This document shows positions 1 through 64,000 of a stretch of DNA of 64,000 nt, piece by piece. Within the stretch, counting starts at the first letter, position 1; each line of letters opens with the position of its first letter. The stretch covers positions 967,501-1,031,500 of the forward strand of contig NZ_CP109446.1 in NCBI RefSeq assembly GCF_036227265.1, given 5' to 3'. Source of the DNA: Streptomyces sp. NBC_01476 (GTDB taxonomy: Bacteria > Actinomycetota > Actinomycetes > Streptomycetales > Streptomycetaceae). Below the pieces are notes generated by a model that was given only the letters and a program-made list of their open reading frames with translations, was not told where the DNA came from and ran no database searches. Both the position numbers and the translations under genes were made by a program.

Positions 1-94
1 CACTGACCCCGGCTGCCCGCGGCACTTCCACCGGGGCGGTCCCACCCGGCCGTCCCCGCATGACACCTCCCCCGCTGGCCGCTCTCAGCCGCTC

Positions 95-1123
95 TCACCG
101 CCCCGCGGGCGGCTGCCGGGTCCTGGTCCACTCCAGCACCTGGTCGGCGGTCCAGGTGGTGACGACCCGCTCCGGCGCGATGGCGGCCTCCTCGGCCCGC
201 GCGCAGCCGTAGATCTGCCAGCCGAGCTGGCCGGGCGCGTGCGCGTCGGTGTCGATGCTGAAGAGCACGCCGGCGTCACGGGCGGCCCTCAGCAGCCTGC
301 GGGGCGGGTCGAGACGCTCCGGACGGCTGTTGATCTCGACCGCGGTGCCCGCCGCGGCGCAGGCGGCGAAGACCGCCTCGGCGTCGAACTGTGACTCGGG
401 GCGGGTCTTGGGGCCCAGCAGCCGGCCGGTGCAGTGGCCGAGGATGTCGACCAGCGGGTTGGAGACCGCGGCCACCAGGCGGCGGGTGAAGGCCGGGGCC
501 GGCATCCGCAGCTCCGAGTGGGCGGAGGCGACCACCACGTCCAGCCGGTCGAGCAGGGCGTCCTCCTGGTCGAGGGACCCGTCGGCGAGGATGTCGCACT
601 CGATCCCGGTGAGCAGCCGGAAGGGCGCCAGCCGGGGGCGGAGCTCGTCGATCACGTCGAGCTGGCGGCGCAGCCGGTCGGCGGACAGCCCGCGGGCCAC
701 CTTGAGCCGCGGGCTGTGGTCGGTGAGCACCGCCCACTGGTGACCGAGTTCGCGGGCGGTGAACGCCATCGTCTCGATGGGGCTGCCGCCGTCGGACCAG
801 TCCGAGTGCAGGTGGCAGTCGCCGCGCAGCGCGGCCCGCAGTTCCCGGCCGCCCTCGGTGAGCGGGGTGCGGGCCCGCTCCTCCAGGGCGGCCAGGTACT
901 CCGGCACCCGGCCCGCGCAGGCCTCGGCGATGACCTGGCCGGTCGTGTCGCCGATGCCCTTGAGGTCGGTGAAGCGGCCGGCCGCGGTCCGGCGCTCCAG
1001 CTCCTGCGGGGGCAGCGCCGCCAGCACCCCGGCGGCGTTGCGGAAGGCCCGCACCCGGTAGGTGGGGGCGCCGGAGCGCTCCAGCAGGAACGCGATCCGT
1101 TCCAGTGCCTCGATCGGTCCCAT
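95..1123 (-). CDS. PHP-domain metal-dependent hydrolase (PolX C-terminal-like)
   Basis: 342 residues. The first ~90 residues resemble the helix-hairpin-helix region of family X polymerases (LERIAFLLERSGAPTYRVRAF, then DLKGIGDTTGQ). The rest is a PHP domain with the metal-binding motifs HLHSDWSDG (~residue 103), LTDHSPR and DTDAHAPGQL near the end. In full PolX proteins this domain is a 3'-5' exonuclease or phosphoesterase, but the nucleotidyltransferase palm is absent here, so this is a stand-alone PHP protein. Repair or nucleotide phosphoesterase work is inferred. The ATG start has a modest purine-rich site (GGGAAGAG) upstream. It appears monocistronic. Confidence 0.85.
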   Translation of the reverse strand: MGPIEALERIAFLLERSGAPTYRVRAFRNAAGVLAALPPQELERRTAAGRFTDLKGIGDTTGQVIAEACAGRVPEYLAALEERARTPLTEGGRELRAALRGDCHLHSDWSDGGSPIETMAFTARELGHQWAVLTDHSPRLKVARGLSADRLRRQLDVIDELRPRLAPFRLLTGIECDILADGSLDQEDALLDRLDVVVASAHSELRMPAPAFTRRLVAAVSNPLVDILGHCTGRLLGPKTRPESQFDAEAVFAACAAAGTAVEINSRPERLDPPRRLLRAARDAGVLFSIDTDAHAPGQLGWQIYGCARAEEAAIAPERVVTTWTADQVLEWTRTRQPPAGR

Positions 1124-1221
1124 GGTCAGCGCTCTTCCCGCGGTGGGCGGGCGCTAACGCCGGGGCGGGTCCGGGTCACCCGTGAGGACCCGTCACCCGT
1201 CAGGAGCCGGCGCCGCGGCGG

Positions 1222-2055
1222 TCAGACGTTGGGCACCTTCAGCGCGTCCCAGGTCTCCTTCCCGGGCGGCCACTTCAGCGCCGAGCCGCTCCAGCCCTTG
1301 TGGTGGTCGGTGTTGTACTTGCGCTGCCAGGCCTCGTACGAGGCCACGTCCCCGGAGCCGATGACGTCCTTGTTGGCGGTGGTGGTGTAGTGGTTGCAGC
1401 CGACCGCGACCAGCCGGTCGTGCATGGCGGCGACGATCGGCGAGCGGCGGCCGGTGGTGAACCAGGCCGCGCCGGGGAACGGCTCGTACGCGGGTGCTCC
1501 CGCGCCCTTGCCTGCCCAGGTCTGCATGGCGGCCTTGCCGGCGAAGTCGGCCACGTCGTGGTCGATACCGCCGGCCTCGCTGTACTGGTGGATGAGCCAG
1601 GCGTGCTCCACCCGCGGTTTGCCCGCGGGCGCACCCGGGTCGGCGATCCACAGGCCGTCGCCGGCGAAGGAGGTGTGGTCGCGGTTGAGCCAGAAGTCGC
1701 GGTTGCAGTAGAGCAGCACCCGGTGGCCCGGCGCGGCCTTCTGCGCCTGCTTGATCCAGGCGTCCTTGTCCTCGTCGGGCACCCCGGTGTCCTCCCAGTC
1801 GAACGCCAGGATGTCCCCGGCCTTCGGGGCGGCGTGCTGGAGGAAGTACGACACCTGGGCGCTCACCGACCCGGGCCTGGCGAAGTGGTAGTGGCCGATG
1901 ACCAGGCCGTGCTGCCGGCCGGTGGCGATCTGCGCGGCGTGCTTGGGGTTGACGTAGCTGGTGCCCTCGGTGGCCTTGACGATGACGAAGCCCAGCCCCG
2001 AGGTGGCGTACGCGGTGTCCTGATACGAGGCGACGTCGATTCCGTTGACGGTCAT
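1222..2055 (-). CDS. GH25 family lysozyme (endolysin-like, no signal peptide)
   Basis: 277 residues. The N-terminal ~200 residues are a GH25 (Chalaropsis-type) muramidase domain that would cleave the MurNAc-GlcNAc bond of peptidoglycan: GIDVASYQ at residue 5, VIVKATEG, GHYHFARPG and the acidic pair in FDWEDTG. The C-terminal ~75 residues end in a WPPGKETWDALKVP segment that looks like a peptidoglycan-binding tail. The protein starts directly with the catalytic fold, with no signal peptide or membrane segment, as in phage endolysins. No holin or phage structural gene is adjacent. An AAGGA site lies six bases before the ATG, supporting this start. Confidence 0.88.
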   Translation of the reverse strand: MTVNGIDVASYQDTAYATSGLGFVIVKATEGTSYVNPKHAAQIATGRQHGLVIGHYHFARPGSVSAQVSYFLQHAAPKAGDILAFDWEDTGVPDEDKDAWIKQAQKAAPGHRVLLYCNRDFWLNRDHTSFAGDGLWIADPGAPAGKPRVEHAWLIHQYSEAGGIDHDVADFAGKAAMQTWAGKGAGAPAYEPFPGAAWFTTGRRSPIVAAMHDRLVAVGCNHYTTTANKDVIGSGDVASYEAWQRKYNTDHHKGWSGSALKWPPGKETWDALKVPNV

Positions 2056-2099
2056 GGGTGTCCTTGAGTGCTACGGGCAGGCGGCCGGCCGGAAGGGAT

Positions 2100-2816
2100 T
2101 CAGTGCACGGCGCTGACGTCGAAGGTGTCACCGCAGACGAGCGGACTGCTGGTGGCCAGCGTCATGGACTCGGTGGACCCAGGAGGGTACACCATCAGAT
2201 AGGCGGGCTGTTTCCAGCAACTGTTGCCCTTTATCCCCTTGTTGAGGGTGTGCAGGTCGGACTGGACGGTCTTCCCGGGGGCGATGGTCACCGGTTTTCC
2301 GGCGCCGCCCTGCCGGGCGGCGGGCTTGCCGATGACGCTGCCGTCGCGCTGGATGAGCGACACGCCGGGGAAGCCGTTCAGTACGCAGGCGCTCTTGCCG
2401 GTGTTGGTGAACTGCAGCGGGTAGTAGACGTTGCCCGCGCCCGGGTCGCCGCGGCCGAGCCGCATCTTCAGGCTGGTGACGGTGCACCGGCTGGAGGCTG
2501 CCTGCGGGCTGCCGGAGGCGGGCGCGCCGGTGGCGCTCGGCGGCGCGGTGGTCACCGGCGGGGCCGAGGTGGCGCTGGGCGCCAGGCCCGCGGGTGGCGT
2601 GGTGGTGTCCGGGGACGATGCCGGGGCCGTCGTGGTGGGTGCCGGGGTGGCGGAAGCGGAGGCGTTGGAGGTGCCGCTGCTGCCGCAGCCGGCCGCGGCG
2701 AGGGCCAGCACGGCCACCGCCGCCGCGCCGAGTGGTGCCACTCGGTGACGACGGCGTACGACAGCGGCGGGTCCGGATGTCGACGGGGTGCTTACCTGCT
2801 CTGGCGTAGTACGCAT
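2100..2816 (-). CDS. DUF4232 domain lipoprotein
   Basis: 238 residues from the chosen ATG. After a charged N-terminus there is a hydrophobic stretch ending in the lipobox LAAAGC, so the protein is probably anchored to the outside of the membrane. A Thr/Ala/Pro-rich linker of about 80 residues leads to a DUF4232 domain (CTVTSLKMRLG, YYPLQFTNTGKSACVLNGFPGVSL), a fold common in streptomycete lipoproteins with no assigned reaction. An upstream in-frame ATG at 2855 would add 13 residues before the signal peptide and is less likely. Function unknown. Confidence 0.8.
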   Translation of the reverse strand: MRTTPEQVSTPSTSGPAAVVRRRHRVAPLGAAAVAVLALAAAGCGSSGTSNASASATPAPTTTAPASSPDTTTPPAGLAPSATSAPPVTTAPPSATGAPASGSPQAASSRCTVTSLKMRLGRGDPGAGNVYYPLQFTNTGKSACVLNGFPGVSLIQRDGSVIGKPAARQGGAGKPVTIAPGKTVQSDLHTLNKGIKGNSCWKQPAYLMVYPPGSTESMTLATSSPLVCGDTFDVSAVH

Positions 2817-2915
2817 ACTCTTCAGGTGCTCAGCCAGGGGTCGTTCGAACCCCACACGTCACGATTGTTGCCGTACCCGCACATTCCGCGGCCGGCCGAC
2901 GGGACCCCATGCGTT

Positions 2916-4463
2916 TCACTCTGCGTGACCGTCGAGGTCGTGCGGCTCCAGCGGCCGGACCGCCGGCCCGTGTGTCACCGTGCCGTCGATCCCGAAGCGG
3001 GAGCCGTGGCAGGGGCAGTCCCAGCTGCGTTCTGCGTCGTTGAAGGCGACCAGGCAGCCGAGGTGGGTGCAGCGGGCGGACACCGCGTGCGCGGCGCCGT
3101 CTTCGTCCCGGTAGACCGCCAGCCGCCGGCCGCCGGCCCTGACCACGGCTCCGCTGCCCGGTGGGATGTCGGCGACCGAGTCGGCGTGGGTGGTACGCAG
3201 CCGGTCGCCGACGAAGTGCAGGCCCACCTCGGCCTGCTGTTTCAGCAGCGTCGGCGCCTCCTTGAGGGTGGACCACAGGCGGCGCGGGTCGTAGAGCCCG
3301 GCCCAGGCCGGGGAGCGGCCGGCGATGAGTTCGCTGAGCAGTGCGCCGGCCATGACGCCGCCGGTCATGCCCCAGCCGCCGAAACCGGTGGCCACATAGG
3401 TGTGCCGGGCACCGGGGTGCAGCGGGCCGACCAGGGCGATCTTGTCGCTGGGGTCGTTGTCCTGGGCGGCCCAGCGGTAGCTGGTCGCGGCGGCCGGGAA
3501 GCGCTCGTGCATCCACCGGTCGAGCCGGCGGTAGCGGTCGGCGACGCCGCCCGCGCCGGGGGTGAAGTCCTCTCCGGTGACGATCAGCAGCCGCCGGCCG
3601 CCCGGGAGCGGCGCGGTGCGCACCGAGCGCTTGCCCTCGCTGCGGCTGATGTACATGCCCTGCGGGTCGGCGCTCGCGTCGATGGGCGCGGCCACCACGA
3701 GTTCGCGGCGCGGGGCCATCCGGGCGAAGAGCAGCGCGCGGTCGAAGACCGGGTAGTGGGTGGCGACCACCACGTCGCGGGCGGTGACGGTGGCACCGGT
3801 CTCGGTGGTGACCCGGCACGGCTCGCCCTCGTGCAGGCCGGTCACCCGGGTGCGCTCGTGGATCCGGCCGCCGCGCTTGGCGAGATCGGCGGCCACGCCC
3901 AGCAGGTAGTGCCGGGGGTGGAACTGCGCCTGCCCGTTCACCCGGACCGCTGCCGCCACCGCGAACGGCAGGCCGGTCGTCTCGGTGTACTCCGCGTCGA
4001 GCCCGGCGTCGCGCGCGGCACGGGCCTCGGCCCGCAGTTCGGTGCGGTCGGCCGGGTCGAGCGAGTAGGTGACCGCCGGGCGCTGTTCCAGGTCGCAGGC
4101 CAGGCCGAGTTCGGCGGTGACGGCGGCGATCCGCCCGACCGCGCCCTGCTGGGACTCGGCGTAGAGCCGGGCGGCCTCCTCGCCGTGTCTGCGGCGCAGC
4201 CGGTCGTAGATCAGCGTGTGCTGCGCGGTGACCTTGGCGGAGGTGTAGCCGCTGACGCCTACGGCGATGCGGTCGGCCTCCAGGACCACCACCGAGCGTC
4301 CGGTGCGGACCACCTCCCAGGCCGTACTGAGCCCGGCGATGCCGCCGCCGACGACGGCGACGTCCACCGTGAGGTCGTCGGTCAGCGGGGCGAAACGGCT
4401 GCTGTCGGTGGTGTGCACCCAGTACGACTCGTCGGTGCCGGGAAGGCTTGCGGGGTTCGCCAT
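2916..4463 (-). CDS. FAD-dependent oxidoreductase with C-terminal Rieske domain
   Basis: 515 residues. The N-terminal DAO-type FAD-binding fold carries the dinucleotide motif VAVVGGGIAGLSTAWE (~residue 35), and the GFGGWGMTGG segment near residue 360 fits the same fold. The last ~90 residues are a Rieske [2Fe-2S] domain with ligands in CTHLGC and CPCHGSRF. This architecture (glycine-oxidase-like module plus Rieske ferredoxin) is widespread in bacteria and its substrate is generally unknown. The ATG at 4463 precedes MANPASLPG; a start 45 bases upstream is also open. No partner gene is evident. Confidence 0.88.
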   Translation of the reverse strand: MANPASLPGTDESYWVHTTDSSRFAPLTDDLTVDVAVVGGGIAGLSTAWEVVRTGRSVVVLEADRIAVGVSGYTSAKVTAQHTLIYDRLRRRHGEEAARLYAESQQGAVGRIAAVTAELGLACDLEQRPAVTYSLDPADRTELRAEARAARDAGLDAEYTETTGLPFAVAAAVRVNGQAQFHPRHYLLGVAADLAKRGGRIHERTRVTGLHEGEPCRVTTETGATVTARDVVVATHYPVFDRALLFARMAPRRELVVAAPIDASADPQGMYISRSEGKRSVRTAPLPGGRRLLIVTGEDFTPGAGGVADRYRRLDRWMHERFPAAATSYRWAAQDNDPSDKIALVGPLHPGARHTYVATGFGGWGMTGGVMAGALLSELIAGRSPAWAGLYDPRRLWSTLKEAPTLLKQQAEVGLHFVGDRLRTTHADSVADIPPGSGAVVRAGGRRLAVYRDEDGAAHAVSARCTHLGCLVAFNDAERSWDCPCHGSRFGIDGTVTHGPAVRPLEPHDLDGHAE

Positions 4464-4581
4464 GCCTGAGCGGTTTCCCCCCGGCCCCCGGCTCACGCCG
4501 CCCGGCACCGAAGTGCGCCCGAACGGGCCCCGCCCGATCTGCTCGGGGCGGGCCGGTACCGCCCGGCGCCGGCCCGCGCGT

Positions 4582-5241
4582 TCAGTGCCGGGTCTTCTCC
4601 TCGTGGGACTCGCCGCTGTCCTGCTCCTCCTCCGGGGCGTGCTCGCGGCGCCTGCGGCGGATCTGCCAGACGATGAAGGCGGCCACCACGACGACCGCGA
4701 CGACCACCGCCACCGCGGTGCCCGCGGTGCGTTCGACCTGCTGGTAGGCGGCGCCGGCGAAGTAGCCGAGCAGCACGAAGCCGACGCCCCAGACCAGGCC
4801 GCCGAGCGAGTTGAAGAGCAGGAAGACGCGGTACGGCATCCGGCTGATGCCGGCCAGCGCCGGCATCAGGGCGCGGAAGAAGGCGATGAAGCGGCCGAGG
4901 AAGACGGCGGCCGGGCCGCGCCGGCGGATCAGCTGCTGGGCCCGGTCGATCCGGTTGTGGTGGCCGCGCAGCGCCTTGGTCTCCAGGATGCGGGTGCCGT
5001 AGCGGCGGCCGATCTCGTAACCCACCGAGTCGCCGCTGATCGCGGCGAGTACGACGAGGGCGGCCAGCAGGTACACCGAGACATGGCCCTGCCCGGCCAC
5101 CACGCCGCCGAGGACGGCCGCGGTCTCACCGGGCAGCACAAAACCGAAGAAGAGCGCGTCCTCGCAGAAGACCAGGGCGAAGACGATGGCGTAGACCGCG
5201 GGCCCGGAGGATCGTGTCAGCCAGTCGGTGATGGCGTGCAT
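4582..5241 (-). CDS. DedA family membrane protein
   Basis: 219 residues with four to five hydrophobic segments. The DedA/SNARE-associated hallmarks are present: FVLPGETAAVLGG near residue 35 and the basic motif FLGRFIAFFRALMPALAG near residue 110. DedA proteins are inner-membrane proteins linked to lipid-carrier translocation and envelope homeostasis. The C-terminal tail is charged and low in complexity (RRRRREHAPEEEQDS). It starts six bases after the stop of the small membrane protein at 5248-5412, so the two probably form one transcript. Confidence 0.88.
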   Translation of the reverse strand: MHAITDWLTRSSGPAVYAIVFALVFCEDALFFGFVLPGETAAVLGGVVAGQGHVSVYLLAALVVLAAISGDSVGYEIGRRYGTRILETKALRGHHNRIDRAQQLIRRRGPAAVFLGRFIAFFRALMPALAGISRMPYRVFLLFNSLGGLVWGVGFVLLGYFAGAAYQQVERTAGTAVAVVVAVVVVAAFIVWQIRRRRREHAPEEEQDSGESHEEKTRH

Positions 5242-5247
5242 GCGCGC

Positions 5248-5412
5248 CTATCGCGCCGGGCGCGACTTGCGCAGCAGTCGCCACCAGCCGAACACCAGGT
5301 CGGCGGCGAAGAGCACGACGGCGATCACCAGCAGGTAGCCGAGTCCGCCGGCGACCGCGCCGATCAGACCGAGCACGATCGCGACGAGGATGAGAAAGAG
5401 GAACACGCTCAT
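5248..5412 (-). CDS. small membrane protein (54 residues)
   Basis: 54 residues: MSVFLFLILVAIVLGLIG, a second hydrophobic segment (GYLLVIAVVLFAADLVFGWW) and a basic tail RLLRKSRPAR. Two transmembrane helices are expected. An excellent ribosome site (AAGGAGA) lies just before this ATG; a longer reading frame upstream has no comparable site. It sits directly before the DedA gene. Similar hydrophobic mini-proteins are common in streptomycetes and have no known function. Confidence 0.75.
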   Translation of the reverse strand: MSVFLFLILVAIVLGLIGAVAGGLGYLLVIAVVLFAADLVFGWWRLLRKSRPAR

Positions 5413-5551
5413 GGTCTGATCTCCTTTCCCGGCCGGTCGGCCCCGGTGCGAACCGGTGCGCCGCTGGGATGGTGCGTTGCTCTGCTGATGTGCCATGCGT
5501 CAGGCGCTGCCGGGCGCCGCGGAGTCGGGGTCTCCCCCGCGGCGCCCACGC

Positions 5552-5908
5552 TCAGCGGCGGGCGAGTTGACGCGCGCCGTCCGCCCCGGGCTTGTACGGC
5601 AGGCCGTAGTGCTGGAAGACCGCCTCCTCGTCCTCGATCGGCAGGACATCGTCCGTTCCGATCGAGGGGGCCGACTTGACCAGTGTCTTCGCATACGGCA
5701 CTCGTACGTAACCCGGTCCGGCGATCACCGAACCGACCGGTACGAACACCAGCCGGTGCCGGGTGGGCACACCGATCCGGACCGTCGCCATGGAAGGCTG
5801 GTCCGTCACGGTGTCCACATAGACCGCCTCCAGGGCGCCGATTTTGTGGCCTTCTTCATCCACCACATCGTGGTCTCGCCACTCGCGGAGATCAGCGGGT
5901 TCGATCAT
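5552..5908 (-). CDS. PRC-barrel domain protein
   Basis: 118 residues. The motif DVVDEEGHKIGALEAVYVD, then RLVFVPVGSV and VRVPYAKTLVKSAP, matches the PRC-barrel fold of photosynthetic reaction-centre H subunit and RimM relatives. In actinobacteria such small proteins are often stress or envelope associated, and the biochemical role is unknown. The start is the ATG of MIEPADLREW, which has a GAGAGG site ten bases upstream. The neighbours are other presumed stress-linked small proteins. Confidence 0.82.
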   Translation of the reverse strand: MIEPADLREWRDHDVVDEEGHKIGALEAVYVDTVTDQPSMATVRIGVPTRHRLVFVPVGSVIAGPGYVRVPYAKTLVKSAPSIGTDDVLPIEDEEAVFQHYGLPYKPGADGARQLARR

Positions 5909-5988
5909 GGCCGGTCCTCTCACCGTGGCTCGTTCGACGTCCTGTTCACCCTGTCGCCTGCCCCGGTCCTGACGCGGTACGCGCGCCC

Positions 5989-7428
5989 TCAGACCTCGGT
6001 CTCGCTGCGGTCGCCGCCCCACAGCGTGTGGAAGCTGCCCGGGCGGTCGGTGCGGCGGTAGGTGTGGGCACCGAAGAAGTCCCGCTGCGCCTGGGTGAGG
6101 GCGGCGGGCAGCCGTTCGGCGCGCAGCGCGTCGTAGTACGCCAGCGCCGCGGAGAAGCCGGGCACCGGGACGCCCTGCTGCACGGCGGCGCCGACCACCG
6201 CCCGCCAGTCGTCCTGGGCGGCGCCGATCTCGTCGGCGAAGCGCTGGTCGGACAGCAGGCTCGGCAGGTCGGGGCGGCCGTCGTAGGCGGCGGTGATCCG
6301 GTCGAGGAAGGCCGCCCTGATGATGCAGCCACCGCGCCAGATGGAGGCGATGGCACCGAGGTCGACGTTCCAGCCGTACTCGTCACTGCCGGCCTGGATC
6401 TGGTGGAAGCCCTGGGTGTAGGAGACGATCTTCGACGCGTAGAGCGCCTGTTCCACCTGGTCGGCGAAGGCGGCCGCGGCCTTCTCGTCCAGCGGCGTGC
6501 CCTGCGGCCCGGCCAGGTCCCGGGAGGCGGCCCGCAGGTCGGCGTGGCCGGAGACCGCACGGGCGAAGACCGCCTCGGCGATACCGGAGACCGGGACGCC
6601 GAGGTCGAGCGCGGTCTGTACGGTCCAGCGACCGGTGCCCTTCTGCTCCGCCTGGTCCTCGACGACATCCACGAACGGCTTACCGGTGGCGGCGTCGGTG
6701 TGGGCAAGCACCTCGGCGGTGATCTCGATGAGATACGAGTCGAGCCGCCCGTTGTTCCAGGTGCGGAAGGTCTCCGCGATCTGCTGCGGGGTGTAGCCGG
6801 CCACCGTCCGCAGCAGGTGGTACGCCTCGGCGATCAGCTGCATGTCGGCGTACTCGATGCCGTTGTGCACCATCTTCACGAAGTGCCCGGCGCCGTCCGG
6901 CCCGATGTGGGTGGTACAGGGCTTGCCGTCCTTGGCCTTGGCGGCGATCTTCTCCAGCATCGGGCCGAGGGACTGGTACGACTCGGGGGAACCGCCGGGC
7001 ATGATGGACGGGCCGTTGAGCGCGCCCTCCTCGCCGCCGGAGACGCCGGTGCCGACGAAGTGGATGCCCTGCTCGCGCAGTTCGCGCTCGCGGCGGCGGG
7101 TGTCCTCGAAGTGGGCGTTGCCGCCGTCGATGATGACGTCGCCCTCTTCCAGCAGCGGCGCGAACTCGGCGATCACCGCGTCGGTGGGCTTGCCGGCCTT
7201 CACCATGATCAGCAGCCGGCGGGGCCGCTCCAGCGCCGCGACGAACTCCTCTGCACTGCCGGTCGGAATGAAGGCGCCCTCCTCGCCGTGCTGCTCCATC
7301 AGGGCGTCGGTCTTGGCCTTGGTCCGGTTGTGCAGTGCCACGGTGTAGCCGTGGCGGGCGAAGTTCCGGGCCAGGTTGCTGCCCATAACGGCCAGCCCGG
7401 TCACTCCGATGTCGGCCTTCTCGCTCAT
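5989..7428 (-). CDS. gnd: 6-phosphogluconate dehydrogenase, decarboxylating
   Basis: 479 residues, the length of the long (E. coli-type) NADP enzyme. It oxidises and decarboxylates 6-phosphogluconate to ribulose-5-phosphate in the cytosolic pentose phosphate pathway. Seen: Rossmann start IGVTGLAVMGSNLARN, the substrate motif GTGVSGGEEGALNGPSIMPGG (~residue 123), KMVHNGIEYADMQ, and the C-terminal HTYRRTDRPGSFHTLW. The ATG of MSEKADIG is preceded by AGGAG; an upstream in-frame ATG adds seven residues. It is the likely NADPH-generating enzyme of this stress-gene neighbourhood. Confidence 0.96.
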   Translation of the reverse strand: MSEKADIGVTGLAVMGSNLARNFARHGYTVALHNRTKAKTDALMEQHGEEGAFIPTGSAEEFVAALERPRRLLIMVKAGKPTDAVIAEFAPLLEEGDVIIDGGNAHFEDTRRRERELREQGIHFVGTGVSGGEEGALNGPSIMPGGSPESYQSLGPMLEKIAAKAKDGKPCTTHIGPDGAGHFVKMVHNGIEYADMQLIAEAYHLLRTVAGYTPQQIAETFRTWNNGRLDSYLIEITAEVLAHTDAATGKPFVDVVEDQAEQKGTGRWTVQTALDLGVPVSGIAEAVFARAVSGHADLRAASRDLAGPQGTPLDEKAAAAFADQVEQALYASKIVSYTQGFHQIQAGSDEYGWNVDLGAIASIWRGGCIIRAAFLDRITAAYDGRPDLPSLLSDQRFADEIGAAQDDWRAVVGAAVQQGVPVPGFSAALAYYDALRAERLPAALTQAQRDFFGAHTYRRTDRPGSFHTLWGGDRSETEV

Positions 7429-7557
7429 GCGGTGCTCCTGGGTGCTCACGCTTCGGCTCCGGTGGTCAGTCTGCCGCCGCCCGGCCCGCGCGGCCTGTTG
7501 AAGCGGCCGATCGGGGCGGGGCGGCGGCAGGACAGAACACCGACTGACAACGCGCCG

Positions 7558-7833
7558 TCAGCGCCGGCTGTTCCGCGAATTGCCGAAGACCAGGCGGTAG
7601 GCGATCAGCAGCACCAGCGCGCCGCCGATCGCCGCCAGCCAGTTGGCGCCGTCGAAGAAGTCGTGCCGCACCGGCCGGTCGAGGAACTTCGCCGACAGCC
7701 AGCCGCCGACGAAGGCGCCGGCCACGCCGAAGAAGAGGGTGCCGAGCAGGCCCCCGGGGTCACGGCCGGGCAGCAGTATCTTCGCGATGCCTCCGGCCAG
7801 CAGGCCGAGGATGATCCAGCTCACGATTCCCAT
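7558..7833 (-). CDS. GlsB/YeaQ/YmgE family membrane protein
   Basis: 91 residues with three hydrophobic segments. IVSWIILGLLAGGIAKILLPGRDPGG is the signature of the transglycosylase-associated (YeaQ/GlsB) family, small membrane proteins often induced by general stress. A second, more divergent member lies at 22857-23123. Molecular activity is not established for the family. Confidence 0.88.
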   Translation of the reverse strand: MGIVSWIILGLLAGGIAKILLPGRDPGGLLGTLFFGVAGAFVGGWLSAKFLDRPVRHDFFDGANWLAAIGGALVLLIAYRLVFGNSRNSRR

Positions 7834-7938
7834 GGCGGCCTTATGCCCAGGCCGGCCCCGGCTACGCCGCCGAGCCGGCCCGGGACCTGATCCGCCCGCG
7901 GATCCGGCCGCGGATCTGGCGGTGGATCTGGCGGTGGG

Positions 7939-8808
7939 TCAGACCCGGCGCCAGCGGGCGGAGGCGAAGGAGAAGCAGCCGAAGAGCACCAGGCCGACCG
8001 CCACCAGGACCAGCAGCCAGGGACCGGCCGCGGTGTGCGTGAAGGAGCGCAGTGTGTCGTCGATGCCCTTCGCCCGGCCCGGGTCGAAGCGGACCGCCGC
8101 CACCACGACGAAGACGCCGGCTCCGGCGAAGACCGTGCCGCGGGCGATCCCGCCGCCGGTGCCGGTGACGGTGACCGCCTGCCGGGTCCGGCGGCCCATC
8201 CCGGCGGTGGACAGCTTCTTCATATAGGTGCGGCGGGCGGCGCGGACCGCGATGGTCGCGCCCGCCGCCACCAGGCCGATGCCCACCGCGCCGACCAGCC
8301 AGCGGCCGGCGGGCAGGTCGAGCGCGGACCGGGTCCAGTCCCTGGACTTCTGGTCGCTGCTGCCGGAACCGCCGCCGCCGGCCGCGAAGGTGGCGGTTCC
8401 CCAGCAGACGAAGCCGTAGAAGACGGCCCGGCCGGCGTTCATCAGCCGTTTGCCGGTGCCGCTGCCGCTGCCCGCGGACCCGCCGCTGCCGGACTCACCG
8501 GGCTCGTCGGTGCCGATGACGGCCTGCGCGGTGCGCCACAGTGTCATGCAGGCGAAGCCCGCCACCAGGACCCACAGCAGCGCGGTCCCGAAGGGCTTGG
8601 CCGCGATGGACTGCAACGCGCCCTGCCGGTCGGCCTCCTGACCGCCGTCGCCGAACGCGATACGGATGGCCAGAACACCGACAAGGACGTAGATGACTCC
8701 ACGGGCGACGAATCCCGCGCGTCCCGCGGAGGTGAGCACCTCGCGCGGTGAGCGGCGGGCGGCCGCTCCGGCTGCCCGTCGGCCCTTCGACTGTACGTGC
8801 GACGACAT
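7939..8808 (-). CDS. DUF1206 domain membrane protein
   Basis: 289 residues. Three repeated modules of paired transmembrane helices are visible: GRAGFVARGVIYVLVGVLAIR, then GRAVFYGFVCWGTATFAAG, then GRRTRQAVTVTGTGGGIARG followed by a final helix pair. This is the DUF1206 pattern; the function is unknown. The chosen ATG (MSSHVQSKG) has a strong AAGGGGAGG site; a longer in-frame start at 8880 lacks one. Confidence 0.85.
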   Translation of the reverse strand: MSSHVQSKGRRAAGAAARRSPREVLTSAGRAGFVARGVIYVLVGVLAIRIAFGDGGQEADRQGALQSIAAKPFGTALLWVLVAGFACMTLWRTAQAVIGTDEPGESGSGGSAGSGSGTGKRLMNAGRAVFYGFVCWGTATFAAGGGGSGSSDQKSRDWTRSALDLPAGRWLVGAVGIGLVAAGATIAVRAARRTYMKKLSTAGMGRRTRQAVTVTGTGGGIARGTVFAGAGVFVVVAAVRFDPGRAKGIDDTLRSFTHTAAGPWLLVLVAVGLVLFGCFSFASARWRRV

Positions 8809-9031
8809 GGCGCCCGGCCTCCCCTTCTCGACGGGCGCCTGACGGTGCCCGGGAGGGGGCGTGTGCCCGGGCATCGCCACTTCACACAGATCGTCAGGCC
8901 GCGGGTCGGTGTCCGGCGCGTGCGGCCTGGCGTCCCGGGGACGGGCGTGGGGTCCCCGGTGGACACGTCAGGTGTTGAGCGGGCGCGTCAGGCTCCGGCG
9001 GACGGGCATCGGAGGTCCGGCCGGACGCGCG
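8809..9031. other. intergenic, nothing recognised
   Basis: A 223-base gap between the DUF1206 gene and a STAS gene, both on the minus strand. It must hold the DUF1206 promoter. I see no convincing -10/-35 pair, hairpin or extra gene. Confidence 0.5.
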
Positions 9032-9445
9032 TCAGGCGTTCGGCGGGCCGGCCGAGGGCCGGCCGGTCTGCCGCTCGCGGGGGTCCGCCCGTTCCTCGGC
9101 CCCGGCGGCCGGGTCCGCGGTCAGGAACTCCAGGGTCCCGGTCACCTCCAGCAGCCGGTCGAGCGCCGGCGGCCGGTCGTCCAGGTGCAGCCGTACGCCG
9201 GCCGCTGACGTCCGCCGATGGACCGTCAGCAGCACCGACAGGCCCACCGAGTCACAGACCCCGAGCCGCCCGCAGTCCAGGTGCAGGTCGCGGAGCCCGG
9301 GCTGCGCGGCCAGTCCGTCCTCGACCGCGGTCACCAGTTCCCCGGCGGTGTCGAAGTCGAGGTCGCCGTCGATCACGGTGCGGGCGGTGGCCGCGTCCAC
9401 CACGACGGTGGTGAGGATCAGCGGCGTCTCGGGAAGTGTGCTCAT
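9032..9445 (-). CDS. STAS-domain anti-anti-sigma factor
   Basis: 137 residues. A single STAS domain: ARTVIDGDLDFDTAGEL, then LHLDCGRLGVCDSVGLSVLL, where the Ser of CDSVG is the expected phospho-acceptor used by RsbW-type kinases. It would bind an anti-sigma ATPase when dephosphorylated. Its ATG overlaps the stop codon of the upstream 64-codon reading frame (ATGA), so it is translationally coupled to that frame and, through it, to the PP2C phosphatase at 9633-11309, a plausible STAS phosphatase. Confidence 0.9.
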   Translation of the reverse strand: MSTLPETPLILTTVVVDAATARTVIDGDLDFDTAGELVTAVEDGLAAQPGLRDLHLDCGRLGVCDSVGLSVLLTVHRRTSAAGVRLHLDDRPPALDRLLEVTGTLEFLTADPAAGAEERADPRERQTGRPSAGPPNA

Positions 9446-9636
9446 ACGGGCCGTCCGGTACGGGGTGCGTGGGCGGCCCGGTGCGGGCCGCCGGCTGCTG
9501 ATGCGGTCGGTGTGCTGGTCGTTGGCGCTGCCGCCGGTATGCCCGGCGTGCCGGTCGTGCTGGATGCGCTTGCCGTACTTTCTGTGCTTTCCGTGCTTTC
9601 CGTGCTTTCCGTGCTTTGCATGCTTTCCGTGCTCAT
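9442..9636 (-). CDS. STES-repeat small protein, coupled between phosphatase and STAS genes
   Basis: 64 codons. The N-terminus is built from near-perfect Ser-Thr-Glu triplets (MSTESMQSTESTESTEST), followed by an Ala/Thr/Pro-rich tail. Support for translation: a GGAGG site eight bases before the ATG, an ATGA overlap with the stop of the upstream phosphatase, and an ATGA overlap with the start of the downstream STAS gene. The composition is low complexity and the family is unrecognised, so it may be a coupling device rather than a functional protein. It is also a possible substrate-like tail rich in Ser/Thr. Confidence 0.5.
   Translation of the reverse strand: MSTESMQSTESTESTESTESTASASSTTGTPGIPAAAPTTSTPTASAAGGPHRAAHAPRTGRPV
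9582..9635 (-). repeat. 9-bp in-frame tandem repeat (AGCACGGAA unit)
   Basis: About six copies of a 9-base unit (minus strand AGCACGGAA, two units degenerate) lie in frame at the start of the 64-codon reading frame. Unit changes keep the frame, so copy number could vary without disrupting the reading frame. Confidence 0.85.
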
Positions 9637-11309
9637 CCGGTGAACCTCCCGGGTCCGTGCCCTCCCACCGCGCTGAGGTGGGTACCGCGCGGGGCGGTGA
9701 TCGCCACCGCGGCCATGTCGTCGTGCGGTCCGCCGCTCACCCACTGGGCGGCCAGCGTCATCAGCCGTTCCACCACCGCCTCCGGCGGTTCGCCCGCGCA
9801 CTGCGCGAGCGCCCCGGCCAGCCGTGTCTCCCCGTAGAACTCCCCGCCGCCCGGCCCGCCCTTGGCCTCGGTGATGCCATCGGTGAAGAGCACACAGGTG
9901 TCCCCCGGCGCCAGGGTGACCCGCTCGGTCCTGGCCGCCACCGTCGGCATCGCCCCGACCAGATTCCCGCGGGTGGGCACCGGCTCCACCTGGCCGTCCG
10001 CCCTGACCACCAGCGGCGCCGGGTGCCCGGCGCTGGTGACCCGCACCCGTACGTCGGGGCCGTGGCGGACGGTGGAGGCCAGCAGCAGCGTGGCGAAGCG
10101 GGTGTGCCGGGAGTTCAGCAGGGCGCCGTTGAGCAGGCTGAGCACCCGCTGGTGGTCGCCGGCCAACGGCAGCAGGGCATGCAGGGTGTTACGGATCTTG
10201 CCGGTGAGCACCGCGGCGTCCAGGCCCTTGCCGCAGACGTCGCCGAGCACCACCAGTGATTCCGCGCCGGGGCCCGGGCCGGGGTGCAGATCGTAGAAGT
10301 CGCCGCCGATCCGGTCGCCGGGCCGGGCCGCCCGGTAGTCCGCCGCGAACTCCACCCCTCCCACATGTCCCAGCCGCGGCGGCATCAGCTCCCGCATCAG
10401 GGTCTCGGTGATCGAGGTCTGCTCGGTGTGCAGCCGCGCGGCGCACAGGGCGGCGCCTGCCCGGTCGGCGAAGAGCTTGGCGAGGTTCTCGTCGGCGGCG
10501 CCGAGCCCGCGGTCCCCGGCGCCGCCCGCGGGGCGGAGCAGGATCAGCGCGCCGGCCGGCACGCCCTGGCCGGGCAGCGAGGTGACTGCCGCCGCGCCCA
10601 CCGGGCCGAAACCGTCCGGCACCACCCACGCGGGGAGGTCGGCCGGTTCGATCCGGCGGCAGGGCTCCGGCAGCAGTCCGCCCAGTGCCTCGGCGAGTCC
10701 CGGCACCGTGGTCGAGCCGCCCGTGACCTGCCGGCGGACCGGCTCTGCGCCGCGTACGCAGGAGCTGACGGTCAGGCGGCGGCCGCTGCCGGTGGCGACC
10801 ACCAGGGCCACGCCGGCCAGATGGGTCGCGGCGAGCCGGGCGGCCTCGTCCATGCAGCGGGCCAGGTCCAGCGACGCCAGCAGCAGGTTCGACGCCTCCG
10901 CGAGGAAGGCGGTGCGCTCCCGCTCCCGGGTCAACGCGTCGGCGGCCAGGCGGCGTTCGGTGTCGTCCACCAGCCACCAGGCCACCGCGCCGGTCTCGTC
11001 GGGCGCCGACGGGTGCGCTTCGAAACTGCGGTCACCGACCGGTCCGTGCACCGGCCCGGAGCGGTCCGGGCCCGGCGTGGCTCCGGTCAGCCGCCGGTGT
11101 CCTTCGGCGAGCCAGGACGGCGCGGCCTGCGCCAGTTCGGCGCCGGTCCGGGCCCGCGGCAGCAGCCGCACCGCCGCGTCGTTGGCGCGGCGCACCACGC
11201 CGCCGGAGTCCACCAGCAGCACCGGAAAGGGAATGCGCTGCCATCCGGTGCCCGGCGCGGTGTCACCGGCCGTCTCGATGCCTTGCCTCGCGGGATTCGC
11301 CACCTTCAC
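9633..11309 (-). CDS. PAS-GAF-SpoIIE (PP2C) serine phosphatase
   Basis: 558 residues from a GTG start. A short PAS-like segment (FPVLLVDSGGVVRRANDAAV, ~residue 28) is followed by a GAF-like region (~140-290) and a C-terminal SpoIIE/PP2C domain (~330-540). The domain shows metal-site motifs GDRIGGDFYDLHPG and VVLGDVCGKGLDAA, and later TDGITEAKGG and GGPHDDMAAVAI. It should dephosphorylate STAS proteins in response to a signal sensed by the N-terminal domains. The gene is first in a coupled set with the STES frame and the STAS gene. Confidence 0.92.
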   Translation of the reverse strand: MKVANPARQGIETAGDTAPGTGWQRIPFPVLLVDSGGVVRRANDAAVRLLPRARTGAELAQAAPSWLAEGHRRLTGATPGPDRSGPVHGPVGDRSFEAHPSAPDETGAVAWWLVDDTERRLAADALTRERERTAFLAEASNLLLASLDLARCMDEAARLAATHLAGVALVVATGSGRRLTVSSCVRGAEPVRRQVTGGSTTVPGLAEALGGLLPEPCRRIEPADLPAWVVPDGFGPVGAAAVTSLPGQGVPAGALILLRPAGGAGDRGLGAADENLAKLFADRAGAALCAARLHTEQTSITETLMRELMPPRLGHVGGVEFAADYRAARPGDRIGGDFYDLHPGPGPGAESLVVLGDVCGKGLDAAVLTGKIRNTLHALLPLAGDHQRVLSLLNGALLNSRHTRFATLLLASTVRHGPDVRVRVTSAGHPAPLVVRADGQVEPVPTRGNLVGAMPTVAARTERVTLAPGDTCVLFTDGITEAKGGPGGGEFYGETRLAGALAQCAGEPPEAVVERLMTLAAQWVSGGPHDDMAAVAITAPRGTHLSAVGGHGPGRFTG

Positions 11310-11384
11310 GGGGCTCGCGGGCGAGCCCCTTCACCTCTTCAGCCCTCGGCTCTGCGGATTTCTTGCGAGCGTGCCGGTGCCGGT

Positions 11385-11573
11385 TCAGTCGCGGCGGTCG
11401 GTGTGGCGGTAGCCGAAGGGACCCGGCAGGTCCGCGGAGGTGGTGCGGCGGCCCGTGGTGGACCAGGTGCGGTGCGCGCCCTTGCGGCCGAGCGTCAGCG
11501 ACAGGGACTTGCGGTTCACATTGAGCCGGACGCCCGGCAGGATGTGGAACGACTTCCGGAATGTCATCGGCAT
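11385..11573 (-). CDS. DUF4236 domain small protein
   Basis: 62 residues. FRKSFHILPGVRLNVNRKSLSLTLG is the DUF4236 signature; these short proteins usually begin with an RKSxxxxPGxRLN motif and have no known function. A GAGGAG site lies before the first of two closely spaced ATGs. It stands alone between the phosphatase start and the aldo/keto reductase end. Confidence 0.8.
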   Translation of the reverse strand: MPMTFRKSFHILPGVRLNVNRKSLSLTLGRKGAHRTWSTTGRRTTSADLPGPFGYRHTDRRD

Positions 11574-11693
11574 GGTGATCTCCTCAGTTGGCCTGCCGGA
11601 CCTTCTGCCCCCGCACCGGGCCTTCATACGGCTGCGGCCGGTGCGGGGACCGGAAGTGACCCACCGTCAGAGATCGCGGGGATCCGTCGCGGC

Positions 11694-12665
11694 TCAGCGG
11701 AAGCCGGCCACCCGGTGCGGCTGGTACGGCTCCTCCAGGCGCTCGACCTCGGCGTCGTCCAGTTCCACGTCGAGCGAGGCCACCGCGTCGGTCAGGTGGT
11801 GTGCCTTGGTGACACCGACGATCGGCGCGGTCACCACCGGGTTGCGGTTCAGCCAGGCCAGTGCGACCTGGGCGGCCGGGATACCACGGTTCCCGGCGAT
11901 CTCGGCGACCCGCTCCACGATGACCCGGTCATCCTCGTGGTAGAGGGTGGCGCCGAACTCGTCGGTCTCGGTCCGCGCGGTGGTGGCGTCCCAGGGCCGG
12001 GTGAGCCGGCCGCGGGCCAGCGGGCTCCACGGGATGACGCCGATGCCCTGGTCGGCGCAGAGCGGCAGCATCTCGCGCTCCTCCTCGCGGTAGAGGAGGT
12101 TGTAGTGGTTCTGCATGGACGCGAAGCGGGTCCAGCCGTGCAGATCAGCGGTGTAGAGCGCCTGGGCGAACTGCCAGGAGTGCATCGAGGAGGCTCCGAT
12201 GTAGCGGGCCTTGCCGGCCTTCACCACGTCGTGCAGCGCCTCCAGGGTCTCCTCCAGCGGGGTCTGCGGGTCCCAGCGGTGGATCTGGTAGAGGTCCACG
12301 TAGTCGACCCCGAGCCGGCGCAGGCTGTGGTCGATCTCGGTCAGGATCGCCTTGCGGGAGAGCCCGCCGCCGTTGGCACCGGGGCGCATCCGGCCGTGCA
12401 CCTTGGTGGCGATCACCACGTCGTCACGGGACGCGAAGTCGCGCAGCGCCCGGCCGGTGATCTCCTCGCTGCTGCCGTCGGAGTAGACGTTCGCGGTGTC
12501 GAAGAAGTTCACGCCGGCCTCCAGGGCCTGGCGGATGATCGTACGGCTGCTCTCCTCGTCCAGTGACCAGCGGTGGTTGCCGCGGGCCGACTCACCGAAG
12601 CTCATGCACCCCAGGCTCAGGGCCGAAACCTCAAGGCCGGTGGAGCCCAGTCGGGTGTACCGCAT
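11694..12665 (-). CDS. aldo/keto reductase
   Basis: 323 residues. An NADPH-dependent AKR TIM barrel with catalytic residues in FDTANVYSDG (Asp, Tyr), VIATKVHG (Lys) and YQIHRWD (His), plus the cofactor-site GASSMHSWQF. Closest in look to the YajO/YghZ-like actinobacterial AKRs that reduce diverse aldehydes and ketones; the substrate is not inferable. AGGAGG precedes the ATG of MRYTRLGSTG. Confidence 0.93.
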   Translation of the reverse strand: MRYTRLGSTGLEVSALSLGCMSFGESARGNHRWSLDEESSRTIIRQALEAGVNFFDTANVYSDGSSEEITGRALRDFASRDDVVIATKVHGRMRPGANGGGLSRKAILTEIDHSLRRLGVDYVDLYQIHRWDPQTPLEETLEALHDVVKAGKARYIGASSMHSWQFAQALYTADLHGWTRFASMQNHYNLLYREEEREMLPLCADQGIGVIPWSPLARGRLTRPWDATTARTETDEFGATLYHEDDRVIVERVAEIAGNRGIPAAQVALAWLNRNPVVTAPIVGVTKAHHLTDAVASLDVELDDAEVERLEEPYQPHRVAGFR

Positions 12666-12761
12666 GTGGATGCCTCCTCGAAGTGGATCAGGCATTCACC
12701 GTATGCGCCGTTCTCTCCGGATGGGAACACGGGTCGGCGCCGAGCGGCCGTGACCCGCGGG

Positions 12762-13172
12762 TCAGTCGGGGCAGTCCGGCAGCGCGAAGGAGAAGGCGGC
12801 TGTGACCGTCTTCCCGTCCGGTTTGGTGTGCGCCTCCCAGTCGTCGGCGAGCGCCTCGATCAGCGCCATTCCGCGCCCCGAGGTCCGCTCGGGGTCAGGG
12901 GACCGGGGCGCGGGCAGCTGCGCGGAGGAGTCACCGACGCTCACCCGCAGGCACTTCCCGTCCCAGACCAGGACGACATGGGCGTCGCTGTGCGCGTGCA
13001 CATGGGCGTTGGTGATCAGTTCCGAGACGGCCAGCAGCACGTCGTCCGCGGTGTCCGGTGCCCGCTGGGTCCAGCCGAGCATGTCCAGGTGGGTACGGGC
13101 CCAGTCACGGCCCGCCTTCACTCCTTCGGAAACGGGGAACGATCGCGCCCAGCCGACGGCCTTCACTGGCAT
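12762..13172 (-). CDS. RsbW-like ATP-binding (HATPase_c) regulator
   Basis: 136 residues. A single GHKL ATPase domain: the N-box LLAVSELITNAHVHAH, CLRVSVGDSSAQLP, and the G-rich SGRGMALIEALADDW. Streptomycete proteins of this type act as anti-sigma kinases or bind STAS partners. It starts at ATG 13172 behind AGAGGAAG; no starts further upstream have a ribosome site. It follows a hairpin-rich 411-base gap. Confidence 0.88.
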   Translation of the reverse strand: MPVKAVGWARSFPVSEGVKAGRDWARTHLDMLGWTQRAPDTADDVLLAVSELITNAHVHAHSDAHVVLVWDGKCLRVSVGDSSAQLPAPRSPDPERTSGRGMALIEALADDWEAHTKPDGKTVTAAFSFALPDCPD

Positions 13173-13262
13173 CTCGCTTCCTCTTCGCACCGCGGTGGTG
13201 AGCGTCCGGACAGTCTCCGTGCGGGCCGCCGCGGGCTCTCGCCGGAGGGCGGAGGACGGCAG

Positions 13263-13305
13263 GCGCCCGGCCACCGTGCTGGGGGGCGTGTCGGTGGCCG
13301 GGCGC
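13263..13305 (-). terminator. 14-bp perfect inverted repeat, terminator or leader hairpin
   Basis: Arms 13263-13276 and 13292-13305 are exact reverse complements (GCGCCCGGCCACCG), with a 15-base loop. It lies 279 bases after the stop of the 13584-13997 gene and 91 bases before the start of the next, without a U-tract. Confidence 0.6.
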
Positions 13306-13344
13306 GGCCCGGAAGCGCCGGGGGGGGGTGGCGCCGCCGGGCGT

Positions 13345-13380
13345 GGTCCAGCCGTTTGCCGGACAACCACCGGCTGGACC
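13345..13380 (-). terminator. 10-bp perfect inverted repeat
   Basis: Arms GGTCCAGCCG (13345-13354) and CGGCTGGACC (13371-13380) with a 16-base loop. Second hairpin of the same gap. No poly-U follows, as is usual in streptomycetes. Confidence 0.55.
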
Positions 13381-13583
13381 GTGTCCCCTGCGAGTCCCCT
13401 GCGGGGGATGACTTCCGCCTGCCCGGGGTCCGGGGTCCCATGCACCTTCGGCGGGGAGATTTTTCCCGGCCCGCCGGCCTGGGGTGCCGGCCCCCGCAAG
13501 GGGTCTTCCGGCGGCCAGGAGAGCCGGTCCGGCCGGGCCGGCCGGCCGGTCGGCCCGTCAGCTCAGCTCCTCAGCTCAGCCCG

Positions 13584-13997
13584 TCAGTTCAGCCGCACCC
13601 GGACGCGGATGTCCTTGCCGCCCGAGCGGTGCGTGGTGACGGTGACGTCCTCGGCCACCGAGCACACCAGCGGCCAGCCGTAGCCGCCGGGCCGGCCGGG
13701 GGCGGCGGCCGGGGAGCGTACCGGCGGCGCGCTGCTGGCGTCGCCGACCATGACGTACACGAAGCCGTCCTCGACGACGGCGGTGAAGGCGGTGACCCCG
13801 CCGGCGTGCCGGATCGCGTTGGTGACCAGTTCCGAGGTCACCAACAGCACGTCGGTGACGGTCTGTTCGGCGGGAGCCGGCCGGCCGGCGGGCGGCGCCG
13901 GCTGCCGTTCCAGCAGAGCGCGTACGAGGTCGCGGGCCGCGGCCGCGCTGGTCGGCAGCGCGTACCCGGCGTCACAGGGCGGCTCCATCGTCGTCAC
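13584..13997 (-). CDS. RsbW-like ATP-binding (HATPase_c) regulator
   Basis: 137 residues. A GHKL domain with N-box LLVTSELVTNAIRHAGG and a truncated-looking G-rich region (GRPGGYGWPLVCSVAEDV), where GYGWPLV replaces the usual GxGL motif. It may be a kinase-poor or non-catalytic STAS binder. The ATG at 13997 is followed three codons later by another; either may be used. Confidence 0.85.
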   Translation of the reverse strand: MTTMEPPCDAGYALPTSAAAARDLVRALLERQPAPPAGRPAPAEQTVTDVLLVTSELVTNAIRHAGGVTAFTAVVEDGFVYVMVGDASSAPPVRSPAAAPGRPGGYGWPLVCSVAEDVTVTTHRSGGKDIRVRVRLN

Positions 13998-14090
13998 GGC
14001 CGCTCACCGGGCCGGGCGGCCGCGCCCGTCGCGGGCAGCGGACTCCGTCCCCGGCTCCTGCGGTACTCGGTCATCCGGTCACCCATCCGG

Positions 14091-14438
14091 TCACGCCTCC
14101 AACGCCTGGTCGAACGTGGCGGCAATGGTGAACAGCCCGGCGGTACCGGTGATGTCGAAGAGCCGTTGCACGATGTCGCTGAACGGGCCGGCCAGTACGA
14201 GTTTCCCGCCGGCCTCCCGGTGCCGGTGCTGCGCGGTCAGCAGCGTGTGCAGGATCGAGGAATCGGCGAACGGCACCGCGGACAGATCGATCACCGTGCG
14301 CACCGGGGCACTGAGCACGGCCTGTGCCAGGGTCCGCTCCAGCAGCGGGGCGGAATCGGCGTCGATCTCGTCCGTGACCCGGACCACCACCGTGTCACCC
14401 TCGGCCAGCACCGTTATCAGCTCGCCGGTCTCCGACAC
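14091..14438 (-). CDS. STAS-domain anti-anti-sigma factor
   Basis: 115 residues from a GTG with a strong GGAGGGGGG site. STAS fold: VVVRVTDEIDADSAPLLER, then VIDLSAVPFADSSILHTLL with Ser in ADSSI as candidate phospho-site. Longer in-frame starts exist but lack a ribosome site. It lies downstream of another STAS gene and upstream of an RsbW-like gene, all on the minus strand. Confidence 0.88.
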   Translation of the reverse strand: MSETGELITVLAEGDTVVVRVTDEIDADSAPLLERTLAQAVLSAPVRTVIDLSAVPFADSSILHTLLTAQHRHREAGGKLVLAGPFSDIVQRLFDITGTAGLFTIAATFDQALEA

Positions 14439-14515
14439 GCGTTCCCCCCTCCGTTCGGACACATTCTTCGTTCGGACACCTGTACCCGTCCTGGTCGGTG
14501 GACCGTACGACGAGA

Positions 14516-14878
14516 TTACCGGGGGCGGCCGGAGAGCTCCGCGAGAGCGGTCGCCGCTTCGTCCACCGAGCCGTACACCGAGACGATCTGATCGATGCCG
14601 ACGATCTGGAAGATCCGGGCCAGCTCCCGGGACACCCCGCTCAGCGCGAAGCCGGTGTGCGCCTCCTGGGTACGGCGGTAACCCGTGATCAGCGCGGTGA
14701 GACCGGTGGAGTCGCAGTACGTGACGCCGGACAGGTCGATCACCAGGCCGCTGCCGAGGGTCACGTCCTCCACCGCGTGCTGCAGCCGGCTCGCGGTGTG
14801 CAGGTCCAGATCCCCCGCGACCTCGAGAACGCAACTGCCGGTGGGCCTGGCCGAGACGGTGAGGGTCAGATCTGGCAC
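14516..14878 (-). CDS. STAS-domain anti-anti-sigma factor
   Basis: 120 residues from a GTG with GAGGAG upstream. A typical RsbV/BldG-like STAS protein: CVLEVAGDLDLHTASRLQ, then LVIDLSGVTYCDSTGLTAL with the phospho-acceptor Ser in CDSTG. It would release an anti-sigma ATPase's target when unphosphorylated; the adjacent PP2C phosphatase (15034-16608) is a plausible activator. Confidence 0.9.
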   Translation of the reverse strand: MPDLTLTVSARPTGSCVLEVAGDLDLHTASRLQHAVEDVTLGSGLVIDLSGVTYCDSTGLTALITGYRRTQEAHTGFALSGVSRELARIFQIVGIDQIVSVYGSVDEAATALAELSGRPR

Positions 14879-15033
14879 CGGTGCTCCTCATGGTCGGTGA
14901 GCGGTGGTTCCCCGCCGTGGTCCGGTGGACGGGCCACTGCGTGCTCAGCATGCTCGTACCCTGAAGTCACCGGTTGGTGCCTGCTTCATCCTACGGACCA
15001 CTGCGGTGCACCCTACGCTCCGGACGGCCGGTG

Positions 15034-16608
15034 TCATCGCAGCCGCACCACCAGCAGCGCGACGTCGTCGTTGCCGTCCGGCGGGAAGCGCTCCAGCAGG
15101 TAGTCGCAGACCTCCTCGGCCCCGGTGGGTGCCTGCGCCAGGGCCTGCTCCAGTTCGGTGAGGCTGTCGCCGATGTCGGTGCCGCGCCGTTCCAGCAGCC
15201 CGTCGGTGACCATCACGATCTGCGAGCCGGCCGGCACGCCGACCCGGACGGCCGGCGGGTGCGGCAGCCCGAGCCCCAGCATCGGGCCGTGCTCGCGGAC
15301 GAACCAGGTGTGCCCGTCGGGTGCGCGCAGCACCGGCGGCAGGTGGCCGGCGTTGGCGATCCGCAGGGTGTCACCGCCGTTCTCGATGAGCATGATGCAC
15401 AGCGTGGCGCACACATGGGGGTTCAGCGTGCGGATCAGGTGCTCCAGATGGGCGGCGATGACGTCCGGGGGGTGCCCCTCCAGGGCGTACGCCCGCAGCG
15501 CGTGCCGCAGTTCGCCCATCACCACGGCCGCGTCCAGCGAGTGCCCCGCCACGTCGCCGACCGCGACGATCAGCCCGTCGCGTACCGCCAGCGCCTCGTA
15601 GAAGTCGCCGCCGATCTCGGTCGTCTCGCTGGCCGGCAGGTAGCGCACGGCGAGTTCGGCGTGGCCGGTCTCCGGCAGCGAGGCCGGCAGGAAGGTCCGC
15701 TGCAAGGTCAGCGCCAGGATGTGCTCCTCGCTGTACGAGCGCAGCGCCTCAAGCGACAGCGCGCTGGCGTGGGCGAGCTGGGTGAGCAGTTCGTGGTCGT
15801 CGGCGGTCAGGCCCTCGTCGGGCACCGCTATGCACAGCGGCGGCCGGCCGGCCTTGACCCGGGCCATGGCGACCGCGAGCACCGGCGCGCCGCCGGCCGC
15901 CGGGACGGTGTGCACCCGTACCCCGGTGGTGACGCCCAGCGGGTGCCGCTGGACGAGCGCCTGCACCTGGGCGGCGGCCGGTTCCGTGACCTCCACCGGG
16001 CCGTCCGCGGCGCCGGCCGCGTGGACGAGGCGGCCCTGCGGCGCGGTGAGCAGGACGGTGGCCGCGGACCCGAAGATCCCGACCGCGCCGAGCGCGGTGC
16101 CGCGGGCCAGCGCGGCGGCGTTGCCCGCGCTGTACAGCGCCAAGGTGGCCTGGTTCAGGCGCCTGAGCCGGTCGGCGAGGGTCTCGGCGCGCCGTCTGGC
16201 CCGGGCGTAGCGCAGCGTGGCGGTGACGGTGGCCAGCAGTTCGTCGGGGGCGATCGGCTCGGTCAGGTAGGCGTCCGCACCGCGGTTGAGGCCGTGGGCG
16301 CGGTCGGTGACGGTGATCGCGGAGGCCGAGATGTGGATCACCGGTACGGCGGCGGTGTGCGGGTCGGACTTGATCCGCTCGCACACCTCGAACCCGGTCA
16401 TGTCCGGCAGCCGTACGTCCACCACGGCCGCCTCGGGCAGCGGGCCGCCGCCGTGCAGCAGGGCCAGCGCGCCCGCGCCGTCCGCCGCCTCCACCACCGC
16501 GTGGCCGGCCCGCTGCAGGCAGGCGCTGAGGATGTAGCGGTTGGTGGGATTGTCGTCCACCACGAGGACCAGTGCCGGATCGGTGTCGGCTGCCGCTTCG
16601 CTGTTCAT
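15034..16608 (-). CDS. receiver-GAF-SpoIIE (PP2C) phosphatase
   Basis: 524 residues. Receiver domain (~residues 13-130) with acidic pocket VVDDNP and phospho-Asp in AVVDVRLPDM. The usual Lys of the T-K-P motif is replaced (AYLTEPIAPDE), so phosphorylation signalling may be altered. A GAF-like linker follows, then a PP2C/SpoIIE domain (~320-524) with GGDFYEALAVRDG, VGDVAGHSLDAAVVM and GNDDVALLVVRL. Its ATG overlaps the stop of the hybrid kinase gene (ATGA), so kinase and phosphatase form a dedicated pair that would dephosphorylate STAS proteins. Confidence 0.92.
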   Translation of the reverse strand: MNSEAAADTDPALVLVVDDNPTNRYILSACLQRAGHAVVEAADGAGALALLHGGGPLPEAAVVDVRLPDMTGFEVCERIKSDPHTAAVPVIHISASAITVTDRAHGLNRGADAYLTEPIAPDELLATVTATLRYARARRRAETLADRLRRLNQATLALYSAGNAAALARGTALGAVGIFGSAATVLLTAPQGRLVHAAGAADGPVEVTEPAAAQVQALVQRHPLGVTTGVRVHTVPAAGGAPVLAVAMARVKAGRPPLCIAVPDEGLTADDHELLTQLAHASALSLEALRSYSEEHILALTLQRTFLPASLPETGHAELAVRYLPASETTEIGGDFYEALAVRDGLIVAVGDVAGHSLDAAVVMGELRHALRAYALEGHPPDVIAAHLEHLIRTLNPHVCATLCIMLIENGGDTLRIANAGHLPPVLRAPDGHTWFVREHGPMLGLGLPHPPAVRVGVPAGSQIVMVTDGLLERRGTDIGDSLTELEQALAQAPTGAEEVCDYLLERFPPDGNDDVALLVVRLR

Positions 16609-18491
16609 GGCTGGGTACCGCCCTCCTGGCCACGGCCGGTGGCCGGCTGCCGGTGCAGTACCCCGGCCAGCCGGCCGGGGGTGAGGTGGGTCTTGCCGAG
16701 CACGGCCCGGGCGTGGGTCAGCCGTGACCGGTCGATGCCCTCGTGGTCGCCCGCGGTGAGCACCACCACCGGGATGCCGGCCAGCGCCCGGTCGCGGGCG
16801 AGGTGTTCGAGGAGCTGGTAGCCGTCCGGCGGCGGCATCGACAGGTCCAGCAGGACGGCGTCGGGCCGCTGGGCGCGTACCGCCGCCATCGCCTGCGAGC
16901 TGTCGACCACTTCGGTGACGCCGCGGGCCACCGCGGCCAGCACGGGCCGTACCGAGACCAGGAACGCCGGGTCGTCGTCGATCACCACCAGGGAGCCGAG
17001 CGGCGGCACCCCGTCGCCCTCGTCGCTGTCGCCGGCCGCGGGCCCGGGCAGCGGGATCCGGGTCTCCGCCGGGAGTTCGACCACCACCCGGGTGCCCTCG
17101 CCGGGGGCGCTGGACAGCGACAGCCGGCCGCCGAGGAGTTCGGTGAGCTTGCGGGCGTACGGCAGACCGAGGCCGGTGCCGCCGACCGCGCGCTGGTGCG
17201 GGCCGCGCACCTGGTAGAACTCCTCGAAGACCCGTTCCTGCTGGTCGGCGGGGATGCCCACGCCGGTGTCGGTGATGGTGAAGACGTACCAGGGCCGGCC
17301 GCGGCGGTCCTCGGTGCCGACGTCGAGGCGCACCTCGCCGGTCTCGGTGTACTTCAGGCTGTTGGACAGGACGTTGCGCAGGATCCGGGTGAGCATCACC
17401 TCGTCGGTGACCAGCGGCTGCGGCCGGCTGTCGTCGGGGACGACCAGGCGCACGCCGGGGCGGGCGGTCCCGCCCAGGGTGCCGCGCAACTGGTGCAGCA
17501 GGGAGCGCAGGTCGGTGTCGACGAGTTCGGGTTCGAGCCGGCCGGATTCGGCCTTGGCGACGTCCAGGAGCTCCTCGACCAGGGCCAGCAGCGTACTGCC
17601 GGAGGCCGCGATCAGGGCGATCTGCTGCCGCTGCTCGGCGCTGAGCGGATCCGCGCCCGCCGCCAGCAGCAGCCGGGTCAGGCCGATCACGGCGTTCGCC
17701 GGGGAGCGCAGCTCATGGCTGACGTTGGCCCAGAACCGGGTCTTCGCCTCACTGACCAGGGCCAGCTGGCGGCTCTTCTCGTCCAGTTCCGCGTAGAGCG
17801 CCACCACGCCGCTGTTGGTCTCCTCCAGTTCCTTGGACAGTTCGGAGTACAGCGCCATGACGCCCTGGTTGGTCTCCTCCAGCTCGGTGTTGAGCCGCTG
17901 GAGTTCCTCCTGGTGGGCGCGGGCCTGCTCAAGCGCCGCCAGCAGGTGGTGATTCTGGTTGCGCAGCTCCTCGCTCATGCTGATACCGCTCAGTCCGACC
18001 AGTTCCTCTCGGGCGCGGGCGGCCAGCTCCGCCGGGGATAGGGATGTGCGGGCCAGTGGCTGCCCCAGCACCAGGACCGAGCGCGTCCCCGGGGTCCAGT
18101 CGCACTGGTCGAGCAGCCGGTCCGCCGCCCGCAGGATGTCCCCGGACGGTTCGAGGTCCCCGCTCCAGTCCAGCCGGACGGTGACCCGCGGCGGGTCCGC
18201 GGCCTCCACCCCGAGGCGGGCGGTGAGGCCGGGGGCGCCGAGCAGGTCGCGGCCCACCTCGCTGAGCACGGTGGTGAGCCGTACCGTCTCGGCTTCCGGC
18301 AGACCGAGCAGCCGGAAGGCGGCGCTGGCGTCGCGGCGCAGCGCGAACACCTCGCGCTCACCGAGCAGCGGGATGGTCAGCACCGCCGGCGGACCGGCGG
18401 ACCGTGCCGCGTCAGCCGCGTCACCCACTCCACCCGCTCCACCCACTCCACCCGCTCCACCCGCGCCGGCCGGGGTCGCTCCGGCGCTCAT
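16605..18491 (-). CDS. hybrid histidine kinase with coiled coil and C-terminal receiver
   Basis: 628 residues. Gly/Ala/Val repeat tail (~10-25), an RsbW-like ATPase-related domain without clear catalytic motifs (~35-150), a long coiled coil (~160-230, heptads such as LNTELEETNQGVMALYSELS), HisKA with the phospho-His in SHELRSPAN, HATPase_c (NSLKYTETGEVRL, DTGVGIP, GTGLGLPYARK) and a receiver domain with VVIDDDP and phospho-Asp in VLLDLSMPPPD. No membrane segment, so it senses a cytosolic signal or protein partner. It is coupled by ATGA overlaps to both neighbours, linking the stressosome-like genes to the receiver-phosphatase. Confidence 0.92.
   Translation of the reverse strand: MSAGATPAGAGGAGGVGGAGGVGDAADAARSAGPPAVLTIPLLGEREVFALRRDASAAFRLLGLPEAETVRLTTVLSEVGRDLLGAPGLTARLGVEAADPPRVTVRLDWSGDLEPSGDILRAADRLLDQCDWTPGTRSVLVLGQPLARTSLSPAELAARAREELVGLSGISMSEELRNQNHHLLAALEQARAHQEELQRLNTELEETNQGVMALYSELSKELEETNSGVVALYAELDEKSRQLALVSEAKTRFWANVSHELRSPANAVIGLTRLLLAAGADPLSAEQRQQIALIAASGSTLLALVEELLDVAKAESGRLEPELVDTDLRSLLHQLRGTLGGTARPGVRLVVPDDSRPQPLVTDEVMLTRILRNVLSNSLKYTETGEVRLDVGTEDRRGRPWYVFTITDTGVGIPADQQERVFEEFYQVRGPHQRAVGGTGLGLPYARKLTELLGGRLSLSSAPGEGTRVVVELPAETRIPLPGPAAGDSDEGDGVPPLGSLVVIDDDPAFLVSVRPVLAAVARGVTEVVDSSQAMAAVRAQRPDAVLLDLSMPPPDGYQLLEHLARDRALAGIPVVVLTAGDHEGIDRSRLTHARAVLGKTHLTPGRLAGVLHRQPATGRGQEGGTQP
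18421..18464 (-). repeat. 9-bp in-frame tandem repeat (GGTGGAGYG unit)
   Basis: Four to five copies of GGTGGAG(C/T)G on the minus strand encode alternating Gly-Gly-Ala and Gly-Gly-Val near the N-terminus of the hybrid kinase. The period keeps the frame. Confidence 0.85.
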
Positions 18492-19510
18492 CGGTCCGCC
18501 TTCACCACGACGATCCCTGCGTCGTCGCCACGGGTACCGGCCTGCCAGAGCAGCTGTCCGGCGATCAGTACCGGGTCGAGGGCGAGCAGCCCGGGGAAGT
18601 CGGTGGGCGTCCACCGGTTGCTCAGGCCGTCGGAGTGCAGCACCAGCGCGGCGCCGGGCGGGAGTTCCGCCTCGAAGGTCTGCAGCCGGGAGATGCTGTG
18701 ACCGACGATCCCGGGGGTGGAGAGCAGGGTGCGGCGGATGTCGGGGCCGAGCACGAAGCCGCTGATGTTCCCGGCTCCGGACAACTCCACCCGGTGGCCC
18801 GGCCCGTCCACCCGGGCCACCGCGACGGCCGCGCCGCGGGAACCCTTGAGGCGGACGTGCAGGTCCTGCACGATCTGCGCCGGTGCGGTGGCCCGGCTCT
18901 CCCGGAAGGCCAGCCGGGCGGTCTCGGCGACGCGCGCGGCGAGCGGGCCGTGGCCCAGCCCGTCACACATCATCACCAGGGTGCCGGTGCTCCCCTCCCG
19001 GGTCGCCCAGGTGTCGCCGCACAGCTCCTCGCCGGTGATCGGCCGGGTGAGCCCGCCCACCGCGCCGCCGGCGGCGGGCGCCGCGGCGCCGCGCGGGTAG
19101 AAGCGGGCCAGCAGCGCGGTGCCGCGGCCGGGCAGCGAGTGGATGCCGAAGGTGTCCGCGAGCCGGTTGATGGCGCCGAGGCCCAGACCGAGCGTGCCGG
19201 CGCTTGAGATGCCGTCGGTCAGCGCGGCCCGGATGTCGGTGATGCCGGGTCCGCTGTCCAGGGCGAGGAACTCCACCCCGGCGGGCCGGCCGCGGCTCTC
19301 GATCCGCAGCGCGAGAGCGCCGTCGGAGCTGTGCCGTTGCAGGTTGGTGGCCGCTTCGGTGACGGCCAGCGCCAGGTCGTTGGCGCGGTCGGTGCCCAGC
19401 GCGATCCGGGCGGCCAGCCGTCCGGCCTCGCGGCGGGCGGCCGACGGCATCGCCTCACCGACCCGCAGCCACACCACGTCGCCCGCCTCGGTGGCGGGGG
19501 CGGGGGTCAT
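18488..19510 (-). CDS. RsbT-like ATPase fused to PP2C phosphatase (RsbX-like)
   Basis: 340 residues. N-terminal GHKL domain (~15-135) with LAVTEAATNLQRHSS, LALDSGPGITDI and LGLGLGAINRLAD. C-terminal SpoIIE/PP2C-like domain (~155-340) with MMCDGLGHGPLAARVAE, VARVDGPGHRVELSGAGN and GDDAGIVVVKAD. This fuses a switch-kinase-like domain with an RsbX-like phosphatase, a pairing known in actinobacterial stressosome clusters; RsbX resets RsbR/RsbS by dephosphorylation. The ATG overlaps the RsbT stop (ATGA); a GTG three codons upstream is an alternative. Confidence 0.9.
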   Translation of the reverse strand: MTPAPATEAGDVVWLRVGEAMPSAARREAGRLAARIALGTDRANDLALAVTEAATNLQRHSSDGALALRIESRGRPAGVEFLALDSGPGITDIRAALTDGISSAGTLGLGLGAINRLADTFGIHSLPGRGTALLARFYPRGAAAPAAGGAVGGLTRPITGEELCGDTWATREGSTGTLVMMCDGLGHGPLAARVAETARLAFRESRATAPAQIVQDLHVRLKGSRGAAVAVARVDGPGHRVELSGAGNISGFVLGPDIRRTLLSTPGIVGHSISRLQTFEAELPPGAALVLHSDGLSNRWTPTDFPGLLALDPVLIAGQLLWQAGTRGDDAGIVVVKADR

Positions 19511-19953
19511 CTGGCCCACTTGACGACGGTGACCGTGGTCCCCTTGCCGGCCTCGGAGACGAGGTCGAACTCGTCGACCAGCCGGCGGGCGCCGCTGAGG
19601 CCCAGGCCCATGCCCTTGCCCGAGGACCAGCCGTCGGTGAGGGCCAGGTCCAGATCGGGTATGCCGGGGCCCTGGTCACTGAACCGCACTCTGACCCCTC
19701 CTTTGAGTCCGCGCGCCAGCAGGCTGCCGCGCATGCTTCCGCCGCCGCCGTAGGAGAGCGTGTTACGGGCCAGTTCGCTGGCGGCGGTGACGAGTTTCGT
19801 CTGGTCGACCAGGGAGAGCCGGGCCTGCTGGGCCAGTATCCGTACCACCTGGCGGGCCTTGACCACGTCGGCGCTCGCCACGATGGACAGTTCCTGCACC
19901 GACGACTCGCCGGCCTCGTCGGCCTCGCCGGCGTGCCCGGTCTCCGTCCTCAC
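19507..19953 (-). CDS. rsbT: RsbT-like switch-protein kinase
   Basis: 148 residues, GTG start. GHKL anti-sigma-type kinase: ASELARNTLSYGGGG (N-box), SDQGPGIPDLDLALTDGWSS, GMGLGLSGARRLVDEF. In Bacillus, RsbT phosphorylates RsbS and RsbR and, once released from the stressosome, activates the phosphatase RsbU. The gene is in the canonical order R-S-T, and its start overlaps the rsbS stop (GTGA). The N-terminal ~20 residues are acidic and extra to the family. Confidence 0.93.
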   Translation of the reverse strand: MRTETGHAGEADEAGESSVQELSIVASADVVKARQVVRILAQQARLSLVDQTKLVTAASELARNTLSYGGGGSMRGSLLARGLKGGVRVRFSDQGPGIPDLDLALTDGWSSGKGMGLGLSGARRLVDEFDLVSEAGKGTTVTVVKWAR

Positions 19954-20327
19954 AGCAGGCCCGACGGGTCGGCCTTGGCCCGTCCGAGCTTGGCCAGCCC
20001 CTGCTCCAGGTTGAGCGCCGTACGCACCCCGCCCAGCGACAGGCCGAGTTCCACCAGCGTCATCGCGACGGCGGGCCGCATGCCGACGACGACGGTCTCG
20101 GCGCCGAGCACCCGCGAGATGGCCGCGATCGTGGCCAGCATCCGGCCGACGAAGGAGTCCACGATCTCCAGCGCGGAGATGTCGATCACCACGCCGTGCG
20201 CCCCGGTGGCGACGATCCGCTCGGAGAGGTCGTCCTGGAGGTCGAGCACCATCTGGTCCTCCAGGTCGATCTGGATGGAGACCAGGAGGACGTCGCCGAT
20301 CTTCAGTACCGGCACCCGCTCGGTCAT
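19950..20327 (-). CDS. rsbS: RsbS-like STAS stressosome scaffold
   Basis: 125 residues. A stand-alone STAS protein: VPVLKIGDVLLVSIQIDLED, DISALEIVDSFVGRMLATIA, VVVGMRPAVAMTLVELG. The Ser in VDSFVGR aligns with the phospho-acceptor Ser59 of Bacillus RsbS (family knowledge). With RsbR it would form the stressosome core that sequesters RsbT. ATGA overlap with the upstream rsbR stop. Confidence 0.94.
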   Translation of the reverse strand: MTERVPVLKIGDVLLVSIQIDLEDQMVLDLQDDLSERIVATGAHGVVIDISALEIVDSFVGRMLATIAAISRVLGAETVVVGMRPAVAMTLVELGLSLGGVRTALNLEQGLAKLGRAKADPSGLL

Positions 20328-21178
20328 ACCAGTCCTCCGGACCGCTCGTCGGCGGCCCTGCGCTGGTCGATCCGGGTCAGGGCGTGCCGCAGCGCGTCGG
20401 CGAGGGTGGCCTTGGTGGCGATGTCGCCGAACTCGATGCCGAGCGCCACGATGGTCTGCGCGATCTGCGGGCGGATACCGGAGATGGTGCACTCGGCGCC
20501 CATCATCCGTGCCGCGACCACGGTCTTCAGCAGGTGCTGGGCGACCTGGGTGTCCACCGCGGGCACGCCGGTGATGTCGATGATGGCGTGCGTGGCGTTG
20601 AGGTCGATCAGCGACTGGAGCAGCTTCTCCATCACCACCTGGGTGCGCGCCGAGTCCAGGGTGCCGACCAGCGGTACGCCGACCACGCCGTCCCAGAGCT
20701 TCACCACCGGGGTGGAGAGTTCCAGCAGCTGCTCGGCCTGGGCGGCGATGATCTCCTCCCGGGTCTTGGCGTGCGTCTCGACCGTGTAGAGGCCGAGGTC
20801 GTCCAGGGCGTGGAAGAAACGCAGGCCCGCGGCGGTGTCCGCCGGGTCGCCGGTCAGGGCCGGCTCCAGCACGTCCTTGAGGGCGAAGACGCCGAAGGCG
20901 GTCTCGGTGGGGCTGAACCCCTGGCGGGCGCGGTTGCGGGACAGCTCCGCCAGCAGCCCGCGGGTCTCCGCGAAGTGGTCGCCGCGGGTGGCGAGTCCGC
21001 CCTTGGCCAGGGCCGCGGTGATGGAGTCGTAGAGCGCGGTGAGTTCACGCTCCGCTTCGGCCGCCGTGAGGCGCCCGGCCAGCGTCGTCGTGACGACGCC
21101 GGTCCAGCTGGCGAGGAACTCCTCCCGCCGCTCGGTGAGGAGGCGCTCAAGCCCCTGTGCCGGTGTTTCCTCCGCCAT
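20324..21178 (-). CDS. rsbR: RsbR-like stressosome sensor (RsbRD N-domain plus STAS)
   Basis: 284 residues. Helical RsbRD-type N-terminal sensor domain (~1-150; RLLTERREEFLASWTGVV, FSPTETAFGVFALKDVLEPA) followed by a STAS domain (~170-275; IDITGVPAVDTQVAQHL, ISGIRPQIAQTIVALGI). The two Thr positions phosphorylated in Bacillus RsbR (in VDT and AQT) are present. First gene of the coupled stressosome-like operon; AGG-rich site (GGAGGGG) before the ATG. The promoter must lie in the 134 bases upstream, where I find no clear consensus. Confidence 0.94.
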   Translation of the reverse strand: MAEETPAQGLERLLTERREEFLASWTGVVTTTLAGRLTAAEAERELTALYDSITAALAKGGLATRGDHFAETRGLLAELSRNRARQGFSPTETAFGVFALKDVLEPALTGDPADTAAGLRFFHALDDLGLYTVETHAKTREEIIAAQAEQLLELSTPVVKLWDGVVGVPLVGTLDSARTQVVMEKLLQSLIDLNATHAIIDITGVPAVDTQVAQHLLKTVVAARMMGAECTISGIRPQIAQTIVALGIEFGDIATKATLADALRHALTRIDQRRAADERSGGLV

Positions 21179-21312
21179 GTGCGGGCCCCTCCGTGGTGAT
21201 CGCGGCTCGTTGAGCCCTGAGGTTACGGCACATGTCGCCCCGGTAAGTGCGCAGGTGTTCGAAAGAGTGCCGGCTCCGGATGCGGCCGGAAGCACCCGGA
21301 TCCGCCCTCCGG

Positions 21313-21780
21313 TTAGAGGTCGAAGGGGCCGATCGGACCCAGTGCCAGCGTCACGGTGATCCGTTTGCCGACCGGCTCGCGCCGTACGTCGAAGCCGTCG
21401 GCGAGCGCGAAGACGATCTCCAGTCCGTGCTGGCCGATCCGTCCCGGCTCAGCCGCCCTGGCGATGGGGAGCGCGGTGTTGGTGTCCCACAGCGTGATCT
21501 CCAGCACAGGGCCGCGGATCTCCAGGTCGAGCGCGCAGGGCCCGGGGGCGTACTTGAAGGCGTTGGTGACCAGTTCGCTCACCACCAGCTGCGCGTCGGC
21601 GTCCGCCTGCTCGGGGACCCGGGCGCCGTGCAGCGTTCTGGCCCGCTCCAGGAAGGCCGCGGTGAAGGCACGCGCCTCCGCGATGGCGCCGGTCTGACCG
21701 TCGTACGCCGATCCGGCCCAGATGCCCTGGCCCGCCGGCCCACGCCGGCTGCTGCGGCCGGTTGCCGTCCCTGTTTCCAT
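21313..21780 (-). CDS. RsbW-like ATP-binding (HATPase_c) regulator
   Basis: 155 residues. GHKL domain: LVVSELVTNAFKYAPG, LEITLWDTNTALPIAR and GQHGLEIVFALADGF in place of the usual GxGL box. Putative anti-sigma or STAS-binding regulator. Upstream in-frame starts exist, but the ATG at 21780 has a GGGGAAGCGGAG site and a stress-sigma-like promoter 45 bases upstream. Confidence 0.87.
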   Translation of the reverse strand: METGTATGRSSRRGPAGQGIWAGSAYDGQTGAIAEARAFTAAFLERARTLHGARVPEQADADAQLVVSELVTNAFKYAPGPCALDLEIRGPVLEITLWDTNTALPIARAAEPGRIGQHGLEIVFALADGFDVRREPVGKRITVTLALGPIGPFDL

Positions 21781-21824
21781 CTCCGCTTCCCCTGTCCGGT
21801 CGCCGTTCACGACCGATCGACCGC

Positions 21825-21849
21825 ATACCCCGGCTTCCGAGGCGTACAC
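21825..21849 (-). promoter_or_regulatory. putative sigma-B-family promoter
   Basis: On the minus strand GTGT (21849-21846), 15 bases, then GGGTAT (21830-21825), matching the streptomycete SigB-type pattern GNNTN-N14-16-GGGTAY as I remember it. The -10 lies 45 bases before the ATG of the RsbW-like gene. Motif match only. Confidence 0.4.
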
Positions 21850-21912
21850 CCCCCGGGGTAAACGATCCCCGACCTGCTCCGGGCGGACCGAACACTCGTG
21901 CATACTTCCGCC

Positions 21913-22260
21913 ATGCCCACGCATGATGATTCCCCGCAGCGCGGCCCGTCCGCCGGTCCGGTACGCGTCGTGGCGGCGCACGGCGATCTCGACATCGAGA
22001 GCCTCGGGCCGCTGCGGCACGCCCTGGAGACCGCGGCCGAGGCGCCCGCGGTCGTGCTCGACGCCTCCGGCGTCACCTTCGCGGACTCGAGTTTTCTGTC
22101 GGTGCTGCTGACCATCCGGCAGCTGACCGACCTGCGGATCGCGGGCGCCCCGCCGCAGCTGCTGCGGCTGCTGGGCATCACCGGGGCGGACCGGATCATC
22201 GCGCTGTACCCGACGGTGGACGAGGCGCAGCGGGCGGAGCGCGCCGACACCGGCCCGTGA
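21913..22260 (+). CDS. STAS-domain protein
   Basis: 115 residues from ATG 21913 (a GTG at 21898 adds five). STAS fold: VVAAHGDLDIESLGPLRHAL, VVLDASGVTFADSSFLSVLL with a candidate phospho-Ser in ADSS. It is divergent from the RsbW-like gene at 21313-21780, a natural partner pair (kinase and STAS antagonist) sharing a 133-base promoter region. No strong ribosome site is visible for either start. Confidence 0.88.
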   Translation: MPTHDDSPQRGPSAGPVRVVAAHGDLDIESLGPLRHALETAAEAPAVVLDASGVTFADSSFLSVLLTIRQLTDLRIAGAPPQLLRLLGITGADRIIALYPTVDEAQRAERADTGP

Positions 22261-22346
22261 TCCGGCCGCCCGGGCACCTGGATACCGGGGGGCGGGGGCG
22301 CGGGAGTGCCGGAGTTGCGTCCGCCGGCACCGGGCAGCCGACCCGC

Positions 22347-22697
22347 ATGATCACGCTGGGCGTGGAAGAGGAATACTTCCTGCTGGACCCTGACACCGGT
22401 CTGCCCGCACCCGGACGAGGTGGCCGGGCATCTGCTGCGGCCCGCTATGGGCTCACCGGCACCCTGATCGACACGGAGGGTGTCTCCCGCCCTGCTCATG
22501 ACGTGGTGTCGGATCTGGTGGACCACCTCACGCCGGCCTTCGACGCGGCAGGCGACACCCGGCAGGTCCTCGCGCTGACGCACCGGCTGCCGGCCGAAGG
22601 GGGCCCGGCGCAGCGGCAGTTGAGGGCGTTCGCCCGGGACGGGGTGAAGGGCGTGATCGAGCTGATCACCGCTCAGAATGTCGCGATCGAACACTGA
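22347..22697 (+). pseudogene. decayed carboxylate-amine ligase (YbdK/GCS2 family)
   Basis: The first ~22 codons (MITLGVEEEYFLLDPDTGLP) are the classic start of the YbdK-type glutamate-cysteine-ligase family, and the last ~60 (LVDHLTPAFDAAGDTRQVLA, RQLRAFARDGVKGVIELITA) match its C-terminus. Family members are about 360-500 residues; only 116 remain, so the catalytic middle is missing. An out-of-frame HPDEVAGHLLRPA segment near 22410 suggests a frameshift in addition to the deletion. No longer a functional ligase. Confidence 0.75.
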
Positions 22698-22856
22698 TAC
22701 GTAACAGCTCGGCACCAGGACCGCTGACCGTGCGTGCGCATGCCACCGGCGGGCACACGTTCCGCTGAAAGCCCCGGACCGCGCAGGCCCGGGCGCAGCC
22801 ACCAGCGACGCAGTCGCAGGCACGACCGCGAAGAACTGTGAACAGGAGAGGACGTC

Positions 22857-23123
22857 ATGGAGATTTCCGGAATCATCAGCGCCATCATCATCGGCATCGT
22901 GATCGGCGTACTGGGACGCCTCGTGGTGCCCGGCCGCCAGCACGTCGGCGTGATCTGGACGATCCTGGTCGGCATCGTGGCCGCCTTCATCGGCTCCGCC
23001 ATCGCCGCCGGTTTCGACGTCCAGAGCACCAAGGGCGTGGACTGGATCGAGTGGCTGATCCAGATCGGCCTGGCCGCCCTCGGTATCGCGGCCCTGGACA
23101 ACAGGCGCCTGCACCGCCGGTGA
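22857..23123 (+). CDS. GlsB/YeaQ/YmgE-like small membrane protein
   Basis: 88 residues, three hydrophobic segments: IISAIIIGIVIGVLGRLVVPG, VIWTILVGIVAAFIGSAIAAG and a third near residue 70. The G-x-LGRLVVPG element is the YeaQ/GlsB signature. A GGAGAGG site precedes the ATG. Second family member in the window; probably a stress-linked membrane protein of unknown activity. Confidence 0.82.
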   Translation: MEISGIISAIIIGIVIGVLGRLVVPGRQHVGVIWTILVGIVAAFIGSAIAAGFDVQSTKGVDWIEWLIQIGLAALGIAALDNRRLHRR

Positions 23124-23160
23124 GGCGGATGCCGGCGCACTGCGGTCCGGCTGTCCGGCG

Positions 23161-23433
23161 TCATCCGCCGCTGTGCCCCTTAGGGCCGGTGGTGGAGCGC
23201 CGGCGGCCGGTCCGGCGCCGGATGGCGCGCCGTTCCTCCTCCGTCGTACCGCCCCACACTCCGCCGATGTCGCCCGCGGCGAGGGCGTCGCGCAGGCATG
23301 TCTCAGTGACCGGGCAGCGCGCGCAGACCTCCTTGGCACGGCGCTCCTGCAGCTTCGCCGGGCCGGACTGGCCGACGGGGAAGAAGAGTTCGGGGTCTTC
23401 GGTCCGGCAGGCAGCCTGTTGTTGCCAGCTCAC
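23161..23433 (-). CDS. WhiB-family iron-sulfur transcription regulator
   Basis: 90 residues from GTG. The four [4Fe-4S] ligands are Cys9, Cys37, Cys40 and Cys46 (AACRTED; VCARCPVTETC). They are followed by the DIGGVWGGTTEEER turn and a basic C-terminal tail (RRRTGRRRSTT) for DNA contact. WhiB proteins work with the principal sigma factor in a redox- or NO-sensitive way. I prefer the GTG because GGAAGGCGGA sits before it; an ATG six codons upstream (23451) has no ribosome site. Confidence 0.92.
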   Translation of the reverse strand: MSWQQQAACRTEDPELFFPVGQSGPAKLQERRAKEVCARCPVTETCLRDALAAGDIGGVWGGTTEEERRAIRRRTGRRRSTTGPKGHSGG

Positions 23434-23562
23434 GGGGATTCCGCCTTCCATGGGTGGTTTACGGGGGACGCGCGTCCTCGGCGCTTCACCGTGGCGCCTG
23501 CCCGCTCAGCGGCGGGGCCAACGTCAGGATCGAGTGAGGACCGTGAAGGAAGGCGGAGCACC

Positions 23563-23928
23563 GTGCGCAAGACCGAAGTGATCAAGGCAGGGCAGGCGCC
23601 GGCCACATGGAGCCGCGGCCGCTCGGCCTGGGGCCTGTACCGGGAGACCCGCCGCCCGGGCTCCCCCGGACTGTTCCGCCGGCTGTTCGCCGTGCCGCGA
23701 CTGGTGGCGTCGGTGCTGACCCGCCGTTACCCGGGCCTGTCCCGCAGCAAGTTGCTGGCGTTCGCCGCGGTGGCGGTGCTGTACGTGCTCTCCCCGATCG
23801 ACGCCATCCCCGACTTCATCCCGGTGCTGGGCTGGACCGACGACGGCGCGGTCGCGCTGTGGTTCCTCACCGGAATAATCCGCGAGTCGGGCCGCTACGT
23901 GGAATGGGAGACCGGCTCCCGCGGATAG
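23563..23928 (+). CDS. YkvA-family (DUF1232) membrane protein
   Basis: 121 residues from a GTG with an AAGGCGGAG site. The DUF1232 core is YVLSPIDAIPDFIPVLGWTDD (~residue 70), with flanking hydrophobic segments and a basic N-terminus. The family function is unknown. It ends ten bases before glgX and is probably cotranscribed with it. It is divergent from the WhiB gene across about 130 bases. Confidence 0.85.
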   Translation: MRKTEVIKAGQAPATWSRGRSAWGLYRETRRPGSPGLFRRLFAVPRLVASVLTRRYPGLSRSKLLAFAAVAVLYVLSPIDAIPDFIPVLGWTDDGAVALWFLTGIIRESGRYVEWETGSRG

Positions 23929-23937
23929 GCTCGCGGA

Positions 23938-26055
<2,118 letters not shown>

Positions 26056-26067
26056 CCGGCCGGGCGG

Positions 26068-26511
26068 TCACCTGCGGTCGCGGGGCAGCGGCGCGGAGGT
26101 GTCGAGGAAGAAGGCGTCGATGCGCTGCACCGCCAGCAGGAAGTCGTCCAGGTTGACCGGCTTGGTGACGTAGGCGTTGGCGTGCTTCTGGTAGGCGTCG
26201 GTGATGTCGTCGGGCGCCGCCGAGGTGGTGAGCACGACCAGCGGAATGGAGCTGAGCTCCTCGTCGTCCCGCAGGACCGCGAGGAGCTCCCGGCCGTTCA
26301 TCCGCGGCATGTTGAGGTCGAGCACGATCAGGTCGGGGCGCTCCCGCTCGGGGTCGCGCAGGTACTCCAGCGCCTCGATGCCGTCCTCCACGTGGACCAG
26401 GGTCCGGGCCACGCCGCCTTCGCTCAGTGCGTCCTCGATGAGCAGGGCGTCGGCGGGGTCGTCCTCGACCAGCAGGACGCTGTAGCTACGGGACTGGTTG
26501 AGGCCGTTCAT
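26068..26511 (-). CDS. single-domain response regulator (Rcp1-like)
   Basis: 147 residues, receiver domain only. Acidic pocket VEDDPAD, phospho-Asp in LIVLDLNMPRMNG, Thr/Ser in VVLTTSAAPDD and Lys in YVTKPVNLDDF are all intact. The PADALLIEDAL start and long beta4-alpha4 region resemble regulators that partner with phytochrome-type or other hybrid kinases. No DNA-binding output; it probably acts by protein contact. AGGAG site before the ATG. Convergent with glgX, 12 bases apart. Confidence 0.92.
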   Translation of the reverse strand: MNGLNQSRSYSVLLVEDDPADALLIEDALSEGGVARTLVHVEDGIEALEYLRDPERERPDLIVLDLNMPRMNGRELLAVLRDDEELSSIPLVVLTTSAAPDDITDAYQKHANAYVTKPVNLDDFLLAVQRIDAFFLDTSAPLPRDRR

Positions 26512-26542
26512 CGGGTGGCTCCTGGTGCCGTGGACACGGAAA

Positions 26543-26570
26543 CCCGGGCCGCGCGGAGGCGCGGCCCGGG
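26543..26570 (-). terminator. 12-bp GC-rich hairpin upstream of response regulator
   Basis: CCCGGGCCGCGC and GCGCGGCCCGGG flank a four-base GGAG loop, perfect over 12 bp, followed on the minus strand by GTTTCC. It lies between the small membrane protein gene (stop 26764) and the response regulator (start 26511). Likely terminator of upstream transcription. Confidence 0.65.
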
Positions 26571-26763
26571 GTGGGACAGATACCGAATCCTAGAGATGCC
26601 GCCGCCCGGGCGACAACAGGAGTTGTCAGCGCCGTGGATCACACCGGCCGGCCGGCTTCCGCACGGGGCCGGAAGGACGCGGGGTCCGTAGACGCGGGGG
26701 CCCGAAGACGCGGGGCCGGAAGGCGCACCGCACGGTCACAGGCGCGGGCCAACAAGGCGCGGG

Positions 26764-26982
26764 CTAGAAGGCGCCGACCGCGAGGGCGATACCGCAGGCG
26801 GTCAGCACGCAGCCGACGACCGCGTTGAACGCGGTGGTCGCGCGGTGCGGCCCGGCGCCCCCGGCGGGGGCTTCGGTCGCGGCCACCCGGCCCCGCGGAT
26901 ACTGCCCGCGGGCCACCCGGCCGCTGAACAGTACGAAGAAGACGCCCCACAGCGCCAGCACCACACCCAAGGTCGTCCGCAT
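26764..26982 (-). CDS. small membrane protein (72 residues)
   Basis: 72 residues with two transmembrane helices: TLGVVLALWGVFFVLFSGRV and a C-terminal FNAVVGCVLTACGIALAVGAF, joined by a polar loop. A strong GGAGGAGG site precedes the ATG. Looks like a streptomycete conserved small membrane protein; function unknown. Probably cotranscribed with the AI-2E-type gene 146 bases upstream. Confidence 0.7.
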   Translation of the reverse strand: MRTTLGVVLALWGVFFVLFSGRVARGQYPRGRVAATEAPAGGAGPHRATTAFNAVVGCVLTACGIALAVGAF

Positions 26983-27128
26983 CAGGGCCTCCTCCGTCGT
27001 AGGGGATGCGTCGGGTGCTCGCCCACGCCCGGGGAAGGCGGAGACGCGGGCGAGCCGCATCAGTGCGCCTTGCCCCGGACGGCGCCGCCAAACCGGCTGT
27101 CCGCGCCCGGGCCGCCCGGGCCGCCCGG

Positions 27129-28532
27129 TCAGGACGCGTCGGTGCGGGGGAAGACGTACTCGTCCAGCACGATGCCGAGCGCGACGGCCGCCGGGATGGC
27201 GACCAGGCCGCCGATGATGCCGAGCAGCGAACCGCCGGCCAGCACCGCGACCACCGTCACCACAGGGTGCACGTCCACCGCGAACTTCATCGCCCGCGGC
27301 ATGATCAGGTAGTCCTCGGCGACCCGGAAGCCGACGTAGAAGACCGCTGTGGCGATCGCCACCGGCAGCGAGGCGGCCAGCGCCACCAGGCTGACCACCA
27401 CTCCCCCGACGGTCGAGCCGACCACCGGCACCATGTCCATCAGCGCCACGAAGAAGCCGAGCGCGGCCGGGTACGGCACACCGATCGCCTCGCACCACAC
27501 GAAGGTGGCCACGCCCGCGATCGCCGAGGTGGCGATGTTGCCGAGCATGTACCGGCCGACCCGGCTGAGGATCTCCTCGGTGACCGACTCCACCCGATCC
27601 CGGCGGGTGCCGGGCACGAAGCGGTAGCCGAACCGCTTGATCGCCGGCAGCGCGGCCATCACGTACAGCGTGACGGTGATGACGATCACCGTCGAGGTGA
27701 CCAGGCTGATCACCATCTGCCCCGCGCCCAGCACCCCGCCGGCCACCTGGGAGGCGCCGCCGGAGCCGAGTTGGGCCTGCACCTTCTCGATGACGTGGTA
27801 GTGGTCCTCCAGCCGGCCGAGCGTGGAGTGGTGGTCGTGTAGCTGGTCGCGCCAGCGCGGCACCCCGTTCGAGAGCGCGTTGACGGCGGCGGTGACCGGT
27901 GGGATGACCAGTGCCACGAAGCCGGCCAGCACTCCGGCGAAGGCCACCAGCACCGCCGCCACCGACCAGCCGCGGCGCAGCCCGAGCCGGCAGAGCAGGG
28001 CGACCGCGGGCTCCAGGCTGACGGCGATGAAGAAGGAGAGCAGCAGCAGCGTCAGCAACTCGCTGATCTGCAGGACCGTCTGCACCAGCAGCCAGGCGAG
28101 CACCGCGCCGAGTCCGAGCCCGAAACCGATCCGGAACCAGGAGGAGCCCTGGGCCGCCAGTGCCGCGGCCGGCCGGCGCACCCAGCGGCCGGCCGGCCGG
28201 GCCGGGCGGACGGTGCTCTCGGTGTCGTCCTTGCGCTCGGCGTCGTCCTTGCTGTCGGCGTCCGCGGCCCCGGGGCTTCCGGTGCTTCTGCCGCTCTTCG
28301 CGTTCTCGGGGCTCCCGGGCCTCCCGGTGCTTCCGGCGCTCTCCGTGTTCTCGGGGCTCTCCGTGCTCTGCCGGCCGGTGTCGGACCGCTCCGGGGCTCC
28401 GCCGCCCGTGGTGGCCGGATCCGGCGCGATGACGCCCGTCCGGGTGACGGGCCCGTCGGTCCCGGCCGGTTGCCCGGGGGTGTCGCGGGGCCCGGTGGAC
28501 GGTGCTGCCGTATCGGCCGGTGTGTCGGACAT
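27129..28532 (-). CDS. AI-2E family transporter
   Basis: 467 residues. The first ~130 residues are low-complexity and highly charged (GSPENAKSGRSTGSPG and similar Ser/Glu/Gly runs). Then comes a PF01594 membrane domain with about eight helices and the conserved family loops (YVFPRTDAS at the end, GGSLLGIIGGLVAIPAAVA near residue 430, VPVVGSTVGGVVVSLVAL near 370). Family members include TqsA (AI-2 export) and Na+/H+ antiporters; the substrate here is unknown. GAGGGAGA site before the ATG. Confidence 0.87.
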   Translation of the reverse strand: MSDTPADTAAPSTGPRDTPGQPAGTDGPVTRTGVIAPDPATTGGGAPERSDTGRQSTESPENTESAGSTGRPGSPENAKSGRSTGSPGAADADSKDDAERKDDTESTVRPARPAGRWVRRPAAALAAQGSSWFRIGFGLGLGAVLAWLLVQTVLQISELLTLLLLSFFIAVSLEPAVALLCRLGLRRGWSVAAVLVAFAGVLAGFVALVIPPVTAAVNALSNGVPRWRDQLHDHHSTLGRLEDHYHVIEKVQAQLGSGGASQVAGGVLGAGQMVISLVTSTVIVITVTLYVMAALPAIKRFGYRFVPGTRRDRVESVTEEILSRVGRYMLGNIATSAIAGVATFVWCEAIGVPYPAALGFFVALMDMVPVVGSTVGGVVVSLVALAASLPVAIATAVFYVGFRVAEDYLIMPRAMKFAVDVHPVVTVVAVLAGGSLLGIIGGLVAIPAAVALGIVLDEYVFPRTDAS

Positions 28533-28830
28533 GCTGGTGTCTCCCTCGCGACGGTGGACCCTGCGGGCCGGTTCGCGATGCGGCGTCGGCAGGGGCCCCG
28601 CGCCCGCCGGCCCGGCGTCGCATCGCGTCTACCCGCACCAACGGTGATGATTCGGGCCGCGTCACCGGGTACGGCCAGTCGGCCGATACCCTCGGTACGC
28701 ACCGCACGGGCAGCCGACAGCCACCCGTGTTGGGCGGTGGTTCATGCCCGGATCACACGAAATTCCCTTTTCCCGGGCACAACGTCGGTACGTGGTCGGC
28801 GGTCCAACAGATGTCAGGGGGAGGGGACCG
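28533..28830. other. divergent intergenic region
   Basis: About 300 bases between the minus-strand AI-2E gene and the plus-strand LAxTG protein. It must contain both promoters. I see no clear inverted repeat or known operator. Confidence 0.5.
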
Positions 28831-29967
28831 GTGTCACCCATCGCCGCAGCCGTGCGCGGGCGCGCAGCCGCGATCGTCGTGCTCGCGCTGCTCGCGGCCG
28901 TGCCCGGGATCGCGACGGCGTACCCGGCGCCGCCGGAACACCGCGCCTGGACCTACGTGTTCGCCGGCTTCACCGCGGCGCCCGCGGCGACCGACTACGA
29001 CCACCGCACGGTGACGCTCACCGGTGAGCTGCTGCGGCGCCTCAACAGCGGCGGTCCGGAGGAAGCCGCCGCCGGGGAGACGGTGGAGCTGCTGCGGTCC
29101 GCCGCCGTCCCGGCGGACGACGGCGATTCGCTGGGCACCGTGACCACCGACGCGCAGGGCGCCTTCCGGCTGGACGACGTCCCGATCGCCCTGCCGGCCG
29201 CGCCGGGCACCGTACCGGGCCCGCGCACGGTGGTGGTCCGCGCGGTGCTGCGGCCCGGCACCCCCGAAGGCCCGGGCGGCCCCGGCGGCCCCGGGAGCAC
29301 CGCCTCACCGACGCCGCCGGCGCAGAACGCCGAGGCCCGCGTCGAGATCACCGCCACGCCGAGCACCGCCCGGCTGACCGTGGACTACCAGGTGGGCGCG
29401 GTCTCGGCGGCCGGCCGGCCGGTGACCGCGCGGGGCACCCTCCAACGGGACAGCGGGCTCGGCCCGTTGCCCGTCCCCGGCGCGGACGTCCGGGTGACCT
29501 ACCGGGCCGCCGGACTCCCGCTGCTGGTCGAGAAGGCCACCACCGGCTCCGACGGAGGCTTCTCGGTGACCTTCCCGGCCGCCGTGGCCGGCACGGTGAC
29601 CGCGAGCGTCGACGGACCGGCCGACCCTTATCTCGACGTCGTGGCGACCGGAGGGCTCAGCCGGCGGATCGACGTACCGTCACCGACCCCCACGCCGACG
29701 CCAACCCCGGCCGCCCCCACTCCGCTGCCCGCCGCACTGCCCGTGCACCCGATGACCGCGACCACGGGACCGCCCACCGGCCCCGCCTCGCCGGCCGCCC
29801 GCCCGGCGGCTGCGCCGAAGCACGTGCAACCGGCCGATACGCCCAATACCCTGGCGGTGACGGGCGGCGGAACGACCCGGATCGCCTTCCTGACCGGGGG
29901 CAGCACCCTGCTCCTGGCGGGGATGCTGCTGATGGTCGCCCGGCGGCGGCTGCGGACGGCGCGATAG
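28831..29967 (+). CDS. secreted LAxTG cell-wall-anchored protein
   Basis: 378 residues from GTG behind GGGGGAGGGG. N-terminal signal peptide (AAAIVVLALLAAVPGIATA), two beta-rich carboxypeptidase-regulatory-like segments (SLGTVTTDAQGAFRLDDVPI near residue 95; VRVTYRAAGLPLLVEKATTG near 225), and a Pro/Thr/Ala spacer (TPTPTPTPAAP). The C-terminus is a sorting signal: LAVTG at about residue 340, a hydrophobic helix and RRRLRTAR. LAxTG is the class E sortase signal of streptomycetes, so it should be linked to peptidoglycan. Surface role unknown. A longer start at 28744 lacks a signal peptide at the N-terminus. Confidence 0.75.
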   Translation: MSPIAAAVRGRAAAIVVLALLAAVPGIATAYPAPPEHRAWTYVFAGFTAAPAATDYDHRTVTLTGELLRRLNSGGPEEAAAGETVELLRSAAVPADDGDSLGTVTTDAQGAFRLDDVPIALPAAPGTVPGPRTVVVRAVLRPGTPEGPGGPGGPGSTASPTPPAQNAEARVEITATPSTARLTVDYQVGAVSAAGRPVTARGTLQRDSGLGPLPVPGADVRVTYRAAGLPLLVEKATTGSDGGFSVTFPAAVAGTVTASVDGPADPYLDVVATGGLSRRIDVPSPTPTPTPTPAAPTPLPAALPVHPMTATTGPPTGPASPAARPAAAPKHVQPADTPNTLAVTGGGTTRIAFLTGGSTLLLAGMLLMVARRRLRTAR

Positions 29968-30041
29968 CCCGCCGTCACGGTGTTCCGCGGTCTGGGACGG
30001 CAAGGGGCCGTCTCTCGGGCGGTGCTGGAATGGGGGGCGGC

Positions 30042-32234
30042 ATGAGACCGCTGGAAACGGGCGATCCCACGTCGGTGGGACAGGGGCGTTACCGCCTGGT
30101 CGGACGGCTCGGCCAGGGCGGCATGGGGGTGGTGTACTTCGGCCGGTCGCTGTCCGGGCGGGCGGTCGCGGTCAAGGTGGTGCGGCCGGAGCTGAGCACC
30201 GAGCCGGGCTTCCGGCGCCGCTTCGCCGACGAGGTGGCCGCGGCCCGCAAGGTGGGCGGCTTCCACACCGCGCCGGTGGTGGACGCGGACCCCGACGGCG
30301 ATCCGGCCTGGCTGGTCACCGCCTTCGTCCCCGGACCCACCCTGCAGTCGGTACTGCTGAACGTGGGGGTGCTGCCGGTCGGTACGGTCACCGTGCTGGC
30401 GGCCGGTCTCGCCGAGGCGCTGGAGGCGATCCACCGGGTCGGGGTGATGCACCGCGACCTCAAGCCGGCCAACATCATCGTGGCCGAGGACGGCCCGCGG
30501 GTCATCGACTTCGGCATCGCCCGGGCACTGGACGGCACCGCACTGACCCAGACCGGCCTGCAGATCGGTACGCCCGGCTATCTGGCGCCCGAGCAGCTGA
30601 CCGGTGGCGCGGTCACGCCCGCGGTGGACATGTTCGCGCTCGGGGTGGTGCTGAGCCAGGCCGTCGGCGCGTTCCCGTTCGGCGACGGGCCCTCGGCCGC
30701 CCGGCACTACCGCGTCGTCCACGAGGAACCCGACCTGGCCGCCGTTCCGCCCGAGCTGCGCCCGCTGATCGCCGACTGCCTGGCGAAGATCCCGGCCGAC
30801 CGGCCGTCCCCCGCGGACTTCCTCGCCCGGCTGACGGTCCAGCACCTCCCCGACGGCGACTGGCTGCCGGCCGCCGCGACGGCGATGCTGCGGCGGATCG
30901 AGCCGCTGCCGACGAACACCCCGGACACCTACCAGGCGGCTGCCTCCGCGGCGGCCGGCGGGGCGGCCCACCCGGAGACGGTCAAGGCCACTCCCCCACC
31001 GGAACACCCGCAGACGGTCAGGGCGGCGCACGCCGACCCTGCTCCCGGCCCCACCGGTCCGGCCTCCGACGGTGCCGCCGGTGCCGGCGGGGCGGTGGGC
31101 GCCGCCGCGTTCCCCGGCTCGGCCTATCCGCAAGCGCCGGACACCCCGCCGCCGCCCGGGGGTCAGGGCGGCACGCCGAGCGCCTTCGGCCCGCCGGCGG
31201 CCCCCTACAGCGCGGGGACAGTGCGGCCCCGGCGGCGGCGCGCGCTGCTGGTCGCGCTCGCCGTACTGGTGGTCGCCGGGACCGCCGCCGGCCTGCTGGT
31301 GGCGCAGCCGTGGTCCGGCGATGCCGGCACCGCGGGCAACGGAAGCCACGCCGCGGGCACCGGGTCCCCGTCCAGTACCGGCTCCACGAGCGCCCCCGCG
31401 GCTCCGGCCGCCCTGCCGGCCCAGCCGCTGCTGGTCCGTGAGGACACCGCGCCCGGCTTCCCGCAGACCTGCCACGGGGTGATCGCGGTCCGGGCCCCGG
31501 GCCGCGACGACCCCCGGCGGCTGGTCTCCGGCGGGAGCTGCGACGAGCTGCCGCAGTGGTCGCCGGACCGCACCCGTTTCGCCTTCACCCGGACCACCGC
31601 CGGGTCGTCGGCGGTCTGGGTGGCGGACGCCGACGGCTCGAACCCGCATGAGGTCGCGCCGGTCCAGGGTGGCCGGGCCACCTGGTCCCCGGACGGCGAA
31701 CGGCTGGGGGTCGTGCGCCGGACCAAGGGCGTGCAGCAGTTCTGGACGGTCAACGCCGCCGACGGCTCCGCCCTGCAGATCACGCACGGGACCGCAGGGC
31801 TCGACGATCCCTCCTGGTCGCCGGACGGCACCAGGATCGCGGTGTGGAAGGACGTCTCCGGTCTCTCCCAGATCTTCCTGATCGACCTGGCCCACCCGGA
31901 CGCCGCGCCCGTACAGATCACCCATGGCAGCGAACGCGCCCGGGACCCGATGTGGTCGCCGGACGGCAGATTCCTCGTCTACACCTACGGCAAGCCGCTC
32001 TCCGGCAGCCAGGGCGACATCCATGTGGTCGGCGCGGACGGCTCGGGCGACCGCCCGCTGGCCGCCAGCGGCGACCAGGAGATGGATCCGTCCTGGTCCC
32101 CCGACGGGAAGTGGGTGGCGTATGTGCGCGGGCCGGTCGAGACGCCGGCCGTATGGGCGGTCAGAGCGGACGGAACGGGCGCCAGGAAGCTCACCACAGG
32201 CAATGTTCCCGAAGGCCATCCGTCGTGGCGTTGA
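30042..32234 (+). CDS. membrane Ser/Thr protein kinase with extracytoplasmic TolB-like propeller
   Basis: 730 residues. Hanks-type kinase (~15-275): GQGGMGVVYF P-loop, Lys45 in AVKVV, catalytic HRDLKPANI (Asp139), DFGIA and GTPGYLAPEQ. A Pro/Ala juxtamembrane linker is followed by one transmembrane helix (~400-422). The outside part (~445-730) is a six-repeat PD40/TolB-type propeller with repeated WSPDG motifs (for example PSWSPDGTRIAVW). In place of PASTA repeats the sensor is a beta-propeller. It sits between a surface protein and a glycosyltransferase. Confidence 0.93.
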   Translation: MRPLETGDPTSVGQGRYRLVGRLGQGGMGVVYFGRSLSGRAVAVKVVRPELSTEPGFRRRFADEVAAARKVGGFHTAPVVDADPDGDPAWLVTAFVPGPTLQSVLLNVGVLPVGTVTVLAAGLAEALEAIHRVGVMHRDLKPANIIVAEDGPRVIDFGIARALDGTALTQTGLQIGTPGYLAPEQLTGGAVTPAVDMFALGVVLSQAVGAFPFGDGPSAARHYRVVHEEPDLAAVPPELRPLIADCLAKIPADRPSPADFLARLTVQHLPDGDWLPAAATAMLRRIEPLPTNTPDTYQAAASAAAGGAAHPETVKATPPPEHPQTVRAAHADPAPGPTGPASDGAAGAGGAVGAAAFPGSAYPQAPDTPPPPGGQGGTPSAFGPPAAPYSAGTVRPRRRRALLVALAVLVVAGTAAGLLVAQPWSGDAGTAGNGSHAAGTGSPSSTGSTSAPAAPAALPAQPLLVREDTAPGFPQTCHGVIAVRAPGRDDPRRLVSGGSCDELPQWSPDRTRFAFTRTTAGSSAVWVADADGSNPHEVAPVQGGRATWSPDGERLGVVRRTKGVQQFWTVNAADGSALQITHGTAGLDDPSWSPDGTRIAVWKDVSGLSQIFLIDLAHPDAAPVQITHGSERARDPMWSPDGRFLVYTYGKPLSGSQGDIHVVGADGSGDRPLAASGDQEMDPSWSPDGKWVAYVRGPVETPAVWAVRADGTGARKLTTGNVPEGHPSWR

Positions 32235-32407
32235 CGGACCGCGCCGCTCTCACCACGGGTGATTCATCCATGTAACCTGCCGCGTCATCATCGGCAATGC
32301 GGAATTCACACGGCATCTAGTTTCGAGTGCTCCGATCGCGGCTAACCCGCTGGTCAAGGGGGTTCCGTATATTTCCCGCCACCGCGGGACGGCGATGGGT
32401 GCGCGTT

Positions 32408-33607
32408 ATGAGCGAACTGCGTGTGCTGTCGGTTTACGAAGGCTTCTTTTCAGGCGGAGCCCGCATTCTGCACAGCGATGTGATCCTCGGTCTGCACGGC
32501 GGTGCGCAAGAGCACGCGGTGCTGACCGTGCAGGGCGAAATGCACCGGGAAGCGACTCGGCAGCGAATGGAGGACGACGCCTGTTACCGCTCCCTGACCG
32601 GCGCGGGCGTCCCCGTCACGGCACTGCGCCGCGGTACGGACGCGGCCGAGGGGGAGCCGTTCAGCGCCACAGAACTGGCGGCCACCGCGCGGGCGACGGC
32701 CGCCGCGGATGTGGTGCTGTCACTGAAGGAGCAGCCGCTGGCCCTGCTCAATCAGGCCGGTCTGCCGCTGCGGCCGGTTGTGGTCTGTCTGCACCGGTCC
32801 GACCCGGAGAACCAGGGTCCGGCGCTGGACGCACTGCTCGCCGCGGTCGAGGCGGGCCGGCTGCGGGCCGGCGTGTGCTGCGCGGAGTCGACCCGGGCCG
32901 CGTACGCGGCGGCCGGGGTGCCCGCGGAGCTGCTGCATGTGATCCCCAACGGGGTTGACCTGCTGCGGTTCCGTCCCGATCCGGTCCAGCGGGCCCGGTG
33001 GCGGGCGTCGCTCGGCATCGACGACCAGGCACCGCTCGTGGTCTTCGCCGCCCGGTACGCGGGCATGAAGAACGTGCCCCTCTTCCTGCGGGCGGCCCGG
33101 CGCTTCCTGCGCCAGGAGCCGCGCGGACACGTGCTGATGTGCGGTGCCGGGATGACCGCGGCCAATCCGGGGCTGCGGGCGGACATCGACGCGGCGCTCG
33201 GCGACGAGCCGTGGCTGGCCGAGCGGATGTCGCTGCTCGGGGTGCGCCAGGACATGGAGACGGTGTACGCGGCGGCCGACGTGGTGTCGCTCACCTCGTC
33301 GTCGGGCGAGGCGGCGCCGCTGTGCCTGATCGAGGGCATGATGTGCGGCGCGGTGCCGGTGGCCACCGATGTCGGCGACTGCGCGGAGCTGGTGGCCGGG
33401 CACGGGATGCTCACGCCGCCGGACCCGGCGGTGATCGCGGCGGCCTGGAGCGAGGCGGCGGCCGGTGCCGCCGCGTTCGCACCGGCCCTGGAGCGCAGCC
33501 GGGAGCGGTTCAGCCGGGAGCGCATGATCGCCGCCTACGGCACGCTGATCGAGCAGGTGCACCACGGCCTGGCGCCTGCCCCGGCCGCACTCCCCGACCC
33601 CTTCTAG
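32408..33607 (+). CDS. glycosyltransferase family 4-like (group 1)
   Basis: 399 residues from ATG 32408. GT-B fold: N-terminal SELRVLSVYEGFFSGGARIL with an NxxGxG-like donor segment, VIPNGVDLLRFRP (~residue 180), and the C-terminal nucleotide-sugar site EAAPLCLIEGMMCGAVPVAT. It transfers a sugar from a nucleotide donor to an unknown acceptor, perhaps cell-envelope glycan. The ribosome site is weak (GATGGGTGCG). Confidence 0.86.
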   Translation: MSELRVLSVYEGFFSGGARILHSDVILGLHGGAQEHAVLTVQGEMHREATRQRMEDDACYRSLTGAGVPVTALRRGTDAAEGEPFSATELAATARATAAADVVLSLKEQPLALLNQAGLPLRPVVVCLHRSDPENQGPALDALLAAVEAGRLRAGVCCAESTRAAYAAAGVPAELLHVIPNGVDLLRFRPDPVQRARWRASLGIDDQAPLVVFAARYAGMKNVPLFLRAARRFLRQEPRGHVLMCGAGMTAANPGLRADIDAALGDEPWLAERMSLLGVRQDMETVYAAADVVSLTSSSGEAAPLCLIEGMMCGAVPVATDVGDCAELVAGHGMLTPPDPAVIAAAWSEAAAGAAAFAPALERSRERFSRERMIAAYGTLIEQVHHGLAPAPAALPDPF

Positions 33608-33864
33608 CCGTCGCTCGGGCCGGCCGGCGGGTGCCGGTCGGCCGGGCCGGCGGGTGCGGCGCTCCGGGTTGCCGCCGGGCGCCGGCCGGCGGCAGCTCGC
33701 CGGCTGTCCGGCCGGCCAAGAGGTCTCAGGCCCGTCGTCGGGTCGGCCCGCGGCGCCCGCCGGCTGTCCGGCCGGCCCGCCGAGAGCTCTCAGGCCCGTC
33801 ATCGGGCAGCCCGGCGGCAGCCCGCCGTCCGACGTCCGCGGGCCGGCCGGGCCGCCCAGAGCTT
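33608..33864. repeat. imperfect ~62-bp tandem repeats between convergent genes
   Basis: The 20-base element CGCCGGCTGTCCGGCCGGCC occurs at 33698-33717 and 33758-33777, each followed by TCTCAGGCCCGTC (33724-33736 and 33788-33800). A more diverged third copy runs into the stop of the peptidase gene (33844-33870). The region separates a convergent gene pair and may work as a bidirectional terminator. Confidence 0.65.
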
Positions 33865-34968
33865 TCAGGCGGGCCGGTCGGTGAGTTCGTACAGGTCCCG
33901 GTAGGCGGGGAAGTCACCGCCGGGTCCGGTGACGCTCCGGGCCGCGAGGACCGCGTGCAGCACCGCGCGGGTCAGGGTGTCCGCGCCCGCGGCCAGGATC
34001 TCGTTGACCGCGCCGGCTTCGCTGTGGACACCGAACGCCGCGTCGCCGGGCGGCAGCGGGTCCGGCGGGACCAGGGGCCGGCGCCCGGTCGCCAGCGCGA
34101 AGAGGGTGTCGCCGTCGGAGAGGAGGTGCACCGGTCGGACCGCCCGGGCCAGCCCGTCGTGCGCGGTGCCGGCCAGCTTCTGTGCCTGGGCCCGGGTCAG
34201 CGCGGCGTCGGTGGCGACGACGGCGAGCGTGGTGTTGAAGGCCGGCGGGCGCACGGCGGTCAGCCGGGCGCGCGCCCGGGCGACCGTGGCCTGCGGCAGC
34301 GCGGAGCCGTCGAGCCCGAACTCGTCCGCCCACCCGGCCCTGGCCCCCCACAGGGCCCCGGTGTCGGGGTCCACCACGGAACCGGCCGCGTTGACGACCG
34401 CGAGCGCGGCCACCGTCGTCCCCGACGGCAGCAGCCAACTCGCCGTACCCACACCGCCTTTGAGGCCGCCGGCGACCGCTCCCGTGCCGGCGCCGACCAC
34501 GCCCTGCGGCACCGCGGCGCCCTCCTCGGTGGCCGCGGCGGCCTCCACCGCGGCCCGGCCGAGAGCGGATCCCGGGCGGGCGGTCCAGCGCCCGCCCCGG
34601 CCGAGGTCGAAGAGCGCGGCGGCGGGCACCACCGGCACCACCCGGCCGGCGCCGACCGGGAAACCGCGGCCCTGCTCCTCCAGCCAGCCCACCACCCCGG
34701 AGGCGGCGTCGAGCCCGAAGGCGCTGCCGCCGGTGAGCACGACCGCCTCGATCCGCTGGACGAGGTTGCGCGGGTCCAGCGCGTCGGTCTCCCGGGTGCC
34801 GGGCCCGCCGCCGCGTACATCCACCGCGGTGACGGCGCCGCCCTCCGGGGCCAGCACCACGGTGACACCGGTCAGCCAGCCGTCCTCGCGCCGCTCGGCG
34901 TGGCCGACCCGCAGGCCGCCGACGTCGGTGAGCGCGTTCGCCGCGCCCGGTCGTCCCGCTCCGCTCAC
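33865..34968 (-). CDS. P1 family peptidase (DmpA/NylC-type N-terminal nucleophile hydrolase)
   Basis: 367 residues. Family S58/P1: NALTDVGGLRVGHAERR start, VVLTGGSAFGLDAASGV, GGLKGGVGTAS, and the autoprocessing segment AFNTTLAVVATDA. In NylC-type enzymes cleavage between Asn and Thr frees the catalytic Thr; here that is Asn245/Thr246. The family includes beta-aminopeptidases and nylon oligomer hydrolases; the substrate here is not inferable. Confidence 0.9.
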   Translation of the reverse strand: MSGAGRPGAANALTDVGGLRVGHAERREDGWLTGVTVVLAPEGGAVTAVDVRGGGPGTRETDALDPRNLVQRIEAVVLTGGSAFGLDAASGVVGWLEEQGRGFPVGAGRVVPVVPAAALFDLGRGGRWTARPGSALGRAAVEAAAATEEGAAVPQGVVGAGTGAVAGGLKGGVGTASWLLPSGTTVAALAVVNAAGSVVDPDTGALWGARAGWADEFGLDGSALPQATVARARARLTAVRPPAFNTTLAVVATDAALTRAQAQKLAGTAHDGLARAVRPVHLLSDGDTLFALATGRRPLVPPDPLPPGDAAFGVHSEAGAVNEILAAGADTLTRAVLHAVLAARSVTGPGGDFPAYRDLYELTDRPA

Positions 34969-35089
34969 GTGCTCGTCCCGCCTTCGCTGCCGGTGCTGTC
35001 GGGCGCCGCCCGTGGTCGCGGCTACAGCTTCACATCCTCGCCGGTGACCGGCACGGCGTGCCCGCGCAGTACGGCGGTGACGGCGCCGG

Positions 35090-36013
35090 TCACGACTGCA
35101 GTTCGGAGCGGGCCGCCGCGTCCTCGCCCGCCTCCAGCAGGTTGGCGGCGGCGCCGACGATCCGCGGGTCCGGTTCGCCGACGACCTCCTCGTCCTTGTC
35201 GCTGTAGTCGAAGCGGGCCAGCACGCTGCGCATGGCCTCGACCCTGGCGCGCTTCTTGTCGTTGCTCTTGACCACCGTCCAGGGGGCGTAGTCGGTGTCG
35301 GTCTCCTGGAACATGGCGACCTTGGCCGCGGTGTAGCGGTCCCACAGGTCGAGCGAGGCCAGGTCCATCGGGCTGAGCTTCCACTGCCGCACCGGGTCCA
35401 CCTGGCGGATGGTGAACCGGGTGCGCTGCTCGTCGCGGGAGACCGAGAACCAGAACTTCACCAGGTGGATGCCGTCGTCCACCAGCATCCGCTCGAAGGC
35501 GGGCGCCTGCCGCATGAAGCGGTGGTACTCGTCGTCGGTGCAGAAGCCCATCACCCGCTCCACCCCGGCCCGGTTGTACCAGGACCGGTCGAAGAGCACG
35601 ATCTCACCGGCGGTCGGCAGGTGCGCCACGTACCGCTGGAAGTACCACTGCCCGCTCTCGCGTTCGGTGGGCTTCTCCAGCGCGACGACCCGGGCACCGC
35701 GCGGGTTGAGGTGCTCGATGAACCGCTTGATGGTGCCGCCCTTGCCCGCCGCGTCCCGGCCCTCGAAGAGGATCACGATCCGCTGGCCGGTCTCCTTCAC
35801 CCAGCTCTGCAGCTTCAGCAGTTCTATCTGCTGCAGGCGCTTGTGGTGCTCGTACTCGGGCCGCTCCATACGGGCGTCGTAGGGGTAGTTCTCCCGCCAG
35901 GTGTCGACGACGCTGCCGTCGGGGCGGATCAGCACCGGGTCGTCCTGGTCGGTGTAGTCCACCTGCATCCCCGCCGGCAGCGGAGTCCCGTTGGTGGAGA
36001 AGCTGGTACTCAT
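35090..36013 (-). CDS. ppk2: polyphosphate kinase 2
   Basis: 307 residues. PPK2 makes nucleoside tri- or diphosphates from polyphosphate (or the reverse). Walker A-like GRDAAGKGGTIKRF (~residue 85), lid and base motifs EIVLFDRSWYNRAGVERVMG, WFSVSRDEQRTRF and the C-terminal APWTVVKSNDKKRAR. Length fits single-domain class I PPK2. It neighbours the PiT phosphate transporter (36333-37481) and a small membrane protein on the same strand, suggesting a phosphate-storage context. Confidence 0.94.
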   Translation of the reverse strand: MSTSFSTNGTPLPAGMQVDYTDQDDPVLIRPDGSVVDTWRENYPYDARMERPEYEHHKRLQQIELLKLQSWVKETGQRIVILFEGRDAAGKGGTIKRFIEHLNPRGARVVALEKPTERESGQWYFQRYVAHLPTAGEIVLFDRSWYNRAGVERVMGFCTDDEYHRFMRQAPAFERMLVDDGIHLVKFWFSVSRDEQRTRFTIRQVDPVRQWKLSPMDLASLDLWDRYTAAKVAMFQETDTDYAPWTVVKSNDKKRARVEAMRSVLARFDYSDKDEEVVGEPDPRIVGAAANLLEAGEDAAARSELQS

Positions 36014-36058
36014 CGCCCGCCCGCCTTCTCGTCACTCGCCCGCCCGTCCCCTCCCGTG

Positions 36059-36295
36059 TCACCGCTGATGGAACTGGGGGATGATCAGATACAGCCCGTA
36101 CAGCACCGCCGCCGCACAGACAGCAAAGCACGCACCGGCACTGACCTGCGCAAACGTACCATTGCCGCCTTCGGAGCGCACCGTGTCGCGTTCGGCGAGC
36201 GCGCGTACTCCGAGGGCGAAGACCGCCACCACACCGATGGTGGCACCGATACTCACCACGGCAACCTCTCCGAGGGATCCCCAGTCGATGCTCAT
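36059..36295 (-). CDS. small membrane protein downstream of PiT transporter
   Basis: 78 residues: two hydrophobic segments (VAVVSIGATIGVVAVFALGV and SAGACFAVCAAAVLYGLYLII) with a polar loop. AAGGGAGAAAGGG lies just before the ATG. It follows the PiT gene by 37 bases and is probably an accessory membrane protein of that operon; function unrecognised. Confidence 0.75.
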   Translation of the reverse strand: MSIDWGSLGEVAVVSIGATIGVVAVFALGVRALAERDTVRSEGGNGTFAQVSAGACFAVCAAAVLYGLYLIIPQFHQR

Positions 36296-36332
36296 GTTCC
36301 CTTTCTCCCTTCCTCTCGGCTGACTGTTCGGC

Positions 36333-37481
36333 TCAGGCGCTCACGCCGGCCTGGGCCGGCGGGCGGACCGCGGTGGTGGGGGCGTTGTTGACGTTCGCCG
36401 CGTGGACCGGGTTGCGGCGGGACAGCACCACGATGACCGCGGCGACGGCCAGCGCCGCGACGGCGATCAGCACGGTGCCGAGGGTGCCGCCGTGCACCAC
36501 CGCACTGGCGGCCAGCGCGCCCACCACGCCGGCGGCCGGCAGCGTCACCAGCCAGGCCAGCGCCATCTGACCGGCCGTCCCCCAGCGCACCTCGGCGAGC
36601 TTGCGGCCGATGCCGGCACCGAGGATGCCGCCGGAGCAGACCTGGGTGGTGGACAGCGCGAACCCGAGGTTGGCGGAGGTGAGGATCACCGCGGTGGAGG
36701 CGGACTCGGCGGCGAAGCCCTGCGGGGACTCGATGTCGACGATGCCCTTGCCCATGGTGCGGATGATCCGCCAGCCGCCGATGTAGGTGCCCATCGCGAT
36801 GGCGAGCCCCGCGGTGAGGATCACCCAGACCGGCGGGCCGGCGTTCTTGCCCAGGGCGCCGCAGGAGATCAGCGCGAGCGTGATGACGCCCATGGTCTTC
36901 TGCGCGTCGTTGGTGCCGTGCGCGAGGGAGACCAGGGAGGCCGAGGCGACCTGGCCCGCCCGGAAGCCCTTGGAGACGGTGTCCTTCTTGGTCCGCTGGG
37001 TGAGCCGGTAGGCGAGGTAGGTGGCGCCCAGCGCGGCCAGGCCGGCCACGACCGGGGAGGCGACGGCGGGAATCAGGATCTTCTCCACGACCATGTCGAA
37101 GTGCACGCCGCTGCGGCCGGCGCCCACCCACACCGCGCCGATCAGGCCGCCGAAGAGCGCGTGCGAGGAACTGGACGGCAGACCCAGGAGCCAGGTCATG
37201 AGATTCCACAAAATCGCCCCCACCAGCCCGGCGAAGATCATGCCGGGCGTGACGAGGGCGTCGTTGACGATGCCGCCGGAGATCGTCTTGGCGACCTCGG
37301 TCGACAGGAACGCACCGACCAGATTCAGCGCGCCGCTGATCAGCACGGCCACTTTGGGCCGCAGCGCGCCGGTCGCGATGGAGGTGGCCATCGCGTTGGC
37401 GGTGTCATGGAATCCGTTGGTGAAGTCGAAGGCCAGAGCCGTGACGATGACCATTGCCACAAGGAAGGTGATGTGGTCCAT
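36333..37481 (-). CDS. PiT family inorganic phosphate transporter
   Basis: 382 residues, ~10 helices. The family repeat GFHDTANAMATSIATGAL (residues 22-40) and its second copy SLAHGTNDAQKTMGV (near 195) are the PiT signature motifs. Low-affinity, proton- or metal-coupled phosphate uptake. The family's usual cytoplasmic loop is short. Upstream there are 135 bases of gap; I see no clear PHO box. Confidence 0.94.
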   Translation of the reverse strand: MDHITFLVAMVIVTALAFDFTNGFHDTANAMATSIATGALRPKVAVLISGALNLVGAFLSTEVAKTISGGIVNDALVTPGMIFAGLVGAILWNLMTWLLGLPSSSSHALFGGLIGAVWVGAGRSGVHFDMVVEKILIPAVASPVVAGLAALGATYLAYRLTQRTKKDTVSKGFRAGQVASASLVSLAHGTNDAQKTMGVITLALISCGALGKNAGPPVWVILTAGLAIAMGTYIGGWRIIRTMGKGIVDIESPQGFAAESASTAVILTSANLGFALSTTQVCSGGILGAGIGRKLAEVRWGTAGQMALAWLVTLPAAGVVGALAASAVVHGGTLGTVLIAVAALAVAAVIVVLSRRNPVHAANVNNAPTTAVRPPAQAGVSA

Positions 37482-37616
37482 CTCACCAATTAAGCAGGGG
37501 CAGGCGTACGAACAGGGAAGGACACGTGAAGGTGCGGTACACGGCGGGGACCGGTCAGCGAGCGTCGCGGACCCGGCTGTTCGCCCTCTTCCCGCAGGCC
37601 TGCGGCCTGTCCCGGC

Positions 37617-38597
37617 TCAGCCCTGGGACCGGGTGTCCGCAGCGCCGGTGCGGGCCCACTCCTCGTCCGGTGCGGCCAGCAGGGCGCTGATCCGGGCGGC
37701 CGGCGGCAGGGGGCCGTGGTCGCCGGTGACCCGCAGGGCGGCGCCTGCCGTGAGGTGGGCCAGCCGCAGCGCCCGCGGCACGCTCTCGCCCCGGTGCAGT
37801 CCGGCGAGGAAGCCGGCCGCGAACGCGTCGCCCGCACCCACCGGTTCCACGACGTCGGTCCGCAGCGCGGGCACGGTGTACGGGTCAGGCCCGTCGTAGG
37901 CGGTGGCCGCGCGGCCACCGTCCTTGACGACGAGCAGCCGCGGGCCGGGCAGCAGGGCGCGTACGTCGCCGGGGCCGGTGATGCCCGCGCCCCACAGGGC
38001 CTGGGCCTCGTCCAGCCCGACGAAGACCAGGTCGGCCCGGTCGGCGAGGCCGCGCAGCACGCCGGGGGCGGCGCCGTCGGTCCACAGCGCGGGGCGGTGG
38101 TTGACGTCGAAGCTCACCGGGTGCGGACCGCGCAGCGCCTCCTCGACCAGCAGCAGGCAGGAGGCCGACAGCGCGGCGGTGATCCCGGTCAGGTGCAGCG
38201 TGCCGGCGTCCTGGACGGCGGTGTCGTCGAGCAGGTCGGGTCCGAGGGCGGAGGCGGCGGAGCCCTGCCGGTAGTAGTGGACCCGGGTCGCCACCGCCGC
38301 GGGGTCCTTCACCAGCAGTCCGGTCGGGCGGTGCGGGTCGGTGCGCACCGCGCTGACGTCCACGCCCCGGGCGGCCACCTCGGCGCGCACCCGCTGCCCG
38401 AACGGGTCGTCGCCGAGCGCGGAGACCCAGCGGGCGGGCACCCCGTGGTCGGCGAGGTACATCGCCACATTGGACTCGGCGCCGGCCACCGCGATCCGCA
38501 GGGCCGCCGCGCCGGCCAGCGGCCCCACCGGTTCTGGGACCAGGGCGGCCATCGTCTCGCCGACGCAGACCACCGGCCCTGCCACCGTCGAGGTCAC
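37617..38597 (-). CDS. PfkB-family 2-keto-3-deoxy sugar-acid kinase
   Basis: 326 residues, GTG start overlapping the aldolase stop (GTGA). Ribokinase fold: VCVGETMAALVP, AGAESNVAMYLADHG, FDVNHRPALW and the C-terminal anion hole/catalytic Asp DVVEPVGAGDAFAAGF. Sequence style matches 2-keto-3-deoxygluconate kinase (KdgK). In this operon the likely substrate is 2-keto-3-deoxygalactonate (from the DgoD-like dehydratase), giving the 6-phosphate used by the aldolase. Confidence 0.9.
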   Translation of the reverse strand: MTSTVAGPVVCVGETMAALVPEPVGPLAGAAALRIAVAGAESNVAMYLADHGVPARWVSALGDDPFGQRVRAEVAARGVDVSAVRTDPHRPTGLLVKDPAAVATRVHYYRQGSAASALGPDLLDDTAVQDAGTLHLTGITAALSASCLLLVEEALRGPHPVSFDVNHRPALWTDGAAPGVLRGLADRADLVFVGLDEAQALWGAGITGPGDVRALLPGPRLLVVKDGGRAATAYDGPDPYTVPALRTDVVEPVGAGDAFAAGFLAGLHRGESVPRALRLAHLTAGAALRVTGDHGPLPPAARISALLAAPDEEWARTGAADTRSQG

Positions 38598-39226
38598 TGG
38601 CCGGCCTCCGCCGCCACCGCAAGGAAGGTGGCCGCCCGCGCCCGCAGTCCGGCCAGGTCGCCGCCGTCCGCGGCGTCCCCCAGCAGCGGCGAGCCGACAC
38701 CGACGGCGACCGCCCCGGCGGCGAAGTAGGCCCGGGCGGCAGCCGCGTCGACCCCGCCGACCGGCACGAAGGGCAGAGCGGGGAACGGGCCGCGCAGCGC
38801 CCGCAGATAGCCGGGGCCGCCGGCCTGCTCGGCGGGGAAGATCTTCAGCGCCTCCGCGCCCATCGCGAGCGCGGCCACCACATCGGTCGGGGTCATCACG
38901 CCCGCGAGCGCCGGCAGCCCCAACCGGCGGGCGGAGGTGACCCCGGAGCCGAGGCCGGGGGTGACCACGAAGTCGGCCCCGGCCGTGTGCGCGGCCCGCG
39001 CGTCCTCGGTGCTGAGCACGGTGCCGGCGCCCAGCGGCGCGGCGGGACCGAGTTCGGCCCGGGCCCTGGCTATCACCTCCAGGGCGCCGGCGCCGCTGAG
39101 CGACACCTCGATGAGCGCGACGCCTTCCTCGGCCAGCGCGACCACCGACCGGAAGGAGGCCTCGGGGTCGGTGCCGCGCACGATCGCGACGAGCCGGTGC
39201 GTACGCAGTGCGGCGAGCAGGTCCAT
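38594..39226 (-). CDS. KDPG/KDPGal aldolase (Eda/DgoA-type)
   Basis: 210 residues. (beta/alpha)8 class I aldolase: LVAIVRGTDPEASFRSVVAL, ALIEVSLSGAGALEVI with the catalytic Glu, GAGTVLSTEDARAAHTAGAD, and the Schiff-base Lys in GAEALKIFPAEQAGG. It cleaves 2-keto-3-deoxy-6-phosphogluconate or -galactonate to pyruvate and glyceraldehyde-3-phosphate; C4 epimers cannot be told apart from sequence. Coupled to the kinase and 266 bases after the epimerase gene. Confidence 0.9.
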   Translation of the reverse strand: MDLLAALRTHRLVAIVRGTDPEASFRSVVALAEEGVALIEVSLSGAGALEVIARARAELGPAAPLGAGTVLSTEDARAAHTAGADFVVTPGLGSGVTSARRLGLPALAGVMTPTDVVAALAMGAEALKIFPAEQAGGPGYLRALRGPFPALPFVPVGGVDAAAARAYFAAGAVAVGVGSPLLGDAADGGDLAGLRARAATFLAVAAEAGQ

Positions 39227-39492
39227 CTGCGGGGGGCCTTTCTACGGGGCGGGGAACGGCGGTCGGCCGCGGGGGCGGTGACGCGGGACCGGGGTCAGGG
39301 CGACGCGGCGGGCAGGAGTGGCCGGCCGCGGGACGCGGGGACAGCGGCAGAGCCGGGGTCGAGGACGGGACGAGGGCGAGGCGGGGTCAGGGCAGGGGCG
39401 AGGGCTGGGGCAGGGACGAGGGCAAGGCGGAGTCAGAGTGAGGACGAGGGAACGAGACGGCGTCAGGGCGAGGGCGGGGGGACAAGGCAGAG
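39227..39492. repeat. purine-rich imperfect repeat region
   Basis: A 266-base gap inside the galactose operon. The plus strand is strongly G/A rich, with imperfect copies of GGGACGAGGGCAAGGCGGAG and related GTCAGGGCGAGG blocks from about 39290 to 39500; the transcribed strand is therefore C/U-rich. No gene supported. It could slow transcription or mark an internal processing site. Confidence 0.6.
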
Positions 39493-40287
39493 TCAGGGCC
39501 GGGACGGCGGCGAGGCGGTGACCGTCAGCCGCCACCGGACCTCGCCCGTGTCCGGGACCCGGGCCGCGTCCTGCTCCCCCGCCGCCGCCAGGTCGAAGAC
39601 CCGGCCGAGCATCGGCTCGACGCCGATCGAGCGGTACGGGGCGGTCTCGGGGAAGCCGCCGAGGTTGCGCCACAGCGCGACGGAGGCCGGCTGGTCCGGG
39701 GCGTCCAGGGTGAAGCGGAGAGCGTCGGCGCCGTCCCGGACGGTCGCCTCCGCCGTGGCCACGATCGCGCCCAGCGCCGTACCGTCGTCCGGTCCGAGCC
39801 GGTCGAAGCGGGCACCGCCGGCCGCCACCGGCCAGGTGAAACCGTCCCAGTGGGCGCCGCCGTCCGGATAGCAGCGGCCGGGGGTGCCGTCCGGGACGGT
39901 GATCCGGCCGTCGGGGGAGACGTCGAGCAGCGCGTGCGCCGCCCACAGGAAGCGGTAACCGGGGGCGGCGGTCAGCCGGTAGTCGGCGACCACGGCACCG
40001 GGCAGCTCCCGCAGCCTGCGGGTGAGCCGGAAGTCGGGGCACCGCACCGATGCGGCGCCGTCCGCCACCGACCAGGGCCTGCTCCAGGCGTCGCCGTGGT
40101 CCGGGGTGCCCCGGACGGTGGGAACGCACTCCTCCAGCCCGCCGGCGTCGGCGAACGCGTCCCCCGGCGAGACTCCCGCCCGGCGGGGCTCGTCGCGGTG
40201 CCACAGCCACTCCCGGGCGCCGACCCGCAGCGACGTCCAGCGCCCGCCGAGCCCCGGTTCTGTGATCACCCGCACCGGACTCACCAT
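39493..40287 (-). CDS. aldose-1-epimerase-like (mutarotase) protein
   Basis: 264 residues. Galactose-mutarotase-like fold: RVITEPGLGGRWTSLRVG, an ECVPTVRGTPDHGDAW segment where the family has its general acid/base, YRFLWAAHALLDVS and RSIGVEPMLGRVFDL. It may equilibrate sugar anomers for the dehydrogenase in this operon. The ATG lies inside the last codons of the DgoD-like gene, so the genes overlap by seven bases. Sugar specificity is inferred from context. Confidence 0.78.
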   Translation of the reverse strand: MVSPVRVITEPGLGGRWTSLRVGAREWLWHRDEPRRAGVSPGDAFADAGGLEECVPTVRGTPDHGDAWSRPWSVADGAASVRCPDFRLTRRLRELPGAVVADYRLTAAPGYRFLWAAHALLDVSPDGRITVPDGTPGRCYPDGGAHWDGFTWPVAAGGARFDRLGPDDGTALGAIVATAEATVRDGADALRFTLDAPDQPASVALWRNLGGFPETAPYRSIGVEPMLGRVFDLAAAGEQDAARVPDTGEVRWRLTVTASPPSRP

Positions 40288-41426
40288 TCGGCGAACGACC
40301 CGTCGGGGTGCCGCCACACCGGGTTGCGCCAGGCGTGCCCGGCGCGGTCGGCGGCACGGACCGCGGCCTCGTCGACCGTGATGCCGAGGCCGGGCAGCGC
40401 GGTGCGGCGGGCGTGGCCGTCGACGAACCGGAAGGGTTCGGTGTCGACCAGGTAGGACAGCAGGTCGGCCTCCTTGTTGTAGTGGATGCCGAGGCTCTGC
40501 TCCTGGATGAGGAAGTTCGGTGTGCAGAAGGCGACTTGGAGGCTCGCGGCGAGCGATATCGGTCCCAGCGGGCAGTGCGGGGCCAGTTGCGCGCCGAAGG
40601 TCTCGGCGAGTGCGGCGATCCGGGTCACCTCGGTGATGCCGCCGGCGTGCGACAGGTCCGGCTGGGCGACGGCGATGCCGGCGCTGAGCACCGGCAGGAA
40701 CTCGGCCCGCCCGTAGAGCCGTTCGCCGGTGGCCAGCGGCACCGGGGTGGACGCGGCGAGCGACGCGGTCAGATGGCCGTACTCGGGCAGCAGCGGCTCC
40801 TCCACGAACAGCGGGTGCAGCGGGGCTATCGCGTGCAGCACCCGCCGGGCGCCGGCCGGGCTGAACCGGCCGTGGAAGTCGACCGCGACATCGCGGTCCT
40901 GGCCCAGCACCTCGCGGGCCGCGGCCACCCGGTCCACCACGGCGGCGGTGCCGGCCGGTGAGGTGAGCGGGTCGGTGCGGCCGGCCGCGTTCATCTTGAC
41001 CGCGGTGAAGCCGGCCTCGATCTGGGCGGCTATCTCCTCGGTGAGCCGGGCCGGTTCGTCGCCGCCGACCCAGGCGTAGACCCGTACCGCGTCGCGGACC
41101 GGGCCGCCGAGCAGGGCGTGCACGGGGGCGCCGTACGCCTTGCCCGCGATGTCCCACAGGGCGTGGTCGAGGCCGGCCACCGCACTGGAGAGCACCGGGC
41201 CGCCGCGGTAGAAGCCGGCCTTGGTGAGCACCTGCCAGTGGTCCTGGATCCGCAACGGGTCCTGGCCGATGAGGTGTTCGGAAAGGACCTCGACGGCGGC
41301 GCGGACCACTTCGGCCCGGCCCTCCACCACCGGTTCGCCCCAGCCGACGACCCCGTCGTCGGTCTCGATCCGGCAGAAGAGCCAGCGGGGCGGTACGAGG
41401 AAGGTCTCGATGCGGACGATCTTCAC
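40281..41426 (-). CDS. dgoD: galactonate dehydratase-like enolase-superfamily enzyme
   Basis: 381 residues, same length as E. coli DgoD and alike throughout from memory: IETDDGVVGWGEPVVEGRA, SSAVAGLDHALWDIAGKAYG, VDFHGRFS, LFVEEPLLPEY, QPDLSHAGGITE, LAPHCPLGPISLAASL and GIHYNKEADLL. Catalytic features of the mandelate racemase/DgoD branch are present (metal ligands Asp, Glu and Glu; His in APHCPLGP). It should dehydrate D-galactonate to 2-keto-3-deoxygalactonate. GTG start overlapping the regulator stop (GTGA), GGAGGG site. Confidence 0.93.
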   Translation of the reverse strand: MKIVRIETFLVPPRWLFCRIETDDGVVGWGEPVVEGRAEVVRAAVEVLSEHLIGQDPLRIQDHWQVLTKAGFYRGGPVLSSAVAGLDHALWDIAGKAYGAPVHALLGGPVRDAVRVYAWVGGDEPARLTEEIAAQIEAGFTAVKMNAAGRTDPLTSPAGTAAVVDRVAAAREVLGQDRDVAVDFHGRFSPAGARRVLHAIAPLHPLFVEEPLLPEYGHLTASLAASTPVPLATGERLYGRAEFLPVLSAGIAVAQPDLSHAGGITEVTRIAALAETFGAQLAPHCPLGPISLAASLQVAFCTPNFLIQEQSLGIHYNKEADLLSYLVDTEPFRFVDGHARRTALPGLGITVDEAAVRAADRAGHAWRNPVWRHPDGSFAEW

Positions 41427-42157
41427 CGGGCGCCCTCCACCGTGGCGTCGGTGCCGTGGACCAGGTCGAGGTCGCGCACGGCCTGCTCCAGCAGGGCCCG
41501 CATGGCGGCCTCCGCGGCGTCCGGGTCCTGGTCGCGGACCGCGTCGAGCACGGCGCGGTGGCTCGGTACCGGGTCCTCCCCGTGCGGTGAGCTGTGCACG
41601 ATCTCGTCGCGGTGGGCGAGGCCGGACTCGATCACCATCTCCATCCGTTCCAGCAGTTCGTTGTGGGTGGCGGCGAGCAGGGCGCGGTGGAAGGCGAGGT
41701 CCGCCTCGACGGCGTGCGCGGGCCCGCCGTCCTGCTCGCCCATCGCGGTGAGCGCCGCGTCGAGGGCGGTCAGGTCGGTGTCGGTGCGGCGCAGCGCGGC
41801 CAGCCGGATCGCGGCCGGCTCGATGATGCCGCGGACCTCCCCGAGGTTGCGCAGCAGCGCGAGGTCGGCGCCCGCTCCGGTGCCGCCGGCGAACTGCCAG
41901 CGCAGTACGTCGGCGTCGAGCAGGTTCCAGTCGGCACGGGGCCGTACGAAGGTGCCGCGTTTCTGCCGCGCGTCCACCATGCCCTTGGCCGCCAGCACCT
42001 TCAGCGATTCGCGCAGCGCGGTCAGACTGACGTCCAACTCGCTCTGCAGCGCTACGAGGTCGAGGGTCGCGCCCTCGGCGATCTCACCGCTGAGCACCCG
42101 GCGCGCGAGGGTCTCCACGGTCTGGCCGTGCACTCCGCGGCGCGCGTATGGCGTCAT
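41423..42157 (-). CDS. GntR/FadR-family transcription regulator (FCD domain)
   Basis: 244 residues. Winged-helix N-terminus (VETLARRVLSGEIAEGATLD, VSLTALRESLKVLAAKGMV, KRGTFVRP) and an FCD effector domain with metal/ligand His positions (DLAFHRALLAATHNELL, VPSHRAVLDAVRDQD). Placed directly before the DgoD-like gene and coupled to it, it is the probable repressor of the sugar-acid genes (compare DgoR in E. coli). Effector unknown; a galactonate-type acid is likely. Confidence 0.92.
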   Translation of the reverse strand: MTPYARRGVHGQTVETLARRVLSGEIAEGATLDLVALQSELDVSLTALRESLKVLAAKGMVDARQKRGTFVRPRADWNLLDADVLRWQFAGGTGAGADLALLRNLGEVRGIIEPAAIRLAALRRTDTDLTALDAALTAMGEQDGGPAHAVEADLAFHRALLAATHNELLERMEMVIESGLAHRDEIVHSSPHGEDPVPSHRAVLDAVRDQDPDAAEAAMRALLEQAVRDLDLVHGTDATVEGAR

Positions 42158-42222
42158 GTCGTTCTGCCTTTCTCCATGTCGGGTGCCATGTCAGATGGCG
42201 TGCCGGGCGGGTGGGGCGCCGG

Positions 42223-42984
42223 TCAGGCGGATGCCTTGACGACGCTCCAGCCGCCGTCCACCAGCAGGCTCGATCCGGTGATGTACGACGCTTCGGGGGA
42301 TGCCAGGAAGGCGATGGCGGCGGCTGCCTCGTCGGGTCTGCCGAAGCGGCCGGCCGCGGTCTCGGCCACGGACTTGTCCCGGTCCTCCTGCGGCACCCGG
42401 TCCCAGGCCGCGGTGAGGATCGGCCCCGGCAGGACGGCGTTGACCCGGACCTCGGGCCCGTACTCGACCGCGAGCTGCCCGGAGAGCGAGAGCAGGGCGC
42501 CCTTGGAGGCGGCGTAGGCGGGGTGGCCGGGGATGCCCTTGTGGGCGTGGACCGAGGAGGTCAGCACGACCGCGCCTTCGTTGGCGCGCAGGTCGGGCAG
42601 GAGCGTCTTGAAGCCGAGGAAGCCGCCGGTGAGGTTGACCGCCAGCTGCCGCTCCCAGGAGGCGAGGGTCATCTCACCGGCCGGTGTGACGTCCACCGTG
42701 TACGCGTTGCTGACCAGCACGCCGACCGGGCCGAAGGTGTGCGCCGCCGCGGCGACCCGGTCCCACGCCTGCGGTGAGGAGACGTCAGCGGTGACGAAGG
42801 CGGCCCGGCCGCCGCCGGCCCGGATGCCGGCCGCGACCGCTTCCCCGCTCTGCTCGGCGACGTCGGCCAGGACCACGGCCGCGCCCTCGGCCGCCAGACG
42901 CTGCGCGGTGGCGGCGCCGATCCCGGAGGCGGCGCCGGTGACGACTGCCACCCGTCCGGTGAATCGGGCTGCGGTGACGTTCAT
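42223..42984 (-). CDS. SDR-family dehydrogenase (candidate galactose/sugar 1-dehydrogenase)
   Basis: 253 residues. Classical SDR: NAD(P) motif VTGAASGIGAATAQ, VSNAYTVD, catalytic Ser in VVLTSSVHAH, YAASKG (Tyr/Lys) and a C-terminal GSSLLVDGGWSVV. Context suggests oxidation of free galactose (or another aldose) to the lactone feeding the DgoD-like dehydratase; sequence alone only says SDR. It starts at ATG 42984 behind GAGGAG. Confidence 0.88.
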   Translation of the reverse strand: MNVTAARFTGRVAVVTGAASGIGAATAQRLAAEGAAVVLADVAEQSGEAVAAGIRAGGGRAAFVTADVSSPQAWDRVAAAAHTFGPVGVLVSNAYTVDVTPAGEMTLASWERQLAVNLTGGFLGFKTLLPDLRANEGAVVLTSSVHAHKGIPGHPAYAASKGALLSLSGQLAVEYGPEVRVNAVLPGPILTAAWDRVPQEDRDKSVAETAAGRFGRPDEAAAAIAFLASPEASYITGSSLLVDGGWSVVKASA

Positions 42985-43058
42985 GTGGCGGTTCGTCTCC
43001 TCGGGGTGGGCGCTTCTCGGCGACTTTAGTGAGGTGCTCGGTGCTGGGCCGGGAGGTC

Positions 43059-45179
43059 TCATCGCCCGGTCGGGTCCAGCAGCTCGATCAGGTCGGCGTC
43101 GTACGTCGCGGTCCACGCCAGCGGCAGGCCGTAGTGGAGCAGATGGGCGCCGCTGTACTCGGTGCCGGTGGCGGTGTCCCGGTAGCGGGCGGCCGGGTCG
43201 AGGCCGCGCAGCCGCAGCCGGGCCGGGCGGCCGGGGACCAGGGGCGCCCCGTCGAGCCGGCCGGTGCTCCAGGCGGCGACGACGGTACGGCCGCCGCCGG
43301 GTGCGTCGTACTGCACGCCGCAGGTGGCGTCGGTGGGGGCGCCGAGCAGCCGGGCCTGTCCGTGGTGGATCACCTCGCGCAGGTGCTTGTACCGGGCGAC
43401 CCAGGCGGCGGCCTCGGCGCGCTGCCCGGCGCTCCAGTGCCGCAGGTCCGCGCCGATGCCGAGCACGCCGGCAGCGGCGAGCACGAAGCGGAAGGCGAGC
43501 GAGCGGGGCCGCGGGTCGAAGACGCCGGGGGCGTCGGTGACCCAGCTGCTCATGGTGTGCGGGGCGTGGGCGTGCAGATAGCCGTACTGGATGGCGAGCC
43601 GGTCCAGCGGGGCGGTGTTGTCGCTGGGCCAGACCACGTCGGTACGGGCCAAGGTGGCGTGTTCGATCCGGGCGCCGCCGCCGGCGCAGCCCTCGACGGT
43701 GACCTGCGGGTGGCGTGCCCGCAGGTGGTCGAGCACCCGGAGGTAGCCGGCCACATGGGCGGCGTCCAGGTCCTGCTCCCCCGCGGGTCCTGCGCCGGGC
43801 CGGCCGCGTTCGGTGGGCGGCCGGTTCATGTCCCACTTCAGGTAGCTGATGTCGTGGCCGCCGAGCAGTGTGTCGAGGGTGCCGATGACGAAGTCCTGGA
43901 CGTCCGGGCGGCCGAGGTCGAGCAGCAGCTGCTCGCGGACCAGGGTGGCGGTGCGCCCCTCGGTCCGGTAGACCCAGTCAGGGTGCTCGGCGTACAGGCG
44001 GGAGGCGGGGCTGACCGCCTCGGGTTCCACCCACAGGCCGAAGTCCATCCCGGTGGCGCGGACCTGGGCGATGAAGTCGTCGAAGCCGGCCGGGAAGGCG
44101 GCCGGATCGGGCTGCCAGTCGCCGAGGCCGCCCTTCTCGTCGAGCCGGCCGGTGAACCAGCCGTCGTCCACCACGAAGAGTTCGACGCCCATCCCGGCGG
44201 CGATCCGGGCGAGTTCGAGCTGCGCGCCGGCCTGGACGTCGAAGCCGGTGGCCTCCCAGGAGTTGTAGAGCACCTTGCGGGTCCGGTGCAGCCTGTCGCC
44301 GGCCAGCTGCCGCTCGTAGCGGTGCCAGACGCGGGACAGGCCGTCGAGTCCTCCGGGGCTGAAGGCGCAGGCGAGCCGCGGGGTGGTGAGCGCTCCGCCG
44401 GGGCGCAGCAGGACGGCCCCCTCGTGGGGGACCCGGCCCGCTCTGATCCGGACCGCGCCGCCGGGTTCGGCGTCGGTGGTGATGTGCCAGTTCCCCGACC
44501 ACTCCAGGGCGAGGCCGTAGGCGGGGCCGTCGGTCTCGGCGGCGTCCTGGACGGCGAGCCAGGGGGCGTAGGCGTGCCCCGGGGTGCCCTGGGTGGAGGC
44601 CATCTCGAACCGGCCGCGGACCAGGTCCAGTTGGTGGCGCTGGAACTCCTGCGCCCACTGCCCGGCGAGGTAGGTCAGCCGCGCACCGGCCCGCACGGGG
44701 ACGTTGACGGCGGCGGAGTCGAGGTTCTCCAGGTGGAGTTCTTCGGCGCCGAGGTTGGTGAACTCGGCCCAGCGCAGGATCACATCGGTGCCGGGCACAG
44801 CCGCGTAGTGGAGCGCCACCCGCAGTCCGGTCGGCTCGTCGGTGAACTCCAGCCGCAGCGTGCGGTCTTCGTCACCGCCGGCGCCGGTGAAGGTCCACCA
44901 CAGGCCGCGCTCGCCGCCGGGCCGGCGGACGGTGAGGTCGGCGCCGGTGAACGGCCGCAGCCCGTAGGGGAGGTACTCGGCGGGTGCCGCGTCGGCGGGG
45001 GTGATGAAGTGGGTGCGCCGGGTGGCGGGCAGCACCGGCGGCCCGGTCTCGGCGCCGTGCGGTCCCCAGGCGGCGAGTTCCGCCCACCGGCCGCCGTCCG
45101 CGAGCCGTACCGCGTACACGGTGTGCTCGGTGCGCAGCAGCCACGGGCCGGCCGGGAACTCCTGTGGGGCGATGGTCAC
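43059..45179 (-). CDS. alpha-galactosidase, GH36 family (cytoplasmic)
   Basis: 706 residues, no signal peptide. N-terminal beta-supersandwich (~1-280), then a TIM barrel: LFVVDDGWFTGR, LWVEPEAVSP, the nucleophile in DISYLKWDMNRPP (Asp ~449) and the acid/base in VVWPSDNTAPLDR (Asp ~519), and C-terminal beta domain. It hydrolyses terminal alpha-galactose from raffinose-type oligosaccharides or galactomannan fragments imported by the adjacent ABC system. GTG start overlapping the permease stop (GTGA). Confidence 0.95.
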   Translation of the reverse strand: MTIAPQEFPAGPWLLRTEHTVYAVRLADGGRWAELAAWGPHGAETGPPVLPATRRTHFITPADAAPAEYLPYGLRPFTGADLTVRRPGGERGLWWTFTGAGGDEDRTLRLEFTDEPTGLRVALHYAAVPGTDVILRWAEFTNLGAEELHLENLDSAAVNVPVRAGARLTYLAGQWAQEFQRHQLDLVRGRFEMASTQGTPGHAYAPWLAVQDAAETDGPAYGLALEWSGNWHITTDAEPGGAVRIRAGRVPHEGAVLLRPGGALTTPRLACAFSPGGLDGLSRVWHRYERQLAGDRLHRTRKVLYNSWEATGFDVQAGAQLELARIAAGMGVELFVVDDGWFTGRLDEKGGLGDWQPDPAAFPAGFDDFIAQVRATGMDFGLWVEPEAVSPASRLYAEHPDWVYRTEGRTATLVREQLLLDLGRPDVQDFVIGTLDTLLGGHDISYLKWDMNRPPTERGRPGAGPAGEQDLDAAHVAGYLRVLDHLRARHPQVTVEGCAGGGARIEHATLARTDVVWPSDNTAPLDRLAIQYGYLHAHAPHTMSSWVTDAPGVFDPRPRSLAFRFVLAAAGVLGIGADLRHWSAGQRAEAAAWVARYKHLREVIHHGQARLLGAPTDATCGVQYDAPGGGRTVVAAWSTGRLDGAPLVPGRPARLRLRGLDPAARYRDTATGTEYSGAHLLHYGLPLAWTATYDADLIELLDPTGR

Positions 45180-46081
45180 TTGACGGCTCCGAGGTTGAGT
45201 CCGGCCACGAAGTGCCGCTGGAAGCGGAGGAAGACCAGGACGGTCGGGGCGGCGGCGATCACCGAACCGGCCGCGATCACGTTCCACTGCGAGACGTACT
45301 GGCCCTGCAGGCCGAGCAGCGAGGCGGTGATGGGCATCTTGGTGTCGCTGCGCAGCACGGTGATCGCCCAGAGCAGGTCGTTGAAGATCCAGGTGAACGC
45401 CAGGGCGGTGAGCGCGGCCAGCGCAGGACGGGCCAGCGGCAGGATGATCCGGGTGTAGATCTGCCAGGGTCCGGCGCCGTCGATCACCGCGGCCTGCTGG
45501 ATCTCCGGCGGGATGGCCCGCATGAAGCCGTGCAGGACGAAGACGTAGAAGCCGACGCCGAAGCCGACCTGGACGCCGATCAGCGCGTACAGCGAGTCGT
45601 AGATGCCCAGGTGCTCGCTGAGTTTGGAGACCGGGATCAGCAGGATCTGCGGGGGCAGCAGATTGCCGCTGAGCATCAGCAGCAGCAGTACCCGGCGCAG
45701 CGGCACGTCGTAGCGGCTCAGCGCGAAGGCGGCCATCGAGGCGAGCAGCAGGGACACCAGCACGGTGGGGACGGAGACGAGCAGGCTGTTGATCAGGGCC
45801 TGTTGCTGGCCGCCGTCCACCCATGCCTGGCGGAAGCCGCCGAGGGTGAAGGAGTGCGGGGCGCTGCCGAGGCCGTGTCCGGCGATGTCGTCGAACGAGC
45901 GGGTGGCGGTGATCAGCACGACCGCGATGGGCACCAGCCACAGGGCGGAGATCAGTCCGGCGCTGGTGTGGAAGGCGACGGTGCCCCAGACGCGGCGCCG
46001 TCCCCTGGTGGTGCGCGGCGGGGCCGGCCGGGTGTCCGCGCCCTGCTCGGCGGCGGGGGCGGCGGCGTGGGTGACGCTCAT
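45176..46081 (-). CDS. carbohydrate ABC transporter permease (MalG type)
   Basis: 301 residues, six helices. The EAA-type loop QQAAVIDGAGPWQIYTRIILPLARP contacts the ATPase. Start ATG overlaps the partner permease's stop by one base. With the binding protein and second permease it forms an importer; the gene for the ATPase is absent here, so a shared MsiK-like ATPase elsewhere is expected, as in other streptomycete sugar importers. Confidence 0.94.
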   Translation of the reverse strand: MSVTHAAAPAAEQGADTRPAPPRTTRGRRRVWGTVAFHTSAGLISALWLVPIAVVLITATRSFDDIAGHGLGSAPHSFTLGGFRQAWVDGGQQQALINSLLVSVPTVLVSLLLASMAAFALSRYDVPLRRVLLLLMLSGNLLPPQILLIPVSKLSEHLGIYDSLYALIGVQVGFGVGFYVFVLHGFMRAIPPEIQQAAVIDGAGPWQIYTRIILPLARPALAALTALAFTWIFNDLLWAITVLRSDTKMPITASLLGLQGQYVSQWNVIAAGSVIAAAPTVLVFLRFQRHFVAGLNLGAVK

Positions 46082-46998
46082 CAGTCGGCCTCCTTGAACG
46101 CGCGGACCAGGTAGGAGGCGATGACGCCGAAGGCCAGCACGAAGATGACCACGGCGAGCGCGGAGCCGTAGCCGAGCCGCAGGGACTGGAAGGCGGTGGA
46201 GTACATGTAGGTGCTGAGCAGTTCCGAGGAGTGGTACGGGCCGCCGCGGGTGAGGGCCCAGACGACGTCGAAGGAGCGCAGACTGTCGATGATGATCACC
46301 GACAGGACCACGGCGTTGACACTGCGCAGCTGCGGGAGGGTGATGTGCCGCAGCTGCTGCCACTTGCTCGCGCCGTCCACCTTGGCGGCCTCGTAGAGCG
46401 CCGGGTCGATGCCCTTGAGGCCGGCCAGGTAGAGCACCATGACGTAGCCGATCTGGCGCCACAGCGCGGGCACGATCACCGCGTACAGGGCGGTGTCCTG
46501 GTCGGCGAGCCAGGGGTGGGTGAGGCTGCCGAGGCCCACTCCGGAGAGGGTCTTGTTGATCAGGCCGTCCGGCTGGTACATCGCCTGCCACACCAGCGCG
46601 GTGGCGGTGAGCGAGAAGACCACCGGCAGGAACAGGGCGGCCCGGTAGAAGCCGACCCCGCGGCGCTCCTGCTGGAGCAGCAGTGCCGCGCCGAGGCCGA
46701 GGACCGCCGACAGGCCGCCGAAGAGCGCGAGCCACAGCACCGTGTCGAGGATCGCGGTGTGGAAGACGGTGTCGTGGATCATCTCCCGGTAGTTGCCCAG
46801 GCCGATGAACTGCGGCGGGGAGATGCCGTCCCACTTGGTCAGCGACAGGTAGAAGCCCTGCAGGGCCGGCCAGAACACCCAGAAGCCCTCGGCGAGCAGC
46901 GGCACCAGGACGAAGGCGAGCACCACCGGGGGGACGCGGGTGGCCCGCTTGCGCCCGCCGCGGGAGGTGCGCCGGCCCGCGGCGGTCAGTACCGCCAT
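46081..46998 (-). CDS. carbohydrate ABC transporter permease (MalF type)
   Basis: 305 residues, six helices. EAA loop EAAKVDGASKWQQLRHITLPQL near residue 215; N-terminal positively charged. It starts one base after the binding-protein stop. Partner of the MalG-type permease. Confidence 0.94.
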   Translation of the reverse strand: MAVLTAAGRRTSRGGRKRATRVPPVVLAFVLVPLLAEGFWVFWPALQGFYLSLTKWDGISPPQFIGLGNYREMIHDTVFHTAILDTVLWLALFGGLSAVLGLGAALLLQQERRGVGFYRAALFLPVVFSLTATALVWQAMYQPDGLINKTLSGVGLGSLTHPWLADQDTALYAVIVPALWRQIGYVMVLYLAGLKGIDPALYEAAKVDGASKWQQLRHITLPQLRSVNAVVLSVIIIDSLRSFDVVWALTRGGPYHSSELLSTYMYSTAFQSLRLGYGSALAVVIFVLAFGVIASYLVRAFKEAD

Positions 46999-46999
46999 C

Positions 47000-48301
47000 T
47001 CACTGGCTCCAGATCTTCTGTGCGTCGCGCTGCCAGGTGGTGAGGATCGAGTTGATCTCCTTGGGCTTGGCGAGGAACTTCGTCAGCGCGGTGTCCGCGG
47101 TGGGCTGCAGGGCGTCGCTGGAGTCGCGGTTGAAGAACTGGGTGATGTCGGGCGCGTTCTCTATCAGCGCGCGGCCCTTCTTCACCAGCGGGGTGCCGGA
47201 GTCCTTGGCCTTGGGGTTGACCGGGATGGAGATGCCGGACGACCCCTTGAGGTAGGTCTCCTGTGCCTCGACGGTGGCCAGCCAGCTCATCAGCTGCTTC
47301 ACCTCGTCCTTGTGCTTGGTGTGCGCGCTGGCGAAGTAGCCGTCGGTGGGGCCCTCTTCGGCGAGCGGGACCTTGGGGTCGATCACCGGGAAGCGGAAGA
47401 AGTCGAGGTCGCCGACCTGGTCCTTGGGGGCGGCGTCGGCGAAGAAGGTGCCGATCAGCATCATGCCGGTGCGGTTGTTGAGCAGTGCGGTGGTGGCGTC
47501 CTGGAAGGCGAGCGCGGTGCCGTTGGGGTCGAAGTACGGCAGCGCCTCGGTCCACTTGTCGAAGACCTTGTGCACCTCGGGGTCGTCGAAGCGGTGCTTT
47601 CCGGCCAGCAGGTCGCGGTGGTACTGGGCGCCGTTGATCCGGATGTTGAGGTAGTCGAACCACGCGGAGGCGACCCAGGCGGTGCCGCTGCCGGCGCCGA
47701 GGCCGATCGGGGTGACGCCCTTGGACTTCAGGGTGTCGCACAGCGCCATGAACTCGTCCCAGGTCGTGGGCTCCTGGACGCCCCAGCGCGCGAAGTTGGA
47801 CTTCTTGTAGAACACGCCCCACCAGTTGTAGCTGGCGGGCACGAACACCTTGGCGCCGGCCGAGTCGGTGCAGAGCTTCTTCTGCGCGTCGGAGTAGCCG
47901 GCCAGTTCACCGGTGGTCCAGATGTCGCTGACGTCCAGCAGCAGGTTCTTCTTGGCGTACGTGTCCGCGACCGAGCCGGGGTACCAGGTGAGCAGGTCCG
48001 GCGGGTTGGCGGAGGTGAGGTACGTCGGCAGCTGGGTCCGGAAGGTCTCCGAGGCGACGGTGTTGAGCTTCGCCTTGGGGCCGCCGCGCTTGTTGAAGGC
48101 GGCCACCAGGTTCTCCATCGCGGACTTCGCCTGCGGCGAGGAGAGGTTGGACTGCACGCTGACCGTGCCGCTGGACTGGCTGCTGCTGCCGCCGGACGAG
48201 CTGGACGTGACGCAGCCGCTCATCAGGGCGGCGGCTCCGAGGGCGCCGGCGCCGGCCAGGAACTGACGGCGGTTCGTCGGTGAGATGTTCGCGGTGTTCA
48301 T
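47000..48301 (-). CDS. sugar ABC transporter substrate-binding lipoprotein
   Basis: 433 residues. N-terminal RRQFLAGAGALGAAALMSGC combines a twin-arginine motif and a lipobox, so export may use Tat with lipid anchoring, then a Ser/Gly linker. The rest is a type I periplasmic-binding fold (family 1 extracellular solute-binding) with GNRTGMMLIG-like and WLATVEAQETYLKGSSG segments. Likely ligand: alpha-galactoside. GGGAG site before the ATG; first gene of the operon. Confidence 0.9.
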   Translation of the reverse strand: MNTANISPTNRRQFLAGAGALGAAALMSGCVTSSSSGGSSSQSSGTVSVQSNLSSPQAKSAMENLVAAFNKRGGPKAKLNTVASETFRTQLPTYLTSANPPDLLTWYPGSVADTYAKKNLLLDVSDIWTTGELAGYSDAQKKLCTDSAGAKVFVPASYNWWGVFYKKSNFARWGVQEPTTWDEFMALCDTLKSKGVTPIGLGAGSGTAWVASAWFDYLNIRINGAQYHRDLLAGKHRFDDPEVHKVFDKWTEALPYFDPNGTALAFQDATTALLNNRTGMMLIGTFFADAAPKDQVGDLDFFRFPVIDPKVPLAEEGPTDGYFASAHTKHKDEVKQLMSWLATVEAQETYLKGSSGISIPVNPKAKDSGTPLVKKGRALIENAPDITQFFNRDSSDALQPTADTALTKFLAKPKEINSILTTWQRDAQKIWSQ

Positions 48302-48394
48302 GTGACTCCCTTGTCGGCTGCTACAGACTGGCGGGCCGCGGGCGCGGCGTCAAGATTAATTCGTAATTTATTGAGTAACGGATCGCGCGGTGGG
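48302..48394 (-). promoter_or_regulatory. AT-rich operator/promoter region of the galactoside operon
   Basis: Among GC-rich DNA, 48352-48381 is an AT-rich stretch including TTAATTCGTAATTTATTG. It contains imperfect inverted elements (AATTCGTAATT) and lies 50-80 bases before the binding-protein start, fitting a regulator-bound promoter. The binding protein (GntR- or other) cannot be assigned. Confidence 0.45.
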
Positions 48395-48425
48395 CCCCGG
48401 GGTGCCCGTCGCGGACACCCCGGGG
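48395..48425 (-). terminator. hairpin downstream of GH27 gene
   Basis: CCCCGGGGTG and CACCCCGGGG (10 bp, perfect) with an 11-base loop, 26 bases after the GH27 stop. A strong GC-rich terminator separating the secreted enzyme from the ABC operon. Confidence 0.75.
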
Positions 48426-48450
48426 AGCGTTCAGACCGGGAACGGACCGG

Positions 48451-50604
48451 TCACAGGGAGCTCTGCCGGACCACGCCGGCGACGCCGCGGGCGACCGCGA
48501 GCACCTGGCCGCCGGGACCGGCGGTGGCGCCCAGCGCGCCGTCGAAGGCGCCACTGACGAAGGCGCTGCGCGGGAACCAGCCGCCCCAGCTGTCGGCCGC
48601 GCTGTCGTAGGTCCGCTGCCAGAGCGTGTAGTCCGAGGCGCGGGCGAGCAGTTGCACGGTGCCGCCGGTGGTGACCAGCGTCGGACTGCCCCCGATGGTG
48701 CCGCCGAGCGAGGTCCACTGCGACCAGGTGCCGGAGGCGTCCCGTACCCGGCTCCACACCGCGTCGTCCGCGGCGCGCACCGCGACATGGACCCGGCCGG
48801 CCGCGTCGGTGACCGCCGACGGGCGGCCGTAGAGCGCGGGCCCGGCGGGAGCGCCGATCGAGGTCCAGCCGCCGCTCGCACCCCGGCTGGTCACCGTGCC
48901 GTCGGCGCCGGTGGCGAAGAGCGTCCAGGCGCCGGGGCCCTGGTACGCGGCGGTGGGCGCGTCGGCGAGCTTTCCGCCGAGATCCTGCCAGCGGCCCCAG
49001 TGACCGCCGGTGAGACTGCGCAGGTAGGCGTGGCCGTCCGTGCCGCGCACGAAGACGTCGATCCGGCCGCCGGCCGAGGCGTAGGCGGCGGGCTGGCCGA
49101 GGAAACGGCCGCCGGTCGGGCCGCCGAGGTCGGTGGCGCGCCCGGTCCACTGCCCGCTCCGGCCGGTCTGTTCACGCAGGTGGCCGGCCGCGTCCCGGGT
49201 GAAGGCGGTGAGCCGGTCGCCGTCGCGGACCAGCGCCGGGTCGGCGCTCGCGGCGGGGCCGCCGAGCTTGACGCCGGGGGCGTCGTCGGTGCCGGTCAGG
49301 CCGAGCATGACGGTGCCGTGTGCGGGGACGGTCACCGTGTAGCCGCCGGTGTGCGTGCCCTTGCCGGCGCGCTCGCGCAGGTCGCGTACCGCCACCTTGC
49401 CGGTGAGCCCGGCCTGCGCGAAGGTCAGCGTCCGCTGGGCCGGCTGGTCGGAGCGGTTGAGCAGCACCACCGCGCGCCGGCCGGCGCCCTGGAGGACCTT
49501 GCTGTACGTGTCACCGGTCGCGTCGGTGGCCACCCGTACGCCCTGGATGCCGAGCGGGTCCTGGTCGACGGCGAGGATCTCCGGGTTGCGCAGGGTGTCG
49601 AGCATCGCCTTCGGCAGCGTGCGCGGGTCGGAGCCGATGACCAGCGGCGAGGCCATCTCGGCCCACATCACCAGCTGGGTGGTGGACTCCTCCTGGTTCA
49701 ACTCGTAGGAGCCGTCGGGGAGTGTGCGCATCGGGATGAGGTAGTCGGGGTCGTTGAAGTGGCCGGGGCCCTGGGCCTCGGGGTGCCAGGCGTTGGCGTC
49801 CATGTTCCGCAGCACATTGGGGAACTCGCCCGGGGTGGGCGAGCCGTACGCGATGTCGGTGCCGGTGCGCCAGGAGTCGGCGGTGGTCGGCCCGTAGACG
49901 TAGGTGTTGTGCGCGTCCTGCTCGGGGGTGTGCGGCAGGCCCCAGTCGTCGGTGAGCGGGTTGCAGAGGTTGAGCAGCATCGGGCGGCCGGAGGCGGCGA
50001 CCGCGTCGCTGAACTGCTTGAAGGCGGGCCCGGGGTCGAGTTTCTCGCCGATGCCGCAGAGGAAGTCGACCTTGATCGCGTCGATCTTCCAGCTCGCGAA
50101 CTCGTCGGCGTCCTGCTGGTAATGGCCCCGGCTGCCCAGCCCGCAGCTGGCCGGGTCGTAGTCACCCGCGTCGGTGTAGATGCCGGCCTTGAGGCCGCGG
50201 TGGTGCAGGTAGTCGACCAGTGCGGGGATGCCGGAGGGGAACCGTTCGGGGTTCGCGGTCAGCCGGCCCTGGGCGTCACGCGGGTTGTCCGCCTGCCAGC
50301 CGCCGTCGAGCCAGACGATGTCGTAACCACTGCCGCGCAGCCCGCTGCTGACCAGGAAGTCGGCGACGCTCTTCACCTGGGTCTCGGTGGGGGCGCCGAG
50401 ACCGTAGTACGTGTTCCAGCCCATGGCGGGCGTCGGCGCGAGGCCGCTGTCGTAGTACGCCGGCACCCCGGCGTCGCCGTGCCCGGCCGGATGGCGGTCC
50501 GCCGCCTGTGCCGCGCCGGGCACCGCCAGCGCGAGCAGTGCCGCGGCGCCCACCGCGGCCGCCGCCCGCCGGGCGCGCACCATCCCTGAACGATGCGAAA
50601 TCAC
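48451..50604 (-). CDS. secreted alpha-galactosidase, GH27, with propeller-like tail
   Basis: 717 residues from GTG behind GGGAGA. Signal peptide with A-Q-A cleavage near residue 35, then the GH27 TIM barrel: PTPAMGWNTYYGLGAPTE, the nucleophile in DAIKVDFLCGIGEK (Asp ~179), the acid/base region in GHFNDPDYLIPM, and a beta-sandwich ending near residue 430. The tail (~440-717) is a repetitive PLL-/tectonin-like propeller with repeated W-x-x-W-x-D-L-G motifs (GHWGRWQDLGG, SQWTSLGG). It probably binds carbohydrate or cell surfaces. It works outside to free alpha-galactose. Confidence 0.93.
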   Translation of the reverse strand: MISHRSGMVRARRAAAAVGAAALLALAVPGAAQAADRHPAGHGDAGVPAYYDSGLAPTPAMGWNTYYGLGAPTETQVKSVADFLVSSGLRGSGYDIVWLDGGWQADNPRDAQGRLTANPERFPSGIPALVDYLHHRGLKAGIYTDAGDYDPASCGLGSRGHYQQDADEFASWKIDAIKVDFLCGIGEKLDPGPAFKQFSDAVAASGRPMLLNLCNPLTDDWGLPHTPEQDAHNTYVYGPTTADSWRTGTDIAYGSPTPGEFPNVLRNMDANAWHPEAQGPGHFNDPDYLIPMRTLPDGSYELNQEESTTQLVMWAEMASPLVIGSDPRTLPKAMLDTLRNPEILAVDQDPLGIQGVRVATDATGDTYSKVLQGAGRRAVVLLNRSDQPAQRTLTFAQAGLTGKVAVRDLRERAGKGTHTGGYTVTVPAHGTVMLGLTGTDDAPGVKLGGPAASADPALVRDGDRLTAFTRDAAGHLREQTGRSGQWTGRATDLGGPTGGRFLGQPAAYASAGGRIDVFVRGTDGHAYLRSLTGGHWGRWQDLGGKLADAPTAAYQGPGAWTLFATGADGTVTSRGASGGWTSIGAPAGPALYGRPSAVTDAAGRVHVAVRAADDAVWSRVRDASGTWSQWTSLGGTIGGSPTLVTTGGTVQLLARASDYTLWQRTYDSAADSWGGWFPRSAFVSGAFDGALGATAGPGGQVLAVARGVAGVVRQSSL

Positions 50605-50671
50605 GTGGTTCTCCCGAAGGGTTGGGGTCATCGACGAGAACTGTGCGGGCGGCACCGAGGGGTGTCAACGA

Positions 50672-50684
50672 TTATTACTAATAA
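50672..50684. promoter_or_regulatory. 13-bp AT-rich palindrome, candidate operator
   Basis: TTATTACTAATAA is a perfect palindrome around a central C, in a chromosome where AT-only tracts are rare. On the minus strand it lies just before TTGACA (50668-50663, -35-like), with a CACAGT -10-like element 17 bases further. Likely an operator for the GH27 promoter. Confidence 0.5.
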
Positions 50685-50880
50685 ACTAAAATTCGCAGGC
50701 AGACGCCGCGCTCCGGCCCGGGGAGCGCCGCGCGGCCCGGCTCGCGCTCCCCGCCCGCCGAGTCATCCGATGTCACAGGCCCGGGACGCGGCAACTCGCG
50801 GCGGAGGACGGCCCGATGGGACAAGTCATCCGAACTCTGCGCTGCCGCCCGGGGATTGGCGGGGCGGATCGGGGGCACTA

Positions 50881-50960
50881 CAGTCCCTGCCGTCCGCTGC
50901 TTGTCCCTGCCGTCTCCTGCCGACTCCTGCCGTCTCCTGCCGTCTCCTGCCGACTCCTGT
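50881..50960 (+). repeat. eight 10-bp tandem repeats (CGTCTCCTGC unit)
   Basis: Units read CGTCTCCTGC or CGACTCCTGC, three of the first ones diverged. The array lies 64-143 bases before the GTG of the SGNH hydrolase gene, in its presumed leader. The 10-base period is about one helical turn, so a protein could contact one face repeatedly. Confidence 0.8.
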
Positions 50961-51023
50961 CATCCCTGCCGTCGCTCCACCGGACACGCCACACACTCCT
51001 CTCCCCCACACCAGGAGTTCCCT

Positions 51024-52727
51024 GTGCCACGACATGCCTCCTCCCCCTCGGCCCGGCGGGCGAGGGTCCTGCTCACCGCCGCCCTCGCCGTAGGGCTCTT
51101 CGTCCCGCTGACCGCCTGGACCGTCTCCGCCGCCACCCCCGGCACGCCCACCGCGCCGGTCGCGCCGGTCGCGCCCGCGGTCCGTACCGCCCATGCCGCG
51201 CCCGCGCCTGCCGCTGCCGCCGACGGCTGGACCGGCACCTGGTCGGTGTCCCCGCAGAGCGGCGGCCCCTCGTACAGCAACCAGACGCTGCGGCAGATCG
51301 TGCACACCAGCATCGGCGGCAGCTCGGCGCGGCTGCGGATCTCCAACGCCTTCGGCTCGGCGCCGCTGACCGTACGGGATGTGCACGTGGCGCAGCGCAC
51401 CTCCGGGTCGTCCGTGTCGGCCGGCACCGACCGCGCGGTGACCTTCGGCGGGCAGACCTCGGTGACGATCGCGGCCGGCGCCGTCGCGGTCAGCGACGCG
51501 GCCTCGTTCACCGTCGCCGCCCAGTCCGATGTCGCGGTGAGCTTCTACCTGCCGAACGGCACCGGCTCGGCGACCTACCACCAGCAGGGCACCCAGACCA
51601 ACTACGTGGCCGGCGGCGACGTCAGCGCGAACGCGACCCTCAACGGCGCAGCCACCACTGGGAGTTACGCCTTCCTCACCAACCTCGACGTGCAGAATCC
51701 GGCGGCCCAGGGCGCGGTGGTCACCCTCGGCGCGTCCATCACCGACGGCGTGGCCTCCTCCCAGGACTCCAACAAGCGCTGGCCCAACGACCTCGCCCGG
51801 CGGCTGTCGGACAGCGGCCGTACGGTCGGCGTGCTCAACCAGGGCATCAGCGGCAACAAGCTGCTCACCGACGGCGCGGGGCAGAGCGCGCTCAACCGCT
51901 TCGCCCGGGACGTGGTCGGCCAGCCGGGAGTGCGCTGGGTGATCTTCTCCGACGACCCGATCAACGACGTCGGCGTGGCCAACCCGCCCAGCGGCAGCCA
52001 GCTCATCGCCGCGCTGCAGCAGTTGATCTCCCAGGCGCACCAGGCCGGGATCTCCTTCCTCTGCTCGACGCTCACCCCCTTCCAGGGCTCGGGCGGCTGG
52101 TCACAGGCCGCGGAGAACTCCCGGGCCGCGGTCAACGCCTTCGTCCGCGGCGCGGGCAGCGGCTGCGACGCGGTCGTGGACCAGGACACCGCGACCCACG
52201 ATCCGGCCAGTCCGACGCGCTATCTGCCCGCCTACGACGCCGGTGACCATCTGCACCCGAACGAGGCCGGGTTGCAGGCCATCGCGGACGCGGTCGACCT
52301 CAGCGTCTTCGGCGGTCCCACCCAGCCGGCCGGCAACTGGATCGCGCTGCGCTCGCACGCCAACGGCAAGTTCGTCTCCGCTCCGGAAGGCGGCGCCTCG
52401 GCGCTGATCGCGGACAGCGACTCGGTGGGCACCGCCCAGGAGTTCGACGAACTCGACCAGGGCAACGGCCTGATCGCGCTGCGCTCGCACGCCGACAACC
52501 AGATCGTCACCGCCGAGAACGCCGGGGCCGCACCGCTGATCGCCAACCGGGCGTCGGTCGGGTCCTGGGAGACCTTCCAGCTCCTCCGGAACCCCGACCA
52601 GAGCTACAGCCTCAAGGCGCAGGTCAACGGGAAGTACGTGACGGCGGAGAACGCGGGCGCCGCCGCGCTCATCGCCAACCGCGACGCGATCGGGCCGTGG
52701 GAGGAGTTCGACCTCGTCACTTCCTGA
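51024..52727 (+). CDS. secreted SGNH/GDSL-type hydrolase with fascin-like repeats
   Basis: 567 residues, GTG start behind AGGAG. Signal peptide, Ala/Pro linker, then an N-terminal beta-sandwich followed by the SGNH domain (~225-430): LGASITDGVASS has the Ser but Ala in place of Asp of GDS, NQGISGNKLL, DPINDVG (usual GxND) and catalytic His in HLHPNEAGLQA. The C-terminal ~130 residues are three ~40-residue beta-trefoil (fascin-like/ricin-type) repeats, for example GLIALRSHADNQIVTAENAG. It is probably a secreted polysaccharide esterase or lipase. Divergent from GH27. Confidence 0.86.
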   Translation: MPRHASSPSARRARVLLTAALAVGLFVPLTAWTVSAATPGTPTAPVAPVAPAVRTAHAAPAPAAAADGWTGTWSVSPQSGGPSYSNQTLRQIVHTSIGGSSARLRISNAFGSAPLTVRDVHVAQRTSGSSVSAGTDRAVTFGGQTSVTIAAGAVAVSDAASFTVAAQSDVAVSFYLPNGTGSATYHQQGTQTNYVAGGDVSANATLNGAATTGSYAFLTNLDVQNPAAQGAVVTLGASITDGVASSQDSNKRWPNDLARRLSDSGRTVGVLNQGISGNKLLTDGAGQSALNRFARDVVGQPGVRWVIFSDDPINDVGVANPPSGSQLIAALQQLISQAHQAGISFLCSTLTPFQGSGGWSQAAENSRAAVNAFVRGAGSGCDAVVDQDTATHDPASPTRYLPAYDAGDHLHPNEAGLQAIADAVDLSVFGGPTQPAGNWIALRSHANGKFVSAPEGGASALIADSDSVGTAQEFDELDQGNGLIALRSHADNQIVTAENAGAAPLIANRASVGSWETFQLLRNPDQSYSLKAQVNGKYVTAENAGAAALIANRDAIGPWEEFDLVTS

Positions 52728-52811
52728 GGCCGCGGACATCCCGGCCGGAAGCGGGCCTGACCCGTGTCCGGAACGGCCCCGGTCGGTCCGGTCAGCCCCG
52801 GGGGCGGCCGT

Positions 52812-54134
52812 TCAGCGGGGGTCGCGTCCGATCACGCGGCCCTGGGCGTCCGCCCGCAGGGAGGCGGACCCCTGCGCGTCGGAGACGGTCACCCGGAGGA
52901 CCAGCGCCTTGGTACGGGCGTCGTGGTCGACGTCGATCCGCCAGCCGGTGGGTGCGTCGATGCCGAGGCCGCCGCGCGCCTGGCGGACCAGCCCGGGGAG
53001 CCGCTCGTACGGCAGGGAGCGCAGGTCGAACGGCGGCTGCGTGTCGCTCGACCCCGCGGTGGCGGCCCAGCGTACGGACATGCGGTGCTCCTCGGCCCTG
53101 AAGCCGACCGCGGTCGGGGTGCCGGCCGCCTTGATCACCGACTCCGCGGTACGGCGCAACTCCCCGTCGGCGAGCAGGGAGTCCGAGGTCTCGGCGACCG
53201 TCGTGCGGGAGGAGACGGTGCCGGTCGAGGACGTCCAGGACCACGAAGACGAAGGTGCCGACGGTGAAGACGGGGCCGACGCGGCCGGGCTCTTCTGCGG
53301 TCCGGCCGCGTCCTGGTGCTGGAAGAGGTCCGCCCGGAAGAGGAGGACCACGACCGCGGCGCCGATCAGCAGCCCCGGGACGCCGACCAGGCAGCACGAT
53401 CCCTCGGTGGCCGGCTTTGTCAGCAGGGCCGATGCGGGCGCCGAGTCCAGTGCGGCCCCGGCGGCCCGCCGCTCCCATTCCGGATCGGGGCGGGTGACGA
53501 TCCTGACGTCCCACGGCGCGTCGTCGGGATGCTCCACGACCACGATGCCGCGCGGCCGGTAGTCGGGGATGTCGACCAGGTTGATCGCCTGGGTGAACTC
53601 CACCCGGTAGGGGGCACGGTCGTCCGGCGCCACCGTCAGCACGAATCTGATCGGGACGTCCGCGCTCTCACCGTCCATGGCGCGCCGGCTCTCGATCATC
53701 GCCAGGGCCGTCACCCTGACCGGAACCGGTCTCCCCTGCCGGCGACGGTGCCCGGTGACGGCAGCCACGACGACGGTGGCCACCAGGAGCCCGGCGCCGG
53801 CACAGCCCAGGGCCGCGTTCCCGATGACGATGCCGACCACGACAGCGGCCAGCGCGGCGCCGGTCGCCAGGGCGGCGAGGAATCCGCGGAGTGCGGCGGC
53901 CGGTCCCGCCCGCCCGGCCGCGGCGGGCGTGGAGGGCTCAGCGATCGTCACGAACGGCGATTGTGCCGCCAACAGGTGGTCAGCGGAAGGCTTTTGGGTG
54001 GAGAGCGCGTTTCCTCCCCGGGTCCGGCCGGCGCCGGTGACCGCCGACGGGCGAGGCCGTACGCCGTGAGGGACGCGGTGCTCCCCGGCCGTGGAGGACG
54101 CGGCGCTCACCGGCCGGGCGGACCGCGGCGGCAC
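52812..54134 (-). CDS. membrane protein with DUF-type extracellular domain
   Basis: Up to 440 residues; the start is uncertain because several in-frame starts lack a ribosome site, and the region up to about residue 55 may be noncoding. Seen: helix pair GFLAALATGAALAAVVVGIV and CAGAGLLVATVVVAAV, a soluble domain (VRFVLTV-type beta strands; PYRVEFTQAINLVDIPDYRP), a third helix (LVGVPGLLIGAAVVVLLF, ~residue 250), then a Ser/Pro linker and a C-terminal soluble domain ending DAQGRVIGRDPR. Unrecognised; function not inferred. The third hydrophobic helix suggests the C-terminal part is outside the cell. Confidence 0.55.
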   Translation of the reverse strand: MPPRSARPVSAASSTAGEHRVPHGVRPRPSAVTGAGRTRGGNALSTQKPSADHLLAAQSPFVTIAEPSTPAAAGRAGPAAALRGFLAALATGAALAAVVVGIVIGNAALGCAGAGLLVATVVVAAVTGHRRRQGRPVPVRVTALAMIESRRAMDGESADVPIRFVLTVAPDDRAPYRVEFTQAINLVDIPDYRPRGIVVVEHPDDAPWDVRIVTRPDPEWERRAAGAALDSAPASALLTKPATEGSCCLVGVPGLLIGAAVVVLLFRADLFQHQDAAGPQKSPAASAPSSPSAPSSSWSWTSSTGTVSSRTTVAETSDSLLADGELRRTAESVIKAAGTPTAVGFRAEEHRMSVRWAATAGSSDTQPPFDLRSLPYERLPGLVRQARGGLGIDAPTGWRIDVDHDARTKALVLRVTVSDAQGSASLRADAQGRVIGRDPR

Positions 54135-54176
54135 CTGCCGGTCCGCTCGCCCGCACCCCTGGCGACGAGGGGTGGT

Positions 54177-54215
54177 TGCCGTGGGCCCGTAGCGGGGAGG
54201 GCCGGACCCACGGCA
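54177..54215 (-). terminator. hairpin downstream of GH30 gene
   Basis: TGCCGTGGG (54177-54185) pairs perfectly with CCCACGGCA (54207-54215), loop of 21 bases with internal GC pairing. It starts ten bases after the GH30 stop. Confidence 0.6.
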
Positions 54216-54224
54216 GTTCGGGGG

Positions 54225-56189
54225 TCAGCGGTACAGGCGCAGGTCGGCCAGGCTCCACCAGTTGCCGGCGGTGCCGGTCTGGGTGACGCGGAGGTAGCGG
54301 GCCCGGGTGGGGCGGAGGGTGACGGTGGTGAGCTGGCCGGTGCCCGTACCGGCGGCGGCGGTACGCCAGTGGGTGGCGTCGTCGCTCACCTGGAGCTGCC
54401 AGCCGCGGGCGTAGTCGCCGGGGTTGTCACCACTGTCGATGGCGACCGACCGGAAGCCGGTGCGCCTGCCGAGGTCCACCTGGAGGTACTGGCCGGGGCT
54501 CTGGGCGGCGCCGCTGGTCCAGCGGGTGGTGCCGTCGTCGTCCACGGTGAGGGCCGGGTCGCCCTGGCCGGCCGGAGAGGTGGTGGCGGTGGCGCCGGTG
54601 AGCGGGACCGCGCGCAGGGCGGTGGTCAGGCGGGCCGACTTCGGCCAGGTGAAGGTGGCCAGCGCGCCGCCGGGCAGGCTGTAGTCGAAGGACTGGTCGC
54701 CGACGGCGACCGCGAAGGAGCGCGGTGCGTCGTTCTCGTTGTGGACGACGAGCGCGGTGGAACCGTCCGGGTTGCGGAAGGCGACGTCGGTGAGCTGGCC
54801 GTTCCAGCCGGTGGTGCCGTAGTTGGTGCTGGCGATCCGTACCGCGCCGGGCCGCACGAACTTCGACAGGTGGCCGATGGTGTAGAACTCCGCGTTGGTG
54901 GTGACGGTGCCGTCGGCCGCGACGGTGAGCAGCGCGGTGCAGGTGTCGCAGCCGCCGTTGTGCGGGCCGCCGGCGGCGTCGAGGGCGAGGTTCCAGTCGG
55001 CGACGGACTTCGCCCAGTTGCGGGTGGTGCCGACGGTGATGGTGCGGGCGTGCCAGGTGAGGGTGCCGCGGAAGATCTGGCCGGGGGTGTCGGTGGCGCC
55101 GTGCGACCCGGAGCACTCGGTGAACCAGATGCCCTTGTCCGGGTGGGCGTCGTGCAGGGCGGACTGGGCGCTCGGGTCCCCGGAGTAGCAGTGGTAGGCG
55201 GTGCCCGCCACCCACGTGGCGGCCGGGCCGTCGAGCACCTGGTAGGGGTAGTCGGTCTGCGGGTCCTCGCCGAGTTCTTCCGCGGTGGTGATGTCGTCGG
55301 GGTGCGTGGTCCAGTTGTGGTCGTAGGCGAGGATCTTCGTGCGGGGGCTGGCCCGGTGCAGCAGCGGGCCGAGCGCCTCGATGACCTTGGCCTCCTGCTG
55401 CACGGGCAGGTCGGTGCCGGGGTACGCGTTGGGCCGGCGGTTCTGCGGCTCGTTCTGGACGGTGAGGTAGTCGACGGGCACGCCGGCCGCCGCGTAGGAC
55501 TGGACGAACTTCACCAGGTAGCGGGCGTATGCCTGGTAGACCGCCGGGTCGTCCTTGAGGTGGCCGCCGGTCAGGGAGTCGCTGTCCTTCATCCAGGCCG
55601 GCGGGCTCCACGGGGTGGCCATGACGGTGAGCTGCGGGTTGAGCTTTCTCGCCTGCCGCAGCAGCGGGAGGATCTGCCGCTGGTCGTGGGCGATGCTGAA
55701 GTGCCGCAGGGAGAAGTCGGTCCGGCCGGCCGGCATGTCGTCGTAGGTGTAGTGCGCCGGGGCCGCGGTGAAGTCGGAGGAGCCGATCGGCTGGCGCAGG
55801 AAGCTGACGCCGATGCCCTGCCGGGGGTCGAAGAGCTGCCGCATCGCGGTGTCGCGGGCGGTCGGCGGGAGCGTGCTGAGGACGGCGGCCGAGGAGTCGG
55901 TGAGCGCGCCGCCGAAACCGTCGACGCTCTGGTACGAGCGGGTCGGGTCGACGGTGATGGTGGTCAGATCGGACGCCCCGGGGTGGAAGGCCACCGGGGT
56001 CGACGGCCGCAGTTCCTCGGCGCCGTCCGGGGTGGTCACCCAGACCGAGGCGCTCGGGGCAGCGGGGCCGGCGTGGCCCGCGGGGTGCGACGCTGCCACC
56101 GCGGCGGTCGGGGCGGCGGGCACACAGGTCAGACAGAGCGCGGCGGCGGCCACCGCGGTGACGCCGTAGGCGCGTCGTCTCCTCGTCAT
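54225..56189 (-). CDS. secreted GH30 glycoside hydrolase with C-terminal F5/8-type C domain
   Basis: 654 residues. Signal peptide (VTAVAAAALCLTCVPAAPTA), GH30 catalytic core: SVDGFGGALTDSSAAVL, MATPWSPPAWMK, acid/base in VDYLTVQNEPQN (Glu ~246), YDHNWTTHPDD, nucleophile in GIWFTECSGSH (Glu ~358). The last ~130 residues form a discoidin/CBM32-like domain (YLQVDLGRRTGFRSVAIDSG). Activity could be endo-1,6-beta-glucanase, glucosylceramidase or xylanase; subfamily needs phylogeny. Divergent from the LacI regulator. ATG behind GAGGAG. Confidence 0.92.
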   Translation of the reverse strand: MTRRRRAYGVTAVAAAALCLTCVPAAPTAAVAASHPAGHAGPAAPSASVWVTTPDGAEELRPSTPVAFHPGASDLTTITVDPTRSYQSVDGFGGALTDSSAAVLSTLPPTARDTAMRQLFDPRQGIGVSFLRQPIGSSDFTAAPAHYTYDDMPAGRTDFSLRHFSIAHDQRQILPLLRQARKLNPQLTVMATPWSPPAWMKDSDSLTGGHLKDDPAVYQAYARYLVKFVQSYAAAGVPVDYLTVQNEPQNRRPNAYPGTDLPVQQEAKVIEALGPLLHRASPRTKILAYDHNWTTHPDDITTAEELGEDPQTDYPYQVLDGPAATWVAGTAYHCYSGDPSAQSALHDAHPDKGIWFTECSGSHGATDTPGQIFRGTLTWHARTITVGTTRNWAKSVADWNLALDAAGGPHNGGCDTCTALLTVAADGTVTTNAEFYTIGHLSKFVRPGAVRIASTNYGTTGWNGQLTDVAFRNPDGSTALVVHNENDAPRSFAVAVGDQSFDYSLPGGALATFTWPKSARLTTALRAVPLTGATATTSPAGQGDPALTVDDDGTTRWTSGAAQSPGQYLQVDLGRRTGFRSVAIDSGDNPGDYARGWQLQVSDDATHWRTAAAGTGTGQLTTVTLRPTRARYLRVTQTGTAGNWWSLADLRLYR

Positions 56190-56235
56190 CGCTCGATCTC
56201 CTCGGGCTGGTGAAGGTCTGGAACAGTGAAACAAT

Positions 56236-56258
56236 CTGAAACATTTTCAGCAAAATGT
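56236..56258. promoter_or_regulatory. overlapping inverted repeats, candidate LacI-family operator
   Basis: CTGAAA-CAT-TTTCAG (56236-56250) is one inverted repeat; ACATTTT-CAGC-AAAATGT (56241-56258) is another, perfect over 7 bp and overlapping it. They lie 47-69 bases before the GH30 start within an AT-rich tract and 127-149 bases before the LacI gene. Likely target of that regulator. Confidence 0.55.
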
Positions 56259-56384
56259 CTGCGCGACCACGTAATCCGGGACCGCCCCGGTGTGTCAATA
56301 TCCCGGACAGTTCTCGCTCCGGTCCTGGTGTGGCAGCCCTGCGCTGCCGCTAAGCTGCGCACATGAAACGAAACCGTGTAACAC

Positions 56385-57419
56385 GTGGTTAGGCAGCAGG
56401 GCACGCGCGCCACGGTTCGCGCCATCGCCGCGGAGGCCGGCGTCTCGATCGCCACGGTGTCGCGGGTGATGAACGGCCATGCCCATGTCGCCCCGGAGAC
56501 CCAGGAACTGGTGCGCAAGGCGGTGGCCCGGCTCGGCGCGCCGGCGCCGGCCCGGCGCGGCACCGCGAACGGGGCGATCTACGTCCGCTGCCCGTATGTG
56601 CTCACCGACTACTTCGGCGTGATCGTCTCGTCGATCGCGGAGACGCTCGACCTGCACGGCCGGCGGCTGGTGCTGAGCGCGGGGGACGCGGCCCGCGACA
56701 TCCAGGTGCTGGCGAGCCTGCCCACCGACCCGGGGATCGCGGGCGCGGTGCTGATCGTGCCGCCGGAGCCGGAGAAGGAGCTGGAGGCGCTGCGCGCGCA
56801 GGACTTCCCGTTCGTGGTGGTCGACCCGCGCACTCCGCTGCCGCCGGACATCGCGTCGGTCTCCGCGGCGCACCTGACCGCGGCCCGCAGTGTCAGCGCG
56901 CATCTCGTCGCCCAGGGGCACCGCAGGATCGGCGTGATCGGCGGGCCGGGGGACTGGCTGGCGGGCCGCTCCCGGCTGGCCGGCCACACCTCGGCGCTCG
57001 CCGACGCCGGAGTGCTGCCCGCGCCCGAGCTGCTGCGCAGCATCGAGCCGACCTCCGAGTGGGGTTACGCCGCCGCCTGTGAACTCCTCGACCTGCCGGA
57101 CCGTCCCACCGCCCTGGTCGCCTTCAACGACAAGGCGGCGGTCGGGGTGCTGCGCGCGGCCTACGAGCGGGGGCTGCGGATCCCGGAGGACCTGTCGGTC
57201 ACCGGTTTCGACGACACCTACCTCAGCCGGAGCACCGTGCCGCGGCTGACGACAGTGCGGCAGCCGCTGGAGGAGCTGGGGCGGATGGCGGTCTCGCTGC
57301 TGATGCGGCTGCTGGACCGGCACACCGTGGACACCCTCCATGTGGAGCTGGCCACCCAGCTGGTGCTGCGGGAGTCGACGGGGCCGGCGCCGCGGCCGGC
57401 CACCGTGCCGGAGACCTGA
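56385..57419 (+). CDS. LacI-family transcription regulator
   Basis: 344 residues, GTG start. HTH (VRAIAAEAGVSIATVSRVMNG, residues ~11-31) with hinge LVRKAVARLG, then a periplasmic-binding-like effector domain. No ribosome site is obvious; GTGTAACAC upstream of the GTG forms a small palindrome, so autoregulation is possible. It is divergent from the GH30 gene and probably represses it in the absence of the released sugar. Confidence 0.93.
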   Translation: MVRQQGTRATVRAIAAEAGVSIATVSRVMNGHAHVAPETQELVRKAVARLGAPAPARRGTANGAIYVRCPYVLTDYFGVIVSSIAETLDLHGRRLVLSAGDAARDIQVLASLPTDPGIAGAVLIVPPEPEKELEALRAQDFPFVVVDPRTPLPPDIASVSAAHLTAARSVSAHLVAQGHRRIGVIGGPGDWLAGRSRLAGHTSALADAGVLPAPELLRSIEPTSEWGYAAACELLDLPDRPTALVAFNDKAAVGVLRAAYERGLRIPEDLSVTGFDDTYLSRSTVPRLTTVRQPLEELGRMAVSLLMRLLDRHTVDTLHVELATQLVLRESTGPAPRPATVPET

Positions 57420-57448
57420 CCTCGCCGGAGACCTGACCTCCCGGGCGG

Positions 57449-57480
57449 CCGGCCGCACCGTCACGGCGCGGTGCGGCCGG
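57449..57480. terminator. 12-bp hairpin between convergent genes
   Basis: CCGGCCGCACCG and CGGTGCGGCCGG, perfect 12-bp stem, loop of 8. It lies 29 bases after the LacI stop and 75 bases after the DUF427 stop in the other direction; a bidirectional terminator. Confidence 0.8.
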
Positions 57481-57554
57481 GGACGCCCGGCGGCATCCGG
57501 CGTCCTGCTCTCACCCGGGCGGCCGGTGCGGCCGGTGTGCCCCGCGGGCGACCG

Positions 57555-57932
57555 TCAGGCGTCGTCCCCGAGGGCGATGTCGACGTGCTGCGGGTAGAAG
57601 GCGACATGCCCGGCGATCTCACCGACCGCCGGATAGGGCTTCTCGTACGTCCACACCGCGTCGGTGATCCGGCCGGCGTCGGCGGTCAGCGCGTAGTACG
57701 AGGCGTCGCCCTTGTACGGGCAGTACGTCTGGCTGTCGGTGGGGCTCAGCACCCCGGCCGCGATGTCCTCCAGCGGGATGTACTGCACGGGCGGGTAGTC
57801 CGCCTCCTGCAAGGTGAGCGCCCGGGTGCTGTCGGCGATCACCCGGCCGCCGGCCCTGACCACCACGCGCTGTGCGGTGGGCCGGACGGTGATCGGGTGG
57901 TCGGGGCCGGGTGTCTTGACGGTGCGTTCCAT
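57555..57932 (-). CDS. DUF427 domain protein
   Basis: 125 residues. RVVVRAGGRVIADSTRALTLQE, PPVQYIPLEDI and CPYKGDASYYAL are the conserved blocks of DUF427, a small beta-rich fold of unknown function common in actinobacteria. The ATG of MERTVKTPG is preferred; an upstream in-frame start at 58010 would overlap the RPP gene's end. Confidence 0.87.
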   Translation of the reverse strand: MERTVKTPGPDHPITVRPTAQRVVVRAGGRVIADSTRALTLQEADYPPVQYIPLEDIAAGVLSPTDSQTYCPYKGDASYYALTADAGRITDAVWTYEKPYPAVGEIAGHVAFYPQHVDIALGDDA

Positions 57933-58002
57933 GGCGCTCTCCGATGGGTAGACCGGTCTGTTCCTGCCCTGCCCCGACCGTAGGCAGCCGGGACGTGACC
58001 GG

Positions 58003-60051
58003 TCAAACACTCCCGCCGTCGGCCCTGTTCCCCCCTCCGGTCAGCCGGCGCCGCACCGCCTGCAGGTACTCCCTGCGGTTGAGCGGATTGTGGTCGGTAC
58101 GGGCCCGTTCCGGCACCGGCCCGGTGACCGGCCGGTAGTGGCTGAAGGCGCTCTCCAGTACGCCCTCGCCGCGGGTCAGGGTGGGCAGAAGCTGCTCCAG
58201 GTCGTGCACCCGGGCCGCCGGGATGTCGCCTTCCAGCAGATACCCGCCGCCGAGCGTCCCGGGGGTGCGGGGCACCGCCCGCAGCCGGGTCAGTACGGGC
58301 AGCAGCGTGCCGAGCGCGTCCACCGGGATCTCCAGCCGGAAACGGTGCATCGGCTCGTGCACCACCGTGCCGGCCCGGCGCAGTGCCTCGGCGAGCACCA
58401 GTGGGGTGAGGTTGCGGAAGTCTCCCGAGGTGCTGGACATGCTCTTGTCGAAGACCGCGTGGGCGTGGCTCTGCCGGGCGTTGTAGCCGGCGTGGGTCAT
58501 GGTGACCAGGCAGTCGGTGACCTGCCAGCCGTGCAGGCCCTGGAGCAGCGTCTCACCGGCCGTCTCCTCGACCGCCGTGAAGAACGCGTAGGGCAGCGAG
58601 CCGAGTTCGACCTCCCGGCGGAACTCCACGCCGCTGCCGGCCGGGGCCGGTTCGATCCGCAGGCCCACGGTGGCGAGGAAGGGGTTGCCGTCCTTCTCCT
58701 TGATCTCGAAGGCGGCGCCGGTGCCGGCCGGCCGCTCGATGTGCACGGTGGTGGTCTCCTGGAAGTCCACCGCGACGCCGAACTCGTCCGCCAGCGTGGC
58801 CTGGATGACCTCTTTCTGCACCTCGCCGTAGAGCGACACCGCGATCTCCTGGCGGGTTCCGTCCCGGCGCAGTGCGATCAGCGGGTCCGATTCGGCGAGC
58901 TGGGAGAGCGCCGCGTGCAGTGCGCCGCGCTCGCCCGGGCGACGGGCGGTGACGACGGTCTCCAGGGTGGGCGGGGCGAAGTGGGGCTCGGCGGCCCGCT
59001 CGCCGGGCGGTTCACCGATGGTGTCGCCGATCCGGGCCCGGGTCAGCCCCCACAGCTTGGCGATCCGGCCGGCTTCCGCGGTACTGCGGCGTTCGTCGGT
59101 GCCGTGGTCGAAGACGCTGATCGCGGTGACCTTCTGGGCGCGCTCACCGCCGTCGCCCGGTGCGCCGCCGGCCCGGTGGACGGGCACCCGGTCCCGGGTC
59201 CTGACCGTGCCCGAGGCGATCCGCACATAGGCGATCTTCTCACCGGCCGGGCCGCGCTCGATCTTGAACACCTCGCCGCTGAGCGGCTTCCGGGGTGCGC
59301 CGGTGCGCGCGGGCAGCAGTTCGGTGATGCCGGCGATCAGGGCGTCGACGCCGGCGCCGGTGACCGCCGAGCCGGCGAAGACCGGGTGGACCAGCGCCTG
59401 CCGGGTCTGCTTCACCAGTTCGGTCCGGAGCCTGCGGTAGGGCACCGCCGTCTCGTCGGCCAGGCAGTCGGCGAGCAGCCGGTCGTCGTGACCGGCGAGC
59501 AGGTCCGCCAGCCGCGCGGCGAAGCCGGGGCCCCCGGTGCGGGCCGCGGCGCGGGCCTCGCGGGTGCCGGGCGCGGTGACCGCGGTCACCGCGACCACGT
59601 CCGGGGTGAGCCGGGCCGCGATGTCCTGGAACGTACGGTCCGGGTCGGCGCCGCCGCGGTCGATCTTGTTGACGAAGATCAGGGTGGGGATCCGCAGCCG
59701 GCGCAGGGTCCGCATCAGGACCCGGGTCTGCGGCTGGACGCCTTCCACCGCGGAGACCACCAGGACCGCGCCGTCGAGCACGCCGAGCACCCGCTCGACC
59801 TCGGCGATGAAATCCGGGTGACCGGGGGTGTCGATCAGGTTGACGGTGACGCCGTCGAGCACGAAGGAGACCACGGCGGACTTGATCGTGATGCCGCGCT
59901 GCTTCTCCAGCGCGAGGGAGTCGGTCTGCGTACTGCCGGCGTCGACGCTGCCGATCGTGCCGATGACTCCGGCGGCGTACAGCAGCCGCTCGGTCAGGCT
60001 GGTCTTGCCCGCGTCGATGTGCGCCAGGATGCCGAGATTGAGCGATTGCAC
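58003..60051 (-). CDS. tetracycline-resistance ribosomal protection GTPase (Otr(A)/Tet-type)
   Basis: 682 residues, EF-G-like. G1 AHIDAGKTSLTE at residue 10, G2 region with RGITI, G3 DTPGH, G4 NKID; domains III-V follow (VSLYGEVQKEVIQATLADEF; THAGYNARQSHAHAVFDKSM). The short N-terminal start LNLGILAHIDAGKTSLTERLLYAAG matches Otr(A)/TetM-type proteins that release tetracycline from the ribosome, though EF-G-like paralogues of unknown role exist in streptomycetes. GTG start; its ribosome site (GAGG) is 13 bases away and an overlapping leader frame begins upstream. Confidence 0.87.
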   Translation of the reverse strand: MQSLNLGILAHIDAGKTSLTERLLYAAGVIGTIGSVDAGSTQTDSLALEKQRGITIKSAVVSFVLDGVTVNLIDTPGHPDFIAEVERVLGVLDGAVLVVSAVEGVQPQTRVLMRTLRRLRIPTLIFVNKIDRGGADPDRTFQDIAARLTPDVVAVTAVTAPGTREARAAARTGGPGFAARLADLLAGHDDRLLADCLADETAVPYRRLRTELVKQTRQALVHPVFAGSAVTGAGVDALIAGITELLPARTGAPRKPLSGEVFKIERGPAGEKIAYVRIASGTVRTRDRVPVHRAGGAPGDGGERAQKVTAISVFDHGTDERRSTAEAGRIAKLWGLTRARIGDTIGEPPGERAAEPHFAPPTLETVVTARRPGERGALHAALSQLAESDPLIALRRDGTRQEIAVSLYGEVQKEVIQATLADEFGVAVDFQETTTVHIERPAGTGAAFEIKEKDGNPFLATVGLRIEPAPAGSGVEFRREVELGSLPYAFFTAVEETAGETLLQGLHGWQVTDCLVTMTHAGYNARQSHAHAVFDKSMSSTSGDFRNLTPLVLAEALRRAGTVVHEPMHRFRLEIPVDALGTLLPVLTRLRAVPRTPGTLGGGYLLEGDIPAARVHDLEQLLPTLTRGEGVLESAFSHYRPVTGPVPERARTDHNPLNRREYLQAVRRRLTGGGNRADGGSV

Positions 60052-60116
60052 GGAAGGGTCATGTCCTCGGGGTAGGGAGCGATACCTGTCGGGGCGGGCA
60101 TGACGGAACCGCGCAT
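59994..60116 (-). CDS. possible leader peptide overlapping the RPP start
   Basis: 40 codons from ATG 60116 (GAGGAG eight bases upstream), ending at TGA 59996-59994 inside the RPP gene, in another frame: MRGSVMPAPTGIAPY, then PEDMTLPCNRSIS. Its ribosome site is better than that of the RPP gene, and tet(M)-like genes are controlled by leader-peptide attenuation (family knowledge). Translation not shown. Confidence 0.35.
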   Translation of the reverse strand: MRGSVMPAPTGIAPYPEDMTLPCNRSISASWRTSTRARPA

Positions 60117-60323
60117 GATCATTGCTCCTCGGCCGGGGACGGGTTCGGCTGTGACTACAGCAGAGCCGGCCGGCGGGCGGCAACGGGATTTCCACCGCTG
60201 GTGAGGGCCCGGAAGGTGCCCCGCCGGTGCCCCCAGCGACGTGACGTACGCTGACACTACGGACACAAGCACCTCAATCGGACAGGTATGCCGCGAGGGC
60301 GGGGTGCCGGGAGTGGAAGGGTC

Positions 60324-61856
60324 ATGCATCTGACGGCGGTTTTGGGGTCGGGGGAACGCGTTCCTGGTTCCCCCGGGCTCACCCCTGGCCAGGTGCTCAG
60401 GCTCTCCCTGCCGCTGCTGGTGCTGGCCGCCACCGCGCTGGCCATCTTGTTCACCAGCCCCGGCGGCCACTACGGCCTGTTCCTCGCGGTGGTGCCGTTT
60501 CTGGCCGCCGCCACCCACGGGGTGTCGGCGACCGCGGTCATCGGCGCACTGACCGTCGGGACGTACGCCCTGCTGCGGTACGAGGTCAGCTCCGAGGGTG
60601 CCGGGGTGTGGTCGATCAAGCTCGGTCTGGTGGCCGCCGCGGCGGTGGTCGGGGTGCTGCTCAGCCAGGCCAGAGCCAGGGAACGCGAACTGCACCGCAG
60701 CCGGGACACCGCCCTCACCCTGCAGCGGGGCCTGCTGCCACGGGAATTTCCCGGCAACAGCGCGGTGGAGACGGGGTCCCGCTATGTCCCGGCCGATTCG
60801 GCGGCGGGCGTCGGCGGCGACTGGTTCGACGTGATCCCGCTGTCCGGGGCGCGGGTCGCCCTGGTGATGGGGGACGTGGTCGGGCACGGGCTGCACGCGG
60901 CGGCGACGATGGGCCGGATGCGGACCGCCGTGCACACCCTGGCCGACCTGGACCTGGCGCCCGACGAGCTGCTGGCCCGGATGGACGACCTGGTGCACCG
61001 GATGAACGGCGACCAGGGCGCCGGCGAACTGGGGGCCAGCTGCCTGTACATGGTCTACGACCCGATATCGCGGGAGTGCTGCATCGCCAGCGCCGGCCAC
61101 ACGCCGCCCGCGTTCATCGCGCCCGACGGCGCGATCGAGGTGCGCCCCAACACCGCCAACCCGCCGCTGGGCTTCGGCGCCGCGCCGTTCGAGACCGCCT
61201 GTGTGACGCTGCCCGAGGGCACCGTGATCGCGCTCTACACCGACGGGCTGCTCGACCTGCGGCACCGCGAGGCGGACGAGGCGATCACCGCGCTCGCCGC
61301 CGCCCTGCTGCCCGCGACCGGGTCGCTGCAGAAGATCTGCAACCGGGTGCTCGACGGGCTGCCCGCCGTGCACGACGACGACATGGCGCTCCTGCTGGCC
61401 AGGACCAGGACCCTCGACGAGCGGCACGTGGCGACCTGGCAGTACCCGGCGGTGCCCGAGCAGGTGCCGGCCGCGCGGGCCGCGCTCACCGGGCAGCTGG
61501 AGTCGTGGGGCCTGGCCGAGCAGGCTTTCGCGATGGAGCTGGTGGTCACCGAGCTGGTCACCAACGCGGTGCGGCACGCACGCGGACCGGTCACCGTACG
61601 GCTGATCCAGGACGACGCGCTGATCTGCGAGGTCTCCGACGGCAGCAGCACCTCGCCGCACGCCAGGCGGGCCCAGCCGCTGGACGAGGGCGGCCGGGGG
61701 CTCTATCTGGTCGGTCAGCTGGTGGACCGGTGGGGCACCCGCTACACCGGGAGCGGCAAGACGATCTGGGCGGAGAAGCGGCTCGACCAGCCGGCCGACG
61801 ACCTCTCGCTGGTCCCCGCCGTCCTGCCGGCGACGCCCGCCCTGGCCGACGAGTAG
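60324..61856 (+). CDS. membrane SpoIIE phosphatase fused to RsbW-like ATPase
   Basis: 510 residues from ATG 60324 behind GGAAGG; an ATG 12 codons upstream is also open. N-terminal membrane region of three to four helices (~20-120), PP2C/SpoIIE domain (~135-345: GGDWFDVIPLSG, VVGHGLHAAATM, DDDMALLLAR) and a C-terminal GHKL ATPase (~370-490: VVTELVTNAVRHARG, CEVSDGSSTSPH, GRGLYLVGQLVDRW). Both halves of a partner switch in one protein. It is divergent from the RPP gene. Confidence 0.93.
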   Translation: MHLTAVLGSGERVPGSPGLTPGQVLRLSLPLLVLAATALAILFTSPGGHYGLFLAVVPFLAAATHGVSATAVIGALTVGTYALLRYEVSSEGAGVWSIKLGLVAAAAVVGVLLSQARARERELHRSRDTALTLQRGLLPREFPGNSAVETGSRYVPADSAAGVGGDWFDVIPLSGARVALVMGDVVGHGLHAAATMGRMRTAVHTLADLDLAPDELLARMDDLVHRMNGDQGAGELGASCLYMVYDPISRECCIASAGHTPPAFIAPDGAIEVRPNTANPPLGFGAAPFETACVTLPEGTVIALYTDGLLDLRHREADEAITALAAALLPATGSLQKICNRVLDGLPAVHDDDMALLLARTRTLDERHVATWQYPAVPEQVPAARAALTGQLESWGLAEQAFAMELVVTELVTNAVRHARGPVTVRLIQDDALICEVSDGSSTSPHARRAQPLDEGGRGLYLVGQLVDRWGTRYTGSGKTIWAEKRLDQPADDLSLVPAVLPATPALADE

Positions 61857-61893
61857 CGCCGGTGGCCCGCGCGGCTCCCCTCTCCCTCTGCGT

Positions 61894-62639
61894 CTAGTCC
61901 CGGCTGACCTTCCGGTTGGCGCGCAGCCACTCCTTGTTCATCGCGGTGATCGAGGTGAGCGGGATGCCCTTCGGGCAGGCGGTGGCGCACTCCCCGGTGA
62001 GGGTGCAGCCGCCGAAGCCCTCGGCGTCCATCTGCGCCACCATGTCCAGCACCCGGGTCTCACGCTCCGGCGCGCCCTGCGGCAGGGCGCCGAGGTGGTT
62101 GATCTTCGCCGAGGTGAAGAGCATCGCCGAGCCGTTGGGGCAGGCGGCCACGCAGGCGCCGCAGCCGATGCACTCGGCGTGCTCGAAGGCCCGGTCGGCG
62201 TCGGCCTTCGGCACCGCCGTGGCGTGGGCCTCCGGCGCGGCGCCGGTGGGGACGCTGACATAGCCGCCGGCCTGGATGATCCGGTCGAAGGCGGCCCGGT
62301 CGACCACCAGGTCCCGGACCACCGGGAAGGCGGCGGCCCGCCAGGGCTCGACGTCGATGGTGTCGCCGTCCTTGAAGGACCGCATGTGCAGCTGGCAGCT
62401 GGTGGTGCGCTCCGGGCCGTGCGCTTCGCCGTTGATGACGAGGCTGCACGCGCCGCAGATGCCCTCACGGCAGTCGTGGTCGAAGGCGACCGGCTGCTCC
62501 CCCTGAAGGGTGAGGCGCTCGTTGAGCGAGTCGAGGACCTCCAGGAAGGACATGTCGGGTGACACGTCCTCGACCTGGTAGTCCGCCATCGTGCCGGGGG
62601 CGTCGGCGTCGTGCTGCCGCCAGACGCGCAGGGTGAGCC

Positions 62640-62643
<4 letters not shown>
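61894..62643 (-). CDS. sdhB: succinate dehydrogenase/fumarate reductase iron-sulfur subunit
   Basis: 249 residues. [2Fe-2S] ligands in [11 protein letters not shown] with a distal C in TTSCQLH (~residues 65-90), then the [4Fe-4S]/[3Fe-4S] region [14 protein letters not shown] and [16 protein letters not shown] (~160-230). It transfers electrons from the flavoprotein to the membrane anchor. Starts with ATGA overlap on the flavoprotein stop. The short ~250-residue form with the anchor subunit upstream is typical of the actinobacterial SdhA2/B2-type complex. Confidence 0.94.

Positions 62644-64000
<1,357 letters not shown>

Follow-up and report, generated by a model that had tools for sequence, protein, structure and literature searches.

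The window, that is, the whole stretch of 64,000 nucleotides of Streptomyces sp. NBC_01476 DNA analysed here, contains six open reading frames that lie end to end from 21178 to 15034, in the order RsbR-RsbS-RsbT-X-K-Y (Table 1). All six frames are open, and each of the five junctions is one 4-nt stop-start overlap; from R to Y, the overlaps are ATGA, GTGA, ATGA, ATGA and ATGA. The ORF coordinates and the junction letters bear out the six-gene operon with an overlap at every junction, as proposed in the preliminary description of this DNA. The operon is located on the minus strand, which corrects that description.

Table 1. Genes of the operon and features of K, with positions in the window.
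Feature	Position	Strand	Basis
RsbR (284 aa)	20324..21178	-	ORF; RsbRD_N + STAS
RsbS (125 aa)	19950..20327	-	ORF; single STAS
RsbT (148 aa, GTG start)	19507..19953	-	ORF; HATPase_c and HATPase_c_2
X (340 aa)	18488..19510	-	ORF; HATPase_c_2 + SpoIIE
K, hybrid histidine kinase (628 aa)	16605..18491	-	ORF; HisKA, HATPase_c, Response_reg
Pseudo-RsbT domain of K (aa 33-150)	18042..18395	-	Fold of RsbW/SpoIIAB type, without the ATP motifs
Continuous helix of K (aa 172-277, model residues 140-245)	17661..17978	-	Predicted by AlphaFold2; enters HisKA
Motif copy 1, TNQGVMALYSEL (aa 207-218)	17838..17873	-	Sequence of K
Motif copy 2, TNSGVVALYAEL (aa 225-236)	17784..17819	-	Sequence of K
Y (524 aa)	15034..16608	-	ORF; Response_reg + SpoIIE

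The first three proteins are of stressosome type. RsbR has one N-terminal domain followed by a STAS domain with two Thr sites; both Thr positions (VDT and AQT) are kept, as judged by alignment with solved RsbR chains. RsbS is a single STAS domain with Ser at the phosphorylation site; its VDSF serine aligns with IDSF of the solved RsbS 6jhk (E 6.9e-32), which we take to be the B. subtilis protein. In RsbT, the N-box, G1 and G2 motifs of a stressosome kinase are all intact. With a constant offset of 15, its R34, R38 and D107 correspond to R19, R23 and D92 of B. subtilis RsbT, as numbered in the sections of PMC12143880 used here.

X contains one RsbT-like domain (aa 24-134) at the N-terminus and one RsbX-type PP2C domain (aa 151-336). 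Its best solved relatives are 3zt9 (E 2.8e-18) and RsbX 3w40 (E 4.9e-6). Like RsbX, it carries an RsbX-related SpoIIE/PP2C domain; different from RsbX, which the excerpts of PMC9237108 describe as a single-domain PP2C, it has the extra RsbT-like domain. X is a fusion variant that may work like RsbX, and its sequence predicts a feedback phosphatase. Y is composed of a receiver domain, a middle region and a SpoIIE-type PP2C domain; this architecture is RsbY-like and, together with K, it gives the hybrid kinase and receiver-PP2C combination of RsbK and RsbY.

By gene content, the operon belongs to a known kind, the RSTX stressosome modules. In the parts of Heinz et al. 2022 (PMC9237108) consulted, such modules comprise RsbR, RsbS, RsbT and one RsbX-type phosphatase, followed by signalling genes whose outputs vary among PP2C, c-di-GMP and HisKA/REC phosphorelays. 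Different from those modules, the output here is a receiver-PP2C protein. The survey, as excerpted, covers globin-type RsbR only and does not list actinomycetes; its section on occurrence mentions neither the RsbT-derived domain nor the TNxGV helix of K that are described below.

In K, Pfam recognises HisKA (residues 249–317, with His259 as the phosphoacceptor), HATPase_c (363–476) and Response_reg (502–583), whereas the extra N-terminal domain stays below every Pfam cut-off. The ATPase-like domain that the preliminary description had noticed in the hybrid kinase is nevertheless real, as indicated by profile alignment and predicted structure. With hhalign, the domain matches RsbT of the window at a probability of 87.6 (E 3.5e-6). 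The AlphaFold2 model of the domain has a pLDDT of 91.5, and its ten best solved folds are all of RsbW/SpoIIAB/UsfX type, with Z scores from 14.4 to 12.3; the top match (Z 14.4) superimposes with an rmsd of 2.0 over 99 residues. SiaB (Z 11.1), LvrC (10.1) and the best histidine-kinase catalytic domain (7.9) follow. The N-domain of X was rejected as the closest relative, since profile comparison gave no match between the two (E 0.3). In the tree, the RsbT proteins and the N-domains of X and K form one clade each (support 0.892, 1.0 and 0.954), with none of 186 domains misplaced.

At the equivalent position of K, the RsbT-type domain is intact in other lineages. All six ATP-binding residues checked are kept in 31 intact K N-domains of those lineages, and 0 to 3 in 32 degenerate ones, that of the window included. 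By sequence kinship, fold and tree, the extra domain of K is a decayed RsbT paralogue. Its residues suggest that it is degenerate in this lineage and unlikely to be a working ATPase; owing to the loss of the ATP-binding residues, a working second ATPase was rejected.

Besides the RsbT-derived domain, no input domain of K was recognised by Pfam, profile and fold comparison. Compared to B. subtilis RsbU, K has no RsbU_N match at E up to 1, and the decayed RsbT domain stands instead. B. cereus RsbK, with which K shares the hybrid histidine kinase, the signalling helix and, by prediction, the receiver-PP2C target, has CHASE3, HAMP and GAF domains and a methylase, RsbM, according to the excerpts of PMC4574943. 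In K, none of the three domains was matched, and no RsbM gene is present among the six operon genes; different from RsbK, K belongs to a stressosome operon. In 7 of 22 loci the protein ends after the catalytic domain, as judged from match end and ORF length; the receiver of K is apparently dispensable.

C-terminal to the pseudo-RsbT domain is the helix with the TNxGVxALYxEL motif, which is present in two copies; copy 2 starts 18 residues after copy 1, and its Gly is 31 residues before His259. We searched for the DNA pattern of GVVALYAELD and obtained 118 stretches in many phyla, 80 in the first set and 38 in the second; L117, with the motif in a frame-shifted K, was left out of the first set, leaving 79 proteins. 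The motif Gly lies 31 residues before the phospho-His in 75 of 79 proteins of the first set, in 37 of 38 of the second and in all 22 of a third. The exceptions are L088 and L121 with other spacing, L104 and L132 without a His box, and L142, which is cut at a contig block. Before GVV, Thr and Asn are found in all 79 proteins and Arg in 65; none of these three residues was fixed by the search pattern. The helix is not generic to histidine kinases: it gave one match in the own genome, against 42 for whole K, which were mostly other kinases and receivers. Four motif strings were not found in the texts of open-licence papers.

The order RsbR-RsbS-RsbT-X-K-Y is not special to this genome. The gene-order comparison called for in the preliminary description showed that residues 1–245 of K are matched in 25 of 147 genomes of the order, own included, and that the order is kept in 22 of the 25 loci, mostly with 4-nt overlaps (in L040, X was read as two ORFs). 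An operon unique to this genome was rejected on these counts. The 4-nt overlap is present in 24 of the 25 loci between R and S, in all 25 between S and T, and in 15 between T and X, where the remaining 10 have a 13-nt overlap; over 22 loci, it is present in 17 between X and K and in 20 between K and Y. All five occur together in 8 of the 22 six-gene loci. The fixed ratio of the products put forward in the preliminary description is a conjecture, and in 14 of these loci at least one junction is otherwise. Judged from their retention across the 25 loci, the overlaps appear to go beyond chance. A phylum-wide search with the N-domain plus helix of K, in which at most seven candidates per genome were scored, found at least 4 of 396.

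Of the 72 motif loci whose upstream sequence extends over 2,821 nt or more, 71 have R-S-T-X in order upstream of the helix (51 of 51 in the first set and 20 of 21 in the second); at the preset cut of 4,800 nt, the counts are 28 of 28 and 13 of 14. In Deinococcus radiodurans R1, R-S-T-X-K is located on plasmid pMP1. The one exception, L153, is a helix-bearing kinase for which 6.2 kb of upstream sequence contain neither R nor S nor T; its neighbour, an 80-residue ORF, matches X weakly (27.5 bits), and the locus looks like a remnant. Among the rows set aside or contrary to our reading, L050 has K and Y reduced to remnants, and L051 has no N-domain match. As the exact 10-residue pattern selects mostly one orthologous family, much of this association could be due to nothing more than conservation of the operon. 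In the RsbS-based survey, a motif-bearing effector comes next in all 9 loci whose X carries the RsbT domain and in none of the 24 others.

The helix is also reused on another output. In L048, L049, L104 and L205–L212 it is joined directly to PP2C. For the streptomycete-family fusions L205–L211, hhalign does not support descent of the N-domain from RsbT (probability 3.3, E 0.013 against the K N-domain; probability 1.5, E 0.033 against RsbT), and such descent is suggested by position only. For the phosphatase linkers of other stressosome operons, QRG was found in L229 and L231; in 11 of 13, the stretch compared has nothing comparable.

These comparisons bear on whether K and Y are one ordinary two-component pair, merely co-transcribed, with an input unrelated to RsbR, RsbS and RsbT. 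In favour of this, Y has the architecture of RsbY, which in B. cereus works together with the hybrid kinase RsbK; B. cereus is described as lacking rsbRST in the part of PMC3999984 used. Against this stand the lack of any further recognised input domain in K, the association with R-S-T-X across many phyla, the retention of three RsbT-type paralogue clades in one operon and the reuse of the input helix on PP2C in such operons; we regard a merely co-transcribed pair as very unlikely. The coupling of the stressosome to K and Y suggested in the preliminary description is supported by comparison, through the RsbT-derived input domain, R-S-T-X at nearly all loci and the helix-PP2C fusions; contact between the proteins is a prediction.

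We favour a stressosome with a dedicated output from K to Y, in which the helix is the docking site of RsbT and the pseudo-RsbT domain is an anchor; as a whole, we give this reading a probability of about 0.5. RsbR and RsbS would form the STAS core, with RsbT as the switch kinase and X as the feedback phosphatase bearing its own RsbT-type domain. The decayed RsbT domain would anchor K to a stressosome partner, and the TNxGVxALYxEL helix would serve in trans as a docking site for RsbT or for the corresponding domain of X. The output signal would leave through K and reach the receiver-phosphatase Y; Y would then remove the phosphate from a STAS anti-anti-sigma factor of RsbV/BldG type and so free a sigma factor. 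The binding partners, the assembly of a particle, the direction in which the switch works, the transfer of phosphate from K to Y and the target of the phosphatase are all predicted elements of this scheme. STAS genes lie close to the operon, at 14519..14878. Neighbouring STAS genes, checked as candidate substrates of Y, showed weak and patchy conservation.

The docking proposed for K is akin to the ordering of the RsbU linker helix by RsbT. In B. subtilis, according to the excerpts of PMC12143880, RsbT hands the signal on to a linker helix that precedes the output domain, and the RsbU residues mapped to the RsbT contact include T89, R91, G92 and Q94. The output domain here is that of a histidine kinase; the fused relatives have PP2C in its place. 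The motif in K lies in a predicted helix, and the T-x-R-G that the motif has in most relatives matches T89, R91 and G92, a short match that was noticed after the fact. In K of the window, neither copy has the Arg (Gln and Ser stand in its place), and within the own order it is variable, being found in the first copy in 9 of 22 proteins and in the last copy in 3 of 22. Where RsbU has Q94, the motif carries Val, Met or Leu. The motif may be the place where the stress signal reaches K.

RsbU R91 has an Asp of RsbT as its partner; this Asp is conserved in 58 of 59 RsbT proteins, 62 of 63 X N-domains and 1 of 64 K N-domains, and one Arg is kept in all 64 of the latter. The presumed equivalent face serves STAS partners in RsbW, through Arg23 (PMC7340262), and also the contact with RsbU, through RsbT R19 (PMC12143880, in part); therefore the conserved Arg is compatible with an anchor and with other roles alike. 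A rival reading is a clamp in cis, with the pseudo-RsbT domain folded onto its own helix so as to keep the kinase inactive (or active); the stressosome would then act solely by competing for that domain, and free RsbT would never contact K. The two elements are covalently joined in the 64 K proteins examined, and the RsbU linker helix is a reported RsbT contact (PMC12143880, as excerpted). With a pTM of 0.64, the AlphaFold2 model does not fix the placement of the N-domain relative to the helix. Loss of the pairing Asp in 63 of 64 K N-domains argues against the clamp, as do several K proteins that have the helix without the N-domain. The latter, at least six of the 79 and also L141, L143 and L154 of the other 38, indicate that the N-domain is dispensable, which also counts against the favoured reading. 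We consider the clamp unlikely.

RsbT might instead phosphorylate K, meeting it only briefly as kinase and substrate, in the manner suggested for D1 of V. vulnificus. The available parts of PMC9237108 propose this for targets without RsbU_N; they also report, against the docking favoured here, that contact between V. vulnificus RsbT and the downstream two-component protein was not detected. In Moorella, an RsbT homologue is described as phosphorylating a diguanylate cyclase (PMC4976288, in part), and the intact ATP motifs of RsbT are in keeping with such a role. Known RsbT substrates are STAS domains, and none was recognised in K; the Thr that never varies in the motif is placed inside the predicted helix. 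Neither point is decisive, and we find phosphorylation of K by RsbT quite improbable.

Among streptomycete systems, OsaC/OsaD and SCO7325/SCO7328 of S. coelicolor also combine partner switching with a kinase tied to osmotic stress and SigB (PMC9739823 and PMC8346170, in part); SCO7327 is OsaD, which is thought to sense osmotic stress (PMC9739823, in part). The excerpted descriptions of these systems give no R-S-T-X-K-Y operon, which sets them apart.

In its accessible sections, PMC9237108 leaves open how stressosomes signal to targets without RsbU_N. Our analysis names the helix motif, its residues and the decayed RsbT domain as candidates, in tractable organisms such as streptomycetes and D. 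radiodurans R1. A wider but doubtful proposal is that the helix is a portable RsbT-docking linker, and that in actinomycetes the dead RsbT domain parks K on the particle as a resident. If so, the linker would be the missing link in the many operons of this kind in which the target has no RsbU_N, and one stressosome could drive a histidine kinase relay or a phosphatase by simple domain exchange. If the docking on the helix holds true, one sequence signature would pick out, in many phyla, kinases and phosphatases under stressosome control.

The six-gene operon is located on the minus strand, from 21178 to 15034, with every frame open throughout. It encodes RsbR, RsbS, RsbT, one RsbT-like domain fused to an RsbX-type PP2C (X), one hybrid histidine kinase (K) and one receiver-PP2C protein (Y). 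As proposed in the preliminary description, stop and start codons overlap at every junction; all five are 4-nt overlaps (ATGA, GTGA, ATGA, ATGA and ATGA). RsbS aligned with the solved RsbS 6jhk (E 6.9e-32), including the VDSF serine, and both Thr positions of RsbR aligned to solved RsbR chains. For the phosphatase half of X, the nearest solved relative is 3zt9 (deposited as SpoIIE), followed by RsbX 3w40. The start of K (18420–18470) contains a short Gly/Ala/Val repeat, GAGGAGGVGGAGGVG, encoded by repeated DNA. Small STAS and HATPase_c_2 ORFs flank the operon on both sides (12765–14878 and 21316–22260), with patchy conservation in relatives.

Table. Operon genes and flanking partner-switching ORFs in the window
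Feature	Coordinates	Strand	Assignment
RsbR		minus	Pfam: RsbRD_N + STAS
RsbS		minus	Pfam: STAS
RsbT		minus	Pfam: HATPase
X		minus	Pfam: HATPase_c_2 + SpoIIE
K		minus	Pfam: HisKA + HATPase_c + receiver
Y		minus	Pfam: receiver + SpoIIE
STAS ORF	14519–14878		Pfam
HATPase_c_2 ORF	13587–13997		Pfam
HATPase_c_2 ORF	12765–13499		Pfam
HATPase_c_2 ORF	21316–22020		Pfam
STAS-like ORF	about 14094–14438		by eye
STAS-like ORF	about 21898–22260	plus	by eye

Residues 33–150 of K (K-N) gave no Pfam match above the cut-off. A profile of 24 K relatives matched the window's RsbT with an hhalign probability of 87.6 (E 3.5e-6), and the AlphaFold2 model of residues 33–286, calculated from 44 sequences (pLDDT 91.5, pTM 0.64), is composed of one small α/β domain and a single 106-residue helix. 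Ranked by VIA-align 2 among Foldseek's best 1000 structures, the ten best solved folds for K-N are all of RsbW, SpoIIAB, Rv1364c or UsfX/anti-SigF type (Z 14.4–12.3); RsbW 6m36 superimposes with an rmsd of 2.0 over 99 residues. SiaB (Z 11.1) and LvrC (10.1) come next, the best histidine-kinase catalytic domain reaches 7.9, and Foldseek's own first 18 rows agree with this ranking. At the same place in K, an intact RsbT-type domain is present in loci of Cyanobacteria, Acidobacteria, Proteobacteria, Planctomycetota, Nitrospira and Solirubrobacter; in L058 and L066 Pfam identified it as HATPase_c_2 (E 1.4e-17 and 3.8e-17, respectively).

In a tree of 59 RsbT, 63 RsbT-like domains of X (X-N) and 64 K-N, each set forms one clade (support 0.892, 1.0 and 0.954, respectively) with zero misplaced members, so it seems that the three RsbT-type paralogues have moved together. 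All RsbT, all X-N and all 31 intact K-N retain the six ATP-binding positions compared. The 32 degenerate K-N (the window's own, 29 from other actinomycete loci, and L068 and L081 from Paraburkholderia) retain 0–3 of the six; the N-box Asn is present in none and the G1 Asp in one. K-N of L098 shows partial decay. The partner-face Arg, which corresponds to SpoIIAB R20 by alignment and to RsbT R19 by constant offset, is retained in 59/59 RsbT, 62/63 X-N and 64/64 K-N. The Asp equivalent to RsbT D92 is found in 58/59 RsbT and 62/63 X-N, but only in 1/64 K-N. The decayed RsbT of K would tether the kinase to a stressosome partner; as a rival, it could act as a cis clamp on K itself. The helix occurs without the N-domain in six of 79 K proteins (L063, L080, L085, L088, L099 and L122; L124, an ambiguous case, is left out of this count) and, in a second set of 38, in L141, L143 and L154.

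The helix, located between K-N and HisKA, carries the motif TNxGVxALYxEL, two copies of which are present in the window's K. A DNA pattern in which GVVALYAELD alone was fixed yielded at least 118 stretches in a scan that covered one genome of each species; 80 formed the first set, with the motif in a usable ORF in 79 (L117 is frame-shifted), and the remaining 38 formed the second. T-N-x precedes GVV in all 79 proteins, x being Arg in 65. Arg occupies x in 43 of the 48 one-copy proteins; among the 31 two-copy proteins, 30 first copies have Arg or Lys and 22 last copies have Arg. In the window's order Arg is less common (9/22 first and 3/22 last copies), and it is absent from both copies in the window's K. 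The distance from the motif Gly to the phosphoacceptor His is 31 residues in 75/79, 37/38 (L142 is truncated) and 22/22 order relatives; the off-spacing cases among the 79 are L088 with an insert, L121 at 45 and two without a His box. Two copies are always 18 residues apart (31/31, and 22/22 order relatives).

PMC12143880 supports a contact between RsbT and the RsbU linker helix with genetics, biochemistry and modelling, and names T89, R91, G92 and Q94 and the pair RsbU R91–RsbT D92. Compared with T-N-R-G-V of the K motif, T, R and G are equally spaced and Q is not matched; the match is short and post hoc. Once freed from the core, RsbT itself, or X through its RsbT domain, would act on the K helix; alternatively, K might be phosphorylated by RsbT. 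Our search of the open-licence literature turned up neither the RsbT-derived domain of K nor the helix motif.

The genes for RsbR, RsbS, RsbT and X (R-S-T-X) stand in order in 51/51 first-set loci that have 2,821 nt or more of upstream sequence, and in 28/28 at the pre-set cut-off of 4,800 nt. As expected from the little upstream sequence, the 28 loci below 2,821 nt show nearer genes only (5 STX, 2 TX, 13 X and 8 none). The second set gave 20/21 and 13/14, respectively. In L153, the sole exception, the 6.2 kb upstream of the kinase contain neither R nor S nor T, and the adjacent ORF, of 80 residues, matches X weakly; this kinase (657–2086, from a gammaproteobacterial MAG) bears the helix, lacks the N-domain and has two H-box-like stretches. 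It seems a chimera, and the locus is probably a rearranged remnant. Because the exact pattern mostly picks one orthologous family, the association reflects operon conservation and is not proof of contact. A rival reading is that K and Y are an unrelated two-component pair. Plasmid pMP1 of Deinococcus radiodurans R1 carries R-S-T-X-K and a second receiver/kinase gene (L237, 3103–8935); in its K the RsbT-type domain is intact and the motif reads TNRGVVALYAELE.

With K residues 1–245 as query, matches were found in 25/147 genomes of the order, own included. All 25 loci taken from other matched genomes of the order have R-S-T-X in order (L040 is counted although its X reads as two ORFs), and 22 have K and Y. 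In two (L048 and L049) K-N and helix are fused straight to PP2C, and in L050 K and Y are remnants only; behind R-S-T-X there, at about 7049–7642, are matches to K residues 37–116 and 211–240 and to the end of Y. The receiver is absent from K in 7/22, the protein ending after the catalytic domain (matches stop no later than residue 489, in ORFs of 460–519 aa). Overlaps of 4 nt occur at RS in 24/25, ST in 25/25, TX in 15/25, XK in 17/22 and KY in 20/22, and at all five junctions in 8/22 six-gene loci. Phylum-wide, K-N plus helix was found in at least 4/396 genomes, a lower bound with at most seven candidates scored per genome; one of the four, G342, is a 46-residue match not taken as K. The own genome gave a single helix of this kind at E up to 0.01 and a single RsbS at E up to 1e-20; at E up to 1e-5 it likewise gave one RsbR, apart from a match to RsbS.

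RsbS was found in 35/396 phylum genomes, and 33 loci were examined (own genome and G004 left out). X carries an RsbT domain in nine, and a motif-bearing effector comes next in 9/9: K and Y in L204, helix fused to PP2C in L205–L212, with a GAF domain in L205 and L211, the two run through Pfam. Among the other 24, X is short in 19 and missing from the stretch in 5, several of the loci being truncated by contig ends; the helix motif was found in 0/24. Within this sample, then, fusion of RsbT to X and the helix occur together, with an exchangeable output following the helix. L205–L212 are eight genomes of the window's family, with the helix-PP2C protein replacing K and Y behind R-S-T-X; its N-domain might be an RsbT at a further stage of decay, and profile comparison of this domain from L205–L211 gave hhalign probabilities of 3.3 against K-N (E 0.013) and 1.5 against RsbT (E 0.033). 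In Planosporangium flavigriseum (L104, 5948–7459) the helix is fused to GAF and PP2C, and both histidine kinase and receiver are absent; this looks like an independent shortcut fusion. L232, L233 and L235 have the order T-R-S, an RsbT-like domain in a 357–372 aa protein and no X in the stretch. A haloarchaeal plasmid of Halobaculum halophilum (H35, NZ_CP058531.1 75568–75936) encodes a relative of the query's RsbT-type half.

The operon belongs to the known RSTX stressosome modules as a variant. Among the RSTX modules surveyed in PMC9237108, RsbU_N is absent from most downstream proteins, and no contact was found between V. vulnificus RsbT and its downstream two-component protein. The coupling of the stressosome to K and Y suggested at the outset is likely, the fixed ratio proposed with it is hypothetical, and the combination is recurrent. 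Composition, fold, kinship, association and spacing are observed; all contacts, the direction of switching, the phosphotransfer and the substrate of Y are inferred. A stressosome with a private output is the most economical account: K would pass phosphate to Y, and Y would dephosphorylate a STAS anti-anti-sigma factor, which the flanking partner-switching neighbourhood may hold.
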